Positions 1-64,000 of a stretch of 64,000 nucleotides of DNA are shown piece after piece; position 1 is the first letter of the stretch, and each line of letters starts with the position of its first letter. Location of the stretch: the NCBI RefSeq assembly GCF_029767755.1, contig NZ_JARUQS010000002.1, positions 248,808-312,807 of the forward strand, read 5' to 3'. A program made the position numbers and the translations under genes. This DNA comes from Thiomicrorhabdus sp. zzn3 (GTDB taxonomy: Bacteria > Pseudomonadota > Gammaproteobacteria > Thiomicrospirales > Thiomicrospiraceae). Below the pieces are notes generated by a model that saw nothing but the letters and a program-made list of their open reading frames with translations, made no database searches and had not been told where the DNA came from.

Positions 1-572
1 GCGCGCCACGCATAGCGTATGGCTTTGCCATCCTGATCCTGCACCAGGTTGTGCAGAAACGGTGTCTTTCCCGGTTTGGCTGGCTGAGTGTTAAACAAGT
101 CTATCTGACTGGGATCTTGCGGGGTCAGCAGAGTGTTGATGATGGCGTCTTTAAGGGCCTGTTTGCTGTTGTTTGTGACAAGCGTTTCCACGCGGATATG
201 CCCGTTGGTGAAGTTGATCAGCGCCCGACTCTGATAGTGATCGGTGTATTTCACAAATTCTTTGGGAGTGGCAATGCGCTCTTCCCCCCATTCCTTACCG
301 AGTTGAGTCAGAAATGAGGTCAGCTGCTGCCTAAGCAGGCCATCAACCGGAGGCACGCCGGTTCCCGGTATTTGGGCGGAAATTACTCCACTGACATTGC
401 CGTTATAGAGTTGCTGGCTGGTGGTGAGGCCGCGACGTATTTCCGAAACGGTACAACCGGGAAGAATGGCTAAGCCACACAAAGCCGGTAGTGCCGAGAC
501 ACACTGTTTTAGCCATTGGCGTCGAGGCAGCTCGCTGGTTGAGTGGTCAGTGGACCGGTTGGTTGAAGCCAC
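1..572 (-). CDS. mltC: Membrane-bound lytic murein transglycosylase C, N-terminal part (cut by window edge)
   Basis: The minus-strand frame is open from a GTG at 572 to the window edge (about 190 codons). The GTG is preceded by a good AAGGAG site 6-7 bases upstream. The N-terminus carries PRRQWLK followed by a hydrophobic stretch and the lipobox LPGC (Cys about residue 40), so the product is an outer-membrane-type lipoprotein; the twin Arg before the hydrophobic core also resembles a Tat signal. Residues about 60-190 match the MltC N-terminal domain (DUF3393): a KYTDHYQSRALINF segment, TLLTPQDP, and GKAIRYAW at the edge. The catalytic SLT domain should lie to the left of base 1. The enzyme cleaves peptidoglycan glycan strands in the periplasm. 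It sits 38 bp downstream of the endonuclease gene, probably in one transcript. Family assignment is from recalled MltC conservation. Confidence 0.8.
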   Translation of the reverse strand, partial: MASTNRSTDHSTSELPRRQWLKQCVSALPALCGLAILPGCTVSEIRRGLTTSQQLYNGNVSGVISAQIPGTGVPPVDGLLRQQLTSFLTQLGKEWGEERIATPKEFVKYTDHYQSRALINFTNGHIRVETLVTNNSKQALKDAIINTLLTPQDPSQIDLFNTQPAKPGKTPFLHNLVQDQDGKAIRYAWR

Positions 573-610
573 TCCGATCTCCTTAAGCGTTTAAGAGGGT
601 TTCAGACATC

Positions 611-1486
611 TTAATAACGTGAAGGGCGTTGTGCAACTTCCTCAAGCCTCCAGGCCTCTGGTGTCGCGCTGCCTTCAATTCGATTTTCCAAATCATCCTG
701 CAACTGGTGGAAAAAGTCCAAACCGGTACGCTGCTCGACTTCGTCAATGGTGGTGACAAAATTCAGCAAGCTGGCATTCGGTTTGGCATTTTGCGGAAAA
801 ATAAACGCCAGTGCTTTGGGGGGGTGATCGGAGCTGCCAGGCTTCATCAAAATTTTATAAAACGCGTCGGGAATCGCTACGCGGCTGTTTTTGAGTGTTT
901 TCGGTTGTGTGCTAAAAATCGGGCCGGTGACTACCCAGAATTCCCCATGCCATTGAGAAAAGTCATCGGCGATAACTTCTTCCAGTCGCTGCCAGCTTTT
1001 CTGGTTGAGTGTTGGCTTTTGTGGCGTGATGTTGGTCATTAAAAAAGTTTCGAGTTGCGCCGAGCGTCCGTAACGTGATGCGATCAGGTAGTTGGGCGCC
1101 ATATGACCGCGGTCGTAGCCGGAGCCGGTGTAATCCTCATGACGAATGTGCGACAGGGAGCGCCAGTCGGCTGAAAAGCCGGACGGGCGTTTGCCACTGG
1201 CGTAGCGTTTTTCACCTACTTTGTAGGTCACCCAGAGCGGGTTGGCCAATTTTTCGGAATAGCCGAGCATAAACCCTTGGTTACGCAGTACATGACTCCA
1301 ACTGTGGTTGGCCGGTTGGCTGGTGGCTTGAGGCAATCCCATATAACTCATCGCCGGGCGGGCGATGGAGACTTCGTAGCCATACCAGAGCGCGCCGGCA
1401 AGTAGCGTTATAAGGAGATATTTGGGGTGTTTGACCAGTGCTCGGGTCAGTGGACGCAAAAGGTGCAGCAGTTGTCTGGTACTCAT
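611..1486 (-). CDS. DNA/RNA non-specific endonuclease (NUC1/EndA family), membrane-anchored
   Basis: This 291-residue protein has an N-terminal hydrophobic segment (about residues 22-40), consistent with a signal anchor, so the catalytic part is periplasmic or surface-exposed. The catalytic DRGH motif is at residues 125-128 (context YDRGHMAPN), followed by TNITPQ, the expected Asn/Gln region of the beta-beta-alpha-metal nuclease fold. The family degrades single- and double-stranded DNA and RNA using one divalent metal. Members serve in nutrient scavenging or DNA processing during uptake; which applies here is not visible. It is transcribed from a good promoter at 1520-1547 and followed closely by mltC. 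Confidence 0.85.
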   Translation of the reverse strand: MSTRQLLHLLRPLTRALVKHPKYLLITLLAGALWYGYEVSIARPAMSYMGLPQATSQPANHSWSHVLRNQGFMLGYSEKLANPLWVTYKVGEKRYASGKRPSGFSADWRSLSHIRHEDYTGSGYDRGHMAPNYLIASRYGRSAQLETFLMTNITPQKPTLNQKSWQRLEEVIADDFSQWHGEFWVVTGPIFSTQPKTLKNSRVAIPDAFYKILMKPGSSDHPPKALAFIFPQNAKPNASLLNFVTTIDEVEQRTGLDFFHQLQDDLENRIEGSATPEAWRLEEVAQRPSRY

Positions 1487-1519
1487 GGGGGTGTTTAGAT
1501 TAAGGCTTAAAAAAGCGCC

Positions 1520-1547
1520 ATTATATTGCGCTTAGGCGGCGAGTCAA
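1520..1547 (-). promoter_or_regulatory. Sigma-70-type promoter for the endonuclease / mltC transcript
   Basis: On the minus strand there is TTGACT (1547-1542), a 16-base spacer and TATAAT (1525-1520), about 34 bp upstream of the ATG at 1486. This is a near-consensus sigma-70 promoter in the right place for the gene starting at 1486. It is not tested. Confidence 0.6.
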
Positions 1548-1687
1548 TCAATGACTGCGACAAGCTTAGGTGCGGTTTTCAAATACAGCCGTTCGCCTGG
1601 ATATGAAGCCATTTCTTGGCCTTAACTGCATTTTTAAAGGAAAACAGTGTTAATGTTAAACCCGATCTCTGAATTGTTACCGTAAGC

Positions 1688-1879
1688 TTAACGGCCTGAA
1701 AAAGAGAAAGATAACTCTTCATCAAATCCCGTAATTTTTACATATTCGATATTGCCGTCAGTGTCGATAGTATATTGATGCGTTTCTGAAGAGATGAGGT
1801 TGTCAGAAGCATCGCCTGTAGTGTAGTCCAGTTGGAGTATGGCCTTGCCGATATAACCGTCTTTAATGGTCCAAGTCAC
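1688..1879 (-). CDS. Small hypothetical protein (63 aa), possible gene remnant
   Basis: The frame opens with GTG (1879) after AAGGGG, very close to the start, and encodes a soluble, beta-strand-like sequence rich in Asp, Gly and Thr (for example YTIDTDGNIEYV). No family was recognised. An in-frame stop lies a short way upstream with no better start. It could be the tail of a decayed larger gene or not expressed at all. It sits alone between the endonuclease promoter region and cmoM. Confidence 0.3.
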   Translation of the reverse strand: MTWTIKDGYIGKAILQLDYTTGDASDNLISSETHQYTIDTDGNIEYVKITGFDEELSFSFSGR

Positions 1880-1959
1880 GCCCCTTTCATTATTTTCAGA
1901 TTAATACCGTCTTAGTCCGTTCGGATTTGTGGCATTAAATGGATAAATTTAGCGAAGTG

Positions 1960-2832
1960 TTACTCCGAATCGGTAGGTTCATTTTTTTTCGCAAGTAAGT
2001 GAATGTACCTGGCCATATTCCGATAGGTCGGTTGGCGGCAGAAGCGGTATTCCAATGCCAGCAAATCGTCGATGTCGCTCTGTTCCAGCACTTCATGGGT
2101 CATATAGTCGTGAAAGACGCGAATCCCGGTGTGAATTTCGACCTTAAATCCCCACGCTTCCAGCCATTGAGCCACCTCTTCGGGAATCTGGGGATTCGGC
2201 GGGGTGAGTTTCTTGCCTTTGCCGATGTAGTCGTCATGCAGAATGTAGGGTAGGCGCCAGCCGCCGCGCAGGGTGTTGCGAATCACCACCGAATTGCGGT
2301 TATAGAACAGCAGCGACAGATGGCCACCGGGTTTAACCTTTTCGGCGACGGTGTTAAGGGTTTCTTGCGGCTGGGCGAGCCATTCGAGCACGGCGTGAAA
2401 CAGCACCAGATCGAACTGCGGCAGAGTGGGGGCAAGGTCCTGTGCCGCACCGTGAACAAACTGGCCGTGCAGACCGGCTTCGGCAAATTCGCGTTGCGCG
2501 CGGAGCAGCATCTGGTAGGAGAGATCGCACAGCGTGATTTGATGCCCTGCTTCCGCTAACCATTGGCTGACCTGGGCAAAGCCACAGCCGGCGTCCCACA
2601 CCTGCAGTGGTGGTTTGACCAGGCCTGATACGTTTGGTTGTGACTGCTGCTGAGGCTCAACGCCATCCCTTAAAGCTTGCAGATCCTCTTTAAGCAGTTT
2701 TAAACGCCATTCGCCTTTAACCGTATTGTAAATTTTGGCTTCAAACTTATCGACCAGCTTGTCAAAGTTGCGGTCTTGAAGCCGTTTAGCGGTGGGCTTG
2801 GGGGGGGTGATTGGCTTTTTCGAATCGGTCAT
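1960..2832 (-). CDS. cmoM: tRNA 5-carboxymethoxyuridine methyltransferase
   Basis: This 290-residue class I SAM methyltransferase has a SAM-binding motif around VWDAGCGFAQ (about residue 80). It also has the CmoM signatures I recall from E. coli (formerly SmtA/YecP): LQDRNFDKL near the N-terminus, FHAVLEWL, GIRVFHDY, and a C-terminal CRQPTYRNMARYIHL. CmoM makes the methyl ester of cmo5U at the wobble position (U34) of tRNAs that read four-codon boxes. Compared with the E. coli protein it has about 18 extra N-terminal residues rich in Lys and Pro. It is monocistronic, divergent from the ABM gene. One CAGGCCTG copy lies inside the gene (2620) and one upstream (2902). Confidence 0.88.
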   Translation of the reverse strand: MTDSKKPITPPKPTAKRLQDRNFDKLVDKFEAKIYNTVKGEWRLKLLKEDLQALRDGVEPQQQSQPNVSGLVKPPLQVWDAGCGFAQVSQWLAEAGHQITLCDLSYQMLLRAQREFAEAGLHGQFVHGAAQDLAPTLPQFDLVLFHAVLEWLAQPQETLNTVAEKVKPGGHLSLLFYNRNSVVIRNTLRGGWRLPYILHDDYIGKGKKLTPPNPQIPEEVAQWLEAWGFKVEIHTGIRVFHDYMTHEVLEQSDIDDLLALEYRFCRQPTYRNMARYIHLLAKKNEPTDSE

Positions 2833-2901
2833 AGTGGTACACTGGGCGCTTTTGGGTGAAGAGGGTAAGATCGGCTCTGTTCATAACCCGCTCAAACTGA
2901 A

Positions 2902-2909
2902 CAGGCCTG
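2902..2909. repeat. CAGGCCTG palindrome family: first intergenic copy and list of all copies
   Basis: The palindrome CAGGCCTG, often extended to AACAGGCCTGTT with a preceding GA, recurs through the window. By eye I found copies starting at 2620, 2902, 7243, 9691, 13234, 18481, 20713, 21898, 23781, 24826, 29025, 30739, 35582, 41373, 41672, 43087, 45215, 47699, 49242, 50808, 50832, 52297, 58423, 58563, 59255 and 62496. Twelve are intergenic (2902, 9691, 20713, 23781, 29025, 35582, 41672, 50808, 50832, 52297, 58423, 62496). Random expectation for one 8-mer in 64 kb is about one copy. None lies in the cas12a island, the chemoreceptor, the cyn operon or either adhesin gene. Function unknown; see findings. 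Confidence 0.9.
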
Positions 2910-2981
2910 TGCAGATTAAATCGGGTGGATGCCGTTAGTTTGCTATTTTAATCGGTCTTGCTGTAAAAACAGGAGAAAAAG

Positions 2982-3335
2982 ATGTCGTCTAAAGTGTATT
3001 GTCTGGCGCAATTTAAACCCAAAGTGGGCAAAGAGGCGGAGTTATTCAGAGTCTTGCAGAGTTTGGAACCGAATACCTTGCGCGAGGACGGCTGCATTCA
3101 ATATCGGGTAACGCGCCAAATTAGCAGCCCGTTTGCAGAAGGGGAAAGTTTTCCGATCGTGTTTAACGAAATTTGGGCCAATATGGCGGCCTTCGAAGCG
3201 CACTGTCAGCGCCAGGAGATCGTCGATTTTTTCAATACCTACTGCGTGGCCGAAGAGGGTCTGGCAGAGGATTGGAATGTGTGCGTCTATTCCGATGAAC
3301 CGGAAAGTTATGATCGTCCGCAGTTGCCTGTATAG
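2982..3335 (+). CDS. Antibiotic biosynthesis monooxygenase (ABM) domain protein
   Basis: A single-domain 117-residue protein of the dimeric alpha-beta barrel (ABM/YgiN-like) type. Family features are an N-terminal strand VYCLAQFKPKVGKEAEL, then LREDGCIQYRV, then FNEIWANMAAFEAHCQ. The start is set by AGGAG six bases before the ATG. Such small ABM proteins act as quinone-type or haem-related monooxygenases, or have no proven substrate; none can be assigned here. The gene is monocistronic, divergent from cmoM and convergent with the N-ATPase operon. Confidence 0.75.
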   Translation: MSSKVYCLAQFKPKVGKEAELFRVLQSLEPNTLREDGCIQYRVTRQISSPFAEGESFPIVFNEIWANMAAFEAHCQRQEIVDFFNTYCVAEEGLAEDWNVCVYSDEPESYDRPQLPV

Positions 3336-3381
3336 GTCAGAACGGGGCCGCTTTGTTTGAAGAGTGGTTTTGAAGGTGTCG

Positions 3382-4263
3382 TTAGTGGTTGGCGTCGTTA
3401 TTCACAAAACCGTTATCAGTCTCTCCAAACGGATGTTCCGGTGAATTCAGGTTGGCTTGGTTGAGTAAAATGACCTCAATCTCTTCAATAATGGCTTCCT
3501 GACGCAAAACGTTCATGCGCCGCTGAAGGTGTTCGGTTTTTTGATCCAGGTGTTGAGTGGCATTTTCCAGATGGTGGATTCGCCGTTGATTTTCGGCCAT
3601 CAAGGAGCTGTAAAAAAGGCGGTGCAGGGCATGGTGCAGGGCATGATCGGTCAGCTCGAGCAAAAAGTCTTGTGGCGGCAGATTTAAATCGGGCGGGTGG
3701 CGCAGTGTTGTGTTTGCGGTTTCCAGATCCGTAAATGCAGGCAGCAGTGTTTCCACGACCGGTTCACCGGTGAGGTCACTTTGATAGACAGCATAGAGCG
3801 AAGCGACCTCTTTTTGGGTCGCTAAATGATGTATCACCTCTTCCACCAGAGTGCTGATTTCTTCAGTAACGTTCGCTCCCTGCAATGCAGTGACAGCGTG
3901 TTGTTTCTCCACCAAGGAAGTCATTTTATGGCCGACGGCAATGAGCTGTACGTTCTCTTCGGTCGAGAAGTCTGCTTCATAGCAGCGCAACACTTCGCCA
4001 TTAAAATCGCCGCAAAAGCCGCGTTCCGAACCAATCAACAGAACGGTTTTGTTGAGTGATTCGGTGGATGGCAGGGAGGCAGGGAAGAAATGCAAAAAAT
4101 CGTTGGCCACCTGTTGGATATGATCGGCAATTGCATGTTGCTGTTGAATATGTCGGGTTAAACGGTGCGATTCCATCTGCGCCAAGGTCTTCATGGAGTG
4201 CATAATCTCGCGAATATCTTCCAGCTTGGAACGATACAGGCGAAGTTCATGGTACCTAGCCAT
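3382..4263 (-). CDS. atpG: N-type ATPase gamma subunit
   Basis: Last gene of the alternative ATPase operon. The N-terminal helix (YHELRLYRSKLEDIREIMHSMKTLAQ) and a C-terminal coiled coil match the F-ATPase gamma rotor shaft. RGFCGDFN in the middle is the family's conserved globular-domain segment. I chose the ATG at 4263 (about 293 aa) because AAGGAG lies 8 bases upstream, within the end of atpA; an alternative GTG at 4272 lies too close to that site. Gamma couples rotation of the c ring to catalysis in the alpha3-beta3 head. The sequence is divergent from standard AtpG, as is usual for N-ATPases. Confidence 0.88.
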   Translation of the reverse strand: MARYHELRLYRSKLEDIREIMHSMKTLAQMESHRLTRHIQQQHAIADHIQQVANDFLHFFPASLPSTESLNKTVLLIGSERGFCGDFNGEVLRCYEADFSTEENVQLIAVGHKMTSLVEKQHAVTALQGANVTEEISTLVEEVIHHLATQKEVASLYAVYQSDLTGEPVVETLLPAFTDLETANTTLRHPPDLNLPPQDFLLELTDHALHHALHRLFYSSLMAENQRRIHHLENATQHLDQKTEHLQRRMNVLRQEAIIEEIEVILLNQANLNSPEHPFGETDNGFVNNDANH

Positions 4264-4268
4264 GATGG

Positions 4269-5768
4269 TCACTCCTTAGCCATCGTTTCACGTGAAGCAA
4301 ACCACTCTAGTAGGCTGTTTTTCCATAGGTCACGCGGACTGTCGATCGTCAGCTGGGATTGCACCACCTGTTTTTCCAACAGCGCCATTGTCGCGGCCAG
4401 CTCTTCGATGGCGATGTCATCAAACAGATGGTCGTTAAAGGCGATCAACCAGGCCAGTTGAAATTCGATCGGTTTGGGTGCCAGATGTCCCTGTTTTAGC
4501 AGTTCACGCAGGGTACGGCCGCGTTGAATCGCTTTTTCAATCCGGGCTTCCAAACGGGTGCCGAAGCGGGTAAACACTTCCAGCTCCATAAATTGCAGAT
4601 AGTCGAGTTTCATGTGGCCGGCTTCTTCCTTAATACGCGGATGTTGGGCCTGGCCTCCGATGCGTGAAACCGAGCGGGCAATATCTATGGCAGGGCGAAA
4701 ACCGGAAACAAACAATTCTCGATCCAGGTAGATCTGACCGTCGGTAATGGAGATCAAATTGGTCGGGATAAAAGCGGCGATTTCACCCTGTTCGGTTTCG
4801 ATAATCGGCAGCGCGGTCATGCTGCCGCCGCCGTGCTTGGCGTTGAGGTTGGTGGCGCGTTCCAGCAGGCGGGCATGGATATAGAAAATATCCCCCGGAT
4901 AGGCTTCCCGCCCTGGGGGACGGCGCAGTAACAGCGACAGCTCCCGGTAAATTTTGGCATGGGTGGAAAGGTCGTCATACACCACCAGTGTGTCCTTTCC
5001 CTGTTGCATCCAGTATTCGGCAATGGCACAACCGGCAAACGGTGCCAGATATTGCAGGCCGGGAAGGGCGCTGGCTTGAGAGGTCACTACTGTGGTGTAG
5101 TCCAGTGCGCCGTGTTTGCGCAAAAGCTCAATGGTATTGACGATGGTAGAGCGTTTTTGGCCGATAAGCACATAGACACAGTTGACGTTTTTGCCGCGTT
5201 GATTGATGACCGTATCAATCGCTAAAGTGCTGCGCCCCAGCCCTTCGTCACCAATTAACAGTTGGCGCTGGCCTTTACCGATGGGGATGAGGGTATCAAT
5301 GATCTTACTGCCGGTGTAGAGAGGCTGATTGACCTTGTCGCGGGCGACAATCGGCGGTGAACGTCGTTCCAATGGTTGTCGGCTTTTGCCAGAGGGAATG
5401 CTTTTACCATCCAGAGGAAAGCCCAGTGGGTCCACAATACGGCCTAGCAAGCCGTCTCCTACGGGTATATCGAGAATGCGGTGCGACAGATAAGCATTGT
5501 GTCCAGCGGTGAGGGTTCGGGTTTCGTGCAGCAGGATGACCCCAATCAGGGTTTGAGTGAGTTCAAATACGAAGCCGTGGCTGCCGTCTTCAAACAGAAT
5601 GATTTCATCCATTTTGGCGGTTGGCAGTCCTTTGACCCAGACAATGCCATCTCCGACCGAAATGACATGGCCGCGTTCCGTGAGCCCGATTTCAAGCGCA
5701 TAATGATCGAGCCAATCGTCGATACGGTCAAACAGGGTGGGTTGCAGTTCAGAGTGCGCGATTTTCAC
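4269..5768 (-). CDS. atpA: N-type ATPase alpha subunit
   Basis: Full-length alpha subunit (about 499 aa). It has the beta-barrel N-domain with [12 protein letters not shown], the nucleotide-binding domain, and [21 protein letters not shown], the alpha/beta hallmark. I prefer GTG 5768, which has GGAG seven bases upstream; a TTG at 5783 would add five residues. Oddly, the P-loop reads GDEGLGRST, with Arg (codon at 5234-5232) where almost every F-ATPase alpha has Lys (GDRQTGKT). Alpha sites are non-catalytic but normally bind nucleotide, so this site may be impaired. It overlaps atpF by about 20 bp. Confidence 0.9.
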
Positions 5769-6504
5769 TGTCCAACTCCACAAAACCGTTGAGTTCGTCG
5801 CGTAAATTCAGGCGTAGACTCCATGCGCCAATATGAATACGCAGCCCGGCGAGTAACGCTTTATCTTCGTCAAAACTCAATGTGACGGGGTCTTCACAGA
5901 GTTCAGTCAAGGCATCGGTTAAGCGTTGGCGTTGCTGGTCAGGCAAGGGGTAAGCGCTGCTGATTTCAATGTGTTGGGAGGCCTCCTGACAGGCTTTTTT
6001 CAATCTGTTTTTTTTGTCTTCGTCGAGCTGAGTGAATTGTTCTAGAAGGAGGGACAGCAGGTGCTGCTCAACTTCGGGACCGGCGACTTTATGAAGAATT
6101 TTGCTGGCAAATTGCGCCCCCTGATGGTGTGCTTGCGACTGATACTGTTTGAGGGTTTGATCCAGTTCCTGCTGCAGATTAACCTGGTTTTTTTCCCGTT
6201 TCTCGGCGAGTTCGTTTTGCAGTTTTGTCATTTGGGCCTTACGGGTTTCCTGTAGTTCCTGCTGCAATGTCTGCTGTAGTTGCTGTTTTTCCGCATCCCA
6301 TTTTTGCAGACGTTGATGATATTGTGCTTGGAGCGCTTCCGCTTCGGCCATCTTGTTATCGGCTCGCTTGATTTTTTCGGCAATGGAGGCTCGACGCTTC
6401 TCCAAGGCATTCAATACCGGCCGATAGAGAAAGTGTTTTAAGATCCACATCAAGACCAGGAAATTAATCACTTCCAAGATGAAGGTTGAAAGACTGAATT
6501 CCAA
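5749..6504 (-). CDS. atpF: N-type ATPase b subunit (long form with delta-like C-terminus)
   Basis: About 251 residues. An N-terminal membrane helix ([20 protein letters not shown]) is followed by [18 protein letters not shown] and a long Glu/Gln/Lys coiled coil, then a compact C-terminal part. N-ATPase operons lack a separate delta gene and have an extended AtpF that is thought to cover that role; the length here fits. The start is a TTG at 6504 with AGGAG six bases upstream. Upstream in-frame starts to 6531 lack a ribosome site and would put polar residues before the membrane helix. It is the peripheral stalk linking the a subunit to the head. Confidence 0.85.
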
Positions 6505-6546
6505 GACGGTTCTCCTTTGGTTTGGCACCAAACCCGGGTCATGTAT

Positions 6547-6816
<270 letters not shown>

Positions 6817-7530
6817 TTACTCCATCGGTTTTGCTGTGTGTTTGTCTTCAATTTGGGATTGCCTTAGGGCTTGCGCTTGAATGCCGCTGGCAATGTACAC
6901 GAGGGCGAGCATTCCAAAAATATAAGCCTGCACCAGCGCTTCGACAATGTGCAGGAGCAGAATGGGAATGGGGGCGAGAAAGCCAGCTACCAGCAAGATC
7001 AGTAAAGCGGTCATTTCCAGGCTCATGATGTTGCCGAATAAGCGTACCGCAAGTGCCACGGTACGGGTGATTTCGCTGACCAGGTGAAACGGCAGCATGA
7101 TCGGGTTGGGTGTCAGATAATGGTGCAAATAAGATTTGAGTCCGGAAATGCGGATGCCAAACCAGTGTACCGAAACAAATACCAAGATTGCTAAAGCCGC
7201 AGTGGCTGAAAAATCGCGAGTGGGCGAATGTACACCTGGGATCAGGCCTGCCAGATTGGATACCACCAAGAAAATCCATAAGCTGCCGATAAACGGCAGA
7301 AGTCGTTTGGCCTGTTGCGGTGCCACGGCGGCGATGGCGTCTTCCATGGCGATGACGACCGCTTCTACTGCGGTTTGCAATTTACCCGGTGCGCCAGCGA
7401 GATGGCGCATATACAGCCAGATAAAAGCGCTTAAGCCCAAGATGATTGCCCAGGTGGTCACCACCGTATTGGTTACCGCAATTGGGCCGATTTGAAACAG
7501 GCTTTCAATGGCAATTTCTGAATGATTCAT
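6817..7530 (-). CDS. atpB: N-type ATPase a subunit
   Basis: A 237-residue membrane protein with about five or six helices. The essential stator arginine is in LALAVRLFGNIMS, the family signature facing the c-ring carboxylate. It forms the two half-channels for ion entry and exit. The stop is 3 bp before the atpE start, so the two are translationally coupled. It contains one CAGGCCTG copy (7243). In N-ATPase operons atpR normally lies directly upstream of atpB; here only 12 bp separate atpB from the AtpI-like gene. Confidence 0.92.
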   Translation of the reverse strand: MNHSEIAIESLFQIGPIAVTNTVVTTWAIILGLSAFIWLYMRHLAGAPGKLQTAVEAVVIAMEDAIAAVAPQQAKRLLPFIGSLWIFLVVSNLAGLIPGVHSPTRDFSATAALAILVFVSVHWFGIRISGLKSYLHHYLTPNPIMLPFHLVSEITRTVALAVRLFGNIMSLEMTALLILLVAGFLAPIPILLLHIVEALVQAYIFGMLALVYIASGIQAQALRQSQIEDKHTAKPME

Positions 7531-7542
7531 GCTGTTTTACAC

Positions 7543-7818
7543 TCAATTTCGCTTGATAAATAGATAGACATTCATCGCACCGATAAAGACACCGAGTAAA
7601 ATCAAACTGATGGTCCAGCTGGTAGAGAAACCCAAACCTTCGCGTTTGTCCAACCATTGGCCAAGATAAGCGCCAACCACGATCGGCAGTACCAGCAGTA
7701 ACCCCAAAGTGCCTAAATAGATGGTTTGAGACAAGACGGTTGAACGGGATCTTTCCGCCTGATCGATACGGTCTGCCTGGTGTTCCACCTGTTCTTTAAG
7801 CGCTTGCTTATCTGTCAT
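7543..7818 (-). CDS. atpQ: AtpQ/AtpI-like small membrane protein of the N-ATPase
   Basis: A 91-residue protein. A charged N-terminal helix (about 1-27) is followed by two membrane helices flanking GQWLDKREGLGFSTSWT, as in the AtpI / Ca-Mg-transporter-like ATPase subunit family. Such proteins are thought to assist c-ring assembly or ion supply. In the operon order described for N-ATPases (atpDCQRBEFAG) this position is atpQ. The usual next gene, atpR, is missing. The assignment as AtpQ rather than AtpI rests on context. Confidence 0.8.
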   Translation of the reverse strand: MTDKQALKEQVEHQADRIDQAERSRSTVLSQTIYLGTLGLLLVLPIVVGAYLGQWLDKREGLGFSTSWTISLILLGVFIGAMNVYLFIKRN

Positions 7819-7840
7819 ATTACCGCACCGATAAATCAGA

Positions 7841-8239
7841 TTAAGTTGGTTTCCTGTTCAATTCCCACAGCCGTCTGAGCACCGCTTCTTCCATGCGTCG
7901 CAAACTCTGTTTCTGTTGAGCCAGCAGAAGCTCCTCTTCAACAATCTGCCGTTGCAAGATCTCGCTGATACGGGTGTAATCCCGGTCGATGACAAAATGC
8001 CGGGTAGAAACGGTCAATTGATTGTTCTCAAAATAGAGTAAGGCACCTGAGGTGGCGAGATAAGTCCACTCTCCATCCGTTTGCTTGAAACGTGCCAAGC
8101 CCATGATCAGTGAGGTCATAAAACGCGCATGGCCGCTGAGCACACCAAAATGGCCGCTTGGGTCCTCTCCGACAAAAGACGTGACCTCTTCAAAGGCTTG
8201 GCTATGTTCGGTGTCATGAATGTGCAGTGCAAAACTCAT
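7841..8239 (-). CDS. atpC: N-type ATPase epsilon subunit
   Basis: A 132-residue protein with an N-terminal beta sandwich (EVTSFVGEDPSGHFGVLSGHARF; the GxxGVLxGHA pattern is the epsilon signature). A C-terminal helical arm is rich in Glu, Gln and Arg (EEELLLAQQKQSLRRMEEA). Epsilon contacts gamma and the c ring and can inhibit hydrolysis through its C-terminal helices. Its position directly after atpD is typical of both standard and N-type operons. Confidence 0.85.
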   Translation of the reverse strand: MSFALHIHDTEHSQAFEEVTSFVGEDPSGHFGVLSGHARFMTSLIMGLARFKQTDGEWTYLATSGALLYFENNQLTVSTRHFVIDRDYTRISEILQRQIVEEELLLAQQKQSLRRMEEAVLRRLWELNRKPT

Positions 8240-8250
8240 GGCGGTTTTCC

Positions 8251-9672
<1,422 letters not shown>

Positions 9673-9674
9673 TC

Positions 9675-9680
9675 ATTATA
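9675..9680 (-). promoter_or_regulatory. Possible -10 element upstream of the N-ATPase operon
   Basis: TATAAT on the minus strand, about 20 bp before the atpD ATG. No good -35 hexamer is seen at 16-18 bp, and the resulting 5' leader would be very short. A CAGGCCTG copy (9691-9698) lies exactly where the -35 region would be, so a factor binding it could influence this promoter. Weak evidence. Confidence 0.3.
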
Positions 9681-9726
9681 GTGAATCTACCAGGCCTGTT
9701 GCGTTTTTATTGCATAAGATTCGGCT

Positions 9727-10824
9727 TTAATCCAAGCGTTTACGGAAGCGTTTGATTGCCAGGGTTAAGGTTAGCAAAGTAAACCCGATCAGGATCAGCA
9801 GTTCCGCAAGCAGTTCGTGTAGGTTTGCCCCACGCAGCATAATGCCGCGGATCAGGCGTTCAAAATGGGTTAATGGCAGAATTTCCGCGATCCATTGTGC
9901 CAGTTGCGGCATGCCGTCAAACGGAAACATAAACCCGGACAGCAGAATGGAGGGCAGCATAATGAAAATGGCCATTTGTAAAGCCTGTAGCTGAGAGTTG
10001 GCCAGGGTTGAGAACAGCAAGCCCAGGGTGAGGTTGGCGGCGACAAAGACTAAAGCGGCGATGTAAACATCGCTCAGCTGGCCGCGTACCGGAATTTCAA
10101 AAATCAGGTGTCCCAATAAAAGAATTAACGAGACCTGAAAGAAACCGATCAGGACATAAGGCAGCATTTTGCCGAGCATCAGCTCATTGGTGGTGATGGG
10201 GGTGTTAATCAACAGTTCCAAATTACCACGTTCGCGTTCGCGAACCAGTGAAATTGAGGTGAAGATCACCATGGTCATGGTCAGAATAACGCCAATCAGT
10301 CCGGGAATGGTGTTCATTGAGGAACGCTTTTCCGGATTGTAATAGTGGCGAACGTCAAACAGTTTGCCTCGTTGTTTGGGGGGGTGACTGTGATGGTGGT
10401 AGGGCATGGCGGTGAGCAATTTGGCGGCACCGAGAATAATCGGATCACTGCCGTCGACGAGCAGTTGAGCCGCAGAGCGTTCGTTGTCCTGCAAGCGGCG
10501 TTCGAAATCGGGTGGAATCACAATGCCAATGCTGATTTTGCCTTGCCTAAGCTTTGTTTCGATCTCCTGAATGTGCGTCGCATAGCCTTTGATTTGGATC
10601 ACCTGAGAGGCTTCAAGGTCGGACAAAAGATCGCGTGAAAGTTGGGTGTGAGACTGGTTGAGTACGAGAGTGGGAATCGAGCGGATATCGGTATTGATGG
10701 CATAGCCGAACAGAAGAATTTGAATGATCGGAATGCCTAAGATCATCGCAATTGTCAGGCGGTCGCGTTTAAGTTGCCAGACTTCTTTACGGAATACGGC
10801 GAATAGGCGGCTGAACGACATCAT
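9727..10824 (-). CDS. ABC-2 type export permease
   Basis: This 365-residue permease has one N-terminal helix (TIAMILGIPIIQILLFGYAIN), a large extracytoplasmic domain (about residues 45-170) and five C-terminal helices including RERERGNLELLINTPI, typical of the YhhJ/YbhR family. It forms the channel of a drug- or lipid-type exporter with the ATPase and HlyD-like adaptor upstream, overlapping the ATPase gene by 4 bp. Only one permease gene is present, so it would act as a homodimer. The substrate is unknown. Confidence 0.85.
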   Translation of the reverse strand: MMSFSRLFAVFRKEVWQLKRDRLTIAMILGIPIIQILLFGYAINTDIRSIPTLVLNQSHTQLSRDLLSDLEASQVIQIKGYATHIQEIETKLRQGKISIGIVIPPDFERRLQDNERSAAQLLVDGSDPIILGAAKLLTAMPYHHHSHPPKQRGKLFDVRHYYNPEKRSSMNTIPGLIGVILTMTMVIFTSISLVRERERGNLELLINTPITTNELMLGKMLPYVLIGFFQVSLILLLGHLIFEIPVRGQLSDVYIAALVFVAANLTLGLLFSTLANSQLQALQMAIFIMLPSILLSGFMFPFDGMPQLAQWIAEILPLTHFERLIRGIMLRGANLHELLAELLILIGFTLLTLTLAIKRFRKRLD

Positions 10825-11786
10825 ATCGACTGTTCCCCAGTCATCTTCAATTGGGAGGGTTGAGTGTGCGTGGCCATGACAAAGACGTCTTCCAGAGAGG
10901 GGTCAATCACCGTGGCGCGGATCGACTGTTGTTGCAGGTCGCCAAGATGGGTTTGCAGATAGTCAAGCGGCGCCGTAACGTGTTTGGGGATCAGGATACG
11001 CAGATAGTTGCCCATTTGCGACAGACTGACCACTTCCGCTAGCTGGGAAAGATGCTGTTTTAATGTCGCAATGGATCGGTTCTCGATTTTAATGACCCAG
11101 GCATTCAAATCGGCAATCAGATCGCTCGGCACGCCTTCTATGGCTTTATGGCCGTGATCCAGAATCGCCAGTTGGTGGCAACGTTCAGCTTCGTCCATGT
11201 AGTGGGTGGAGAGCAGAATAGTGACCCCTGAATCAGCTAATTCAAACAAGGATTCCCAGAAATCGCGGCGGCTTTGAGGATCCACGCCACTGGTGGGTTC
11301 GTCCAGAAATAACAGTTGCGGTTGATGGAGTGTAGCGGCAGCCAGGGCCAAACGCTGTTTTTCCCCGCCGCTCATGGTGGCCGGCATTTGTTTGCGCTGT
11401 GTTTGCAGTTGAAACTGTTGCAACACTTCCTCAACCCGGTTTTTCCTCATGCCGCCCGGCAAGGCATAGGCCTGCGCCATGAACTTTAAATTTTCATGCA
11501 CAGTGAGGTCTTCGTAGAGCGAAAACTTTTGGGTCATATAGCCGATTCGGCACTTCAGCTGTTCGGCTTGTTTGGGAATCTTTAACCCCAATACCTCCGC
11601 CTGACCGCTGCTGGGTAACAACAATCCGCAGAGCATGCGCATGGTGGTGGATTTACCTGAACCGTTAGGCCCTAAAAAGCCGTAAATGCTCTGTTTGGGG
11701 ACACTGAGGTCGAGGTGATCCACTGCCACCCGGTCACCGAACTGGCGGGTCAGCTGTTGGCACTGAATGGCGTAATTCGAGTTCAA
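10821..11786 (-). CDS. ABC transporter ATP-binding protein
   Basis: A 321-residue single nucleotide-binding domain with a P-loop GPNGSGKST, signature MSGGEKQRL, Walker B LLFLDEPTSGVDP and switch STHYMDEAERC. A C-terminal extension of about 100 residues is typical of drug-export (CcmA/DrrA/YbhF-type) ATPases. It overlaps both neighbours by 4 bp, so the three genes are translationally coupled and should form one efflux complex. Confidence 0.9.
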   Translation of the reverse strand: MNSNYAIQCQQLTRQFGDRVAVDHLDLSVPKQSIYGFLGPNGSGKSTTMRMLCGLLLPSSGQAEVLGLKIPKQAEQLKCRIGYMTQKFSLYEDLTVHENLKFMAQAYALPGGMRKNRVEEVLQQFQLQTQRKQMPATMSGGEKQRLALAAATLHQPQLLFLDEPTSGVDPQSRRDFWESLFELADSGVTILLSTHYMDEAERCHQLAILDHGHKAIEGVPSDLIADLNAWVIKIENRSIATLKQHLSQLAEVVSLSQMGNYLRILIPKHVTAPLDYLQTHLGDLQQQSIRATVIDPSLEDVFVMATHTQPSQLKMTGEQSI

Positions 11787-12778
11787 GATCCCTCCTGAGT
11801 ATCCGGTTTCGTCAGGTCAAAAGTGACGCTAACCGGAACGCCTGCCGGCAAATTCTCTACGGAGCCCTGCAGATCAATTTTAGCCAGATAGCTCAAGCGC
11901 GAGCGCTCATGTTCGGTTAGAGCGTAGTAAGGGGTGAAGTCCGGCGAGTTTTGAATGCTACGTACCCGTGCAGAAAAAACCTGTTCGGTGCCATCAATGT
12001 AAACGGTAGCAGAGGTGCCAGGGCGGATGGAAGCGCGTAGTTCTTCAGGAATATGCACCCGTGCATAGGGCTGCTTACCAAACAGCATCACCGCGACAAC
12101 GCTGCCAGCATTGGGTTGCTCCCCTAACTGGAATGGAAGGCTGTCGAGAACGCCGTCAGATGGCGCTTTGATTTGATGACGCTGCAGATTGATTTCATGC
12201 AGTTTGACCTGCTGATCGGCGGCGAGCAAGGCCTGTTTGGCCTGTTCAATTTGCTCTTTACGGGTACCGGTTTGCAGCTTATCAAGGTTAGCCTGGTTCA
12301 GTGCCAATTGGGCTTTAGCGCTTTGCCACTCGTTCAGGGCTTGATCGAGCTCGTCCTGGCTCACCAGTGTCTGCTGGTGCAGCTTTTTAATTCGGGTGTA
12401 TTCCAATTGCGCCAAATTTAGCCGGCTTCGGGATTGGATAAGCGTTTGTCTGGCCTGCTCGATGTCCTCGGGAAGCGGACCGTTTTCCAGTTCTTGGAGT
12501 TTAGCGGCCAGTAGGTCGCGGTTGGCAATGGCTTGGTCAAGTGTAGCTTGCGCACGGCGTTCATCCAGCTTGAGAATCACGTCACCCGATTTGAGTTTAG
12601 CGCCTTCGGTATAGGGCCGTGCAATGATGGGTTCGCTGACTTCATTTACCAGTTCGACCCGATCCCATTCCAGGGTGCCTAAAACGGTGTTTTGATTGTT
12701 GGTTTGGCTGCACCCTGAAAGAGCGAGACTCAAAAACGCCATCAAAAGCGACCTGGAACTAAAAGAATTTAACAGCAT
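11783..12778 (-). CDS. HlyD-family periplasmic adaptor (lipoprotein) of the ABC exporter
   Basis: About 331 residues from ATG 12778 (AAAGGTGG five bases upstream; a GTG at 12787 is the alternative). The N-terminus is a lipoprotein signal ending LALSGC. A lipoyl half (KSGDVILKLDERRAQATLDQ), a long alpha-helical hairpin rich in Gln and Leu (about residues 85-190), a second lipoyl half (IKAPSDGVLDSLP) and a beta-barrel follow. It bridges the inner-membrane permease to an outer-membrane channel that is not encoded here. First gene of the three-gene operon, divergent from the WYL regulator, which is a plausible controller. Confidence 0.87.
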   Translation of the reverse strand: MLLNSFSSRSLLMAFLSLALSGCSQTNNQNTVLGTLEWDRVELVNEVSEPIIARPYTEGAKLKSGDVILKLDERRAQATLDQAIANRDLLAAKLQELENGPLPEDIEQARQTLIQSRSRLNLAQLEYTRIKKLHQQTLVSQDELDQALNEWQSAKAQLALNQANLDKLQTGTRKEQIEQAKQALLAADQQVKLHEINLQRHQIKAPSDGVLDSLPFQLGEQPNAGSVVAVMLFGKQPYARVHIPEELRASIRPGTSATVYIDGTEQVFSARVRSIQNSPDFTPYYALTEHERSRLSYLAKIDLQGSVENLPAGVPVSVTFDLTKPDTQEGS

Positions 12779-12915
12779 AATGCCCACCTTTAATAGTGGA
12801 ATAGAGAAGAGGATAGGTTAATGCTACTGCGCTCAAGCCTTTCAGGCAAATGTTGTGGTGAAAGTGAGCCATTTGTTGCATTTTGTCAATACATGATTAC
12901 TCTTATAACTATTAT

Positions 12916-12935
12916 GATACGTATAAATTTGTATC
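12916..12935. promoter_or_regulatory. Inverted repeat upstream of the WYL regulator gene
   Basis: GATAC (12916-12920) and GTATC (12931-12935) form a 20-bp interrupted palindrome with an AT-rich 10-base centre, just ahead of the ribosome site of the WYL gene and in the 170-bp divergent region shared with the exporter operon. This is a good candidate for a dimeric regulator's operator. That the WYL protein binds it is inference. Confidence 0.35.
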
Positions 12936-12947
12936 TGGTGGGAGAGT

Positions 12948-13919
12948 ATGGATAAGGTAGAGCGTAAATCCCGACTGATTAAACTTTTGCCCAGAAATGA
13001 GGCACCGGTATCGATCAAACACCTGGCAACACAGTTGGATTGTAGTACGCGGAGTGTAAGGCGCTATCTACAAGAGCTGTTTGATGAGCGTCATGCCCCA
13101 TGGTATGTGATTGGTGGATATGTGCATTTGGATAAGCTCAGGCAAGATCAGATTGAGGTGTATGGCTATTGGTTTACCTCTGAAGAACTCTTTTCCTTGT
13201 TGGCTTTGTATCAAATGACCGATGAACTTTCGGCAGGCCTGTTAGCCGGGCACTTTGCCGAATTTAAATCACGTATTCTTCAAGTCTTGGGATCCAAAGA
13301 GTATAGCCAAAACTTGATGAGTAACGTCAAAATTGTTCCCATCGCCAGCCCCCCTATTCATAGCGAACACTTGAATAAAATTACCCGCGCTATTGCCTGC
13401 AAAAAGCGCTTAAAAATCGTATTTTGGAACCGTCATGCTAATCAGGTGAGCGAGCGGGAAATCTCTCCCCTGCAATTGGTGCGCTATCGGGATCGCTGGT
13501 TTGTGGACGCACACTGTCATCATCGTGAGGCGCTGCGCAGCTTTTCTTTGGAAGCCATTCAAAACATTAAGTCATTGAATGCTCCTGTTCAGCGGGTTGA
13601 AACAGAGGCATTGCAAGCATTTTATCAATCTGCTTACGGGATTTTTAACGGCCAGGCAAACAAAACGGCCGTGCTCCGTTTCAGCGATTATCAAGCACGT
13701 TGGATCAAAGAGCAGCAATGGCACCCGCAGCAAGTTTCACGCCTTTTGGAGGACGGACGTTTAGAACTGCAATTACCTTATGGTCAAGATGCCGAATTGA
13801 TTCAGGATATTCTCAAATTCGGCCCCGAAGTTGAGGTGGTTAGCCCCCCGGAATTACGTCAAAAGGTCATTAAAAAAATTAAGCAAACAATGGAAGTGTA
13901 TGGTGAGCGTTTTGAGTGA
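12948..13919 (+). CDS. WYL-domain transcriptional regulator (YafY-like)
   Basis: A 323-residue protein with an N-terminal winged helix-turn-helix (residues about 5-60; IKHLATQLDCSTRSVRRYLQEL). A WYL-type Sm-fold domain spans about 135-225 (SPLQLVRYRDRWFVDAHCHHREALRSF in outline) and a C-terminal WCX-like region ends the protein. WYL proteins sense nucleic acids or nucleotide ligands and often sit beside defence and CRISPR loci. Here it lies between the ABC exporter (divergent) and the cas12a remnant, and could regulate either. GGGAGA precedes the ATG. One CAGGCCTG copy (13234) lies within it, suggesting the gene is resident rather than newly acquired. Confidence 0.85.
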   Translation: MDKVERKSRLIKLLPRNEAPVSIKHLATQLDCSTRSVRRYLQELFDERHAPWYVIGGYVHLDKLRQDQIEVYGYWFTSEELFSLLALYQMTDELSAGLLAGHFAEFKSRILQVLGSKEYSQNLMSNVKIVPIASPPIHSEHLNKITRAIACKKRLKIVFWNRHANQVSEREISPLQLVRYRDRWFVDAHCHHREALRSFSLEAIQNIKSLNAPVQRVETEALQAFYQSAYGIFNGQANKTAVLRFSDYQARWIKEQQWHPQQVSRLLEDGRLELQLPYGQDAELIQDILKFGPEVEVVSPPELRQKVIKKIKQTMEVYGERFE

Positions 13920-14003
13920 CAGGTTTTGTCACTCTGAAGTGGTAGGATCAACTCGACAAGGCGCAATTGCCAAAATTTAGCAATTAAAAGAAAGCAAAAA
14001 ACC

Positions 14004-14156
14004 ATGACAGTAAAAGAGCCGCAGCTTTCACAGAGAAATTGTAATGGAGTTTTTGATTTTAATCTTTTTAGTTTTACTTTTTATCGCTTTGAAATGGCGC
14101 TTAAAAAGTCATTTGCAATCGGCCTGATTATTGTGACTTTACTGGTGTTAAATTGA
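14004..14156 (+). CDS. Possible 50-residue peptide with hydrophobic C-terminus
   Basis: The frame runs from ATG 14004 to TGA 14156. It encodes a mixed N-terminal half and a hydrophobic C-terminal half ending in ALKKSFAIGLIIVTLLVLN, which could be a membrane helix. Only a weak purine-rich AAAGAAAG precedes the start. It overlaps the 27-residue frame below in another reading frame, so at most one is likely to be real. No family recognised. Confidence 0.2.
   Translation: MTVKEPQLSQRNCNGVFDFNLFSFTFYRFEMALKKSFAIGLIIVTLLVLN
14044..14127 (+). CDS. Possible 27-residue membrane peptide (toxin-like)
   Basis: ATG 14044 to TGA 14127 encodes a single very hydrophobic helix followed by a basic tail (ALKWRLKSHLQSA). 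That layout is seen in type I toxin peptides and other small membrane proteins. The ribosome site is weak (AGAG about nine bases upstream). Its location just ahead of a cas effector fragment is suggestive, because small toxin genes guarded by CRISPR effectors are known, but no antitoxin RNA can be shown here. Confidence 0.25.
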   Translation: MEFLILIFLVLLFIALKWRLKSHLQSA

Positions 14157-14186
14157 TTGCTGTTAATTTTTGAAATCGTTGATTCG

Positions 14187-14209
14187 TTTTTCTACTGCGT
14201 CAAATAGAT
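14187..14209 (+). CRISPR. Degenerate type V-A repeat-like motif in the cas12a leader (single copy)
   Basis: The sequence contains TTTTTCTACT, a 7-base loop-like stretch, and ATAGAT. Canonical Cas12a crRNA handles read AATTTCTACT, a 3-5 base loop, then GTAGAT. Here TCTA and TAGA can still pair (4 bp) but the C/G pair is lost and the loop is long. It is one copy, not an array, and ends about 20 bp before the cas12a start. It may be a decayed repeat, a cas-autoregulatory mini-repeat, or chance. Confidence 0.25.
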
Positions 14210-14229
14210 CATTTTAAAAGGAGTTACTG

Positions 14230-14892
14230 ATGGGAGCATTCGATCAAGAATTTTGGGGGCTGTATTCACTCCAAAAAACACTTCGTTTTGAATTAAAGCC
14301 AGTTGGAGAGACGGCTTCGTTTATTGAAGATTTTAAAAATGAAGGGCTGAAGCAAGTTGTTTCAGATGATGAGAAGCGCGCTCAAGACTACCAGAAGGTT
14401 AAGGAAATTATTGACGATTATCACCGCGATTTTATTGAAGAATCCTTAGCGTATTTCACAGAGCACGTAACAAAAAATGATCTTGAGCAAGCCTTTGATG
14501 CATACAAAACACTGAAATCCGCTAACGTTGAAGAGCGCGAAAAAACGCTTAAAAATTGGGAATCTATCCAGAAAAACCTGCGAGAGCAAGTGGTTAAATG
14601 CTTCTCTGAGTCGAATAAAACGCGCTTTTCTAGAATTGATAAAAAAGAATTGATTAAAGAAGACTTAATTAACTGGCTGGTTGCGCAAAACCGGAAAGAT
14701 GAAATTCCAACTGTAGAAACGTTTAGCAACTTCACAACCTATTTCACAGGGTTTCACGAAAATCGAAGAAATATCTATTCAAAAGACGCACATGCCACAG
14801 CAATTTCTTTCAGGTTAATTCATGAGAACTTGCCTAAATTTTTTGACAATGTGCTTAGCTTTCAGAAGTTGCAAGATGTGAATCGCCACTAA
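14230..14892 (+). pseudogene. cas12a: Truncated Cas12a (Cpf1), N-terminal 220 residues
   Basis: The start is clear: AAGGAG six bases before ATG. The N-terminus has the Cas12a hallmark YSLQKTLRFELKPVGET (WED-I). A helical REC1 beginning follows, with EIIDDYHRDFI and the diagnostic segments NFTTYFTGFHENR and RLIHENLPKFFDN (about residues 167-205). The frame then ends QDVNRH-stop, where full proteins continue for about 1,100 residues through REC2, PI, RuvC and Nuc. None of these, nor cas4, cas1, cas2 or an array, is present downstream. The 220 codons have no internal stop, so truncation appears recent or the fragment is maintained. AT-rich compared with neighbours. It resembles Thiomicrospira-type Cas12a as I remember it. 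Confidence 0.9.
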
Positions 14893-15064
14893 TTCAGTAG
14901 ACACTTTTTATTCCATATCTTTTCTATACTTAGTCTTTTACTTAATGGGTGTGTTTTTTATACAAAATACCTTATTATTGTTGTGTAAATATTAAGTTAT
15001 TATTCTTATTTATTAACTATTAATAATTAAATGGTTTTAAGGCTGAAATCGTGGGGGAGCATGG

Positions 15065-17680
15065 ATGCGCGAGAATTTACCTGTGACGAATGAAGAGTAC
15101 GTCATTCCCAAGGGGTTAATTCTGGTTTCTAAAACCGACTTGCATGGCACCATTGTGGAGTGTAACGACAGTTTTCAGATTGCCAGCGGGTTTTCCAGAG
15201 AAGAACTATTGGGCCAGCCACATAATCTTGTCCGCCATCCTGATGTGCCTCCTGCTGTTTTTAGAGATATGTGGCAGACGTTGCAGTCTGGCATGCCATG
15301 GACACAGATCGTTAAAAACCGCCGTAAAGATGGCGGTTTTTATTGGGTTCGAGCAAATGCAACGCCGGTCTATGACCAAAATGGTAAAACCGTAGGTTAT
15401 TTGTCTGTACGTGAAGTGGTCGGGGAAGATGACAAGCGTGCGGCGACCCAGGCTTATCGTGATATTGCAACAGGGAAAGCACGCATTAAACACGGCCAGG
15501 TCAGTTACGGGATTCGCTGGCAAGACTGGAATCTTTGGTCGCGTTTAGGCCCCAGAAGTCAAATGCTGGTGGCGGGATTATTAGTGGGAGTGCTTCCTCT
15601 CATTGTTACACATACTTTTGCGGAAGTGACCCCATTGCAATTGGCGATCATTTCGGCTTTGATTTTACTGCTCTCCTGGTTAATGGGCGGTTTTTTACAG
15701 CGCAGTTTAAAGGCAGCGACAACGGCATTACGGCGTTTAGCCGGCGGACAAAAAATATTAAGCCTGGAAGTGACGCCGGGCTACATCGGTCAGTTGAACG
15801 GTGTTATCGACTCAACCGCGCTGGCAATGGGAGCCTATCGTTCCGAAGCGGACAGTGCCTTGGATAACGCGAATCGCCTAAAATTAGCGATGGACCACTC
15901 TTTGGTAAATATGATGATGACTGATGTCAACCAGGATATCATCTACATAAACGAAAAGTTCAAGGCGTTTTTAATAGAGCGTGCGGACACGTTTAAAAAA
16001 TATATCCCCGGTTTTGATCCCGAACGTGTGATGGGTCAATCGTCCGCTTTGTTTGATTTGGGCAAGGATAAAAACCTAAAGGAGTGCCTAAATACCAACC
16101 GCGAGGAGGTTCATTATGATCAATTCAGTATGGGTGACCTGTTGGTGAGTTTGAAAATGGTCCCCATTCATAACCGAGTGGGGATGTATGTCGGCTCTAT
16201 GGTGGAGTGGGAAGACAAGACCCTGGAATCGGCCCTGTTGAATGAGGTCGGCAAACTGCACGAAGGGGTGTTGATGGGGGATTTGTCTTATCGTGTGGAT
16301 ATGGAAAAAGCGCATGAATCGGTTCGCCCCATTGCAGAAGCGTTAAATACCACACTGGATTCGATTGTTCGCTCGATCGACATGTCGACGGAAGTGGCGA
16401 TTGCCATGTCCGTTGGCAACTTTCAAAAGAACATAACCGAATCCTTTCCCGGCTACTTTGGTGTAGTCAAAGAAGCGTTGACCGTCAGTATGGAAAATAT
16501 TTCTGATATTCTTGCGGGGGTGCAAGAGGTATCCGAGTGGATCGGTCGTGACAGTCAGGAGGTTCGTGAAGCGAGTGCTCATCTGAGCGAGAGCACGCAA
16601 AGTCAAGCTGCTTCGATTGAGGAGACTTCCGCTTCGTTGGAAGAAATGACCAGTTCTGTGACCAACAGTGCTGAAAGTGCGAAAACGGCAGCGATACAGG
16701 CACATGAGGCGGCTAAAAAAGCGGAAGATGGGGCTCTGATCATTGCCCAGGCAATTGAATCAATGGAGGCGATCAATGCGTCAAGTCAGCGCATTGGGGA
16801 TATTATCGGTTTGGTTGATTCGATTGCGTTTCAAACCAACCTTTTAGCGCTTAATGCCGCGGTTGAAGCGGCCAGAGCGGGAGAGCATGGACGTGGGTTT
16901 GCCGTCGTGGCTGGTGAAGTGCGCAACCTCGCCGGCAAATCAGCCGAAGCCGCCAGAGAGATTCGCGGCTTGATTGAAGATACATTGGGCAAGGTAGAAC
17001 AGGGATCCGGTTACGTTAATCATTCGGGGCAAGCGCTGAATGAAATCCGGGATGCGATTAATGGCGTGCAGGGCATTATTGATGAAATTTCTCAGGCCAG
17101 TCAGGAGCAAAGCCAGGGCATTATTCAGGTCAACCAGGCGATGTCTGAGATTGATGAAGCGGTTCAGCAGAATGCTGCCATGGCAGAGCAAACCAGCCAA
17201 GTCGCTCAGCAACTGGAAACGCTGACCTACACAATGAAACAGAATGCGGAGACATTTAAAATCAAGTCTCGTGGGCATGAAACGGCCTTGGGTGTGGAAA
17301 TTAATTTTGTCCGTATTCGTATGGCGCATCGTCAATGGCGGGCCAAAGCCCGCGCATATATCCATGGATTTGATGTGGGGGTTGACCCACAAAAGGCCAT
17401 GGATCCAACCGCCTGTGAACTGGGCCAGTGGATTTACGGTGAAGGGATTCAGTATCGTAATGATCCGAATTATCAGAAATTGGAAATGACGCATCAGGCG
17501 ATGCATGCTCATATTGGTAAAATCATTGAACTCAAAGAGATTGGTGATAATGAGGGCGCTGAAGCCTGTTTAGATGAACTGGAGCGGTTAAGCGGGGAAG
17601 TAATCGGCTTTATCAATGCGATCGAAGAGGATATGGCCGGTATGAATCAGCGTGAAGCGATTAAAAGTCTTCAGGCATGA
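15065..17680 (+). CDS. Methyl-accepting chemotaxis protein with PAS sensors and zinc-binding CZB domain
   Basis: An 871-residue receptor. An N-terminal PAS domain (about 15-120; [14 protein letters not shown], then [20 protein letters not shown]) is Aer-like and may bind a flavin or haem. Two membrane helices follow (about 170-215). A second PAS-like region lies at about 275-390 and a HAMP-like linker after it. The highly conserved MCP hairpin tip is near 590 ([18 protein letters not shown]). A C-terminal CZB domain (about 750-830) has Cys in [12 protein letters not shown] and His in HQAMHAHIG, a zinc site linked to redox or hypochlorite sensing. A GGGGGAG site precedes ATG 15065. It probably mediates energy or redox taxis. 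Monocistronic. Confidence 0.88.
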
Positions 17681-17755
17681 TCACGCAAATAAGGGAAGAG
17701 AAAGATTAAAACAGGGGCTCCCCCGTTTGATGTGGTGAACCCTGTTTGATGTAAC

Positions 17756-17780
17756 GTTCGGCAACAAGGAATTGCCGAAC
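17756..17780. terminator. Perfect 9-bp hairpin between convergent genes
   Basis: GTTCGGCAA (17756-17764) pairs perfectly with TTGCCGAAC (17772-17780) across a 7-base loop. It lies between the chemoreceptor end and the copB end, which converge, so it may terminate transcription from both sides. There is no U-tract, so intrinsic termination is uncertain. Confidence 0.4.
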
Positions 17781-17802
17781 TTGGGTGTTGCGCTAAAACG
17801 GT

Positions 17803-18528
17803 TTAAAACCAAATCCGAAGCCCGGCGACATAGGCGGTTTCCAGATCGTCGTCGTGGTAGTCGGCGGTTTCGCCAAAGGTTTTATGCCACTCCACGCCAA
17901 TGTAGGGCGCAAACTCGCGCCGTATCTCATAACGCAGTCTTAATCCCAGAGCCGCCGATGCCAGCCCGGAACCAATTTGCAGCTCCGGAATGTCGTCACT
18001 GTAGGCTTCGGCTTCGATTTCGGGGGTGAGAATCAGACGCTGAGTGATTAAGGCTTCATATTCTGCACTCAAACGCACCCCTAGAGTACCATCGCCGTCG
18101 ACCAGGGCATGGGCTTTGGTTTCAAAGAAGTAGGGCGCCATGCCTGAAAAGCCGATAATCCCCCAGTTATGGGTATTGTCTTCATGCACATCATGGCCAA
18201 ATCCGGCTTGAAGGTCCCAGTAAGGCGCCACGCCTTGGCTGTAGAGCAAGCGGTTTTCGCTGTCAGTATTTCCGGAAACCGATTCCCCACTGGATTCGAG
18301 TACGACTTTTTTGAGGCCCTTCATTACCCAGAACTCAGTTTCCCAGATTAGAGGGGTATCCTTCTGGTCGCTGAGTTCGAGTTTGTCGATCATCAGTTTG
18401 CTGACGACCGGTTCCTCCATCATGCCGGCATAGGCTTTGGGGGCTGAGAACATCGATAGCAGCAGAGATAACAAAGTGAACAGGCCTGCTGGGTTGGTCA
18501 TTTTTTTCGTTATTAAATTGGTTTTCAT
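17803..18528 (-). CDS. copB: Copper resistance outer-membrane protein CopB
   Basis: A 241-residue protein with a signal peptide ending around PKAYA. The CopB/PcoB beta-barrel pattern includes LIWETEFWVMKGLKKVVLES, YWDLQAGFGHD, and C-terminal strands ending with aromatic IWF, as expected for an outer-membrane barrel. Compared with Pseudomonas CopB it lacks the long Met/His-rich N-terminal repeat. It follows copA by about 20 bp in the same operon. Its presumed role is sequestration or export of copper at the outer membrane. Confidence 0.85.
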   Translation of the reverse strand: MKTNLITKKMTNPAGLFTLLSLLLSMFSAPKAYAGMMEEPVVSKLMIDKLELSDQKDTPLIWETEFWVMKGLKKVVLESSGESVSGNTDSENRLLYSQGVAPYWDLQAGFGHDVHEDNTHNWGIIGFSGMAPYFFETKAHALVDGDGTLGVRLSAEYEALITQRLILTPEIEAEAYSDDIPELQIGSGLASAALGLRLRYEIRREFAPYIGVEWHKTFGETADYHDDDLETAYVAGLRIWF

Positions 18529-18549
18529 GATTTTTCTCCGATTTTTTGG

Positions 18550-20613
18550 TTAAGCCACAATCACTTTGCGGAACATGCCGGACATGTGGAACAGCATATG
18601 GCAGTGGTAGGCCCAGACGCCTTTGGCGTCCACGGTCACGCGATAGCTGATTTTGGAACCCGGTTGGACAATCACGGTGTGTTTGCGCGGCAGATAGTTC
18701 AGATCACCGCTTTCCAAGTCGCTCCACATGCCGTGCAGGTGCATCGGATGATTCATCATGGTGTTGTTTATAAAGGTGATACGGATCCGTTCGCCGTACT
18801 TGAAATGCATCGGTTCTGCTTCAGAATAGGGTACGCCGTCAATTGACCACATATAGCGTTCCATATTGCCGGTGAGATGCATCACAATTTCCCGATCCGG
18901 CTGCGGGTCATGGCGTGTGGTGTAGAGATTTTTCAGATCCGCATAGGTGAGCACCTTGCGTCCGTTATTGCGCAACCCGACACCGGGATCGGAGAGACGG
19001 TATTGCGGACTTTCGGCCCGCATGTTGGTGTGCGCGCCCCATTTGACTTGCGCTTCTTCGACCGGCCAATTTTGCGGCAAGGTGTTCGCATCCACCATCG
19101 TCATAGCGTGGGAATCGTGTCCCATGGCAAGGTGGGTTTCGGCATCCATACCGGTACCGTTCATATTGTCGCTAGACATCACGTCGTCCACAGGGAAGTC
19201 GGGGTCACTCATCGAGTCCATTGTGTGGTTCATATTAGCGTGACCGGAATGCATGGAGTGGTCCATTGGTTGATCCATGGTTGGTGTCGTATCGGACATA
19301 TTCATCTCGACGTGCGCGGTATGATCCATTTGTGGCCCGTCATTCGACATGGCCACGTCGTCGTGTGCGGAATGGTCCATGGCTGACAGGCGCCTATCCA
19401 TCATGTCGTCTTGCATGGCCTCATCATGCGACATGTGGCCCATATGATGGCCGCCCATGCCCATGCCCATATCGGCGTGGGTCAGAATTGGCAGGGGGTC
19501 CATCTCCGGAATCTCGGCGGTGATAGCGGTGTCGGTGGTCAGGCTGCCTACGGCGTAACCGGAACGGTCAATGGCCTGCGCAAATAGGCAGTAAGCGCTT
19601 TGGTCCTGTGGTTCTACCAGAACATCGTAGGTTTCGGCGACACCGATGCGGAATTCGTCGATCTCTACCGGTTGAACCAGATTGCCGTCAGCCGCAATCA
19701 CGGTCATTTTGAGTCCGGGAATGCGCACGTCAAAAAAGGTCATCGCCGAACTGTTGATAAACCTGAGACGGATTTTTTCCCCTTTTTTGAACAGGCCTCT
19801 CCAGTGGGTGGCGGGGCTGATGCCGTTCATCAAAAAGGTGTAGGTATAACCGGTGACGTCAGAGAGATCACGGTCAGACATTGCCATCTCATTCCACATT
19901 TTTCGGTCGTTAAAGGCCTGTATAAAGCCTTTTTGACTGACTTCACCGAAAAAATCTCCCAAGGTTCTCTGTTTGAAGTTGTAGTAAGCCGGCATTTTTT
20001 TCAGTTTAGCCTGGATGGTGTGCGGATCTTCGTCACTCCAGTCGGAAAGCTGGATGACATAGTCCCGTTGATATTCATAGGGGTCCGATTCTTTGGGCAC
20101 AATGACGATGGCCCCATACATGCCGGTTTGCTCCTGAAAGCCGGAATGGCTGTGATACCAGTAGGTGCCGTGTTGTTGCACTTTAAAGCGGTAGGTAAAG
20201 GTTTCACCCGGTTTAATGCCGTCAAAAGTCAGTCCGGGAACGCCGTCCATCTCAAACGGCAGAATAATGCCGTGCCAGTGAATTGAACTGTCTTCCTGGA
20301 GATGGTTGGTGACATGCAGGGTAATTTCGTCCCCTTCTTGCCACATGAGTGTTGGACTGGGCAGCATGCCATTGACGGTGGTGGCGATCTGCGGTTGGCC
20401 GGTAAAATTGACCTGGGCTTCCACGATGTCCAGATGGAATTCCGTTCCACTCAGAACCTGAGGGCTGGAGGCTTGTGGAATGGAATCAGGCATGGCTGCC
20501 AGGGCGGTTTTCAGATTGACTGCAGCTAAAGCAGAGCCGGCAACGGCCCCTTTTATAAAGGTGCGGCGAGACAGACGGGCCTCTTCACCCATCTTTGAAA
20601 ATGGTAATTTCAT
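18550..20613 (-). CDS. copA: Multicopper oxidase CopA (copper resistance, Tat-exported)
   Basis: About 687 residues from ATG 20613, which has AGGAGT seven bases upstream; an in-frame start at 20664 has no such site. The Tat signal reads LSRRTFIKGAVAG. Type 2/3 copper ligands are in IHWHGI and YWYHSHSG, with MHLHG and WAYHCHMLFHM at the C-terminus completing the sites, so the oxidase is intact. Between the second and third cupredoxin domains is a long Met/His/Asp-rich insert (about residues 395-510) with repeated MDHS and MGHM motifs, likely Cu(I) binding. It oxidises periplasmic Cu(I). Operon order: copL-like, copA, copB. Confidence 0.92.
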   Translation of the reverse strand: MKLPFSKMGEEARLSRRTFIKGAVAGSALAAVNLKTALAAMPDSIPQASSPQVLSGTEFHLDIVEAQVNFTGQPQIATTVNGMLPSPTLMWQEGDEITLHVTNHLQEDSSIHWHGIILPFEMDGVPGLTFDGIKPGETFTYRFKVQQHGTYWYHSHSGFQEQTGMYGAIVIVPKESDPYEYQRDYVIQLSDWSDEDPHTIQAKLKKMPAYYNFKQRTLGDFFGEVSQKGFIQAFNDRKMWNEMAMSDRDLSDVTGYTYTFLMNGISPATHWRGLFKKGEKIRLRFINSSAMTFFDVRIPGLKMTVIAADGNLVQPVEIDEFRIGVAETYDVLVEPQDQSAYCLFAQAIDRSGYAVGSLTTDTAITAEIPEMDPLPILTHADMGMGMGGHHMGHMSHDEAMQDDMMDRRLSAMDHSAHDDVAMSNDGPQMDHTAHVEMNMSDTTPTMDQPMDHSMHSGHANMNHTMDSMSDPDFPVDDVMSSDNMNGTGMDAETHLAMGHDSHAMTMVDANTLPQNWPVEEAQVKWGAHTNMRAESPQYRLSDPGVGLRNNGRKVLTYADLKNLYTTRHDPQPDREIVMHLTGNMERYMWSIDGVPYSEAEPMHFKYGERIRITFINNTMMNHPMHLHGMWSDLESGDLNYLPRKHTVIVQPGSKISYRVTVDAKGVWAYHCHMLFHMSGMFRKVIVA

Positions 20614-20712
20614 CTTTGATACTCCTGAATTAAATACGCCATCAGGAAATCCCAGAAACGGCACAAACGTTGGCTGGATAGTGACTTTGTGAAGCGTTCG
20701 AGAATTCCTGAA

Positions 20713-20720
20713 CAGGCCTG
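20713..20720. repeat. CAGGCCTG copy between copL-like gene and copA
   Basis: Full AACAGGCCTGTT palindrome flanked by GA and GAA, lying about 100 bp upstream of the copA start within the copper operon. See the family entry at 2902. Confidence 0.85.
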
Positions 20721-20757
20721 TTGAATCCGTGATTAACCGGATGCAAGCCTTAGATTG

Positions 20758-21207
20758 TTAAACAGACAGGAGTGGGTACAGAGGGGGACGTAACTCCGGA
20801 GGAACCGGGCGCTCGGTAATGGCGTCGTGTGAAGTAGGTTGTGCTTGGCTAAGCAGCATCGGAGAAATCTGTACGCTATTTAAGTAGGCCATCATCGGTG
20901 CGGCGGAAATGACGACACAATGGCCTTCGCCGCAGTGGCCGTCACACTGATGCAACAATGAGAAAGCGGAATCACAGCACGCCATTTCGCTAGAATCGTG
21001 ATGCTGGGTGTTAGCCATTTGGTGTGGATGGTGCAACTGGTGCTGCATTGCCAGAGCGTGATCCATGACGCGGACCTCGTCAACGTGCTGAGAATGGTGT
21101 TTTTGATGCGGCTCTGTAACGTGCAACATGATGCCTTCAGCCAGCGCCGGCCGAATAGAAATCAATAGCGCAAAAAACATAAAAAGCACACGTTTCATCG
21201 GAGACAT
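20758..21207 (-). CDS. His/Cys/Met-rich periplasmic protein, CopL-like
   Basis: A 149-residue protein with a signal peptide (FMFFALLISIRPALA). The mature part is rich in His (HQKHHSQH, HQLHHPHQ), Met and Cys (EMACCDSAF, HQCDGHCGEGHC), a clear metal-binding composition. A short C-terminus ends PPELRPPLYPLL. It is the first gene of the copper operon. CopL-type proteins upstream of copAB in Xanthomonas have a similar size, His/Cys content and Pro-Pro C-terminus and affect copper-dependent expression. The match is by layout, not clear homology. Confidence 0.6.
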   Translation of the reverse strand: MSPMKRVLFMFFALLISIRPALAEGIMLHVTEPHQKHHSQHVDEVRVMDHALAMQHQLHHPHQMANTQHHDSSEMACCDSAFSLLHQCDGHCGEGHCVVISAAPMMAYLNSVQISPMLLSQAQPTSHDAITERPVPPELRPPLYPLLSV

Positions 21208-21248
21208 CGTCTTATAAATTATGACAATCGAAGTTTAAATCTGTTTTA

Positions 21249-21278
21249 AGCTTAGTAAAAACCAAGTGATGTTGTCAA
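21249..21278 (-). promoter_or_regulatory. Likely promoter of the copper operon
   Basis: On the minus strand there is TTGACA (21278-21273), an 18-base spacer and TAAGCT (21254-21249), about 42 bp before the first ATG. The spacer holds an imperfect dyad (CTTGG ... CTAAG). A long spacer with a dyad is the layout of MerR/CueR-type metal-responsive promoters, though those usually have 19-20 bp. No regulator gene is next to the operon. Confidence 0.4.
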
Positions 21279-21290
21279 CTATAAGGCGTT

Positions 21291-23687
21291 TTATTGCATG
21301 GACGGCAGTTCGTTATCGTCAATCTGCCCCGGTTTTAAAAAACGGTTATAGGCTTTGTAAGCGCCGCTTTCAATAAAGAACTTCAGCAGGGTTGCGTCAA
21401 TCAGTCCCGCCTGACTCATGGAAGAGAGAATTCTGAAAATTTCTGAAAGCGAATGCGGCTCCTTATAGGGGCGGTCTTGGGCGGAGAGGGCTTCATAGAG
21501 ATCGGCGAGAATCAGAATGCGGTCCTCCAGGGTTAACTGTTCGGCTTTCAAGCCGCGCGGATAGCCGGATCCGTCGAGTTTTTCGTGGTGATTGGCGGCA
21601 ATATCGATAATGCGACTGTATTTGTCCGGAAACGGCAGCGTTTGCAGGATTTCCAGAGAGATGCGCGCATGATCCATGATTTTTTCGCGTTCCATGCTGT
21701 TGAGGGTGCCACTGCGGATGCTGAGATTGAGCACTTCATCCTCTTGCAGCAGGGGCGAAGGCTGGCCGGCCTTGTCATAGCGCAATTCGGCAAGCCGTTG
21801 AATATGCTCTAACTCTTCATCGGTTAGGAGGTCATTGCCGGTGTTGATGCGTTTCAAGAACTGATAATCGTCATCCAGCTGTTGCGGGGATTCCGACCAG
21901 GCCTGTTCCATTTTTGTGTACTGTTCCTTGCCAATCGCCTCTTGCAGAGCTTGCCTAAGATGCTGAATGGTTTGGTCGCGTTTCAGTACCTCGATTCGAT
22001 CTCCGATCATCTCAATCCGATCGCATACTTTTTCCAATTTGCTGGCTTTTTGCATGACAAACTCGGGCGTGGCGATTTTGCCGACATCGTGCAGCAGTGC
22101 CGCCATTTTAATGGTTTGCAACTCTTCGGCATCGTAATGCACCTCGGGATAGGTGGTGCGGTCACGATCGATTGCTTCGGCAATAATCATCGCCAGTTCG
22201 GATACTTGGCGCACGTGATTACCGGTAAAGGTGCATTTTTCATCGGTGACTTTGGCAATCGTCGCGATAAAGGATTCAAACAGGCGTTCCATTTCCTGGA
22301 TTAACAGGCTGTTGGCGAGTGAAATGGCCGCTTGAGAGGCAAGCGCCAACGCATTTTGCAGATCTTTTTCTCTAAAGGGCACCGTGTGCCCAGCTACGTC
22401 CTGCTTGTTGATCAACTGCAAGACGCCCAGCAGTTTTTGTTCGCGATCCAACAGCGGAATCACCAACATGGAACGTGATTCATAACCGGTTTTTTGGTCA
22501 AACTCTTTGGCTCCGCTGAAGTCAAAGTGTGGTGAATCGTAGATGTTTTCCAGATTGATCGGTTTTTTGTTCAGGGCGCACAGAGCGGCGACCATCTTGG
22601 TATTAGGACTGCCGTTTTCTAAATAGAGCGGTAAGCTCTCCCACTCTTTAACTTTATCGGTACGCGCTTTGCGGATGTTCAGCGTGCGGTTGATGACGAC
22701 TTCGAACAGTAAGGATTGTTGATCGTCGGAAATACGATACAGGGTGCCGGCATCGGCATGTGAAAAGGCCATCGCCTGCTCAAGAATCATCACCATTAGA
22801 TCATCGACGCTGGTTTCCGCCGATAGAGCCTGAGCGATACTTAACAGAGATTTCAGTTGCTGGGCTTCGTCATTTTCGTGGTGCGCGCAACGCTTTTGGG
22901 TGACGACAGGATCAGAACCAAACAGGTCCAAGCAGTCTCCCGACTGCAGAATTTTACCAATAAAGGGTTTGAGCTGGCGGTGGTTGAGTTCGTCGATAAT
23001 CTGCGTTTCATAGGCCGGTTTAAGGTGGTATGGATAGAGTTTCACTGGATGATTAAGTTGGTTAAGCAGTTCAGTGAGTTTCCGTGGTGTCAGATGATGG
23101 CTGTGTTCGGCCAGGGTTTCCATATAGGAAGGAAATGAGGTTTCGATGACGATATTGTGTAACTGCGGGTCGGCGTTAATGCGATCGACCAATTGCGGCG
23201 TCAGCGCGGTGTCTCCTGAAAACAACCAGCTCTGTTTCTCACGGCGAACCAAGAAGCCACAGGCCCCGGCACAATGGTTAGCCGGAATGGGCGTCAGTTC
23301 CAAGTCGTCTATGCCAATCGGCTGTTCATATTCCAGTGTAACGAATGAGAGCATGGGCTGTTTTTGCAGCGGGTGCTCAATGGCCTGAAACCGGGGCCAC
23401 ACAACATCGTTGAACAGGTTCTCTTCCAGCGCTTTGATGGTTTCGGGCAGTGCATAGACCTTGAGCGGCACGGCGCGTTTTTCAAAATGGGTTTCAATCA
23501 GAAACGGCAGATCCAGAATATGGTCGAAGTGGGCGTGGGTCAGAAAAACGTGCTCGATGGCGTTACTCTCTTCACCGAGTTCACGCATCACATTGCCGGC
23601 GTCAATCAGCAACCGCCCATTTAGTAGAAAAGAGGTGCAACCGCGATGTTTGTCGAGGCTGCCAGCAGCGCCGAGAACTCTGACCAT
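21291..23687 (-). CDS. MBL-fold cyclic-nucleotide phosphodiesterase fused to GAF and HD-GYP domains
   Basis: A 798-residue cytosolic protein. Residues 1-260 form a metallo-beta-lactamase domain with HAHFDH at 51-56, like class II cAMP phosphodiesterases. A GAF domain spans about 275-450 (ETSVDDLMVMIL onwards). The HD motif is at 533-534 (LLHDVGKIATPEF) and the GYP motif near 708 (HHEKLDGSGYPRG), with an unusually long insert of about 130 residues between them. HD-GYP domains hydrolyse c-di-GMP. The fusion suggests control of two nucleotide second messengers, or a GAF-gated enzyme. Monocistronic, same strand as the RND genes. Confidence 0.85.
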   Translation of the reverse strand: MVRVLGAAGSLDKHRGCTSFLLNGRLLIDAGNVMRELGEESNAIEHVFLTHAHFDHILDLPFLIETHFEKRAVPLKVYALPETIKALEENLFNDVVWPRFQAIEHPLQKQPMLSFVTLEYEQPIGIDDLELTPIPANHCAGACGFLVRREKQSWLFSGDTALTPQLVDRINADPQLHNIVIETSFPSYMETLAEHSHHLTPRKLTELLNQLNHPVKLYPYHLKPAYETQIIDELNHRQLKPFIGKILQSGDCLDLFGSDPVVTQKRCAHHENDEAQQLKSLLSIAQALSAETSVDDLMVMILEQAMAFSHADAGTLYRISDDQQSLLFEVVINRTLNIRKARTDKVKEWESLPLYLENGSPNTKMVAALCALNKKPINLENIYDSPHFDFSGAKEFDQKTGYESRSMLVIPLLDREQKLLGVLQLINKQDVAGHTVPFREKDLQNALALASQAAISLANSLLIQEMERLFESFIATIAKVTDEKCTFTGNHVRQVSELAMIIAEAIDRDRTTYPEVHYDAEELQTIKMAALLHDVGKIATPEFVMQKASKLEKVCDRIEMIGDRIEVLKRDQTIQHLRQALQEAIGKEQYTKMEQAWSESPQQLDDDYQFLKRINTGNDLLTDEELEHIQRLAELRYDKAGQPSPLLQEDEVLNLSIRSGTLNSMEREKIMDHARISLEILQTLPFPDKYSRIIDIAANHHEKLDGSGYPRGLKAEQLTLEDRILILADLYEALSAQDRPYKEPHSLSEIFRILSSMSQAGLIDATLLKFFIESGAYKAYNRFLKPGQIDDNELPSMQ

Positions 23688-23780
23688 AACAAGCCTGTCT
23701 TAAGGTTAAAAGGTAATATCTATACGCCACTATAACGACTCCCATTTTCACTGTAAACCCGTGGCCAGCGTTAAACTGAC

Positions 23781-23788
23781 CAGGCCTG
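23781..23788. repeat. CAGGCCTG copy directly after the RND pump gene
   Basis: The palindrome starts about 9 bp from the stop codon end of the RND gene (23790), in the context GACCAGGCCTGTT. It could lie in the transcript's 3' end. See the family entry at 2902. Confidence 0.8.
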
Positions 23789-23789
23789 T

Positions 23790-26700
23790 TCACTTTGCCG
23801 GAGGTGTTTTCAAAGCGGCTTCCAGTCGATGGGTGTTGGCTAACGGCGAGCCGCTGCGTTTTGCAAGCAGGGCATACACGGCTGGAATCACAAACAGGCT
23901 GAGCAGGGTCGAGAAGGCCACGCCCCAGAACAGTACGATACCGATAATGTAACGGGTTTCCGCGCCGGCACCGCTCGATAAAATCAGCGGCACGGTCCCG
24001 GCGATGGTGGTGACCGCCGTCATAATAATCGGGCGTAAGCGCAGCTGAGTGGCGCTGACCAGTGCATGATACAGCGGCAGGCCGCGATCGCGCAGCTGGT
24101 TGGTGAATTCGACGATCAGGATGCCGTTTTTGGTGGCCAAACCGAGCAGGAGCACCAGTGCAATCTGGCTGTAGATGTTCAGCGTCATGCCGTAGCCCAG
24201 CAGCGCAAACAGCCCGCCAGCCAGGGCCAGAGGCACGGTAAACAGAATGACCAATGGATGAATAAAGCTTTCAAATTGTGCTCCCAGTACCAGGAAAATC
24301 ACCACGATGGCAAACAGAAACACAAAATAAAACGAACTCGACGCCGTCTGGAAGTCACGCGACTGCCCCTTGTAGTCGATAATCGCTTCTTCAGGCAGGG
24401 TGGCACGGGTCAGTTGGTTTAGGTAATCCAAGGCCTCTCCAAGCGACAAGGAATCATTCAGTTTTGCAGACAGCGTCATCGAGCGTACCCGGTTGTAGCG
24501 GTTAAGACTGGAGGCGACACCAGCCGTCGTCCATTCGGTAATCGCCGACAGAGGAATCATCTGTTGCGTGTCGTCGGAACGCAGATAGATCTGTTCCAAG
24601 TCTTGCGGTGACCGGAACCACTGGTGATCCGCCTTGACCAGAATGTCGTACTCCTCACCCTGATGCTGGTAGGTGGTGATGCGCTTACTGCCGAGGAGTA
24701 TCTGCAAGGTTTCGGTCAGGTTTTCGTGGGAGATGCCCAAGGCTTTCGCTTTGGCGTAATCCACTCTGAGACGTAGCTGCGGTTTATTAGGTTCGTAATC
24801 CCAATCCATTCCCGTCAGGCCTGGATTGCTGTCGGCAATCGCCTGATCCATCAATACTTGCCACTGTTCCAATTGTTGGTAGCTGGAGCCGCCGATGACA
24901 AACTGCACCGGTTTTTGGATGCGCCCGCCAATCGGCGAACGCATGACCGGAACCGCTTTGACTCCGGTGAGATCAGCCAGTTTTTCACGTACTTCGTCCA
25001 TAATCACATAAGCGGAACGGCGTTTGGCCCAATCCTCAAGGACGACAATCACAAAACCGCTGTTAAAGATTTCACTGTTACCGAAAGAGCGCGGTGTACG
25101 GATCAGCAGGCGTTTCGCCTCCCCGTTTTCCACCAGCGGCATTAAGCGCTCTTCGATTTCATTCATATAGCTTTGCATGTATTCAAAGGTCGCGCCTTCG
25201 GGGCCTTTTACCATGACGAAAAAGGCGCCGCGATCCTCTTTAGGCACATATTCTTGAGGAATCTGTTGCGCATAATAGCTGGCCGAACCGACCAAGGCGA
25301 TAAAGGCCATTCCAGCCACCCAGGGATGGCGCAGGTTTTTGATTAAAATTCTCTTAAAGATATGGGAGGATGGTCTTGATTTAGCGATTTTTTGGGTTTT
25401 ATTTTGGGAGGGGTTCGGTTTTAGCTGGCGAGCCGGTTTGAGGATTTTTGACGCTAGCGCAGGTGAGAGGGTCAGGGCTACCCAGCTGGAAAAAATCACC
25501 GCGACCGCCAAGGTGACCGCAAATTCCGAGAACAGACGGCCGATCTGTCCTTCCAAAAAAGCAATCGGCAGAAACACGGCAATCAGCGTCAGGGTGGTGG
25601 CAATGACTGCAAAACCGACCTGTCGCGTGCCCAGATAAGCGGCGGCGATGGGTACATAACCTTTATCGAGATGGCGCTGGGTGTTTTCCAGCACCACGAT
25701 GGCATCGTCCACCACCAGACCGATGGCCAGTACCAGCGCGAGCAGGGTCAGCAGGTTGATCGAAAAGCCGAGCATCCACAAGACGCCAAAGGTGGCGATC
25801 AGAGACACCGGTAGGGTCACCATCGGCACCAGAGCGGCGCGCCAGTTTTTCAAGAACACCAGCATTACCAACGAAACCAGGCCAAGGGCGATAAACAGCG
25901 TTTTATAAACCTCGTCGACCGCCTGTTCAACAAATACCGAGGAGTCGAAGCTCTCCGCCAAATGCAGCCCCTCCGGCAGGGTTTCATTGATCTGAACGCG
26001 GCGTTCACGTGCGAGCTTAGCCACCGTCAGAGTGTTGGCATTGGATTGTTTGACGATCCCGATGCCGACCATCGGCTGGCCGTTTCCACGGAACAGGCGG
26101 CGACGTTCAATCGCACCCAAGCGGACTTCCGCCACTTGGCTTAAGGTTACTTGCCCGATTTGACGGTCCTGTTTAATGACCATGTTTTCAAAATCGGCAA
26201 TGGTTTTAAGCGGTTTGTCGGCTTGCAGGCTGAACAGGATATGTTCGCCCTGCAAAGAGCCTACCGGTAACTCGATATTGGAGGCGCGCAGTTGTTTTTC
26301 AATGTCCTGGGCACTGATGCCGTAGAGCGCCATTTGCTGAGGATTCAACCAGATGCGCAGGGCATAAGACTGGCCGCCGCCGACGCGAACACGGGCAACG
26401 CCATCCAACACCGCAAAGCGATCGACCAAATAACGCTCGGCGTAGTCGGTGAGTTCAGGAATGCTCATCTGATCACTGTTGAGGTTAAACCACATGATGA
26501 CGCTTTCGTCGCCATCCACCTTTTCCACTTCAGGCGGTTTGGCCTGTTCCGGAAGGTTGTCGGCAATGCGTGACACCCGGTCACGAATGTCGTTGGCCGC
26601 GGCATCGATGTCGCGATCAATAGAAAATTCCACCTTAATCCGCGAACGCCCGTCGCTGGAGGTGGATTCAATAAAGCGAATGCCGGAAATACCGGAGATG

Positions 26701-26909
26701 CGGTTTTCAATCAGTTTGGTGATGCGGTTTTCCACCACCTGCGCCGAGGCGCCGAGATATTCGGTGTCGATGGTGACGATCGGTGCATCGACATTGGGGT
26801 ACTCGCGCAGGCTCATGCGATCAAAGGCCATAAGACCAAACGCCAGCAGCAACAAGGAAGCGACCGTGGCCAGTACCGGTCGCTTGACCGAAGTATCCGA
26901 TAACCACAT
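23790..26909 (-). CDS. RND efflux pump inner-membrane protein (HAE1/AcrB family)
   Basis: At 1,039 residues this is full length for an AcrB-type trimeric pump. Twelve helices are arranged as 1+5 and 1+5 around two large periplasmic loops. The proton-relay Asp pair is in GLVVDDAIVVLEN. The N-terminus FDRMSLREYPNVDAPIV and the GLATKNGILIVEF repeat in the second half are typical. It exports hydrophobic compounds using the proton gradient. The adaptor gene lies 3 bp upstream. No outer-membrane TolC-type gene is linked, so a general one must be recruited. Substrate unknown. Confidence 0.92.
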   Translation of the reverse strand: MWLSDTSVKRPVLATVASLLLLAFGLMAFDRMSLREYPNVDAPIVTIDTEYLGASAQVVENRITKLIENRISGISGIRFIESTSSDGRSRIKVEFSIDRDIDAAANDIRDRVSRIADNLPEQAKPPEVEKVDGDESVIMWFNLNSDQMSIPELTDYAERYLVDRFAVLDGVARVRVGGGQSYALRIWLNPQQMALYGISAQDIEKQLRASNIELPVGSLQGEHILFSLQADKPLKTIADFENMVIKQDRQIGQVTLSQVAEVRLGAIERRRLFRGNGQPMVGIGIVKQSNANTLTVAKLARERRVQINETLPEGLHLAESFDSSVFVEQAVDEVYKTLFIALGLVSLVMLVFLKNWRAALVPMVTLPVSLIATFGVLWMLGFSINLLTLLALVLAIGLVVDDAIVVLENTQRHLDKGYVPIAAAYLGTRQVGFAVIATTLTLIAVFLPIAFLEGQIGRLFSEFAVTLAVAVIFSSWVALTLSPALASKILKPARQLKPNPSQNKTQKIAKSRPSSHIFKRILIKNLRHPWVAGMAFIALVGSASYYAQQIPQEYVPKEDRGAFFVMVKGPEGATFEYMQSYMNEIEERLMPLVENGEAKRLLIRTPRSFGNSEIFNSGFVIVVLEDWAKRRSAYVIMDEVREKLADLTGVKAVPVMRSPIGGRIQKPVQFVIGGSSYQQLEQWQVLMDQAIADSNPGLTGMDWDYEPNKPQLRLRVDYAKAKALGISHENLTETLQILLGSKRITTYQHQGEEYDILVKADHQWFRSPQDLEQIYLRSDDTQQMIPLSAITEWTTAGVASSLNRYNRVRSMTLSAKLNDSLSLGEALDYLNQLTRATLPEEAIIDYKGQSRDFQTASSSFYFVFLFAIVVIFLVLGAQFESFIHPLVILFTVPLALAGGLFALLGYGMTLNIYSQIALVLLLGLATKNGILIVEFTNQLRDRGLPLYHALVSATQLRLRPIIMTAVTTIAGTVPLILSSGAGAETRYIIGIVLFWGVAFSTLLSLFVIPAVYALLAKRSGSPLANTHRLEAALKTPPAK

Positions 26910-26912
26910 GCT

Positions 26913-28031
26913 TTAAGGCTCCTGCGTTGTTTGAGTGTCGGAAGCCTTGAGCAAGGTTTCTTGCGATTGTTGGTCCTGCATCGCCTTGATTTTAATCGGC
27001 TGTTTGCTGTTGACGCGCATGACGCCCTGGCTAACCACCAAATCGCCTTCCTTCAGGCCGGTTAACACTTCGGTATAGTTGGGGCCGATTCGTCCGGTTG
27101 TGACTTCGACTTTTTGTGCCTGATAGAGCCCAGAATTTTCTTTGGATGGAACCAGGCGGTAGATAAATTCTTTGTCGCCCAGCATCAGCACGGCACTGTT
27201 CGGCACGTGCAATTGCGCTTCGGTGGGCAGTGCCATTTCCGCTTCGACCAACATATTGGTTTTGAGGCGATGGTCTGGATTGTCGATCAATGCACGTACC
27301 TTGACCATACGCACATTCGCTTCGACACGCGGAGAAATGGCGCTGATTTTGCCGTGAAAGGTCTCATTAGGGTAGGCACTGCTGCGGATAGTGACGGTTT
27401 GGCCAAGGGTGAGGTTTTGCAGGAAACGTACCGGTACCAGGAGATCGAGTTTCATCTCCTGAGTGTTGTCCAAGCTGACAATTTGGGTGCCGGGTGACAC
27501 AAGTGCTCCGACCGACAGAGAAGTGAATCCGAGTTGCCCGGAAAACGGTGCATAGATTCGCCGGTCGGCCACTTGGGCTTGAATCACTTTACGCTGAGCC
27601 ACCGCAGTTTGCCATTCACGATATTTTTCGTCGACCATTGATTCGGTGACCGAGCCACGGCCGACGACCTCTTTGACGCGCTTGTATTGCAACCAGGCTT
27701 CTTCGGCCAGTGCTTTCGCTTCTTCCAAGCGCGCCAGTTCTTCGGCGGAATTCAGTTCTACCAGCAGCTGGCTTTGGCGCACCGTTTCCCCCTCTTTAAA
27801 GTGGATGGCCTGAATGGTATCGGTGACATTGGCGGTCAGATCAACCGACTGCTTGGCTTGAAGTTGCCCAAGTACCTGAATGGCCTGAGGTTGTGCGATT
27901 TTAGGCACTTTAAAGGCGATGATTTCAATCGGCGGCTTGGCGGCCTGTGCCGGCAGAATGAAAGCCGTTAGCCAGATCGAAAAAAATAGCAACAGGCGTG
28001 CAAATGGGCGTGATGAGGTCACGGAAAACAT
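26913..28031 (-). CDS. RND pump periplasmic adaptor (membrane fusion protein)
   Basis: A 372-residue protein with a Sec signal (LLLFFSIWLTAFILPAQA). It has lipoyl halves flanking a short helical hairpin (HFKEGETVRQSQLLVELNSAEE ... RIYAPFSGQLGFTSLSVG in outline), a beta-barrel domain (MKLDLLVPVRFLQNL) and a membrane-proximal domain ending GLKEGDLVVSQGVMRV. It is the first gene of the two-gene RND operon and bridges pump and outer-membrane channel. The Ala-Lys-Pro N-terminus lacks a lipobox, so it is probably a soluble periplasmic form. Confidence 0.9.
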   Translation of the reverse strand: MFSVTSSRPFARLLLFFSIWLTAFILPAQAAKPPIEIIAFKVPKIAQPQAIQVLGQLQAKQSVDLTANVTDTIQAIHFKEGETVRQSQLLVELNSAEELARLEEAKALAEEAWLQYKRVKEVVGRGSVTESMVDEKYREWQTAVAQRKVIQAQVADRRIYAPFSGQLGFTSLSVGALVSPGTQIVSLDNTQEMKLDLLVPVRFLQNLTLGQTVTIRSSAYPNETFHGKISAISPRVEANVRMVKVRALIDNPDHRLKTNMLVEAEMALPTEAQLHVPNSAVLMLGDKEFIYRLVPSKENSGLYQAQKVEVTTGRIGPNYTEVLTGLKEGDLVVSQGVMRVNSKQPIKIKAMQDQQSQETLLKASDTQTTQEP

Positions 28032-28238
28032 AAGGTGATTAGTCCGTTAAATAGGGTTGAGAATAAGAATTAATTTTATGACTCTTAGAGAGGTTTGACT
28101 AGCGTTTTTAGCCTGTTATTTTTGGAGAAAAACGTCAATTTTTCAATGGTTTTAACCTTTTCAGAAGAAGTGGCTATCCCCAATAGCGTTTGAATGCGTT
28201 AAAATCCCTGTTTTATTTTGGTTAACCGAGTAGCAAAA

Positions 28239-28955
28239 ATGGGTAGAGCGTTCCAAAACCGTAAAGAGTCCATGGCCAAAACTTCCGATCAGAAGGCCAA
28301 GGTTTACAGCAAATACAGTAAAGAAATTTACATGTGCGCCAAAAACGGCGGCGTGGAAACCAGTGCTAATTTGGCGCTGGCCGGATTGATCGAACGCGCC
28401 AAGCGCGAGCAAGTGCCGGCGCACGTGATTGAAAAAGCGATTGATAAGGCCAAAGGTGGCGGCGGCGAAGATTTTGCGGTGGCGCGTTATGAAGGCTACG
28501 GTCCGGGCAATTCCATGGTGATTGTAGAGTGTTTGACCGATAACCCTAACCGTACCTTCGGCGATTTGCGCGGGGTGTTCAACAAAGCCAAAGCGAAATT
28601 GGGTACGCAAGGCAGCGTCAGCCACATGTTTGACCACAGCGCGATTTTTGTGTTTGCCGGTGACGATGAAGAGGCGGTACTGGAAGCCTTGATGATGGCG
28701 GATGTGGACGTGAGTGACATTGAAGCGGAAGATGGCAAAATTACCGTATTTGCGCCGAATACGGAATACGCCAAAACCCGCCAAGCGTTGACCGACGCGT
28801 TTGACGGCATTGAATTCGAAGTGGACGAAATCCAGTTTATTCCTCAGATGTTCAAAACCCTGGAAGGTGAAGACCTGGAACAGTTCGAGAAGTTTATCGA
28901 TCTGCTGGAAAACGTCGACGATGTCCAGAACATCTATTACGACGTTGAACTGTAG
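28239..28955 (+). CDS. YebC/PmpR/TACO1 family protein, YeeN-like
   Basis: About 238 residues from ATG 28239 ([15 protein letters not shown]); an upstream in-frame start at 28218 adds seven non-family residues. Core signatures are [39 protein letters not shown] and [15 protein letters not shown]. The N-terminus GRAFQNRK resembles the YeeN paralogue rather than YebC (GHSKWANIKHRK). YebC-type proteins help ribosomes through polyproline stretches and were earlier described as DNA-binding regulators. Monocistronic, convergent with the sigma-54 activator. Confidence 0.9.
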
Positions 28956-29013
28956 GCGTTATTGCGCTTAATGGTTTTCCTTTTCACCGCATCTTGTCTG
29001 GGTGCGGTAACCT

Positions 29014-29043
29014 CCCAAACGGAGCAGGCCTGTTCCGTTTGGG
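29014..29043. terminator. Large hairpin built around a CAGGCCTG copy
   Basis: CCCAAACGGA (29014-29023) and TCCGTTTGGG (29034-29043) pair perfectly, with CAGGCCTG (29025-29032) at the apex, itself self-complementary, giving an almost continuous 30-base stem. It lies between the convergent yebC-like and activator genes, where a bidirectional terminator is expected. No clear U-tract follows. A weaker ACCGCA/TGCGGT stem lies 30 bp to the left. Confidence 0.5.
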
Positions 29044-29072
29044 GACTTCTCCGCTTCAGCTCTGCTGGCGGG

Positions 29073-30959
29073 TTACACCTCAATATAGTGATGGCGGTTG
29101 ATTCCCAGCTTCTTAATCCGTGAACTTAAGGTAGTGGGTTTGATGTTGAGCAGGCTTGCAGCACCGTCTTTGCCGAATACTTTGCCGTTACAGTGTTTTA
29201 AGGCATTAATAATGTTACGTTTTTCTAATGCTTGCAGATCTTCTTTGGTTTGAATGTCCATCGAGATTGTTGCCTGTTCACTCATGGAGAGTGGAAGCTC
29301 GCGTGTTTGTGGCAAATTGAGTTCCAAGCGTGTGTCGTGGGAAAGGATCACCGCGCGCTCAATCACATTGACCAGTTCCCGGATGTTGCCGGGCCAGTTA
29401 TAAGCCTGCATTTTTTGAATGTCTCCCAGCGTCAATGTCATTGGCGGCTTGTTGAACTTGGTGCACGCCAGTTTCAAAAAATGATCTGCAAGTAACGGAA
29501 TGTCTTCGCTCCGTTCGCGTAGCGGGCTCGACTCGATCGGGAACACATTTAAGCGGAAATAGAGGTCCTCGCGGAAGTTTTTATTTTGTACTTCCTGTTT
29601 TAAATCTCGGTTGGTCGCGGCGATGATGCGCACATTCACCGAACGGGTTTTGGACTCTCCAACCCGTTCAAACTGCTGTTCCTGAAGCACGCGCAGCAGT
29701 TTGCTTTGCAGTTCCATGGGAATTTCCCCGACCTCATCGAGAAACAGTGATCCGCCGTCGGCCAGTTCAAAGCGCCCGGCGCGATCGCTGACCGCGCCGG
29801 TAAAGGCACCTTTAATGTGGCCGAAAAACTCGCTCTCGAAAAGTTCACGCGGAATGGAGGCGCAGTTCACCCGGATTAGCGGGCGGTTTTTGCGGCCGCT
29901 GCTTTCGTGAATGGCGCGTGCGATCAACTCTTTACCGGTGCCGGATTCGCCGTGAATGAAGACGTTGGCGTCGGTGGGGGCAACCAGCTCAATCTGTTGA
30001 ATGATTTTGTGAATGGCCGCGCTTTTGCCGACGATTTCTTTGTAGTTGTGTTCGGCACGGTACTCTTCCTGCAAATAGGCGTTTTCCAATTCCAGGCGCT
30101 GTTGAAGGCTTTGCACCTCTTTTAGGGCGGCATGAAGCTGTTCCTCGGCGCGTTTGCGTTCGCTGATGTCGCGAAAAATGATCACCGCGCCGACCAGACG
30201 CTCGTTGTCGACAATGGGGGTACTGGTGTATTCCACCTGTATGGCGTTGCCATCTTTGCGCCAAAACAATTCATCTTCGACATGGCGTACTTCGCCATCC
30301 CGGAAGGCCGCATAGATATGGCAATCCCGACCATGGTATTCGCTGCCGTCTTCATGGCTGTGGTGAATCATGGCGTGCATATTTTTGCCAATCAATTCAT
30401 TGGCTTTCCAACCCAGCATGCGTTCCGCCGCGGGGTTCATGAAGGTCGTGTTGCCATCGGTATCCACGCCGTAAATGCCCTCGCCGGCGGCTTGCAGAAT
30501 CAACTGGTTTTCATGTTCGAATTCGCGGAAGACGTTTTCGATCGTTTTCCACTTTTGCAAACCATCGCGATGCAGGCGGTTGGCATCGGCAAGGCGTTCG
30601 AGCTGTTCAAGGGTTTTTTTATTGCGCAGGGTAAACCCTAACAGCGGTTCCGCAGGGGATTCTGTCTGTTGAATGCGGGAGGCAGAGGTTTCTATGTCCA
30701 ATACTGTCTGATGACTGAGTGCTTGCAGTTCATTCGACCAGGCCTGTCCGGTTTCCAGTGCTTCTTCGGTAAAGACGACGAGTTTGGAGAGGCTGGGCCT
30801 GAAAATCGAGGTGACGGAAACGCTCAATAGTTCGGCAAGGGGTTTGCCGAAGAGTGAAGCGGCGGCTTTATTGGCTTGAATAATTCGGTTCTCAAACGGC
30901 GAAACAATCAGCATTGCTTCGCTGTTATGCCTAAAGAGGTCAGAGAAAATATTCATCAT
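29073..30959 (-). CDS. Sigma-54-dependent activator with two PAS domains
   Basis: A 628-residue enhancer-binding protein. PAS 1 (about 5-110) and PAS 2 (about 155-280, VDTDGNTTFMNPAAERMLG) form the sensor. The AAA+ domain (about 310-545) has Walker A GESGTGKEL and the sigma-54 contact loop GAFTGA (near residue 380). A C-terminal Fis-type helix-turn-helix follows (GKDGAASLLNIKPTTLSSRIKKLG). No receiver domain, so it senses directly, perhaps redox or a small ligand. It is divergent from the cyanate operon, whose control region has both a palindromic activator site and a -24/-12 promoter, so it is the likely activator of cynABDS. Confidence 0.9.
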   Translation of the reverse strand: MMNIFSDLFRHNSEAMLIVSPFENRIIQANKAAASLFGKPLAELLSVSVTSIFRPSLSKLVVFTEEALETGQAWSNELQALSHQTVLDIETSASRIQQTESPAEPLLGFTLRNKKTLEQLERLADANRLHRDGLQKWKTIENVFREFEHENQLILQAAGEGIYGVDTDGNTTFMNPAAERMLGWKANELIGKNMHAMIHHSHEDGSEYHGRDCHIYAAFRDGEVRHVEDELFWRKDGNAIQVEYTSTPIVDNERLVGAVIIFRDISERKRAEEQLHAALKEVQSLQQRLELENAYLQEEYRAEHNYKEIVGKSAAIHKIIQQIELVAPTDANVFIHGESGTGKELIARAIHESSGRKNRPLIRVNCASIPRELFESEFFGHIKGAFTGAVSDRAGRFELADGGSLFLDEVGEIPMELQSKLLRVLQEQQFERVGESKTRSVNVRIIAATNRDLKQEVQNKNFREDLYFRLNVFPIESSPLRERSEDIPLLADHFLKLACTKFNKPPMTLTLGDIQKMQAYNWPGNIRELVNVIERAVILSHDTRLELNLPQTRELPLSMSEQATISMDIQTKEDLQALEKRNIINALKHCNGKVFGKDGAASLLNIKPTTLSSRIKKLGINRHHYIEV

Positions 30960-31011
30960 GTTTCCTATTTGGAACGGTGAGTTTTGAGGTTAAAACAAAA
31001 ACCGAACCAAC

Positions 31012-31033
31012 TGCCTACGAAGATTCGTAGGCA
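31012..31033. promoter_or_regulatory. Palindromic upstream activator site for the sigma-54 activator
   Basis: Perfect inverted repeat: TGCCTACGAA (31012-31021), a GA spacer, and TTCGTAGGCA (31024-31033). It lies about 105 bp upstream of the -24/-12 promoter and about 50 bp from the activator gene start. This is the position and symmetry expected for a Fis-type HTH dimer. A further partial half-site (TACGAA) follows at about 31038. Binding is inferred. Confidence 0.65.
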
Positions 31034-31138
31034 TAGGTACGAAATTTAGTATTAATCCGAAAAGTTGTGGCGCGTTGGGAGGGGTGTTTTTCTTAAAATA
31101 TTGATGTAAAACAACGTGTTGTATTTGCATTAGGCGAC

Positions 31139-31154
31139 TGGCATACACGCTGCT
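31139..31154 (+). promoter_or_regulatory. Sigma-54 (-24/-12) promoter of the cyanate operon
   Basis: TGGCAT, six bases, then TGCT, with the essential GG (31140-31141) and GC (31152-31153) separated by exactly ten bases as required for sigma-54. Transcription would start near 31165, about 85 bp before the substrate-binding protein gene. It fits with the neighbouring sigma-54 activator and the palindrome at 31012-31033. Confidence 0.7.
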
Positions 31155-31249
31155 CTTTAGGAAAGAGATTTGATGGTCTGCGAAATGAGATGTGTGTTTG
31201 CTGCACTGATTTTGATCAAGTTCTAACCTAAACTGTGCGAGGTGTTGAG

Positions 31250-32722
31250 ATGTCTTTTAAAAGCTTAAGCGATCCGTTTGATCCTAATAAGAGTCTGCTG
31301 CATAAGTCAGACTGTGACTGTCCGATTTGTAAAACCGAAAAGCAGTCGGCGCATTTGTCGGAATCCCAAAAACAGGAAGCGATTGAAAAATCCGTTTACG
31401 AGTCTGGAATGAGTGCGAAAACGGCACATATGGATGCCACGATGGATTCGGCGTTGGATTCGAATGAAGCGATTATGGACCGTGCGATTGAGAGTGCGGT
31501 GGTGCGTTCGGTGTTCGGTCATAACGAAATGAGCCGTCGTTCGTTCCTGAGCATGATTGGTGGCGGTACTGCGGCAGCGGTATTGGGCAGCGTGTTCCCG
31601 ATGGCGGAAGCGAAGGCCGCCATTAAAGAGACGATGGGTCTTGGCAAGCTGGAAAAGAGCAAACTCAACATCGGTTTTGTGCCGATTACCTGTGCAACGC
31701 CGATCATCATGGCGCACCCAATGGGCTTCTATGAGCGTTACGGTCTGGACGTTGACGTCATTAAAACCGCCGGTTGGGCGGTGGCGCGTGATAAGTCGCT
31801 GGCCAAAGAGTATGACGCGTCGCACATGTTGACCCCAATGCCATTGGCGATGTCGATGGGTGCGGGTTCGACGGCAAAACCATTCATTATGCCGACGGTT
31901 GAAAACATCAACGGTCAGGCGATTGTGTTGCATAACGATCACAAAGACAAACGCGATCCAAAACAGTGGAAAGGTTTCAAATTCGGTGTGCCGTTCGAGT
32001 ATTCCATGCATAACTTCCTGTTGCGTTATTACGTGGCCGAGCACGGTTTGGATCCAGACAAGGATATTCAGATTCGTGTGGTTCCGCCACCAGAGATGGT
32101 TGCGAACTTGAGAGCGGGTAACCTGGACGGTTATCTGTCTCCGGATCCATTCAATCAGCGTGCGGTTTGGGAAAAAGTCGGTTTCATCCACACTTTGACC
32201 AAAGACATTTGGGAAGGCCATCCATGCTGTGCTTTTGCCTGTTCTAAAGAGTTTGCGGTGGAAAACCCAAATACCTACGGCGCGTTGTTGCGCTCGATCA
32301 TTGATGCGACGGAGTACTCGGCCAAGGCGGAAAACCGTAAAGAAATTGCCGAAGCGATCTCACCGAAGAACTATCTGAACCAGCCGGTGCCGGTGGTACA
32401 GCAGGTTCTGACTGGGCGCTATGCAGACGGTTTGGGCGGGGTACAAGATGTACCGGACCGTATCGATTTCGACCCGTTCCCCTGGCATTCGATGGGTGTG
32501 TGGATTCTGACGCAGATGAAGCGCTGGGGTTATATCAAAGGCGATATCGACTACAACAAGATCGCTGAAGAAGTGTATCTGGCCTCTGAAACCGGTGCGG
32601 TGATGAAAGAGCTGGGCTATACCCCTCCGGATAAAACCTATGAAAACTACACCATCATGGGTAAAGAGTTCGACTACACCAAACCAGAAGAGTATTTGAA
32701 CAGTTTTACAATCCGTAGATAG
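31250..32722 (+). CDS. cynA: Cyanate/nitrate-type ABC transporter substrate-binding protein
   Basis: About 490 residues from ATG 31250 (GAGGT six bases upstream). The NrtA/CmpA/CynA fold is recognisable from KLNIGFVPITCATPIIMAHPMGF, then DASHMLTPMPLAMSMG, then GYLSPDPFNQRAV. A Tat signal (MSRRSFLSMIGGG, Arg at 96-97) sits after an unusual 90-residue cytoplasmic extension carrying CDCPIC (Cys 22, 24, 27), a possible metal site. Nitrate, bicarbonate and cyanate binders share this family; the downstream cyanase makes cyanate the best guess. First gene of a sigma-54-controlled operon. Confidence 0.82.
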   Translation: MSFKSLSDPFDPNKSLLHKSDCDCPICKTEKQSAHLSESQKQEAIEKSVYESGMSAKTAHMDATMDSALDSNEAIMDRAIESAVVRSVFGHNEMSRRSFLSMIGGGTAAAVLGSVFPMAEAKAAIKETMGLGKLEKSKLNIGFVPITCATPIIMAHPMGFYERYGLDVDVIKTAGWAVARDKSLAKEYDASHMLTPMPLAMSMGAGSTAKPFIMPTVENINGQAIVLHNDHKDKRDPKQWKGFKFGVPFEYSMHNFLLRYYVAEHGLDPDKDIQIRVVPPPEMVANLRAGNLDGYLSPDPFNQRAVWEKVGFIHTLTKDIWEGHPCCAFACSKEFAVENPNTYGALLRSIIDATEYSAKAENRKEIAEAISPKNYLNQPVPVVQQVLTGRYADGLGGVQDVPDRIDFDPFPWHSMGVWILTQMKRWGYIKGDIDYNKIAEEVYLASETGAVMKELGYTPPDKTYENYTIMGKEFDYTKPEEYLNSFTIRR

Positions 32723-32739
32723 GAGACAAGGGGAAATTT

Positions 32740-33570
32740 ATGTCTAAGGCATTGAGACTCAAGTCGACACTGGTCTCTCTGGTTCTGTTGGTGATCTTGT
32801 TAGGGGGCTGGGAATGGATGAACCAAATCCCGGCCGATACCAAGCCGCTGACAGAATACGAAATGCTGATGGGTGGTGCCTCTCAAGAAGCGAGAGTGCC
32901 GCCACCTTCCGAAATCATTAAATTGGGTTACGAAGAATTGAGTGACCCGTTTTATGACGCAGGCCCGAATGATAAGGGGATCGGCATTCAGTTGGGGTAT
33001 TCCATTTACCGGGTGTTAATGGGCTTTTTGCTAGCCGCACTCATTGCCATTCCGGTCGGATTTTTGATTGGCATGTCACCGGTGATGTATAACGCCTTGA
33101 ACCCGTATATTCAGGTATTAAGACCGATCTCGCCACTGGCTTGGATGCCTTTGGCGCTGTTTGTGATCAAGGATTCCGAGCTGTCAGCGATTTTCGTTAT
33201 CTTCATCTGTTCCATTTGGCCGATGTTGCTGAACACCGCTTTCGGTGTCGCTAATGTCCGCAAAGATTGGATCAATGTCGCGAAGACGCATGAGTTAAGC
33301 GCCCTTAAAACCGCGTGGTATGTGGTGCTGCCGGCTGCCGCGCCGACCATTCTGACGGGGATGCGTATTTCCATCGGGATTGCCTGGTTGGTGATCGTGG
33401 CTGCAGAGATGTTGGTGGGGGGAACCGGAATCGGCTATTACGTGTGGAATGAGTGGAACAACCTAAACCTGGCCAGTGTGATTTTCTCGATTCTGATGAT
33501 CGGGGTCGTGGGGATGCTGCTTGACCTTATTTTAGGGGGTGCGGCCCGCTGGATCGAGTATCGGGAATAG
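32740..33570 (+). CDS. cynB: Cyanate-type ABC transporter permease
   Basis: A 276-residue inner-membrane permease of the NrtB/CynB/SsuC family with about six helices. The EAA loop region is KTHELSALKTAWYVVLPAAAPTILTGMRISIGIAW in outline. A periplasmic stretch after the first helix (about 30-70) is typical of nitrate/cyanate permeases. It follows the binding protein by 17 bp and precedes the ATPase by 8 bp. The family name cynB is from context. Confidence 0.82.
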   Translation: MSKALRLKSTLVSLVLLVILLGGWEWMNQIPADTKPLTEYEMLMGGASQEARVPPPSEIIKLGYEELSDPFYDAGPNDKGIGIQLGYSIYRVLMGFLLAALIAIPVGFLIGMSPVMYNALNPYIQVLRPISPLAWMPLALFVIKDSELSAIFVIFICSIWPMLLNTAFGVANVRKDWINVAKTHELSALKTAWYVVLPAAAPTILTGMRISIGIAWLVIVAAEMLVGGTGIGYYVWNEWNNLNLASVIFSILMIGVVGMLLDLILGGAARWIEYRE

Positions 33571-33578
33571 GAGGTTGA

Positions 33579-34430
33579 ATGACAGCGCATTTTTTAGAAG
33601 TACAAGGTTTGAAGAAAAGCTATCCGGGTAAAGGCAAACACCCGGAAGCGGTGATTTTTGAGCACGCCAATTTCCAGATTGAAAAGGGGGAGTTTGTCTG
33701 TGTGATCGGTCACTCGGGCTGCGGTAAATCAACGATTTTGAATATTTTGGCCGGCTTGGACGAAGCCAGCGACGGCGTCGTCATTATGGATGGCAAAGAG
33801 GTATCGGGTCCCAGCTTGGAACGTGGTGTGGTCTTCCAGAACTACAGCCTGCTTCCTTGGCGTACGGCGCTGCAAAACATCACTTTTGCGGTTCAGGCAC
33901 GCTGGCCGCAATGGAGCAAGGACCAGGTGGTCGAACACAGTATGAAATATTTGGATCTGGTCGGCCTTAAAGGCGCAGAGCACCGCAAGCCGTCGGAGTT
34001 GTCCGGCGGAATGCGCCAGCGCGTGAGTATTGCCCGTGCCTTTGCCACTCAACCGCAGATGCTGCTGATGGATGAACCGTTTGGCGCGCTGGATGCCTTG
34101 ACCCGGGGCGTGATTCAGGAAGAGTTGATTAAGATCTGGAGTGAATCCAAGCAAACCGTTTTTATGATTACCCACGATGTGGATGAGGCGATTCTGCTTT
34201 CCGACCGGATTCTGCTGATGTCTAACGGTCCGAAAGCGCAAATTGCGGAGTCGGTAGAGGTGTCGATCCCCCGACCACGGAAGCGTACCGAAGTCATTCA
34301 CCATGATGACTATTATAAAATTCGTAACCATTTAGTCGATTTCCTGGTTAATCGCTCTAAAGAGTACGCCAGGGACCAGGAAGAGATTGATCCGAATCGT
34401 CAGCCGACGACGGTCAGTTTTGCACGCTAA
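33579..34430 (+). CDS. cynD: Cyanate-type ABC transporter ATP-binding protein
   Basis: A 283-residue NrtD/CynD/SsuB-like ATPase. P-loop GHSGCGKST, Q-loop VVFQNYSLLPWRTALQN, signature LSGGMRQRV, Walker B MLLMDEPFGALD and switch MITHDVDEAIL are all intact. A C-terminal segment after about residue 225 (IPRPRKRTEVIHHDDYYKIRNHLVDFL in outline) is characteristic of nitrate/cyanate systems. GGAGG lies immediately upstream of the ATG. It energises uptake through the permease just before it. Confidence 0.85.
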   Translation: MTAHFLEVQGLKKSYPGKGKHPEAVIFEHANFQIEKGEFVCVIGHSGCGKSTILNILAGLDEASDGVVIMDGKEVSGPSLERGVVFQNYSLLPWRTALQNITFAVQARWPQWSKDQVVEHSMKYLDLVGLKGAEHRKPSELSGGMRQRVSIARAFATQPQMLLMDEPFGALDALTRGVIQEELIKIWSESKQTVFMITHDVDEAILLSDRILLMSNGPKAQIAESVEVSIPRPRKRTEVIHHDDYYKIRNHLVDFLVNRSKEYARDQEEIDPNRQPTTVSFAR

Positions 34431-34460
34431 AGGAAAGAAAAGGAATAAGGGGAAAAAGAG

Positions 34461-34904
34461 ATGATGTCCAAAGTAGAAATGACCGAAGCCATTATTTTGG
34501 CCAAAGCCGAAAAAGGAGCGAGCTGGCAGAGCATTGCCGAAGCGGTCGGATTGAGTGAAGTCTTTACCACTTCCGCTTGTTTAGGCATGAACAGTCTGAA
34601 AGTGGAAGCCGCAGAAAAGCTGTGTGCCTTTTTAGGTTTAGACAGCGAAGTCTCTACGGCATTGCAAGCGTTCCCGCATAAGAGCTGGGAGAAGGCGGTA
34701 CCGACCGATCCGTTGATCTATCGTCTGTATGAAATCGTTGGGGTTTATGGGCCGACCATGAAAGAACTGATTCATGAAAAGTTCGGTGACGGCATTATGA
34801 GCGCCATCGATTTCTCGATGGATATTGATAAGGAAGAGAACCCGGCGGGTGATCGCGTGGTGGTGACCATGAACGGTAAGTTCCTGCCCTACAAGGCTTG
34901 GTAG
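34461..34904 (+). CDS. cynS: Cyanate hydratase (cyanase)
   Basis: A 147-residue protein, about the usual length, with an N-terminal helix-turn-helix-like domain and the catalytic C-terminal domain. The E. coli catalytic residues Arg96, Glu99 and Ser122 correspond to the Arg and Glu of IYRLYEIVGVYG and the Ser of GDGIMSAIDF; LIHEKFGDGI is nearly invariant. It converts cyanate and bicarbonate to carbamate, giving ammonia and CO2 in the cytosol. In an autotroph this supplies both nitrogen and inorganic carbon. Last gene of the sigma-54-controlled cyn operon. Confidence 0.95.
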   Translation: MMSKVEMTEAIILAKAEKGASWQSIAEAVGLSEVFTTSACLGMNSLKVEAAEKLCAFLGLDSEVSTALQAFPHKSWEKAVPTDPLIYRLYEIVGVYGPTMKELIHEKFGDGIMSAIDFSMDIDKEENPAGDRVVVTMNGKFLPYKAW

Positions 34905-34913
34905 AAGGCGTAT

Positions 34914-34936
34914 CCATTTGTCAGATAGACAAGTGG
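34914..34936 (+). terminator. Possible hairpin terminator after cynS
   Basis: CCATTTGTC (34914-34922) pairs with GACAAGTGG (34928-34936) with one G-U pair and a 5-base loop, ten bases after the cynS stop. The following bases are not a U-tract, so it may stabilise the 3' end rather than terminate. Confidence 0.35.
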
Positions 34937-35099
34937 GTGGGTCGCAGGAAAGGGAGTCTGTAGAATTTTGTAAAAAGGCAGACAATCGTTGTTTTTGACT
35001 TGCAGCGCGCGGTATGCAGAATGTAAGTTTAGAGCGGGCCTTGATTAAAGCCCCTTCTCCTTCATTTTACGCCACACGCCAACATCAAGAGAATTGTCT

Positions 35100-35570
35100 A
35101 TGAATCTGTCAACCTTAGTGGCCACCTCCCTGCATACCGTTACCGCGGTGTTATGGATAGGTGGCATTTTTTTAGCCTATCGAGTCTTGCGTCCCGCCGC
35201 CATGCAATTGGAGCCTTCTGAAAGGTTATCTCTGTGGATGGGGGTGTTCAACCGTTTTTTTCCCTGGGTCTGGGGATTCATTCTGGTGTTGGTTGTGTCC
35301 GGGTATTGGGATTGGATGGTGCGTTTCGGCGGGTTTGAAGCGGCGCCTTTTTATCTACATGTGATGCATTTGATTGGCTGGGTGATGATTTTTCTGTTTG
35401 CCTGGTTGTATTTTGTGCCGTTTGCCCGCTTTAAGAACCTGGTGCTCAGCTACGACTTTGTTGAAGCGGGACAGGTGATGAATAAGCAAATGCGTCCGAT
35501 TATTGCCCTGAACCTGTTTTTGGGAGTATCGGAAGCGGTGATCGGCGCTTCCGGTCCTTTTTGGAGCTAA
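35100..35570 (+). CDS. CopD-family integral membrane protein
   Basis: About 156 residues from ATG 35100, with four predicted membrane helices. His and Trp near the first helix (SLHTVTAVLWIGGIFLAYRVLRP) and HVMHLIGWVMIF in the third match the CopD/YozB-like four-helix family. Some members carry copper or bind haem through these His residues. The function here is not clear; it is not in the copper operon. A strong terminator follows at 35613-35640. Confidence 0.65.
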   Translation: MNLSTLVATSLHTVTAVLWIGGIFLAYRVLRPAAMQLEPSERLSLWMGVFNRFFPWVWGFILVLVVSGYWDWMVRFGGFEAAPFYLHVMHLIGWVMIFLFAWLYFVPFARFKNLVLSYDFVEAGQVMNKQMRPIIALNLFLGVSEAVIGASGPFWS

Positions 35571-35581
35571 ACGAAATCGAA

Positions 35582-35589
35582 CAGGCCTG
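35582..35589. repeat. CAGGCCTG copy upstream of a terminator
   Basis: Full palindrome GAACAGGCCTGTTC located between the CopD-like stop and the intrinsic terminator. See the family entry at 2902. Confidence 0.85.
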
Positions 35590-35612
35590 TTCAAAAGGCG
35601 TGCTTCAGACAT

Positions 35613-35640
35613 AAAAAAGCCCGTTTTATACGGGCTTTTT
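35613..35640. terminator. Bidirectional intrinsic terminator
   Basis: AAGCCCG and CGGGCTT stem with a TTTTATA loop, flanked by an A-run on the left and a T-run on the right, so it works for both the CopD-like gene (plus) and the hydrolase gene (minus), which converge here. Confidence 0.9.
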
Positions 35641-35687
35641 AGTTTCGGTTTCTCGGCAGAAGTGCCGAAAACAACCTGCTCAATGGT

Positions 35688-36602
35688 TTATTCTTGCGCC
35701 ATAAACTCGGCGGCGGCGGCAGCGAGGTCTTCATTGGCAAAATCCAGGAAGAAGTGATCCGCGTCTTCCAATGTCAGCGTCTGTACCTTACCGGCATCCG
35801 CCAATGGCTGGATTTTTTCCGGTAAATTCGGTACGGCGGTATCCGCGCTGCCCATCACCACCAAAGTCGGTTTTTTCACTGCTTTCAGCAGCGTTGGCGT
35901 GTCAAATTGTGGTTTGACGTTATAGTAGTCGGCAAAGGCGGCGGCGGTGACTTGGGTTTGTTTACAGTAGATGAAATCAACGTCTTTCATCATGGTGTCG
36001 CCCTTGCCTGCGGCCACCATTTTGTTGGCGTTATCCAGAATCGGTTGTAGCGGTTTGCCGTATTTCTCTTCATACTCAGCCGCGGACTGCTGTTCGCCGG
36101 TGGCCGGCGCAATCAGTACCACGTTTTTTATCGCATTGCTGTCGTGTTCCACCGCATACCAGGCGGTTTGGTTGCCGCCGCGGGAGTGGCCCATCAAGGT
36201 GACTTGCTCAGAGCCCTGAGATTTAAGCCAGTTTAACCAGAAGTCGATCTCTTTCAGCGCATCGGTATGCTTGTGGGTATGCGGCACCGCGCAGTCGTAT
36301 TCGCCGTGACGGTCATTCAGACCCAAAGAGAGGTTGATCGCGAGCGAGCTGACACCCTGCGCGGCGAGGTTTTTTTGCAGCTGGGCGTAGGTGGAGCGGT
36401 CTTTGTGGGTCAGGGTGCCGTGCGTCAGCAGCACCATGTCGTCACCATAGCCTTTGCCGTCAGCCATCATCAAATTGGCGTTGACCGTCAGGCCGTTGTA
36501 GGTCTGTTTAATCTCTTTTTTTTCCGCAGCTTGTGCTGGAGCGGCTGCGAGCAAGTAACTGCCAAGCAGAGCAGGGGCAAACAGGGCGATCAGTTTTTTC
36601 AT
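35688..36602 (-). CDS. Exported alpha/beta hydrolase
   Basis: About 304 residues from ATG 36602 (GAGG upstream; an in-frame start at 36683 gives a long non-signal leader). The Sec signal ends APAQA. The nucleophile elbow is GHSRGG (Ser in VTLMGHSRGGNQTAWYA). The acid is probably in VVMGSADTAVP and the catalytic His in LEDADHFFLDF, so the triad is complete. It is a periplasmic esterase or related hydrolase; substrate unknown. Monocistronic, convergent with the CopD-like gene. Confidence 0.8.
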   Translation of the reverse strand: MKKLIALFAPALLGSYLLAAAPAQAAEKKEIKQTYNGLTVNANLMMADGKGYGDDMVLLTHGTLTHKDRSTYAQLQKNLAAQGVSSLAINLSLGLNDRHGEYDCAVPHTHKHTDALKEIDFWLNWLKSQGSEQVTLMGHSRGGNQTAWYAVEHDSNAIKNVVLIAPATGEQQSAAEYEEKYGKPLQPILDNANKMVAAGKGDTMMKDVDFIYCKQTQVTAAAFADYYNVKPQFDTPTLLKAVKKPTLVVMGSADTAVPNLPEKIQPLADAGKVQTLTLEDADHFFLDFANEDLAAAAAEFMAQE

Positions 36603-36796
36603 GGTGTTTTCCTCTTTTTTATTCCATGATGGGTGGGGTGTTATGCCTAAAATATTAGCAGAGACATGACCGGTGATACACAAAATTTTATTGCGTAAGT
36701 ATTTGTATTTTTAGTGGATTAAGTTATTGTACGGATAGGTGTTGCGTTTTTGTGTCATAGGGTGAAGCGGCTAGAACCGCCGTTGGGAGGATACGC

Positions 36797-37564
36797 ATGC
36801 GAGTGGTGTCATTGGTTAACGGCTCCTTACTGTCTGAGGCGGCGACGCTCTATGCCATCACCTACGCCAAATCGATGCAGTTGCCCTTGACGCTGTTGTT
36901 TATTGACAATGGTGATGAGTCGCTGGAAAAGCATCGCCTGGCCGTTAGCAGTTTGAAAGAGCTGGCCGCTTCTCAGGAGGTGGAGGTGGAGAGCGTGACT
37001 CTAAAAGGCGATACCTTAACCCAGTTGCAGCATTTTTCCCGCCTCTATGCGATTGACACCCTGTTTTGCGCCACACGGAAGTTCACCAAAGACCATTCGT
37101 TTAGTGACAAGATCGTCAAAGCGGGTCTGCAAACGGACGTTGCCGTGGTCAAAATCAAAAGCGTGCCCAAGGTCAGAGGGTATCGTCGCGTGTTTTTTGC
37201 CGCTGGCGATTCGCCTCATCCGCGCGCTTTTCTGCTGTGGCTTGGCCTGCTGGAGGACGAGAGCGTGCTGGGCAAACTGTGCTTGACCCCCCGAAGTTAT
37301 CATGGCTTTAGGCGCACAGACTCATCCAGCAAACGGCAATATATTGCAGCCCCCTTTTTGCAGTTGGCGCGCATGCTGCATAAAAATGTGGAAATGGTGA
37401 GCGTATTGCAGCCGCATAATGCGACAGAACTTTATAACTACCTGCTAGTGAACTGTTTTGATCTGGTGCTGTTTGATGCCGCGGCTTACCCGCAGAAGCT
37501 GCTCAACCGGGTGACGGATGCAACCGCCACCAATAGTATTCTGTTTTACCCACGGAAGTCTTGA
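36797..37564 (+). CDS. UspA-like universal stress family protein
   Basis: A 255-residue protein with an N-terminal half like a UspA domain (VVSLVNGSLLSEAATLYAITYAKSMQLPLTLLFID in outline) and a second, diverged half. The usual nucleotide-binding G-x2-G-x9-G-S/T motif is not evident, so ATP binding is doubtful. Its stop overlaps the start codon of the P-type ATPase gene, so the two are translationally coupled and the protein may modulate that pump. Confidence 0.6.
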   Translation: MRVVSLVNGSLLSEAATLYAITYAKSMQLPLTLLFIDNGDESLEKHRLAVSSLKELAASQEVEVESVTLKGDTLTQLQHFSRLYAIDTLFCATRKFTKDHSFSDKIVKAGLQTDVAVVKIKSVPKVRGYRRVFFAAGDSPHPRAFLLWLGLLEDESVLGKLCLTPRSYHGFRRTDSSSKRQYIAAPFLQLARMLHKNVEMVSVLQPHNATELYNYLLVNCFDLVLFDAAAYPQKLLNRVTDATATNSILFYPRKS

Positions 37565-40245
37565 TGATGCTGTGTCAGCAGTCCGTTGAACACATTCTTC
37601 ATACCCTTAGAACCTCTCGTTCCGGTCTGTCTCAGCAGGAAGCGCATCGACGCTTGGAAGGATTTGGGCCCAACCAGATCCGCCGTAAATCGCCTAAAAA
37701 TTACCGCATTGAATACCTCAAAGAGTTCATCGGGTTTTTCCCTGTTTTGCTGGAAACAGCAGCGTTACTCGCCTTTGTCGCCGACTATTTTCAGCCCGGT
37801 GAGGGCAATGACGTTTTGGGCTACGCGATTTTGGGTGCGGTGTTTGTCAATGCCACCTTTACCTTTTGGCAGAAATATAAGGCCGACAAGGCGATGGAAG
37901 CGCTGCTGAAACTGGTGAAGTCGGAAGCCAAGGTGATACGTGAAGGCCAGATATTGACCGTGGATGCCGCAGAGGTCGTGCCCGGAGATATTTTGCAGCT
38001 GGAGGAGGGCGACAAGGTCGCCGCCGATGCGATTTTACTGGAAGTAAATGAGCTTTATCTCGATCTTTCCGTGCTCAATGGCGAATCGACCCCGGTGGAG
38101 CGCCATCTTGAAGCGGGGGAGGCGAAACGCGAACTGGAAGCCCACAATATGCTGTTTGCGGGGTCAGCCGTGACCCGTGGCAACGGCGTTGCTGTGGTAG
38201 TGACGACGGGCGATGCGACCGAATTCGGCAAGATCGCACTGATGACCACCGAGGTGGTCAATACGGTGACCCCGATCGAGAAAGAAATTAAGCATATGAC
38301 CGCCATTCTGACATTGCTTGCCTTGGCGGCCGGCTTGGTCTTTTTCGGTTTGGGGTGGTTTTCCGACCGAGGTCTGCTGATTTCGGCCATTTTTGCGCTG
38401 TCGCTGATCGTTGCCAACGTACCGGAAGGGTTGCTGCCCACAATTACCTTGTCCTTGTCTCTGGCATCGCAGCGTATGGCGAAGCGCAAAGCACTGGTCA
38501 AGAACCTTAATTCGGTGCAGACGCTCGGGTCGGCAACGGTCATCTGTACCGATAAAACCGGAACCTTGACGAAAAACCAGATCACGGTCAAACAGGTATA
38601 TCTGGCCGATGGCAGTGAGGTCCGCTTTAGCGGCAACGGCTATTTTGAAGGCGGCGACTATGCGTTTTCCCGTCAAGTCTCGTCAGAGAGCGAACAGCAT
38701 TTGCAGACCCTGTTGCATGCCGCGGGTTGGAATACCCGGGCGACGATTGATGCCGACAAACGTACGCTGAGCGGAGACCCGACAGAGGCGGCTTTATTGG
38801 CGGCGGCCCATAAAGGGGGAGGCCTGCCCGAAGCGGAGATGCTGAAAGAGTATCCCTTTACATCGGAGCGCAAGATGATGTCGAGTCTGGTGCGTGTTGA
38901 GGGCAGAGAGCGGTTGCTGGTTAAAGGTGCGGTGGAGAAGGTCTTGCCGCTCTGTTCTCATCTGCAGCTGGGTCAGGTGGTGGCGATGAACGAAGCACAT
39001 CAGCAGCGCATTGCCAAGCGCAACCAGCATCTCGCCGAACAGGCCTATCGGGTTTTGGCGGTGGCGATGAAAGAGGGTGACGGTGAGGACGATTTACTGT
39101 TTTTGGGGTTGGTCGCCATGATTGATCCGCCACGTCAAGGCATCCAGCGCGCGATTAAATCGTGTTATTCGGCCTACATTAAAGTGACGATGATCACCGG
39201 CGATAACCCGGTGACGGCGAAAGCGATTGGGGAAAATATTGGTCTGCGTGTGGATGAGGTGATGACGGGGGATCAGCTGGATGCCTTGTCCAATACGGCG
39301 CTGAGACGAAAACTGCAGAATCGGCATATGTTGTTTGCGCGTATGGCCTCGGCGCAAAAGCTGCGCATTGCCCAGCTGTTGCAGGCCAATGGTGATGTGG
39401 TGGCCATGACCGGTGACGGCGTGAATGATGCGCCGGCTCTGAAGCAGGCGGACATTGGCATTGCCATGGGATCGGGTACCGACGTCGCTAAAGAGGCAGC
39501 GGATATGATTCTGCTGGACGACAATTTCAAATCGATTGTTTCCGCCGTGGAGGAAGGCCGCGCCGTCTATTTCAATATCAAAAAGCTCACCACCTATATT
39601 CTCAGCTCCAATGTCCCGGAAATTGTCCCTTATGTGATGCAGTTTTTCCTCAAAATCCCTTTGCCGCTGTCGGTGATTCAGATTTTGCTGATCGATCTCG
39701 GGTCCGACCAGTTGCCCGGTCTGGGATTAGGGTCGGAAAAACCTGAAAAACACATTATGCAACGCCCTCCGGTGGGTAAAGGGGAGAAGATTTTAGACTG
39801 GGAGGTGTTTAAGCGCGGCTATTTTATGAATGGTCTGTTTGAGGCTGGCGCCGCCATGTTCGCTTTTTTGGGGTTCCTGTTTTTAAACGGTTGGGAGTAT
39901 GGCCATCTGGATATCAGCGACGAGTTTCATCGTCAGGCGATGACGATGACATTATTGGGCGCGATTACTTGTCAGATGGCGAATGTGTTTACCTTACGTT
40001 CATGGGAAGGCTCTTTATGGGCGATGACGTCCACTAATAAGATGATCTGGTTCGGCGTGGCCGTTGAAGGGGTGTTTATTCTCGCGATTCTTTATGTACC
40101 TGCGGTGCAGAGTGTCTTTAATACCGCAACCGTTCCCTGGCAGGATTTATGGCTGCTATTACCGTTTCCAGTCTTATTGCTACTTAACCATGAACGCTAC
40201 AAATCCAGATTGACCAAAGTGGGTGTGCAGTCCGCATTGGTTTAA
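37564..40245 (+). CDS. P2-type cation-transporting ATPase, Na,K-ATPase-like (P2C)
   Basis: An 893-residue pump. Phosphorylation Asp330 is in CTDKTGTLTKNQ, actuator loop LNGEST, hinge MTGDGVNDAPALKQADIG. By eye the ion site matches Na,K-ATPase with constant spacing: Glu288 (VANVPEGLL, as E327), Ser682/Asn683/Glu686 (SSNVPEI, as S775/N776/E779), and Asp711/Asp715 (DLGSDQLPG, as D804/D808). Calcium pumps have Asn at the Asp711 position, so a Na+/K+-type cation is favoured. No beta subunit gene is seen. Ten helices expected. It follows the UspA-like gene with overlapping codons. Confidence 0.88.
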   Translation: MMLCQQSVEHILHTLRTSRSGLSQQEAHRRLEGFGPNQIRRKSPKNYRIEYLKEFIGFFPVLLETAALLAFVADYFQPGEGNDVLGYAILGAVFVNATFTFWQKYKADKAMEALLKLVKSEAKVIREGQILTVDAAEVVPGDILQLEEGDKVAADAILLEVNELYLDLSVLNGESTPVERHLEAGEAKRELEAHNMLFAGSAVTRGNGVAVVVTTGDATEFGKIALMTTEVVNTVTPIEKEIKHMTAILTLLALAAGLVFFGLGWFSDRGLLISAIFALSLIVANVPEGLLPTITLSLSLASQRMAKRKALVKNLNSVQTLGSATVICTDKTGTLTKNQITVKQVYLADGSEVRFSGNGYFEGGDYAFSRQVSSESEQHLQTLLHAAGWNTRATIDADKRTLSGDPTEAALLAAAHKGGGLPEAEMLKEYPFTSERKMMSSLVRVEGRERLLVKGAVEKVLPLCSHLQLGQVVAMNEAHQQRIAKRNQHLAEQAYRVLAVAMKEGDGEDDLLFLGLVAMIDPPRQGIQRAIKSCYSAYIKVTMITGDNPVTAKAIGENIGLRVDEVMTGDQLDALSNTALRRKLQNRHMLFARMASAQKLRIAQLLQANGDVVAMTGDGVNDAPALKQADIGIAMGSGTDVAKEAADMILLDDNFKSIVSAVEEGRAVYFNIKKLTTYILSSNVPEIVPYVMQFFLKIPLPLSVIQILLIDLGSDQLPGLGLGSEKPEKHIMQRPPVGKGEKILDWEVFKRGYFMNGLFEAGAAMFAFLGFLFLNGWEYGHLDISDEFHRQAMTMTLLGAITCQMANVFTLRSWEGSLWAMTSTNKMIWFGVAVEGVFILAILYVPAVQSVFNTATVPWQDLWLLLPFPVLLLLNHERYKSRLTKVGVQSALV

Positions 40246-40430
40246 TGCTTTTTTTGAGCCGCTTTGATGGCTACATGCAAGGCCTCCGGCATGGCTTGAA
40301 GCTCGAATTCAATGAGAGACGAGTAACACGATTCATTGCCGGAGTTTGGTGGTAGAGAAGCGCAAAATAAGATGGCTTTTTTCGTTTATGCTCATTAGCA
40401 TATTTTCCATTCTAATCCGTACAAACGGTA

Positions 40431-41612
40431 GTGACAGTGCACAGAGTATTTGAAATTTTTTGGCGCTTCTTTCTGCTCGGTTGGGTCAGTTTTGGCGGCC
40501 CGATGGCGCATTTGGGTTATTTTCGCCACACCTTTGTTGACAAGCTGCAGTGGGTGGATGAGGCGCATTACGGTCGTCTGATCGCATTGAGCCAGTTTCT
40601 GCCCGGTCCGGGTTCGAGTCAGGTGGGGTTTGCCATTGGTTTGGCGCGTGGCGGGCAAGCCGGCGCTTGGGCGGCGTTTATTGGCTTTACCCTGCCGTCG
40701 TTTCTGATTCTGTTTGGCTTAGCGCTTTACCAGCCGCCTACCGATGACGGGTTTTATCCCTTGGTGGTAGTCGGACTGAAACTGTTGGCAGTGGTGGTGG
40801 TGGCTGATGCCACGCTGGGCATGTATCAAAGTTTCTGCAAAACACGGCTGACCCAACTGACTACCGTGCTGACGGCGGTGGCCTTATTGCTCGCCGCGAG
40901 CGTGTGGATGCAGCTGCTGGCATTGTTATTGGCGTTTGTCATTGGCTGGCGCTTTATGGCTCCAGTGGCGTCGGAGCCGGTGACCAACGAAACAGTCTCG
41001 GAAAAGCCCACTTGGGCGTGGGTCATACTGGCTGCAGCCGCCATGCTGGTGGTGTTCAATTGGATTTGGCCGACATGGCTGCCACAGACTCTGCAGTTGT
41101 TTGCCCAGTTTTTACAGGCGGGGGCGCTGGTATTTGGCGGAGGCCATGTGGTGCTGCCGTTACTGGAACCGTTGGTGGCGGAGCAAGTTGGAGCCGATCA
41201 ATTTTTGAGCGGTTATGCGTTGGCGCAGGCCATACCCGGTCCCATGTTTACTTTTGCCACCTATTTGGGCACCTTGCTGTTGCCGCAAGCACCGCTTGCG
41301 GGAGCCATCATCGCCACGTTGGGCATTTTTCTGCCGGGTCTGCTGTTGGTGCTGGCGTTGCAAGGAAGTTGGCAGGCCTGGTCGTCACGCTCCTCGGTAC
41401 AGGGAGGGATCAGCCTGCTGAATGCAGCGGTGGTGGGATTGTTGCTGGCTACCTTGTTTACGCCGGTCTTTACCAGCGCGGTGCAGAGCCCTGCCGACAT
41501 GGCTTGGGTGCTGCTCGGTTTGGCCTGGCTGCGCCTATATCGTTCGCATATTCTCTGGCTGGTTCTCGGGTTTGGTGTGTTGCTTCCGGGCGCATCCTTT
41601 TTACTTGTGTAA
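40431..41612 (+). CDS. chrA: Chromate transporter, two-domain
   Basis: A 393-residue membrane protein with two tandem CHR domains. The signatures are SFGGPMAHLGYF with SQFLPGPGSSQVGFAIG in the first half and VFGGGHVVLPLLEPLV with AQAIPGPMFTFATYLG in the second. It is full length for the long-chain ChrA type, which expels chromate or imports sulfate-like anions. The start is GTG 40431 with no clear ribosome site; GTG 40437 is an alternative. Monocistronic, convergent with yedI. Confidence 0.88.
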   Translation: MTVHRVFEIFWRFFLLGWVSFGGPMAHLGYFRHTFVDKLQWVDEAHYGRLIALSQFLPGPGSSQVGFAIGLARGGQAGAWAAFIGFTLPSFLILFGLALYQPPTDDGFYPLVVVGLKLLAVVVVADATLGMYQSFCKTRLTQLTTVLTAVALLLAASVWMQLLALLLAFVIGWRFMAPVASEPVTNETVSEKPTWAWVILAAAAMLVVFNWIWPTWLPQTLQLFAQFLQAGALVFGGGHVVLPLLEPLVAEQVGADQFLSGYALAQAIPGPMFTFATYLGTLLLPQAPLAGAIIATLGIFLPGLLLVLALQGSWQAWSSRSSVQGGISLLNAAVVGLLLATLFTPVFTSAVQSPADMAWVLLGLAWLRLYRSHILWLVLGFGVLLPGASFLLV

Positions 41613-41671
41613 AGTTCGGACATTTATGAAATAAACAGCCCTGGTCAAACCACCGCTTGACGCAATCCGAC

Positions 41672-41679
41672 CAGGCCTG
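41672..41679. repeat. CAGGCCTG copy between convergent chrA and yedI
   Basis: Context GACCAGGCCTGTTGA, about 20 bp from the end of yedI. See the family entry at 2902. Confidence 0.8.
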
Positions 41680-41697
41680 TTGATTTTGATTGGGTTT

Positions 41698-42594
41698 TTA
41701 TGGTCGATGGACAACGCCTGAACGGACCAGAAGCCATTTGCCGACAGTCACAACCAACAGCACAATGACTCCCAAGACCAGTCCGATCGCAAGATCAGCA
41801 ATCAATCCGGGCCAGTGGGCAAAAAGGTGATGCAGAGTATCGATATTGTGCTGGAAAATGCCTCCACCGACGAGTAGCATGGCGAGGGTGCCGACCACCG
41901 CCAAGACGCGGATCAGTTTAGGGAGTGCGGCAATGAGCGCACGTCCAAGATTAATCAAAATGCTACGTTTAATACCAGTCAGCTCGTCAGCGCTTTCCAC
42001 CAGATGCAATCCGGCATCGTCCATGCGTACCATCAGCGCGACGAGACCATAGACACCTACGGTGGCTAAAAAGGCCACAAACGTCACCGCGGCAATCTGC
42101 ACGCTTAATATCTGTTCCGCTACTGCACTCAAGGCAATGATGATGATTTCAATCGAGAGGATGAAATCGGTGAGGATGGCGGAGCGGATTTTGGTTTTTT
42201 CGATTTGCAGCAGTTCGCTTTTATTTTGAATCTGCTTGGCAGCTGGCTCCTTGTATTGGCGATGAAACAGGAACTCGTGGATTTTCTCGACGCCTTCGAA
42301 GCTGAGATAAGCGCCGCCAAGCAGGAGAATGGGCACAATCGCTTCCGGCCAAAAGGCGCTGAGCAGAAAAGCCAGCGGCAGAATAATCAGTTTGTTTAAA
42401 AAGGAGCCTTGGGTGATGGCCCAGATGACTGGCAGTTCGCGTGAGGCATGAAATCCCGATGCACGTTGGGCGCCAACGGCCAAATCGTCACCGAGTACTC
42501 CTGCGGTTTTTTTGGTGGCGACTTTAGACATGGTGGCCACATCGTCAAACAGGGAAGCGATGTCATCCAGAATGATAAACAGTCCGCTGGCCAT
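41698..42594 (-). CDS. yedI: DUF808 inner-membrane protein YedI
   Basis: A 298-residue multi-spanning protein with the near-invariant DUF808 N-terminus ASGLFIILDDIASLFDDVA and TKKTAGVLGDDLAV. At least six helices. Function unknown for the whole family. Divergent from the MoxR operon; no obvious functional link. Confidence 0.88.
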   Translation of the reverse strand: MASGLFIILDDIASLFDDVATMSKVATKKTAGVLGDDLAVGAQRASGFHASRELPVIWAITQGSFLNKLIILPLAFLLSAFWPEAIVPILLLGGAYLSFEGVEKIHEFLFHRQYKEPAAKQIQNKSELLQIEKTKIRSAILTDFILSIEIIIIALSAVAEQILSVQIAAVTFVAFLATVGVYGLVALMVRMDDAGLHLVESADELTGIKRSILINLGRALIAALPKLIRVLAVVGTLAMLLVGGGIFQHNIDTLHHLFAHWPGLIADLAIGLVLGVIVLLVVTVGKWLLVRSGVVHRP

Positions 42595-42833
42595 AGCAAC
42601 GACTCCTCATTTGGAAAATAGGATCAAGGATGTTTTTGATTCTAGCGATTGGGAAGCGGTTTGTCTTGCTCAAAATGCTTACCACGTCGATTCTCTACAG
42701 GTTTTATGTAGACATTCAATTAATTGATTGAGGGCAGGGTTTTCTCTACCCTATAATGTGACGCAAATTTGCACAGCCAACGACGTTAGCGGTACAGTAG
42801 GCGGATGGCTGCAGGAAAAGAGGTCTAATTAAT

Positions 42834-43811
42834 ATGCAAGCGGAATTTCAGGCATTAAAGCAGCATATGCAAGCTGTGATTGTGGGACAAGAGGCTCTGC
42901 TCGACAGAATGTTGATTGCGTTGCTTACCGGTGGACATATTTTGCTTGAAGGGCCGCCCGGGTTAGCCAAGACCACTGCGGTCAAGGCCTTGTCCAAAGG
43001 AGTGCATGCCAGCTTCCAACGGATTCAGTTTACTCCCGATCTGATGCCGGGGGATGTGATCGGTGCTGAAGTGCTTGATCCGAATACAGGCCTGTTGAGT
43101 TTTACTCAAGGGCCGATCTTCCATGAGATTGTGTTGGCGGACGAAATCAACCGCGCTCCACCAAAAGTACAATCGGCTTTGCTTGAAGCGATGGCTGAGA
43201 AACAGGTCACCGCCGGAGGGGAAACCCGTCAGCTGCCGGATCTGTTTCTGGTCATGGCTACGCAGAACCCATTGGAGCAAAGCGGGACCTATCCTCTGCC
43301 GGAAGCGCAGCTTGACCGTTTTATGCTTCATGTCGTTCTCAACTATCCGGATGAAGATGAAGAACTGGATATTTTACGCCGCGATCGCGCCCACCATTTC
43401 GGTGAAGATCAGGACCAGCCGACCGCCTTTTTAACCCCGGACAATGTCTTGCATGCACGCAGAAAAGTCGCAGAACAATTCGTTTCCGAGCCGGTGGAGC
43501 GGTATATGGTGGCCCTGATTGCCGCAACGCGTAAATTAGGCGAACTGGATCCCGATATGGCGGGGGTGTTGGAAGTGGGGGCGTCGCCGCGTGCTTCGAT
43601 TGCGTTGCTGCACGCCGCCAGCGCCTACGCCTGGTTGCAGGGGCGGGATTTTGTCACGCCGGATGATGTGATCACGATGCTGCCGGATATATTGCGTCAC
43701 CGCTTGATTGTCAGTTTCAGCGGCCGTGCCCAACAGTGGACGGCCGACTCAGTGATTGAACGTCTGTTGGCTTTGGTGCCGGTTCCGCTGGCCGAACGGA
43801 GCGCGTCCTGA
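42834..43811 (+). CDS. moxR: MoxR-family AAA+ ATPase
   Basis: A 325-residue AAA+ protein with P-loop GPPGLAKTT, Walker B and following Asn in VLADEINRAPPKVQSALLEAM, sensor 1 MATQNPLEQSGTYPLPEAQLDRF and a C-terminal helical lid. MoxR proteins act as chaperones that load metals or mature VWA-containing complexes. It heads an operon of DUF58, DUF4381, two VWA proteins and a BatD-like protein, the classic arrangement. Confidence 0.92.
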   Translation: MQAEFQALKQHMQAVIVGQEALLDRMLIALLTGGHILLEGPPGLAKTTAVKALSKGVHASFQRIQFTPDLMPGDVIGAEVLDPNTGLLSFTQGPIFHEIVLADEINRAPPKVQSALLEAMAEKQVTAGGETRQLPDLFLVMATQNPLEQSGTYPLPEAQLDRFMLHVVLNYPDEDEELDILRRDRAHHFGEDQDQPTAFLTPDNVLHARRKVAEQFVSEPVERYMVALIAATRKLGELDPDMAGVLEVGASPRASIALLHAASAYAWLQGRDFVTPDDVITMLPDILRHRLIVSFSGRAQQWTADSVIERLLALVPVPLAERSAS

Positions 43812-43872
43812 TGTGCTTTATCGCGTGTTTGGCCAAGCGTCTCTTTAGGCTGTCTGTCCGGATTGCCTAATT

Positions 43873-44889
43873 ATGCGTCTGTTTTCCTGGTTTAAACGTC
43901 GTTATCCGCTCTCAGGTTCCGCTTTTGACAAGCGCCTCGCTCAGCCTCTGCTGTCAGATCAACAGATTCACCAACTGCAGCAGGATCTGGAAGGCTTAAC
44001 GTTGAACTTTCCGGCCAGTACCCATTTCAGTGAAGCCTTGCGCCAAGGCGAGCAGGCGAGTCGTTTTATGGGTTCCGGTTTGGAGTATGAAGAGAGTCGC
44101 CCCTATCAGCCTGGTGACGAAGTGCGCCGCATCAACTGGCGGTTAATGGCCAAGACCGGGCAGGCCTATACCAAGCTGTATCAGGAAGAACGCCAGCAAA
44201 GCGTGTTTATTCTGCTCGACCAGCGCAATAGCATGCGTTTTGGCACTCGAGTGCGCCTTAAGGCGGAACAGGCCTTGCGCGCCGCCGGTTACTTTGCCTG
44301 GTTGGCGGAAAAATCGGCGTTGCCGGTCGAAGGCGCATACTTGGCCGAAAATTTGCAATTTACCCCCAGTTTTGAAGGGCGCAGCAGCTTTCTGGAGTTG
44401 ATGCACCGCTTTTCACAGTCTTGTCCTCCATTGTCTTCCAAAATTAACCTTCGATCCGCTGCAAGCAAAGTGACGTCAGGGCACACCTTTGTGGAACCGT
44501 CATTGGATGATGTGCTGATGGATTTGCTGCACCGGCTGCTTCCGGGGAGTCGTCTGATTGTGGTCAGCGATTTTCACGATCTGACCGATACCACGCTTCG
44601 GCTGCTGACGGAACTGCAGCATCGCGTCAGTGTCAAAGCCGTTTGGATTGAGGATCAGGCCGAGCGCAGCTTACCCAGTGTCAGCGGTATGCGCTTGTAT
44701 TCGTCAATGACGGATCAGGCCTATGAATTGGGAGATGCCAGCCAGCTTGAAGACTATCGACTCTGGGCGGAGCATTATTTTGAAAGCCGCCAGCAGAAAT
44801 TACGCCAGACCGGTATGAGACTGTATTCCTTGGCGACACATCAAAGCCTGGAAGCGTTGGCGGCACAGGTGGAGCAGAGCGATGGCTGA
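43873..44889 (+). CDS. DUF58 domain protein
   Basis: A 338-residue soluble protein with the DUF58 core GLEYEESRPYQPGDEVRRINW, then FILLDQRNSMRFG, a degenerate VWA-like strand, and a C-terminal part with SRLIVVSDFHDL. These proteins accompany MoxR ATPases and are presumed substrates or adaptors. The stop overlaps the start of the next gene by 8 bp. Confidence 0.85.
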   Translation: MRLFSWFKRRYPLSGSAFDKRLAQPLLSDQQIHQLQQDLEGLTLNFPASTHFSEALRQGEQASRFMGSGLEYEESRPYQPGDEVRRINWRLMAKTGQAYTKLYQEERQQSVFILLDQRNSMRFGTRVRLKAEQALRAAGYFAWLAEKSALPVEGAYLAENLQFTPSFEGRSSFLELMHRFSQSCPPLSSKINLRSAASKVTSGHTFVEPSLDDVLMDLLHRLLPGSRLIVVSDFHDLTDTTLRLLTELQHRVSVKAVWIEDQAERSLPSVSGMRLYSSMTDQAYELGDASQLEDYRLWAEHYFESRQQKLRQTGMRLYSLATHQSLEALAAQVEQSDG

Positions 44890-45376
44890 GTCGAACTTAA
44901 TGAATGCCGGGGATCAGACAAGTTTGCAGTTCGTCTCGATTGAACCGCCTCTGCCGCCGGGAACGGATTGGGGGTTCTGGGTGCAGGTTGCCGGCTGGAG
45001 CCTGGCGACGCTATTGCTGGTGATGATCATTATTTGGCTGTTGTGGCGTTTTTACCAGCCCTGGCGTCGTCAGCTGGTTCAGATTGATAAGGCATTGGAA
45101 TACCGCGTTGCACAGAAACCTCAAGCTGAGGTGCCCAAAGAGCTGGTTTGGCGGCTTTATGCAATCGTTCAACCGTTGCAAAACAAGACTTCTGTATCGA
45201 CAGGTGAATCGGAGCAGGCCTGTTTAGATCATACCTCCTTCTGGCAGGCACTTAATCATGCGGCGTTTTCGGAGGATAAGGTTTCACGTGAAACCTTTGA
45301 AGCCTTGCTCGCTCAGGCCCGGTCTGTGGCCAAAGCCGAAAATCGTGGCTTGGGAGGCGTGAAATGGACGCGCTGA
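44882..45376 (+). CDS. DUF4381 single-pass membrane protein
   Basis: A 164-residue protein with one membrane helix (WSLATLLLVMIIIWLLW) after a short N-terminal Pro-rich stretch (EPPLPPGTDWGFW), and a cytosolic helical domain. This layout and position between DUF58 and the first VWA gene are typical of DUF4381 in MoxR operons. It contains one CAGGCCTG (45215). It overlaps batA by 13 bp. Confidence 0.75.
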   Translation: MAESNLMNAGDQTSLQFVSIEPPLPPGTDWGFWVQVAGWSLATLLLVMIIIWLLWRFYQPWRRQLVQIDKALEYRVAQKPQAEVPKELVWRLYAIVQPLQNKTSVSTGESEQACLDHTSFWQALNHAAFSEDKVSRETFEALLAQARSVAKAENRGLGGVKWTR

Positions 45377-46542
45377 TCCTCGCCGGTTTAAACGCTTTGG
45401 GCTGGCCGGTAGAGCGGTTTGAGCAACCGTTTTGGTTGTGGCTGATTCTATTGTGGCCTGTTTTGTGGCTGTTGCATCGCCATGCACGTTTTGTAGGTTT
45501 GCGTACGGCTCAGGATGATTTGGCACACTTGCAGGTGCAAAATCGTTATGTGTTCCGCCATCCGCTGATTCATTTGCAGCGTCCGATCGGTTCGGCAAAA
45601 GCCCAGTCAAAAGAACGGTTTTCATGGATTAAACTGGGGCTGAACCTGCTCCGCGGTGTGGTGATCTCTGCTTTGGCGGTCGCGTTGGCACAGCCGCAAC
45701 AACTCAAGCCGTCACCGCCGAAGCCGCAGGAAAAAACCGTGCGTGACGTGATGTTTGTCATCGAAAGTTCGGCCTCTTTTCTGTTAAACGACTACCAGAT
45801 CGATGGTGAGCCGCACACGCGGATGAATGTGGTGAGATCGGTGTTGGACCGTTTTATCGGCGGTTTGCAGGGCAACCGCTTCGGTCTTATCGTGTATGCC
45901 GAGCAGGCCTATACTCTGATGCCTTTGAGTGCCGACGGCAGTGCTGCACGATTGAACCTGAAACGCCTCAAACCCTATTTGGCCGGTCGAACCGATGAGG
46001 CGATGGGCGAAGCGCTCGGTTTGGCGTTAAAGCAGGCTGAAAACAGCATGACGCCGCAAAATCCGGCGGAAGCGGATACGCTGAAGCGCGTGGTGGTGCT
46101 GATCAGCGACGGCTTGGCGCAGCCGAGCCGATTGGCGCTTTCCGAAGCGGTCAATTACGCGCAGATGATGAATGTGCCGATCTATACTGTTGGCGTGGGT
46201 GCCAGCAAGGAGAGCGATGCGCGTATCTATTCCGGGTTGCTCTACCAGCCGTTGGAAGAACAATCCCTAACCGAAATTGCACAAGCCACGCAGGGGCGAT
46301 ATTATCGGGTCGGCAGTGGAGAAGATTTGCAACAAGTGTTGCAGCAGATCGATCGGACGGAAGGCGTGCCTTATGAGGCGCCGCCGAACCCGCCGCAAAA
46401 AGTGGCGCTCTACCCCCAGCCGTTGGCCTTGGCTGTGTTCACCCTGGTTGTGTACTGGTTGTTGAGCCTATTGACCGTGTTTGCCGGTAAAAGTGTAAAC
46501 CGAAGCGTGTCGAAACCGGAGGAGAAGGCGAATGCGGTTTAA
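45364..46542 (+). CDS. VWA-domain membrane protein BatA-like
   Basis: A 392-residue protein with two N-terminal helices (about 20-40 and 95-115), a periplasm-side VWA domain, and a C-terminal helix (LALAVFTLVVYWLLSLL). The MIDAS loop reads ESSAS rather than the usual DxSxS (Asp to Glu), while the second motif (Thr in AGRTDEAMG) and DGLAQPS are kept, so metal binding may be altered. Pairs with the canonical VWA protein encoded next. Confidence 0.82.
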   Translation: MDALILAGLNALGWPVERFEQPFWLWLILLWPVLWLLHRHARFVGLRTAQDDLAHLQVQNRYVFRHPLIHLQRPIGSAKAQSKERFSWIKLGLNLLRGVVISALAVALAQPQQLKPSPPKPQEKTVRDVMFVIESSASFLLNDYQIDGEPHTRMNVVRSVLDRFIGGLQGNRFGLIVYAEQAYTLMPLSADGSAARLNLKRLKPYLAGRTDEAMGEALGLALKQAENSMTPQNPAEADTLKRVVVLISDGLAQPSRLALSEAVNYAQMMNVPIYTVGVGASKESDARIYSGLLYQPLEEQSLTEIAQATQGRYYRVGSGEDLQQVLQQIDRTEGVPYEAPPNPPQKVALYPQPLALAVFTLVVYWLLSLLTVFAGKSVNRSVSKPEEKANAV

Positions 46543-46569
46543 CTTTGATCGGCCGAAGGGAGAGGCAGC

Positions 46570-48573
46570 ATGGATTTGATTTCAGTCCTGTTTTCCGGCG
46601 ACCTTTTTGCACAACTGCAATGGCGTGAACCGCTGTGGCTGTGGGCGATGTTGCTGCCTGTCGCTGTGTGGTGGCTAAAGCGCTTTGGCGTGAAAAAAAG
46701 CAAAGCCCAGTACGCCGATGCCCACTTGTGGCCATGGGTTGAAGTCAGCCGTGCAAACGGCATATCGAGCTGGAAAGGGAAATTGGCAAAGTTTCTTTCT
46801 CCTGCTGTCCTAGTCGGTGTGGCGTGGTTGGCGATGGTGATTGCGCTTGCCGGGCCACGCGAGCCGGTGTCGTCGCAGACTCAAGCCGACCGTCCGGGAG
46901 TGGATCTATTGGTGCTCATGGACCTGTCGCGATCCATGACCGCCGAAGACGTGTTTCCAAACCGTTTTCAGCAGGCGAGTGCATTGGTGGAAAGCATGAC
47001 GCATCGTTTGCAGCCTAATGACCGTTTGGCCTTGATGGGATTCGCTGGTCAGCCCCACCTGGTCAGTCCGCTGAGTTTTGATCGTGAGCTGTTTTCGTTT
47101 GCGCTGCAACGCATTGAACCCGGATTGCTACCGACGCGCGGAAGCTGGATTGAGCTTGCGGCCATGAGCGGGATACACCATTTGCAGCAAACCGGCGGAG
47201 ACGCCAAGGTCATGGTGGTGTTCACCAATGGCGCGCCGCCGTTTTGGACGCCGCCTGAATTGCCGCAAGCAGTGCAATCCTGGCCGGAAAGTCGGGACCT
47301 GCGCGAGCAGAGCACGGGGGTGAAAATTGTCTGGGTCGGTATTGGCCAGCCCAGCGGCACGACACTGCAAGATCCGCAGCATCGGACCGGCAAATTGCAC
47401 GCTAACGGCGTATTGGTGCAGAGTCTGTTGAATGAGAATGAATTGAAAAAGTGGGCGCAGACAACCCAAGGTGTCTATTTACGCGCGGATTCGGGGGCGG
47501 CGTTTATGCAGCGCCTGATGGAGGAAGTGACTTTGCCGGCGCAACAGCGTCCTGAATTGCAGAATGAACGCGTGTGGCAGGACTGGGCGCAGCCGTTTAT
47601 GGTGCTGAGTATTCTGGCGCTCATTGCTGCGTTTTATCCGCTGACATTTACCGCGCGCGTTGGACAGGAGATCGGCAACACAAGCCTGAAAAACTGGGCA
47701 GGCCTGTTCATTTTCCTGCCCATATTGGGGATGGTTTTAAGTCTCTCTTCCATGCCGGTTTTTGCGGCGTCTATAGAGCTTGTGGCCAGCAAACAGCAGG
47801 CCTATCAAGCCTATCAAAGCAGGGCGTTTGATCAGGCGCAGGCGCTCTATGCCCATGGCGATGATTACGAAAGTCTGTTTGGTGCGGGGGCCGCAGCCTA
47901 TCAAGCGCAGGATCTGGAGTCCGCAGTGTTGTATTTCCGTGAAGCCGCCTGGGCGGCCAAACAGGATGCGGATCGTGCTCGGGCCCTGTTTAATTTGGGC
48001 AACAGCTACTATCTGGCAAATTTGCTGCCGCAAGCGATTGAAAGTTACCGTCAGGCTCTGCGGTATCAAACGCCCTATGGCAAGGCGGAAAATAATCTGC
48101 AATTGGCCTTGCAGCGTCAATTGCAGATCAAGCTGGCGCAAAAATCGAAGGATGCCAAAGGCGACGAAGAGGGGCAAAAAGGGCGCGAGGATTCGGACGG
48201 CGCTTTCTACGGCGGCCAGAAACCGACCGGCGGTGAAGACAATCCGGGGTTTGGCAGCGACAGCGATATGGGCGGCCTGGATAAGGAAGCGGTGATTTTG
48301 CCTCAGCAGGGCGAGCTCACGGACTACCGCTTGCAAGGTGAACAGGCTCAGCAGGCTTGGCAAAACGGGGTGGATGCGAGTGCGCGACAGGCCACCGCGC
48401 AGGCGATTCTGGATCAGCAGAAAAAGATCGCCCGTGCCCAGCGCTTTGAGCAGCAGATTCATCAGCTTAAGGATGAACAGAAGGTGCTGCTGCAACGCAT
48501 GTTTGAACGTGAAGAAGGCTTTCAGGCACCTCAGCAAGAGCCACATCCGATTCCGGGAGTGCAGCCATGGTAG
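46570..48573 (+). CDS. VWA-TPR membrane protein (BatB-BatC fusion type)
   Basis: A 667-residue protein with N-terminal helices and a VWA domain with canonical MIDAS DLSRSMTAED (about residue 117). Helices at about 340 and 380 follow, then TPR repeats (about 410-520; ARALFNLGNSYYLANLLPQAIESYRQAL in outline). A Gly/Asp-rich linker and a charged helical tail end the protein. In many bacteria BatB and BatC are separate; here they are fused. It probably scaffolds envelope protein assembly with MoxR. Confidence 0.85.
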   Translation: MDLISVLFSGDLFAQLQWREPLWLWAMLLPVAVWWLKRFGVKKSKAQYADAHLWPWVEVSRANGISSWKGKLAKFLSPAVLVGVAWLAMVIALAGPREPVSSQTQADRPGVDLLVLMDLSRSMTAEDVFPNRFQQASALVESMTHRLQPNDRLALMGFAGQPHLVSPLSFDRELFSFALQRIEPGLLPTRGSWIELAAMSGIHHLQQTGGDAKVMVVFTNGAPPFWTPPELPQAVQSWPESRDLREQSTGVKIVWVGIGQPSGTTLQDPQHRTGKLHANGVLVQSLLNENELKKWAQTTQGVYLRADSGAAFMQRLMEEVTLPAQQRPELQNERVWQDWAQPFMVLSILALIAAFYPLTFTARVGQEIGNTSLKNWAGLFIFLPILGMVLSLSSMPVFAASIELVASKQQAYQAYQSRAFDQAQALYAHGDDYESLFGAGAAAYQAQDLESAVLYFREAAWAAKQDADRARALFNLGNSYYLANLLPQAIESYRQALRYQTPYGKAENNLQLALQRQLQIKLAQKSKDAKGDEEGQKGREDSDGAFYGGQKPTGGEDNPGFGSDSDMGGLDKEAVILPQQGELTDYRLQGEQAQQAWQNGVDASARQATAQAILDQQKKIARAQRFEQQIHQLKDEQKVLLQRMFEREEGFQAPQQEPHPIPGVQPW

Positions 48574-50192
48574 GGAAGTGGTCGGTAAAACCAGCTCGAT
48601 GGAGGGACCTGTTCGCTACGCTGTTAGGGATTTGGCTGAGTCTATGGTTATTGCCTGCGGCACTGGCGTCCACTGAGGCTAAAGGCATGGCGGTTGAAAC
48701 CGTGGAGATTAAACCTCAGAGCATCATGCTGGGTGAGCCGCTCACAATAATGCTACGGGGACCGATTGCGGCCCAAGATTTCCATCTGCTGCCGTTGCAC
48801 GAGTTGCAAAAAACGTTTGCGGTGTATGAGGTGGATCAGCAAAAGGATCGCGTCAAACTGACGCTCTATCCACTGCAGGATGGCGAGGCGGTAATCCCCG
48901 CCTTGAAATTCGGCCGGATGCAGATTCCTCAAACCCGGATTGAAGTGCGGTCGAATCCGCATGTGCGGGTGACGTGGTCGGCATTGCCGGAATTTGTTTA
49001 TCCTTCGCAAAACTTGCCTTGGAATGCGCAGGTGTGGGTGGATGATGTGGCGACACGTATTCATTATGAACATCGTGATCCCGAAAATTGGCAGGTTCAG
49101 TTAGAAGAACAAGCGGTGAGTGAAACGGTGCTTGAACCGGTTGCCAAAAAGGTTGGAGGGCGTTCCAACCCTGCTAAAGAAGTGGCGTTATCGGCCAATT
49201 ATGTCTTGCAAGATCAACAGCCGAATTTGAATAAAACCGAACAGGCCTGGTTAAATTCGCCGGCGATTGAAGTAAGAAGTCCGCGCCAACGTCCGTGGCG
49301 GTTTTTCGACCGCTCGCGCTGGATCGAGGTGCGTGCGCTGCCGGGCTTTTTGCCGCAAACCGTGGTGGTTGGCAAGGTTGATATGCAGTTACAGACCGAA
49401 TCCTTCTGGCATGCAACGGATGAAATGACTCATTGGATTTGGCGTTTGCAAGGCGATGATGTCAGTGTTTCTCAGCTGCGCCAGCTTGCCTATGAATTGC
49501 AATCGCAGATCGGCTACGACAAGAAGATGGAGTGGTTAAATGAATCTTTCAGCAGTGAGGAACTGCTCACAGAGAAAGGGGTGCACAGCCGTTTGGAGGT
49601 GCATTTGCCGTACCGCGTTTTGCACAGTGGTGTGTTTGTCTTTCCGGAATTGATGTTGCGTACCTTTGATCCGCAAAGCGGGGTGCTGCAGAGCCAGGTT
49701 TTGGCCGCACAGTCGGCCATAGCACTGCCGAAGTGGCTATATGGTTTATTGGCCGTTATCGGCTTATTGGCTGCGCTGGCGATGATTTTGCGCGGGGCCT
49801 TGGTGTTGAGGGCTTATCAAGCTCGCTATAAACTGAAACGGCAGATCCAAAATGCGACTTCAATTGAAGCCGTGGTGGATGCATTGATAGAGTGGCAAAG
49901 CCAGCAGGCCACTCTGTTTAATGGAATGATTCCGAGAAAATGGTTTGGAGGCCTGCAGCCTCAGAAAAAAGAGGGGAGTCCTCATTCAGGCGTGATGTCA
50001 CTCGGGCAGTTGGTATCGTGGTATCAACACGACTATGGTGATTGTGAACTCTTGAATCAGTTAACTGATCAATTGAATCGGGCGCTTTATGCAAAAACAT
50101 CAGCTTCGGAGCTTAAGCGGCTTCAGGAGTCGGCGCTTTCTTGGGTTAATCAAATTCCGCTTCGTTGGAAGTCATCTTGTTGTTCCTGTTAA
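48567..50192 (+). CDS. BatD-like protein
   Basis: A 541-residue protein with a signal or anchor (LLGIWLSLWLLPAALAS), extracytoplasmic Ig-like beta domains and one membrane helix near 395-420 (LYGLLAVIGLLAALAMILRG), then a cytosolic helical tail ending SSCCSC. It is the last gene of the MoxR-Bat operon, overlapping the previous gene by 7 bp. Bat proteins were named for aerotolerance in Bacteroides; the function in proteobacteria is unclear. Confidence 0.78.
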   Translation: MVGKWSVKPARWRDLFATLLGIWLSLWLLPAALASTEAKGMAVETVEIKPQSIMLGEPLTIMLRGPIAAQDFHLLPLHELQKTFAVYEVDQQKDRVKLTLYPLQDGEAVIPALKFGRMQIPQTRIEVRSNPHVRVTWSALPEFVYPSQNLPWNAQVWVDDVATRIHYEHRDPENWQVQLEEQAVSETVLEPVAKKVGGRSNPAKEVALSANYVLQDQQPNLNKTEQAWLNSPAIEVRSPRQRPWRFFDRSRWIEVRALPGFLPQTVVVGKVDMQLQTESFWHATDEMTHWIWRLQGDDVSVSQLRQLAYELQSQIGYDKKMEWLNESFSSEELLTEKGVHSRLEVHLPYRVLHSGVFVFPELMLRTFDPQSGVLQSQVLAAQSAIALPKWLYGLLAVIGLLAALAMILRGALVLRAYQARYKLKRQIQNATSIEAVVDALIEWQSQQATLFNGMIPRKWFGGLQPQKKEGSPHSGVMSLGQLVSWYQHDYGDCELLNQLTDQLNRALYAKTSASELKRLQESALSWVNQIPLRWKSSCCSC

Positions 50193-50233
50193 AATGGTCT
50201 CAACGGTGAGGTGATTTTCACCAGGGAGGGCAT

Positions 50234-50497
50234 ATGGCACTGCTGGCAATTAAGCGATATATCAGAGAGCATCAAGAGGTCACCAAAACCGATCTCATCA
50301 ACCGTTTTGATGTCTCCGAAGAGGCGTTGGAAGCGATGATCATCTTATTGATTGAGCAGGGGCATGTGCAGAGAATTGACCATGCCGGTCCAGCCTGTTC
50401 AACCGGTGGCTGTAACTGCAACATGCAGGACGAAGTGTATTTTCACTGGCTGGACAAAGCCTATAAACCGATTAAAGTGGGGCTGGAGATAAAGTAA
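50234..50497 (+). CDS. FeoC-like winged-helix protein with Cys cluster
   Basis: An 87-residue protein: winged helix (residues 1-60; IREHQEVTKTDLINRFDVSEEALEAMI) then ACSTGGCNCNM, a four-Cys-type loop as in FeoC iron-sulfur regulators. No feoA or feoB is in the window, so it is an orphan or was separated from the transporter. GGGAGG precedes the ATG. Confidence 0.7.
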   Translation: MALLAIKRYIREHQEVTKTDLINRFDVSEEALEAMIILLIEQGHVQRIDHAGPACSTGGCNCNMQDEVYFHWLDKAYKPIKVGLEIK

Positions 50498-50515
50498 TCC
50501 CGAAACGGGCAGCGT

Positions 50516-50776
50516 TTACCGGTTGTTAAAATGCTGGTCAAACGGTTTGACGATCTTTTGATACTTGTGCCACGCCAGCCATAAAGCCCACCCTAAACTG
50601 CCGATAATCACGATAAATCCTGCATAAGCTAAGCCGCTCGAAAAGGCGTTCTCGCGCACAAATGCTGGAATCAGTAGAATCAATCCAATGACCAATCCGA
50701 TGGTGGCCGTTTTCAGAGCGACTTTCAAAATACCGTTGATTAAAATTTGTTTGTGTTCGGGTGATCCCAGTTCCAT
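50516..50776 (-). CDS. Small two-helix membrane protein, unknown
   Basis: About 86 residues from ATG 50776 (AAAGG seven bases upstream; a TTG at 50800 is an alternative). Two membrane helices (about 20-40 and 50-70) are followed by a basic tail ending HFNNR. No family recognised. It follows trxC on the same strand, with a pair of CAGGCCTG copies between them. Confidence 0.6.
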   Translation of the reverse strand: MELGSPEHKQILINGILKVALKTATIGLVIGLILLIPAFVRENAFSSGLAYAGFIVIIGSLGWALWLAWHKYQKIVKPFDQHFNNR

Positions 50777-50807
50777 TGTTAGGCCTTTGATGTGCGTCAA
50801 TTTTGAA

Positions 50808-50839
50808 CAGGCCTGGTTATTTTAAGTTGAACAGGCCTG
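50808..50839. repeat. Tandem pair of CAGGCCTG palindromes
   Basis: Two direct copies of TTGAACAGGCCTGG at about 24-bp spacing (50808-50815 and 50832-50839), between trxC and the small membrane protein gene. This is the only close pair in the window; 24 bp is a little over two helical turns. Confidence 0.85.
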
Positions 50840-50849
50840 GTTTGTTGGT

Positions 50850-51272
50850 TTAGATGAATTGCTGTAACCAGCGACTGAATTCCTGCGGTGGCAGTGCACC
50901 GGAGAGGCGTTCGACTTCCTGTCCATTGCGGAACACAGCCAGTGTCGGGATGGATCGGATACCGAATTGAGCGGCAATCTGCTGTTCGGTTTCGGTGTTG
51001 ATTTTGATAAACCGAGCTTTGGGTTCAAACTGTGCCGCCGCTTGCGAAAAGGTTGGTGCAAAGCTTTGGCACGGCCCGCACCACGGCGCCCAAAAATCAA
51101 CCACCAGTGTCTGATCCGACTTTTGTAGGGCGCGGGTAAATTGGGCGCTATTCATCTCAATCGGTTTCCCGGTGAATAATGCCTGTTTGCACTTGCCACA
51201 GGTTGGTTGGCTGTTTAATTTTTCTTCCGGTACGCGGTTAAGACCTCCGCAATGAGGACACATTATGATCAC
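50850..51272 (-). CDS. trxC: Thioredoxin 2
   Basis: A 140-residue protein. The N-terminal zinc ribbon has CPHC and CGKC. The thioredoxin fold has the active site WAPWCGPCQ and cis-Pro in IRSIPTLAVF. I prefer GTG 51272, which has AAAGGAG six bases upstream; the ATG at 51263 is too far from it. TrxC is a cytosolic disulfide reductase tied to oxidative stress. Monocistronic or with the small membrane gene downstream. Confidence 0.92.
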   Translation of the reverse strand: MIIMCPHCGGLNRVPEEKLNSQPTCGKCKQALFTGKPIEMNSAQFTRALQKSDQTLVVDFWAPWCGPCQSFAPTFSQAAAQFEPKARFIKINTETEQQIAAQFGIRSIPTLAVFRNGQEVERLSGALPPQEFSRWLQQFI

Positions 51273-51429
51273 GATCGACTCCTTTTTATCCTTTTAAACG
51301 GCTTCAAATCATAACGACTTAACTGAGGTTTAATCAAAATCTAAGCAAACGCTTCAGTAGAGTTTAACGGTTATGAGTTGGAACGTTTGGATTTCTGTTA
51401 TCAAACGAGTCATGGGGGCATATGGAACT

Positions 51430-51885
51430 TTATTCAAGCCAACTGGGTTTGGGGCTTTCTTTACCGCCCGCTTCAAAACCGCGATTGACAAAACCATGCA
51501 GGGTTTCGTCGTGCGCATGAATCAGTTCAACCAGTTTCGGATCGTCGCTGGTTAAGGTGGCTTCAACGCCATTTTCCACATTACGGTAACTCATGGAAAT
51601 TTGGTCTTTGTATTCAAACAGGGCAGCAAACAGTGGGTCCCATGAACGAATGGCGCGACCCATAGCAAAGCGTTTTTCCATACCAATAACATGTTCTTGG
51701 ATGATTTTTCCTAACTCAGGCGTGTCTGCAGTTGTGGTGCTGCGAATGCCGTTATCCAATTTGACCGTTTCGCGCTTGAGTTGGCTATGTCTTTCTAAGA
51801 GTTCACTGAATAGAGCTTGGTCTTTTTTATGCTGTTCATCACTGCCATGCCCGTGTTTATAAGTGCGTTTGTGGTTGCCTGACAT
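51430..51885 (-). CDS. Conserved hypothetical protein with internal duplication
   Basis: A 151-residue protein with no signal peptide and a His-rich start (HKRTYKHGHG). Two halves look duplicated: KLDNGIRSTTTADTPELGK with a following HV and NVENGVEATLTSDDPKLVE with a following HD, each NG-x-x-x-T-x-x-D-x-P-x-L then a His about 6 residues on. The paired His residues suggest a metal or cofactor site. I have seen similar sequences in proteobacteria but cannot name a function. Confidence 0.6.
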   Translation of the reverse strand: MSGNHKRTYKHGHGSDEQHKKDQALFSELLERHSQLKRETVKLDNGIRSTTTADTPELGKIIQEHVIGMEKRFAMGRAIRSWDPLFAALFEYKDQISMSYRNVENGVEATLTSDDPKLVELIHAHDETLHGFVNRGFEAGGKESPKPSWLE

Positions 51886-52319
51886 AGTGCCTCCAGGACT
51901 TTAATAAGGGGTTATGCTTTTCGTAAGGAAAAAACAAAGCTGGAAATTTTATTTTATCCTCAGACAGAAATAATGGATTGGCAATCTATTCTAATGGTTT
52001 TTAAAAGCAAAAAAAAAGCACGGTATTGGCCGTACCGTGCTGAATGTCTGAGGAGCATGTTTAAATGATTTGACAATGAATCACTTAAACAAGAACTGAC
52101 TTAAAAGGGATTAAGTCGAACTTGGAATAAGAATCTGTTTAGGGAACCTTATCGAAGTTGAGTTTAGTTTACTCCGCGAATTTGGCAGAATCAATGACCA
52201 AACCTTGAAGAAGTATTGAGAAAGTATTAAATTTTATGGATAGATTAGAATATTTTATACTTCTTTTATATTAACAGGTTATATCCTGTTTTTAGCAGGC
52301 CTGTCTATTCCTTGGTTGT
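51886..52319. other. Non-coding AT-rich stretch with a minus-strand terminator
   Basis: A 434-bp gap between a gene starting at 51885 (minus) and one ending at 52320 (minus). The only structured elements I see are the terminator at 52009-52040 and a CAGGCCTG at 52297. The 280 bases between 52319 and the terminator would be a long 3' untranslated region, or could carry a small RNA; nothing shows which. Confidence 0.6.
52009..52040 (-). terminator. Intrinsic terminator for minus-strand transcript
   Basis: GCACGGTA (52018-52025) pairs with TACCGTGC (52033-52040). On the minus strand the stem is followed by a run of nine T (52017-52009), a clear intrinsic terminator for the gene at 52320-52610 or for a small RNA. 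Confidence 0.85.
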
Positions 52320-52610
52320 TTACTTCTGAAGGGCTGCGTAAGTGAGGCCGCTATCCATTTGCTGAGACTCTAAAGTCTGGTTTTCGGTGTCGTTGACATT
52401 GCGCACTTGTTGTTCGGCGGAAACTGTATTGTCTGCACTGTTAAGTTGTTTGGCTGTTTCAGATAGGGTAACCGTCGTATTTCCTGCCTGTGTTTGAGAG
52501 GCTGTGCTTTTATCATTCAGCTTTAGCTCTTCTTTCGGCATCAAAGGGTTGCTGATCTGAGACTGAGCGCTCAGCGTTGCGTGGGCGAGAACCGGGTTGA
52601 TCGTGCTCAT
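52320..52610 (-). CDS. Small hydrophilic hypothetical protein (96 aa)
   Basis: A Gln/Asn/Ser/Thr-rich, probably disordered protein with TVTLSETAKQLN in the middle, a pattern seen in small flagellar or envelope-regulatory proteins but not enough for a family call. ATG 52610 has a GAGGTGG-type site upstream. It is divergent from the large adhesin gene, sharing a 246-bp AT-rich region. Confidence 0.5.
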   Translation of the reverse strand: MSTINPVLAHATLSAQSQISNPLMPKEELKLNDKSTASQTQAGNTTVTLSETAKQLNSADNTVSAEQQVRNVNDTENQTLESQQMDSGLTYAALQK

Positions 52611-52856
52611 AAAACCACCTCACAAGGTATTGTTGATCAATGTTCAATTCTGATTATAGAAGATATCTTGTTATTTTTTAAAGAAATTATTTCTTCAATA
52701 AGGAATGGGGTGTAAATTATTTTCGCTTATTGTACTTATGGACAATAGAAATGGTTTCCCCATGATCTATGATGCGTAACTATATCTATTATTACGTACA
52801 CGCTTTGTGTGTGCGTCAAAACAGACAAAACTTGAATTGAAGATGAGGATTGAAAC
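52611..52856. promoter_or_regulatory. Divergent control region of the small protein and adhesin genes
   Basis: AT-rich 246 bp with two small symmetrical sequences: AAGATATCTT (52660-52669) and AAGAAAT-T-ATTTCTT (52681-52695). A GAGGAT ribosome site serves the adhesin. No confident -35/-10 pair was picked. The palindromes are candidate regulator sites only. Confidence 0.35.
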
Positions 52857-55800
52857 ATGTCGATGGTAGCTGGAAAGGTCACTGCGGTATCAGGGGTAGT
52901 TCAAGCGGTTAATCCGAGTACGGGTGAGGTTCGCCTCCTGGTTACAGGAGATCAGGTTTTTCAGGATGAAATGATTGTTACTGCAGTGACGGGTGGTGTC
53001 ACCATCGACATGGAAAACGGTGAAGTATTGACGCTCGGCCGTAATACAGAAATGACATTAGATGAGGATGTTGTTGGAATCGCCTCAAATACTAACCCAA
53101 CTACCGATGCGGCCATGGATGCGGAGGCTTTACAGCAAGCGATTCTGGCGGGCGAAATTGATCTTGAAGATTTGGAAGCAACGGCTGCAGGTGAAAGTAA
53201 TACTTCAAGTGCGAATGCCGGTGCGCTAGACAGTGTTGAACGTCTTGGTTCAACGGGCGAGGTAACCAGCGGATTTGATACCAGTGCCACTGCAACCGAT
53301 TTTACAACACGTGATTTCCAAACGGCGACTGCTCCGGAAAATACAGAGCCAACACCTCCTACGGAAGTGACGCCGCAAAACTTGGCAGTCATTGGATTAA
53401 CTGGTGATGCCACCGTCATTGAAGGTGAGTCGGCTAGTTACACCATTAATCTTACCGATGAAAATGGCGCACCTCTTGTCGCATCAGAAGATTTAACCGT
53501 CGATCTTACCTATACCTTTATTTCTGCTGAAGGTGAAGACATTCAACAAACTACGACAGTAACGGTTCCTGCTGGTTCTAGCGCTGTTGAATTTAATGTG
53601 GCGACAATTGATGATGTCTTGGCTGAGGGCGCGGAAGACTTTGCTGTTTCCATTAACAGTGTGGTCTCCGGCGGAGGGCAGTTTGACTCAATTTCCATTG
53701 ATGATGCACCTGTAACTACCACTATTCTGGATGACAGTAATCCTGGGACAGAGGAACCCGATCAAGAGACTGCACTCGTGTCCATCAGTGGCGCACAGGA
53801 TATTGTTGAAGGTGAGACCTCAACGGCTTATACCGTAAGTGTGGATCAGCCAGCAAGTGATGTAACCAGCGATATTACCGTTCAGTTGAGCTACTCAGGT
53901 GTTGCAGAAGACGGCACGGATTTCGAGGGTGTAGCCGAAGTTACAATCCCAGCGGGCAGCAACAGCACCACTTTCACTATCGATACTATTGATGACGCTC
54001 TGGCTGAAGGATCTGAAAGCTTTACCATCACGATTGGCGACATCACCGATACGAACTTTGAAAATATTGCTGCTGACAGTACTGCTGACAGTGTTGTTAG
54101 TACGATCAACGATCAAACCGGTACAGACGAGCCACCGACACCAGTAGACACGGTCTATGCGGTACTGAGCGGAGATGCGACCGTTGTTGAAGGTGAAACG
54201 GCGAGCTACACAGTTAGCCTGGTAGACAAAGACGGCCAGCCAGTGACGCTGACCGAAGGCCAAAGCTACACGGTCGATCTATCGACCAACGGCACAGGAC
54301 TGACGTTGGCGGCGACCGAAGGTACGGACTATGTGAGCCTTGATGGCGACACCCTGACCATTACCGGTACAGCGGATGGCGTCTCAAGTGCAGACTTCAC
54401 AGTGAGCACAACCGACGACTACGTCGCGGACAACGGCGAGCAATACAACGTTGAGATCAGCAACGCCAGCAGCGCGGCGTTCGAGAACGCGGAAGTCCAA
54501 ACAGGCAGCGTGACCACGACGATCACAGACTTGGATACTGTGCCAACAATTGGTAACTCTGCAATTGCTGTCTCTGAGGAAGGTTTGGATGATGGCATTG
54601 CTGATGATGAGGCTGGTACAGGTTATATAGATACAACAAATGACACTGTTGTTTCTGGAAGTCTTGCGATTACGGGCAATGGTACTGCATCGCTTGAAGT
54701 AGGCATTGATCTGAATTCTCTACCGACTGATTTATCTTCCGGTGGTGATGCGATTAGCTGGTCATATGATTCTGGGAATGAAGCAGTTGCGATTGGTTCA
54801 ACGACTGATGGAGAAGCAATTCGCGTTGAGTTGAACGGCGGCAATTCATCTGTAAATACTTCAGGTTCAACGCCTCCAAGTTCTATTAGCTACACGGTTG
54901 CTTTAACTCAGCCTCTTGATCATGAATTTAATAGTCTTGAAGATGTATTGAGTTTTGATTTTGATGTCTCCGTAAACGACGGGGCTAATCCTGTTGACAC
55001 TGGAACTATTACAGTTTCTGTAGAAGATGATATGCCTGAGTTAGGTTCATTTGCTGAACTAACCTTGGATAATCAGGATGGCGAATTCTCTACCGCTAGT
55101 AACGCAGGCTTCCTTTCTGGTGCAGACGGTTGGGATGATATTTCTCTTACAGGGCCTGAACTCGAAGGCGTTACCTATACATCAAGTTCTGAAGTGATTG
55201 ATGGTGTTACCTATACTGTATTGACTGCGAATGATGGAACTGATGATGTTTTCACTATTAAGCTTGGGGAAAACGGGGACTATCGTTTTGAAATTCTGAA
55301 GTCCGATGCAGGAAGTGTAGAAACAACCGTTGATTTTGCACAAGTAGTCGCTGGCGGTCCTACTTCTGGCTATGACTTTGGTGATGTGACGGCAACGCCT
55401 AGCGGAACAAATGCTGATTTAAATCCGAGTACTACGGGACTAGCAGGTGATGGTAATAGTCTTCAAGTGGGAGAAGCCATTACTTTTACCTTTGATTCCG
55501 TGCAGTCGGGTGTAGATGAAGTCATCTTCGGATTGAAAGCTCCCCAGGGCGGTACATTTAACTATGAGTTCTATGATGGCACTACATCAGTTTCATCTGG
55601 CTCTGTAAGTACAGATGTTGCCGATGGAGACTTGCTGCTGTATGCGCCAGCCAGCTTCACGTCGGTTGAATTAACCGTTGTTGAGTCGCCAGCAGCGCTT
55701 AAAATCACTAGCATGGAAACAATCGATTTGATTACCGCTCCTGGTCAGGATCTGGAGTTTGGCGTCAATGCAACAGATGCCGACGGGGATAGTGTTTCAG

Positions 55801-58271
55801 GATCGATTAATGTTTCGATTAATCCTATTGAACCAGAATCCGTCCAAGAGGTAGATCCAGCGCCTATTAGTGTTGGTGAGACTCAGGTTATGGATTTTGA
55901 GGCCGCTGGTTCAGATAGTTCTCCAATTACCACGAATGTGGTGATTACGTTGGATCTATCGGGCAGTATGACTGAAAACAATGATGGTCCGAACGGTAGT
56001 GATATTGACCGTCTTGCTTTAGCTAAAGACGCATTGACTAATATGATCAATAGCTACGATGATATGGGTAGTGTTAACGTTAAACTGGTTACCTTTAGCT
56101 CAAGTGGAACCGTTGCAACCAATGCGGATGGTGAGGTTTGGATGACGGCTCAAGAAGCGATCGACATTATTGACGATCTGCAATCTGACGGTTCTACCAA
56201 CTATGAAGATGCGGTTTACGAGACCTATCACAATTACTCTGAACCGGCTGCGGACCAAACGGTTGCCTACTTCATTTCGGATGGGGAGCCAACATCTGAA
56301 AATGATGACGGTGGTTCAGGTAAGCGTAAAGAAGGGGATGATGGTGAAGCAGGTTGGTTGGATTCTAGTTACCAAGCAGGTTGGAATAACTTTGTTGCCG
56401 ACTATGTCGATCAGCTGAATGTGGTGGCTTTGGGTGAAGGTATCACTAATACGTCTTACCTTGAAATACTCGCAGATGCGGGCGGTGATGTATCCGATGT
56501 CATTGTGGTACGTGATGAAACGCAGCTGGAAGCTGAATTGACCCCGACCGATGTTACGCTAACCGTGAATGGTGATCTGACAGATAACATTACTTATGAA
56601 GGCGATACGCCTATCTCGTTTGATTCCATTACCGTCGGAGCGACGACTTATACGGCTGCAGACTTTGCCAACGGTCAAACGGTAGCGTTGGATGGGGATG
56701 GTGAACTGAGCGTTGACTTTGCTAATGGCACTTACACTTATACGGCCAGCGAGTCGGAGTTTGATGCAGATACAGCCAAGGTCTTTACGGTGACAGCCTC
56801 GGATGTCGATGGCGATGAAACCCAGTTTGATGTCACTATTAATATCAATGTGCCTGAGAATTTGCTTCCTGAAAGTGAATCAGAAATTCAGACAATGGAT
56901 TTTGAGACAGCTGTATTAGAAAGCGTTACGACGAACGTAGTCATTACGTTGGATCTATCGGGTAGCATGACTGAAAACAATGATGGTCCGAACGGTAGTG
57001 ATATTGACCGTCTTGCTTTAGCTAAAGACGCATTGACTAATATGATCAATAGCTACGATGATATGGGTAGTGTTAACGTTAAACTGGTGACCTTTAGCTC
57101 AAGTGGAACCGTTGCAACCAATGCGGATGGTGAGGTTTGGATGACGGCTCAAGAAGCGATCGACATTATTGACGATCTGCAATCTGACGGTTCTACCAAC
57201 TATGAAGATGCGGTTTACGAGACCTATCACAATTACTCTGAACCGGCTGCGGACCAAACGGTTGCCTACTTCATTTCGGATGGTGAGCCGACAACTGATC
57301 AGTGGGGTGATGGAGATTACAATTATTTAAGTAATTGGGCACAAACAGGTTGGAATAACTTTGTTGCCGACTATGTCGATCAGCTGAATGTGGTGGCTTT
57401 AGGTGAAGGAATTACTGACACGTCTTACCTTGAAACACTCGCAAATGCCGGTGGCGATGTATCCGATGTCATTGTGGTGCGTGATGAAACTCAGTTAGAC
57501 GCTAGCCTAACACCGGATATTACTTTGACGGTTAATGGTAGTTTTGCAGATAACATTACCAATGAAGGCGATGGTTCAATCACGTTTGACTCCATTACCG
57601 TCGGAGCGGCAACTTATACGGCTGCCGACTTTGCCAACGGTCAAACGGTAGCATTGGAGGGCGATGGTGAACTGAGCGTTGACTTTGCCAATGGCACTTA
57701 TAGTTACACGGCTAGTCAGACTGAATTCACCGGCGATGCCACCAAGAGTTTCACTGTGACAGCCTCGGATGTAGATGGCGATGAGACTCAATTTGATGTC
57801 AATATCAACATCAACCTTCCGGATTCTAACGACATCATAATGGGGCATGGAGGGAATGATATTCTTTATGGCTATGGTGGTGACGATAGCCTGGATGGCG
57901 GCGCCGGAGATGATCTGCTTTATGGAGGTTTAGGCGATGATATTCTTACCGGCGGTGACGGTGCGGATCACTTTATGATCGAGCCGGGTAACCCTGGTGA
58001 TGTCACAACAATTACCGATTACGATAAAGCGCAAGGCGATGTGCTGGATCTGAGTGAAGTACTTAAAGATACTTCGGTAGATGAGAACTCGTTGGATCAA
58101 TACCTTCAATTTGAAGGTGTCGATACCGATAATGATGGAACGGATGATAGTACTAAGCTCACCGTCTTTAAGGATGATAGTAAAGACACGAATAATGTTG
58201 AAACCATTATTCTTGAAAACAATGATGCACAAACTATTGATGATCTAAATATTGATTATCAGCATGATTGA
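52857..58271 (+). CDS. LapA-like retained type I-secreted adhesin with Calx-beta, VWA and RTX regions
   Basis: A 1,804-residue acidic protein. The N-terminal retention module (residues 1-112; GKVTAVSGVVQAV, GEVLTLGRNTEM) carries TAAG at 109-112, the di-alanine site cut by LapG-type proteases. Three Calx-beta-like domains follow (about 175-555, VEGE motifs), then cadherin-like stretches. Two near-identical VWA domains have intact MIDAS DLSGSM (starting near 1029 and 1362). Glycine-rich RTX calcium repeats near 1661-1700 (GGNDILYG, GGDDSLDG) and a secretion tail complete it. It is expected to stay plugged in a TolC-like channel until cleaved. No T1SS or lapDG genes are in the window. Confidence 0.9.
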   Translation: MSMVAGKVTAVSGVVQAVNPSTGEVRLLVTGDQVFQDEMIVTAVTGGVTIDMENGEVLTLGRNTEMTLDEDVVGIASNTNPTTDAAMDAEALQQAILAGEIDLEDLEATAAGESNTSSANAGALDSVERLGSTGEVTSGFDTSATATDFTTRDFQTATAPENTEPTPPTEVTPQNLAVIGLTGDATVIEGESASYTINLTDENGAPLVASEDLTVDLTYTFISAEGEDIQQTTTVTVPAGSSAVEFNVATIDDVLAEGAEDFAVSINSVVSGGGQFDSISIDDAPVTTTILDDSNPGTEEPDQETALVSISGAQDIVEGETSTAYTVSVDQPASDVTSDITVQLSYSGVAEDGTDFEGVAEVTIPAGSNSTTFTIDTIDDALAEGSESFTITIGDITDTNFENIAADSTADSVVSTINDQTGTDEPPTPVDTVYAVLSGDATVVEGETASYTVSLVDKDGQPVTLTEGQSYTVDLSTNGTGLTLAATEGTDYVSLDGDTLTITGTADGVSSADFTVSTTDDYVADNGEQYNVEISNASSAAFENAEVQTGSVTTTITDLDTVPTIGNSAIAVSEEGLDDGIADDEAGTGYIDTTNDTVVSGSLAITGNGTASLEVGIDLNSLPTDLSSGGDAISWSYDSGNEAVAIGSTTDGEAIRVELNGGNSSVNTSGSTPPSSISYTVALTQPLDHEFNSLEDVLSFDFDVSVNDGANPVDTGTITVSVEDDMPELGSFAELTLDNQDGEFSTASNAGFLSGADGWDDISLTGPELEGVTYTSSSEVIDGVTYTVLTANDGTDDVFTIKLGENGDYRFEILKSDAGSVETTVDFAQVVAGGPTSGYDFGDVTATPSGTNADLNPSTTGLAGDGNSLQVGEAITFTFDSVQSGVDEVIFGLKAPQGGTFNYEFYDGTTSVSSGSVSTDVADGDLLLYAPASFTSVELTVVESPAALKITSMETIDLITAPGQDLEFGVNATDADGDSVSGSINVSINPIEPESVQEVDPAPISVGETQVMDFEAAGSDSSPITTNVVITLDLSGSMTENNDGPNGSDIDRLALAKDALTNMINSYDDMGSVNVKLVTFSSSGTVATNADGEVWMTAQEAIDIIDDLQSDGSTNYEDAVYETYHNYSEPAADQTVAYFISDGEPTSENDDGGSGKRKEGDDGEAGWLDSSYQAGWNNFVADYVDQLNVVALGEGITNTSYLEILADAGGDVSDVIVVRDETQLEAELTPTDVTLTVNGDLTDNITYEGDTPISFDSITVGATTYTAADFANGQTVALDGDGELSVDFANGTYTYTASESEFDADTAKVFTVTASDVDGDETQFDVTININVPENLLPESESEIQTMDFETAVLESVTTNVVITLDLSGSMTENNDGPNGSDIDRLALAKDALTNMINSYDDMGSVNVKLVTFSSSGTVATNADGEVWMTAQEAIDIIDDLQSDGSTNYEDAVYETYHNYSEPAADQTVAYFISDGEPTTDQWGDGDYNYLSNWAQTGWNNFVADYVDQLNVVALGEGITDTSYLETLANAGGDVSDVIVVRDETQLDASLTPDITLTVNGSFADNITNEGDGSITFDSITVGAATYTAADFANGQTVALEGDGELSVDFANGTYSYTASQTEFTGDATKSFTVTASDVDGDETQFDVNININLPDSNDIIMGHGGNDILYGYGGDDSLDGGAGDDLLYGGLGDDILTGGDGADHFMIEPGNPGDVTTITDYDKAQGDVLDLSEVLKDTSVDENSLDQYLQFEGVDTDNDGTDDSTKLTVFKDDSKDTNNVETIILENNDAQTIDDLNIDYQHD
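55944..57292 (+). repeat. Tandem VWA-coding duplication inside the adhesin
   Basis: Bases 55944-56293 and 56943-57292 are almost identical (only scattered third-position changes seen) at an offset of 999 bp. The following linker domains are also similar but more diverged. Between the copies the serine/aspartate-rich loop differs completely (a GGSGKRKEGDDGE-containing insert versus a DQWGDGDYNY-containing one). The 999-bp period keeps frame. A site for slippage or recombination changing domain number. Confidence 0.9.
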
Positions 58272-58292
58272 TCAAAGCTAATTTAAAGCGTT

Positions 58293-58316
58293 AAGGCCTC
58301 TTTTGAGGCCTTTTTT
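58293..58316 (+). terminator. Intrinsic terminator after the first adhesin
   Basis: AAGGCCTC and GAGGCCTT stem with a 4-base T loop, followed by TTTTATTT. It lies 21 bp after the adhesin stop. Confidence 0.9.
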
Positions 58317-58342
58317 ATTTGTGGAATTTGGTTATACTGATT

Positions 58343-58366
58343 TTGTCTTATTTATAAATAAGACAA
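58343..58366. promoter_or_regulatory. Perfect 24-bp palindrome upstream of the pseudokinase gene
   Basis: Half-site TTGTCTTATTTA (58343-58354) is followed directly by its exact reverse complement (58355-58366), with no spacer. It lies 27 bp past the adhesin terminator and about 90 bp before the pseudokinase ATG, a position for an operator. It could also extrude as a cruciform. No matching second copy was noticed in the window. Confidence 0.6.
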
Positions 58367-58455
58367 GAGGTTATTTGCCTTTGTTCCGTTAAGAAACAGG
58401 ATTTTTTTAAACGCTTATACACCAGGCCTGTTGAGTTTTGAAAGGTAAAAAAATA

Positions 58456-59832
58456 ATGAAATTTTTTCAAGAAATTGTTCTTCCGGATCAGGGATTATTA
58501 GAACAGCAAGCGGATATTAAAAGCTTTAAGCCTTTTAAAACGGGGGCTCAATCCGATCTGAACAGGCCTGCTCGTTTTTACCGTATCAAGCAGAAAACCG
58601 AACAGGGCAAACAGCGTCAATTGCTGCAGGTGGTCGATAATCTGCAAAACCATTACGCGTTAAAACGGCAAAAGGATTTGCTGCATTATCTGAATCGATT
58701 TGAAAAAGTATTCTTGCGTTTTAATGAAATCCGAAAAGTGGACATGCGCTATTTGCTGTTTTTTGAGGATGGCGGCAAATATACCTTAAAAACCGTTGTG
58801 CGAAAAAAGGGAGGCTTGTCTGCCAAAAAAACACTGCAGTTGATGGCCGAGCTGCTGAAGGCGCTTGAGATCTTGCATCATGTCGGTTTTGTGCATGCCG
58901 CCATTCGTCCTGAAGCCATCTTGATGGGCAAAAAACGCGCTTACCTGATTGACTGGTGCCAAGCCTTGCCGGAATTAAGTTCTTATGAAACCGAATTATT
59001 GCCTGAGGAATGCCGTTACTGTCCCCCGGAGCGCTTAAATGGTCAACATGATGTCAAATCGGATGTTTATCAACTGGGGTGTACCCTCTATTTTGCTTTG
59101 ACCGGCAAACATATTTTTCGCCTTGAAAAAGAAGAGAGCGTTGATCGGCAAATTTGGGCGCATACGCACCACTCGATCAGAAAAATCAATCGTCTTCCGG
59201 TTTTCTGGCGCTATCTGATTCTGTGGATGACGCAAAAAGATCCGCAAAAACGACCAGGCCTGTTGGAATTAAAAGACTGGCTAAAACATCAGACTGTTCC
59301 TAAGTGGGTGCGAAAGCAGGCACACCCGTCCATCGAAGGGTATCCGGACGATTGCATCAGTGCGTTGGCCGATGAGCATTATGATTTTGCGATATACCAA
59401 AAGGCGCGACGTTTGGAAGCAGAAGGCAAATTAGAGTCGGCTTTTAATCTGTATGAAAATGGGGCTTTTCGCTCCTATTCGTTAGCGGAATTCAGGCTTG
59501 GAAGAATGTATTTACAGGGAAAATGTGTCAGTGCATCCAACAGTATGGCGGCCCATCTTTTTCAGCAAGCCTCTAACAAAGGGCATCCAACCGCAGCATT
59601 TAATTTAGCCAAAATGTTCGAACTTGGAATTGGCTTACATGTTGATAAAGAAAAAGCGATGCGATTGTATGAATATTCTGCCTTACGAGGTGATGCCGAT
59701 GCTCAGTATCGTTTGGGACAACTCTTTTTACATGGTGAAAACTCAGACCTTAATCAAGCCATGAGTTGGCTCAAGTTGGCTGCCTATTACGGCTATGCTC
59801 GGGCTCAAGTGTTACTCGATGAAATAACGTAA
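58456..59832 (+). CDS. Protein kinase-like pseudokinase with Sel1 repeats
   Basis: About 458 residues from ATG 58456 (AAAGGT nine bases upstream). Residues about 60-290 follow a Ser/Thr kinase fold, but the catalytic HRDxKPEN reads HAAIRPEA (from residue 147), losing Asp and Asn. DFG reads DWC (166-168). The activation-segment end CPPERLNG and SDVYQLGCTLYFALTG are retained, so fold is kept and phosphotransfer is doubtful. About 310-455 are four Sel1-type repeats (FRLGRMYLQG, FNLAKMFELGIG, YRLGQLFLHG), a protein-binding scaffold. It sits between two adhesin genes and may regulate them. A CAGGCCTG lies just upstream and two inside. Confidence 0.8.
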   Translation: MKFFQEIVLPDQGLLEQQADIKSFKPFKTGAQSDLNRPARFYRIKQKTEQGKQRQLLQVVDNLQNHYALKRQKDLLHYLNRFEKVFLRFNEIRKVDMRYLLFFEDGGKYTLKTVVRKKGGLSAKKTLQLMAELLKALEILHHVGFVHAAIRPEAILMGKKRAYLIDWCQALPELSSYETELLPEECRYCPPERLNGQHDVKSDVYQLGCTLYFALTGKHIFRLEKEESVDRQIWAHTHHSIRKINRLPVFWRYLILWMTQKDPQKRPGLLELKDWLKHQTVPKWVRKQAHPSIEGYPDDCISALADEHYDFAIYQKARRLEAEGKLESAFNLYENGAFRSYSLAEFRLGRMYLQGKCVSASNSMAAHLFQQASNKGHPTAAFNLAKMFELGIGLHVDKEKAMRLYEYSALRGDADAQYRLGQLFLHGENSDLNQAMSWLKLAAYYGYARAQVLLDEIT

Positions 59833-60021
59833 TCCTTTCTAATCTTTAAGAAAAATACCCTTAAAAGGTGATTGAAATCAATTTTGAGTAATGTTCTGAT
59901 TAATGAGAGTTCTGATGGGTGTACCTTAGGACAATTGGAAAAGTTCTGTTAATCATTAACATTAAAAGTGAAAACAGGATTTTTACTGGCGAATTGCCAG
60001 AAAGTGAGAGGAGGGGGGATC

Positions 60022-62415
60022 ATGTCTATTCTTGCTGGAAAAGTGACTGCCGTAAACGGCACTGTTCAAGCTGTTGATACAGCGACAGGGGCTGTGCGAA
60101 TTCTTGCAGTTGGCGATCAAGTTTATATTAATGAAACCATTTTAACGTCGGTGAGTGGCACGGCTACTATTGAATTAATAGATGGTGAATTGCTGACCTT
60201 AGCTCGTGGAACCGAAACCGTTCTTGATGTGGATTCATTAGGTCTCGCCTCATCTATTGCATCGGCAGAAGATGTTGAAGCGCTGCAAGAAGCGATCTTG
60301 CAAGGTGACGTGAATTTGGAAGAACTTGAAGCGCCAGCTGCGGGGGAAGGCGGTGTCTCCAGCTCCAATGCTGGTGCCTTGAACGTGGTTGACCGTATTG
60401 GAGCTGAAGGAAATGTCACCAGCGGTTTTGATACTGTTGGCGTGACATCTGAAGTTGCTCAGCGTGATTATATAGAACCCGCTTTAACAGAGAACCAAGC
60501 GCCTACGGTTGATGTGGTGGCTATTGCCGTACCTGTAGAGGGTGAAGCTGAAGCTGGTGATACCGTATTCACCTTCACCGGTTCCGACCCAGAAAACGAC
60601 GAATTGACCTACCAGTTGATTAACGACAACAACGGCTATCTCGAACTCGAGCTAGACGGAGGTGTTCCGACGGGGAATAAAATTATGACCCAAGACCGAG
60701 CAGATGCGATTAACGCCGACGTTCCGATCAGCTCCCTGGTTGCTGCGGTCGAAGTCAGCGATGGCGAGTTGACCGCCAGTGACAGCGACACCACCTCAGT
60801 GAGCCCGGTGAATGACGGTCCAAGCGTTGACGTAGAAGCCTACGCGACCTTCACCGAAGGAGAAGCCGTGGCCGGAGACGTCGCCTTTACCTTCACCGGT
60901 TCCGACCCAGAAAACGACGAATTGACCTACCAGTTGATTAACGACAACAACGGCTATCTCGAACTCGAGCTAGACGGAGGTGTTCCGACGGGGAATATCA
61001 TTCTGACCCAAGACGGAGCAGATGCGATTAACGCCGACGTTCCGATCAGCTCCCTGGTTGCTGCGGTCGAAGTCAGCGATGGCGAGTTGACCGCCAGTGA
61101 CAGCGACACCACCTCAGTGAGCCCGGTGAATGATCTGCCTGAGGCTGAAGACGTTGTGCTTCACACCGATAATTTAGCCGGCGATCTTGTTGTGGATTCG
61201 ATTCCTGTTGTGGAAGGAGAAGGGGAAAACACGATTGTGTGGACTTCGACCGGAAACAATACGTTGTTCTCGAATGGTCAGGAAGTAACGGTTGACTATG
61301 GTGACACGCAGGATACGCTTGTAGGAACTGCCATTATTGATGGCGAACCCACTACGGTATTTACCTTGTCCCTAAGTTTAGAAGGAGATGAACCGACTTT
61401 TTCTTTTGATCAAAATGCCAGTTTAATGTCGGGCTATACCACTACGGATCCGATTGATTTCGGTAGTGTTCATGGTGGTAGCGGTGAGGCTTACGGGTTT
61501 GCCCTGTTTGATGACAGTGGGGAATTGGTTGCCACTGCTCAAGCGACGGCCGATGGTGATCAGGATGCGGTAAATACCAACAGCAGTATTATGGGGGTTG
61601 ATAACACCTATATTGATGCGGGAGAAGCTTTAACCATTGACTTCTCTGTCGATAGCGGAACCTTTACTCAAGACGATGTCACTTATGAATACACGGCTTC
61701 TGGGGTGCAGAGTCTTTCGGTGACCTTGGATGCACAAGCGGGTAAAACCTCTTTAGCGACTTATACCATTTACGGTGTGGATGCTGACGGTAATGAGATT
61801 TCATCGGATATTCAATCGGTAACCGTCAATGGCGAAGAAACCCTTGTGATTAGTACAGAGGATTTAGCTGGTGCTGTCTATATTGATAAAGTGGTCTTTG
61901 GCGCAGAAGATACCTCAAACTGGCCTTATCAGTTAAGCTTTGATGCGATGACGACTTTGGATATCGATGAAGATGTATCCATGACATTCCCTTATCAGGT
62001 TGAAGATATGGACGGAGACTATGCTGATGCCAGTGTGACTGTCAATCTTTATGGAGGTGATGAAGAGGTTGGGTTTGTCTATGAAGGCACGGACGATACC
62101 CAGGATGTATTCGATATGGACGGTATTGGTACAGATGTTACGATTACTAACTATGACATTGCGGATGATGTTTTGGAGGTTTCAGATGTGATTGAAGATA
62201 CCGATGAAGAAGTCGCTGTGAATACATTAAATGAATACCTCGAATTTACTGCGGTAGACAGTGATGGAGACGGTAATGTTGATGACACTCAAATTGATAT
62301 TGCCTCCAAAGGCGAGTCTGATGCGACCAGTGAGATCACCACAATTTACATTCAAGACCAAGTGCTGGATGAGGACGATCTTGATGACATGAATGTTGAT
62401 TATCAGGATAAGTAA
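60022..62415 (+). CDS. Second LapA-like retained adhesin, shorter and without RTX repeats
   Basis: About 797 residues from ATG 60022 (GGAGGGGGG upstream; the in-frame start at 59968 adds a non-family leader). The retention module is closely related to the first adhesin (SILAGKVTAVNGTVQAV) with PAAG at 105-108 as likely cleavage site. Two near-identical cadherin-like repeats of 106 residues (FTGSDPENDELTYQL) follow, then beta-rich domains. The C-terminus lacks GGxGxD repeats yet ends DDLDDMNVDYQDK, echoing the first protein's DDLNIDYQHD, so both probably use the same secretion machine. Confidence 0.85.
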   Translation: MSILAGKVTAVNGTVQAVDTATGAVRILAVGDQVYINETILTSVSGTATIELIDGELLTLARGTETVLDVDSLGLASSIASAEDVEALQEAILQGDVNLEELEAPAAGEGGVSSSNAGALNVVDRIGAEGNVTSGFDTVGVTSEVAQRDYIEPALTENQAPTVDVVAIAVPVEGEAEAGDTVFTFTGSDPENDELTYQLINDNNGYLELELDGGVPTGNKIMTQDRADAINADVPISSLVAAVEVSDGELTASDSDTTSVSPVNDGPSVDVEAYATFTEGEAVAGDVAFTFTGSDPENDELTYQLINDNNGYLELELDGGVPTGNIILTQDGADAINADVPISSLVAAVEVSDGELTASDSDTTSVSPVNDLPEAEDVVLHTDNLAGDLVVDSIPVVEGEGENTIVWTSTGNNTLFSNGQEVTVDYGDTQDTLVGTAIIDGEPTTVFTLSLSLEGDEPTFSFDQNASLMSGYTTTDPIDFGSVHGGSGEAYGFALFDDSGELVATAQATADGDQDAVNTNSSIMGVDNTYIDAGEALTIDFSVDSGTFTQDDVTYEYTASGVQSLSVTLDAQAGKTSLATYTIYGVDADGNEISSDIQSVTVNGEETLVISTEDLAGAVYIDKVVFGAEDTSNWPYQLSFDAMTTLDIDEDVSMTFPYQVEDMDGDYADASVTVNLYGGDEEVGFVYEGTDDTQDVFDMDGIGTDVTITNYDIADDVLEVSDVIEDTDEEVAVNTLNEYLEFTAVDSDGDGNVDDTQIDIASKGESDATSEITTIYIQDQVLDEDDLDDMNVDYQDK
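60571..61133 (+). repeat. Two near-identical 245-bp direct repeats in the second adhesin
   Basis: 60571-60815 and 60889-61133 differ by only a few bases, at a 318-bp (106-codon) period. They encode cadherin-like domains and are more GC-rich than the rest of the gene. Recombination between them would remove exactly one domain in frame. Confidence 0.9.
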
Positions 62416-62440
62416 TCAAAAACTGAGCTTAAGTAATTAA

Positions 62441-62466
62441 AAGCGCCTTTTTAGGCGCTTTTTTAT
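62441..62466 (+). terminator. Intrinsic terminator after the second adhesin
   Basis: AAGCGCCT and AGGCGCTT stem with a 4-base T loop, followed by a T-run. 25 bp after the stop. A CAGGCCTG copy follows at 62496. Confidence 0.9.
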
Positions 62467-62668
62467 GTTTGTTCAAGTGAATCCTAAAAACTTAACAGGC
62501 CTGTTGGGGTTGTTTTGAATGTGATGCGTCAACACGATATAGAGATATAATAATTTTCTTATTGTCCGATCAGTAATTTTCATTGTTTTTCTAAATGGAT
62601 TATGAGAATAATGATTTTTCATTATTCAGGTCGTAAAAAAATCTGATTAATTAAGGAAGCCTTTACCT

Positions 62669-63187
62669 ATGTCTCAACACCCTTTGGCACAATATCTGGA
62701 CTCAGTCCCCGATTTTCCAAAACCGGGCATTATTTTCAGTGATATTTCCCCGCTATTAAAAAGCCATTTTGTCGAAACCATTGACGCAATGAGTGCCCTC
62801 TTTAGCGAAGAAGAGTGGCAAAACATTGATTGTTTGGCCGGTATTGAGTCGCGCGGCTTTATTTTTGCCTCGGCTTTGGCCTATAAGCATAACAAGGGAT
62901 TTATTAAAGTACGCAAGCCTGGAAAGTTGCCCAATGTTTGCGCATCGGTGGATTACGGTCTGGAGTACGGTTCCGATACCTTGGAAATGCAGAAAGGGGA
63001 TGGTAGCCGAATTGTGTTACTGGATGACCTGATTGCCACCGGCGGTTCTATGGGGGCCGCAGCGGAGCTGTGCGAAAAAGTGGGCTATGAGGTAGTGGGC
63101 ACGGCTTGTTTAATTGATCTGGCGGCGCTCAACAGCTTTACCTATAAAGGCGAAAAAGTACGTTCGGTGATTCAATTAGCCGATTAA
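62669..63187 (+). CDS. apt: Adenine phosphoribosyltransferase
   Basis: A 172-residue enzyme with the Apt N-terminus DFPKPGIIFSDISPLL, IESRGFIFASALAY, and the PRPP loop IVLLDDLIATGGSM. It salvages adenine to AMP using PRPP in the cytosol. Usual length. AAGGAAG lies upstream of the ATG. Monocistronic; AT-rich upstream region has no clear promoter. Confidence 0.95.
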   Translation: MSQHPLAQYLDSVPDFPKPGIIFSDISPLLKSHFVETIDAMSALFSEEEWQNIDCLAGIESRGFIFASALAYKHNKGFIKVRKPGKLPNVCASVDYGLEYGSDTLEMQKGDGSRIVLLDDLIATGGSMGAAAELCEKVGYEVVGTACLIDLAALNSFTYKGEKVRSVIQLAD

Positions 63188-63264
63188 GTTGCAATGGCGT
63201 AGCTCGTACTGGTTGATAATGCGTTTTTACATATAAACACGGCAACTCACAAGGGATGTGAACG

Positions 63265-64000
63265 ATGCATATGCCTCGAATTACCCGAAAAATTTTTACC
63301 GATCAGTTTATCTGGATGGTTACGCTTGGCCTGACGGTCGGCTTTATTTTTCCACCATTTATGATTTTGCTCGGCGTGCCCGAGGCGAATGTGATGACGC
63401 CTCTGTTTTACAGTGCTTCGCTACTGGCCGGTTTTTTTATGGGCGTGATGAACTTCGGCCTGGTGCACTTTGTCGTGAGACCCCACCTCAAAGAGTTGGC
63501 TGAACGTATGAAGCTGATAAAGAGCACAGTCAACGATAAAACCTATCAAGAATCGGACGTGCACTGTATGGGCGACAGCTGCTTTATCGAAGCCACTTCC
63601 GATGATGAATTTGGTGATAGTGCGCGCGCTTTTAATGAGATGGTCCAAGCGTTGCAAAGTGCACATGAAGTGGAATACGTCTATACCAGTTTCTCGAAAG
63701 CACTCTCCTCTAACCTGGAATTGGACGGTTTGGCTAAAGAGGCGATTCACATGCTGATAGAGCATACCGTGTGCAGTGCAGGGGGCTTGTATATCGAATA
63801 TGAAGGCGATATGAAGCTGGTTTACGCTCAGGGAATTGTCAATGCGGATCAGCTTGCCGGTCACGAACTGTTGCATCAAGCCATGAATGATACGTCGATC
63901 GAGAGAATTACCCTGCCGGAAAATATCCAAGTAGACGGTCTGCTGACACGTTTTCGCCCACAAGAGATTGTGATTGTGCCGATTCTGTTCAAACAGCGTC
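63265..64000 (+). CDS. Membrane signalling protein with GAF-like domain (C-terminus cut by window)
   Basis: The frame is open from ATG 63265 (AAGGGA eight bases upstream) to the window end, at least 245 codons. Two membrane helices (about 15-37 and 48-72; MVTLGLTVGFIFPPF and YSASLLAGFFMGVMNFG) are close together. A HAMP-like helix with EFGDSARAFNEMVQAL follows, then a GAF-like region (VYTSFSKALSSNLELDGLAKEA onwards). In this layout the missing part is usually a GGDEF diguanylate cyclase or similar output. It may belong with the adhesin and HD-GYP c-di-GMP circuitry, but the output domain is not visible. Confidence 0.7.
   Translation, partial: MHMPRITRKIFTDQFIWMVTLGLTVGFIFPPFMILLGVPEANVMTPLFYSASLLAGFFMGVMNFGLVHFVVRPHLKELAERMKLIKSTVNDKTYQESDVHCMGDSCFIEATSDDEFGDSARAFNEMVQALQSAHEVEYVYTSFSKALSSNLELDGLAKEAIHMLIEHTVCSAGGLYIEYEGDMKLVYAQGIVNADQLAGHELLHQAMNDTSIERITLPENIQVDGLLTRFRPQEIVIVPILFKQR

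Follow-up and report, generated by a model that had tools for sequence, protein, structure and literature searches.

Near the left end of the window, as the whole stretch of 64,000 nucleotides analysed here is called (G000:C2:248808-312807), lies an open reading frame which begins like the Cas12a nuclease of type V-A CRISPR-Cas systems and then breaks off. The question raised by this locus is whether such a stub is the remainder of a recently deleted type V-A locus or a retained short protein able to act on its own, both of which had been put forward in the first-pass annotation. The best explanation, to which we assign a probability of roughly 0.83, is that the stub is the scar of a recently lost type V-A locus which stood behind a control module centred on a WYL-domain regulator. 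Taken alone, the stub is an ordinary remnant; the control module that it shares with intact CRISPR-Cas loci of related genomes is more interesting.

The truncated Cas12a frame and its genome

The frame (14230-14892, plus strand; G000:C2:263037-263696) comprises 220 codons from its ATG start, has no internal stop and is preceded by a GGAG ribosome-binding site (14220-14223, plus strand), exactly as had been described. Residues 7-216 of the product match Cas12a in PADLOC (best E 4.8e-67), the Pfam REC1 profile is matched over positions 1-156 of 250 (E 1.5e-43), and a phmmer search of solved structures in the PDB returns Cas12a chains (best E 2e-51). The FTTYFTGFHENR region is present as well. 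Codons 1-216 are homologous to the WED-I start and the first part of REC1, so that the identity proposed in the first-pass annotation holds, and, judged from its sequence, the stub can be taken as Cas12a beyond chance. The abrupt end that had been noticed is also borne out: the homology is gone near codon 216, and according to Pfam the frame ends inside the REC1 domain. A complete Cas12a has about 1,200-1,300 aa including RuvC and Nuc, both of which are missing from the 220 aa encoded here. Roughly the first sixth of the gene remains. The stub lacks RuvC and Nuc, and the genome contains no match to Cas1 or to a V-A repeat; such a stub cannot carry out interference.

The genome in question (2,366,806 bases in 6 contigs, completeness 99.99%) was searched for other parts of such a system. 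One Cas12a profile detected no second piece beyond the stub. The Cas1 profile, which was positive in 10 of 14 known genomes used as a control, matched nothing even when E values as high as 1 were allowed. The V-A repeat core was absent from the genome with up to 2 mismatches allowed and from the 64-kb window with up to 3, and a Pfam scan of the eleven neighbouring proteins besides the stub revealed no Cas protein. The earlier statement that no other CRISPR parts are present is therefore correct as far as further Cas12a pieces, Cas1 and the V-A repeat core are concerned, but does not extend to the region immediately upstream of the stub, where a CRISPR-linked WYL regulator and an operator-like site are located.

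An assembly break had been named as a possible cause of the truncation, and a false join between the stub and the chemoreceptor gene that follows it, arising during assembly or binning, would indeed produce such a picture. This is very improbable: the stub is located well within its contig, in a nearly complete genome, one Cas12a profile detects no remainder of the gene at any other place in it, and both outer flanks of the region are syntenic with those of another genome of the genus (G023, see below). A mobile-element origin was also considered and rejected, as tblastn gave no match in 72,556 plasmid and 50,697 phage records and the scan of viral contigs showed no relative.

Intact relative, junction and constraint

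Among the 62 genomes of the family, Cas12a was found, besides that of the window, only in G010, which belongs to another genus. Its Cas12a has 1298 aa, is 82% identical to the stub and is encoded in a locus of the order WYL, cas12a, cas4, cas1, cas2 and array, that is, a complete V-A set including the cas1 gene and V-A repeats that the window's genome lacks. The repeat of this array is CTCTAGCAGGCCTGGCAAATTTCTACTGTTGTAGAT, and the AGGCCTGG core is present in it (L072, 15817-18069 and 18364-18529). None of the other 61 family genomes carries the stub form. The order-level search, for which these 62 genomes were again the whole set, yielded no further Cas12a; a class sample of 369 genomes contributed one further Cas12a (G168, 47% identical) and a genome-contig scan 68 loci at up to 48%.

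The DNA homology between the window and G010 spans 14237-14871 at 78% and ends there. The last four residues of the stub, VNRH, have no match in the G010 Cas12a, and together with the stop codon they derive from beyond the junction. The interval that contains the right-hand junction (14872-15064) shows no homology to cas genes or repeats; apart from itself it has weak matches only, with a best E of 0.005. The comparison with an intact locus suggested in the first-pass annotation thus fixes the end of the homology at 14871 but places the breakpoint only within 14872-15064, because the sequence preceding the chemoreceptor gene is neither conserved nor alignable between the window and the five relatives compared.

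According to the preferred explanation, the 220-codon frame would be the left-over 5' end of a once-full cas12a. The lost part would comprise ~1,080 codons of this gene together with cas4, cas1, cas2 and the array, amounting to ~7.5 kb if the locus was organized as in G010, and the loss would have reached a point between 14872 and 15064, just before the chemoreceptor gene. We infer that the event was a deletion, and not a partial acquisition, and that it was recent.

How recent it may be, and whether the stub is still in use, was approached through its conservation. Since no outgroup closer than G010 was available, departures at conserved columns were used instead of a codon model. Pairwise comparison of the stub with G010 yields a dN of 0.118 and a dS of ~2.0, which is near saturation, and hence a ratio of 0.059. 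At the columns conserved in at least 80% of 69 other Cas12a sequences, 0 departures are found in the window only and 2 in G010 only, while both keep 57; at the columns conserved in at least 50%, the corresponding numbers are 3, 4 and 81. When neutral change was simulated, a divergence of 2% gave a probability of ~0.05 for observing neither a departure nor a stop, and one of 3% gave 0.01. Because there is no decay at conserved sites, the stub is either young or selected: it has been free of constraint only briefly, or else it is under selection. The lack of decay (dN/dS 0.059, 0 departures) fits a young loss and also selection.

It is on this evidence that the idea that the stub was kept as a short protein with its own role, as a decoy, an RNA binder or a regulator, has to be weighed. 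The intact start and ribosome site with 220 open codons, a number of changes at conserved sites not above that of the intact G010 gene, and the low probability of such a state under neutrality all speak for it. On the other hand, the frame breaks off inside REC1, the genome offers neither Cas1 nor a V-A repeat for such a protein to act on, and the stub occurs in 0 of the 61 other family genomes. In addition, at the 39 columns where the window and G010 differ, the residue of G010 fits other Cas12a sequences slightly better (21 columns, versus 17 for that of the window).

Recurrence of the 220-aa form, which the first-pass annotation had proposed as a check, was sought in the 69 other Cas12a loci (68 from the genome-contig scan and one from the class sample). 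Seven ORFs of up to 795 codons end in a stop in these loci, and several others run off the stored stretch. In six of the seven the Cas12a homology goes on past the stop or frameshift, which argues against a short protein. These interrupted genes are those of L008, L011, L023, L041, L046 and L056, and the records of interrupted Cas12a genes come from Bacteroidales, Xylanibacter, Parabacteroides and Campylobacterales. The seventh, a 222-codon Cas12a N-terminus in a Bacteroidaceae MAG (L036, 10001-10655), is homologous to Cas12a up to about codon 209, continues with an unrelated tail and stops 4 bases before the contig end. It departs from Cas12a no more than about ten codons away from the point at which the stub does so, and this speaks in favour of a short form. 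The first 21 bases of its tail were found in no other locus among 135 and in one viral contig. The rest of the L036 gene is not readable, because the contig ends 4 bases after the stop, and L036 may be either a second stub or an interrupted gene. Hence, a single comparable case among 69 loci, itself cut by a contig end, lends little support to the 220-aa form as a recurrent one, and the genome of the window contains no Cas1 match. Although a functional short protein is possible, given that no decay is seen at the conserved sites of the stub, it is unlikely.

The scar of a recent V-A loss is, by comparison, well supported, as had been supposed in one of the two original alternatives: an intact relative exists, the module upstream has been kept, a CRISPR-Cas system occupies the same chromosomal slot elsewhere in the genus, and the stub ends within REC1.

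The WYL control module and its slot

Upstream of the stub, a gene at 12948-13919 (plus strand) encodes a regulator of 323 aa, in which HTH_11, WYL and WCX domains all exceed the Pfam cut-offs, as is characteristic of BrxR/CapW-type proteins; it is also recognized by the PADLOC WYL 'associated_signaling' models. At a threshold of E up to 1e-20, homologues of this protein are present in 19 of the 62 family genomes, including that of the window. Fourteen of the 18 homologues outside the window are full-length or nearly so and are followed, at most 1 kb downstream and on the same strand, by cas genes. These belong to type I-C in six genomes (G021, G023, G032, G043, G055, G059), to I-E in four (G031, G041, G042, G060), to I-F in three (G050, G051, G052) and to V-A in one (G010). 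The subtypes were checked with PADLOC on representatives (the I-F proteins of the three loci, the I-C proteins of G021, G023 and G059, the I-E proteins of G042 and the Cas12a of G010) and were assigned to the remaining loci by tblastn similarity to these; for G041, the contig of which ends there, Cas3 was the sole basis of the I-E call. As for the other four homologues, those of G011 and G048 lie on contigs that end within 29 and 8 bases of the WYL match, that of G004 (36% identity) comes with 678 bases in which neither a cas gene nor the palindrome described below occurs, and G002 contains a partial match with an I-E cas3 ~2.3 kb away on the other strand. Of 18 places with a WYL gene of this lineage, the window included, 12 have a Cas1 within 12 kb on the same contig; among 33 other WYL places of the same family search, which served as a control, 0 do.

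Two further observations were made in the course of these searches. In G043 (L115), the WYL gene is separated from the I-C cas3 by a 152-aa ORF with a HIRAN domain. Several Cas1 matches lie in open frames of 927-1000 aa (G004:C147, G004:C154, G037:C57, G048:C85, G011:C4, G045:C69, G014:C33), which suggests a fusion of Cas1 to another domain, perhaps a reverse transcriptase.

An operator-like palindrome, GTGACAGGTTTTGTCAC, overlaps the stop codon of the WYL gene in the window (13916-13932, plus strand), and 7 nt after it an extended -10-like element, TGGTAGGAT, is found (13940-13948, plus strand). The palindrome is common to 15 WYL junctions: it lies on or close to the stop codon of the WYL gene in the window, where it is perfect and the defence genes behind it are reduced to the stub, and in all 14 cas-linked loci (L103, L104, L105, L106, L107, L109, L110, L111, L112, L114, L115, L116, L117 and L072), each of which also carries the -10-like element. 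A template of 17 positions, the letters of which were drawn from the sites themselves, is matched at 16-17 positions in 14 of the 15 sites and at 14 positions in G010, the palindrome of which is degenerate. The 7-nt spacing between the palindrome and the -10-like element is the same in all 15 junctions, with the element reading TGnTAnnnT in 13 and AGnTAnnnT in 2. No such shared palindrome was seen upstream of the WYL genes. Other palindromes, CCAGGCCTGG, recur near WYL genes or arrays in the family and are located upstream of WYL in L072, L104 and L108.

The strength of the individual sites is uneven. Scored with a simple 12-letter template, 10 of the 15 sites stand out, no more than 5 of 100 shuffles of the respective region doing as well; the sites of G042, G051, G041, G031 and G010, for which 20-89 of 100 shuffles do so, do not. 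A 34-nt model that includes the -10-like element and was built from the other 14 sites gives the window site a leave-one-out score of 33.8. The highest value among 1000 shuffles of the gap is 13.0, and the rest of the 64 kb reaches at most 11.1; this way of scoring guards in part against a consensus that is not independent, as the sites were collected by eye-guided matching. For the pattern GKGACARGNTTTGWCM, likewise derived from these sites, the 62 genomes contain 13 exact matches, nine of which are at WYL junctions including that of the window (seven followed by TGnTAnnnT, two by AGnTAnnnT), while the reversed control pattern has 6. None of the four matches elsewhere is followed by a -10-like element at that spacing, and the only exact match in the window's genome is the one at the WYL junction. 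A built-in scan of 12780-15100 reported neither a sigma-70 site nor a terminator on the plus strand, and the -10-like element therefore rests on its conservation and not on consensus strength.

The most likely mechanism, by analogy with related regulators, is that the WYL protein would bind the palindrome and keep the promoter at the -10-like element repressed until released by a signal that reports infection or damage; activation in place of repression is possible. The promoter-like element lies ~56 bases before cas12a in G010 and ~280 bases before the stub in the window. This longer distance, like the 41% identity of the G010 WYL protein to that of the window and the degenerate palindrome of G010, counts against the preferred explanation. 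The intervening ~280 bases of the window (13950-14229) have no counterpart in G010 or in the other loci searched (best E 0.36); a 50-codon ORF with a hydrophobic end is found there (14004-14156), which matches no Pfam family over the cut-off. The lost V-A locus would formerly have stood behind the WYL gene, the palindrome and the -10-like element at their fixed spacing. As the loss left this module intact, WYL-controlled transcription of the stub may persist, without a working nuclease, and the module would now drive at most the ~280-base leader and the stub.

The chromosomal position of the module is shared as well. In G023, the left flank is that of the window (ATP synthase, ABC-2, ABC, HlyD and then the WYL gene, 65% identical), and the right flank consists of homologues of the window genes at 21291 (52%), 23790 (82%), 26913 (64%) and 28203 (76%). 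Because the left flank and the right flank, from 21291 onward, are the same, the two genomes have the slot in common. Between these flanks the window holds the WYL gene, the stub and an MCP-CopB-CopA group, while in G023 the WYL gene is followed by I-C genes and an array, with 67 repeat copies in the right-hand stretch and 2 in the left. Homologues of window 1960-3335 adjoin the WYL-CRISPR unit in G021 and G032, and one is ~8 kb away in G050.

The regulators and the cas machinery seem to have separate histories. In the six I-C loci the Cas1 proteins are 79-94% identical and the WYL proteins 40-65%; for Cas6 of three I-E loci the values are 83-85% versus 39-48%, and for Cas2-3 of the three I-F loci 63-68% versus 42-48%. 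Such a gap in sequence identity suggests, but does not prove, that cas operons have been exchanged under a resident WYL regulator, since WYL may simply evolve faster. The presence of different subtypes in one slot, as in G023 and the window, is a stronger argument for exchange. The same kind of gap might be taken to mean that recombination at the WYL slot never brought in more of cas12a than its 5' part: the window and G010 are 82% identical in Cas12a and 41% in WYL, and the I-C loci behave alike with respect to cas1. Such a partial acquisition is nevertheless rather unlikely, given that the breakpoint is inside a coding domain and that nothing found there points to an insertion. Moreover, MCP, CopB and CopA also occur together in G024, a genome without a Cas1 match, so that a simple loss extending up to this cassette is equally economical.

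Beyond the loss of the V-A locus, a broader proposal can be made, at about even odds: the WYL gene, the palindrome and the -10-like element may form a standing landing pad, at which whole CRISPR-Cas operons of various subtypes from both classes are swapped within this family under one control signal and from which, in the window, a V-A tenant was evicted, leaving 216 codons as a scar. If one WYL regulator and its operator do serve I-C, I-E, I-F and V-A systems, CRISPR control would be inherited apart from the machinery, and a newly arrived system would be regulated from the start. The stub itself probably marks a lost adaptive immunity, and the intact module without a tenant provides a natural control for this reading, which the shared site makes directly testable.

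Relation to known systems

With type V-A systems the locus shares the N-terminus of Cas12a, and in G010 the complete gene set with an array; it differs from them in that the stub has no RuvC or Nuc and the genome no match to Cas1 or a V-A repeat.

WYL genes adjoining CRISPR-Cas loci have been described before. In the accessible portions of the respective papers, such a gene is reported upstream of an I-E cas3 in Serratia (PMC9981886) and upstream of an I-F system in Marinomonas (PMC8523701), Sll7009 is cited as a repressor of an I-D locus (PMC9122601), and CRISPR-Cas accounts for 21 of 210 BrxR-linked defence systems (PMC9122601). As far as those portions go, the Serratia, Marinomonas and Sll7009 cases each concern a single subtype, with neither a shared site nor V-A, and the open-access literature, as far as its accessible text extends, yielded no description of a WYL operator common to I-C, I-E, I-F and V-A.

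The closest likeness is to BrxR and CapW, which, according to the parts of the two reports at hand, have the same HTH-WYL-WCX make-up, a gene upstream of a defence operon and a palindrome at the promoter. CapW binds palindromes overlapping the -10 element of its CBASS promoter and has been shown to repress CBASS until a release signal (PMC9122588), and BrxR has been so described (PMC9122601). Unlike the CapW site, as far as it is given there, the palindrome found here does not overlap the -10-like element, its centre lying 19 nt upstream of the first T in that element. A further difference from the BrxR/CapW systems, within the same portions of those reports, is that here one WYL lineage and one candidate operator are associated with four CRISPR subtypes drawn from both classes. 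That WYL genes can adjoin CRISPR loci is already known; within the open-access literature covered, the shared control module is the new part.
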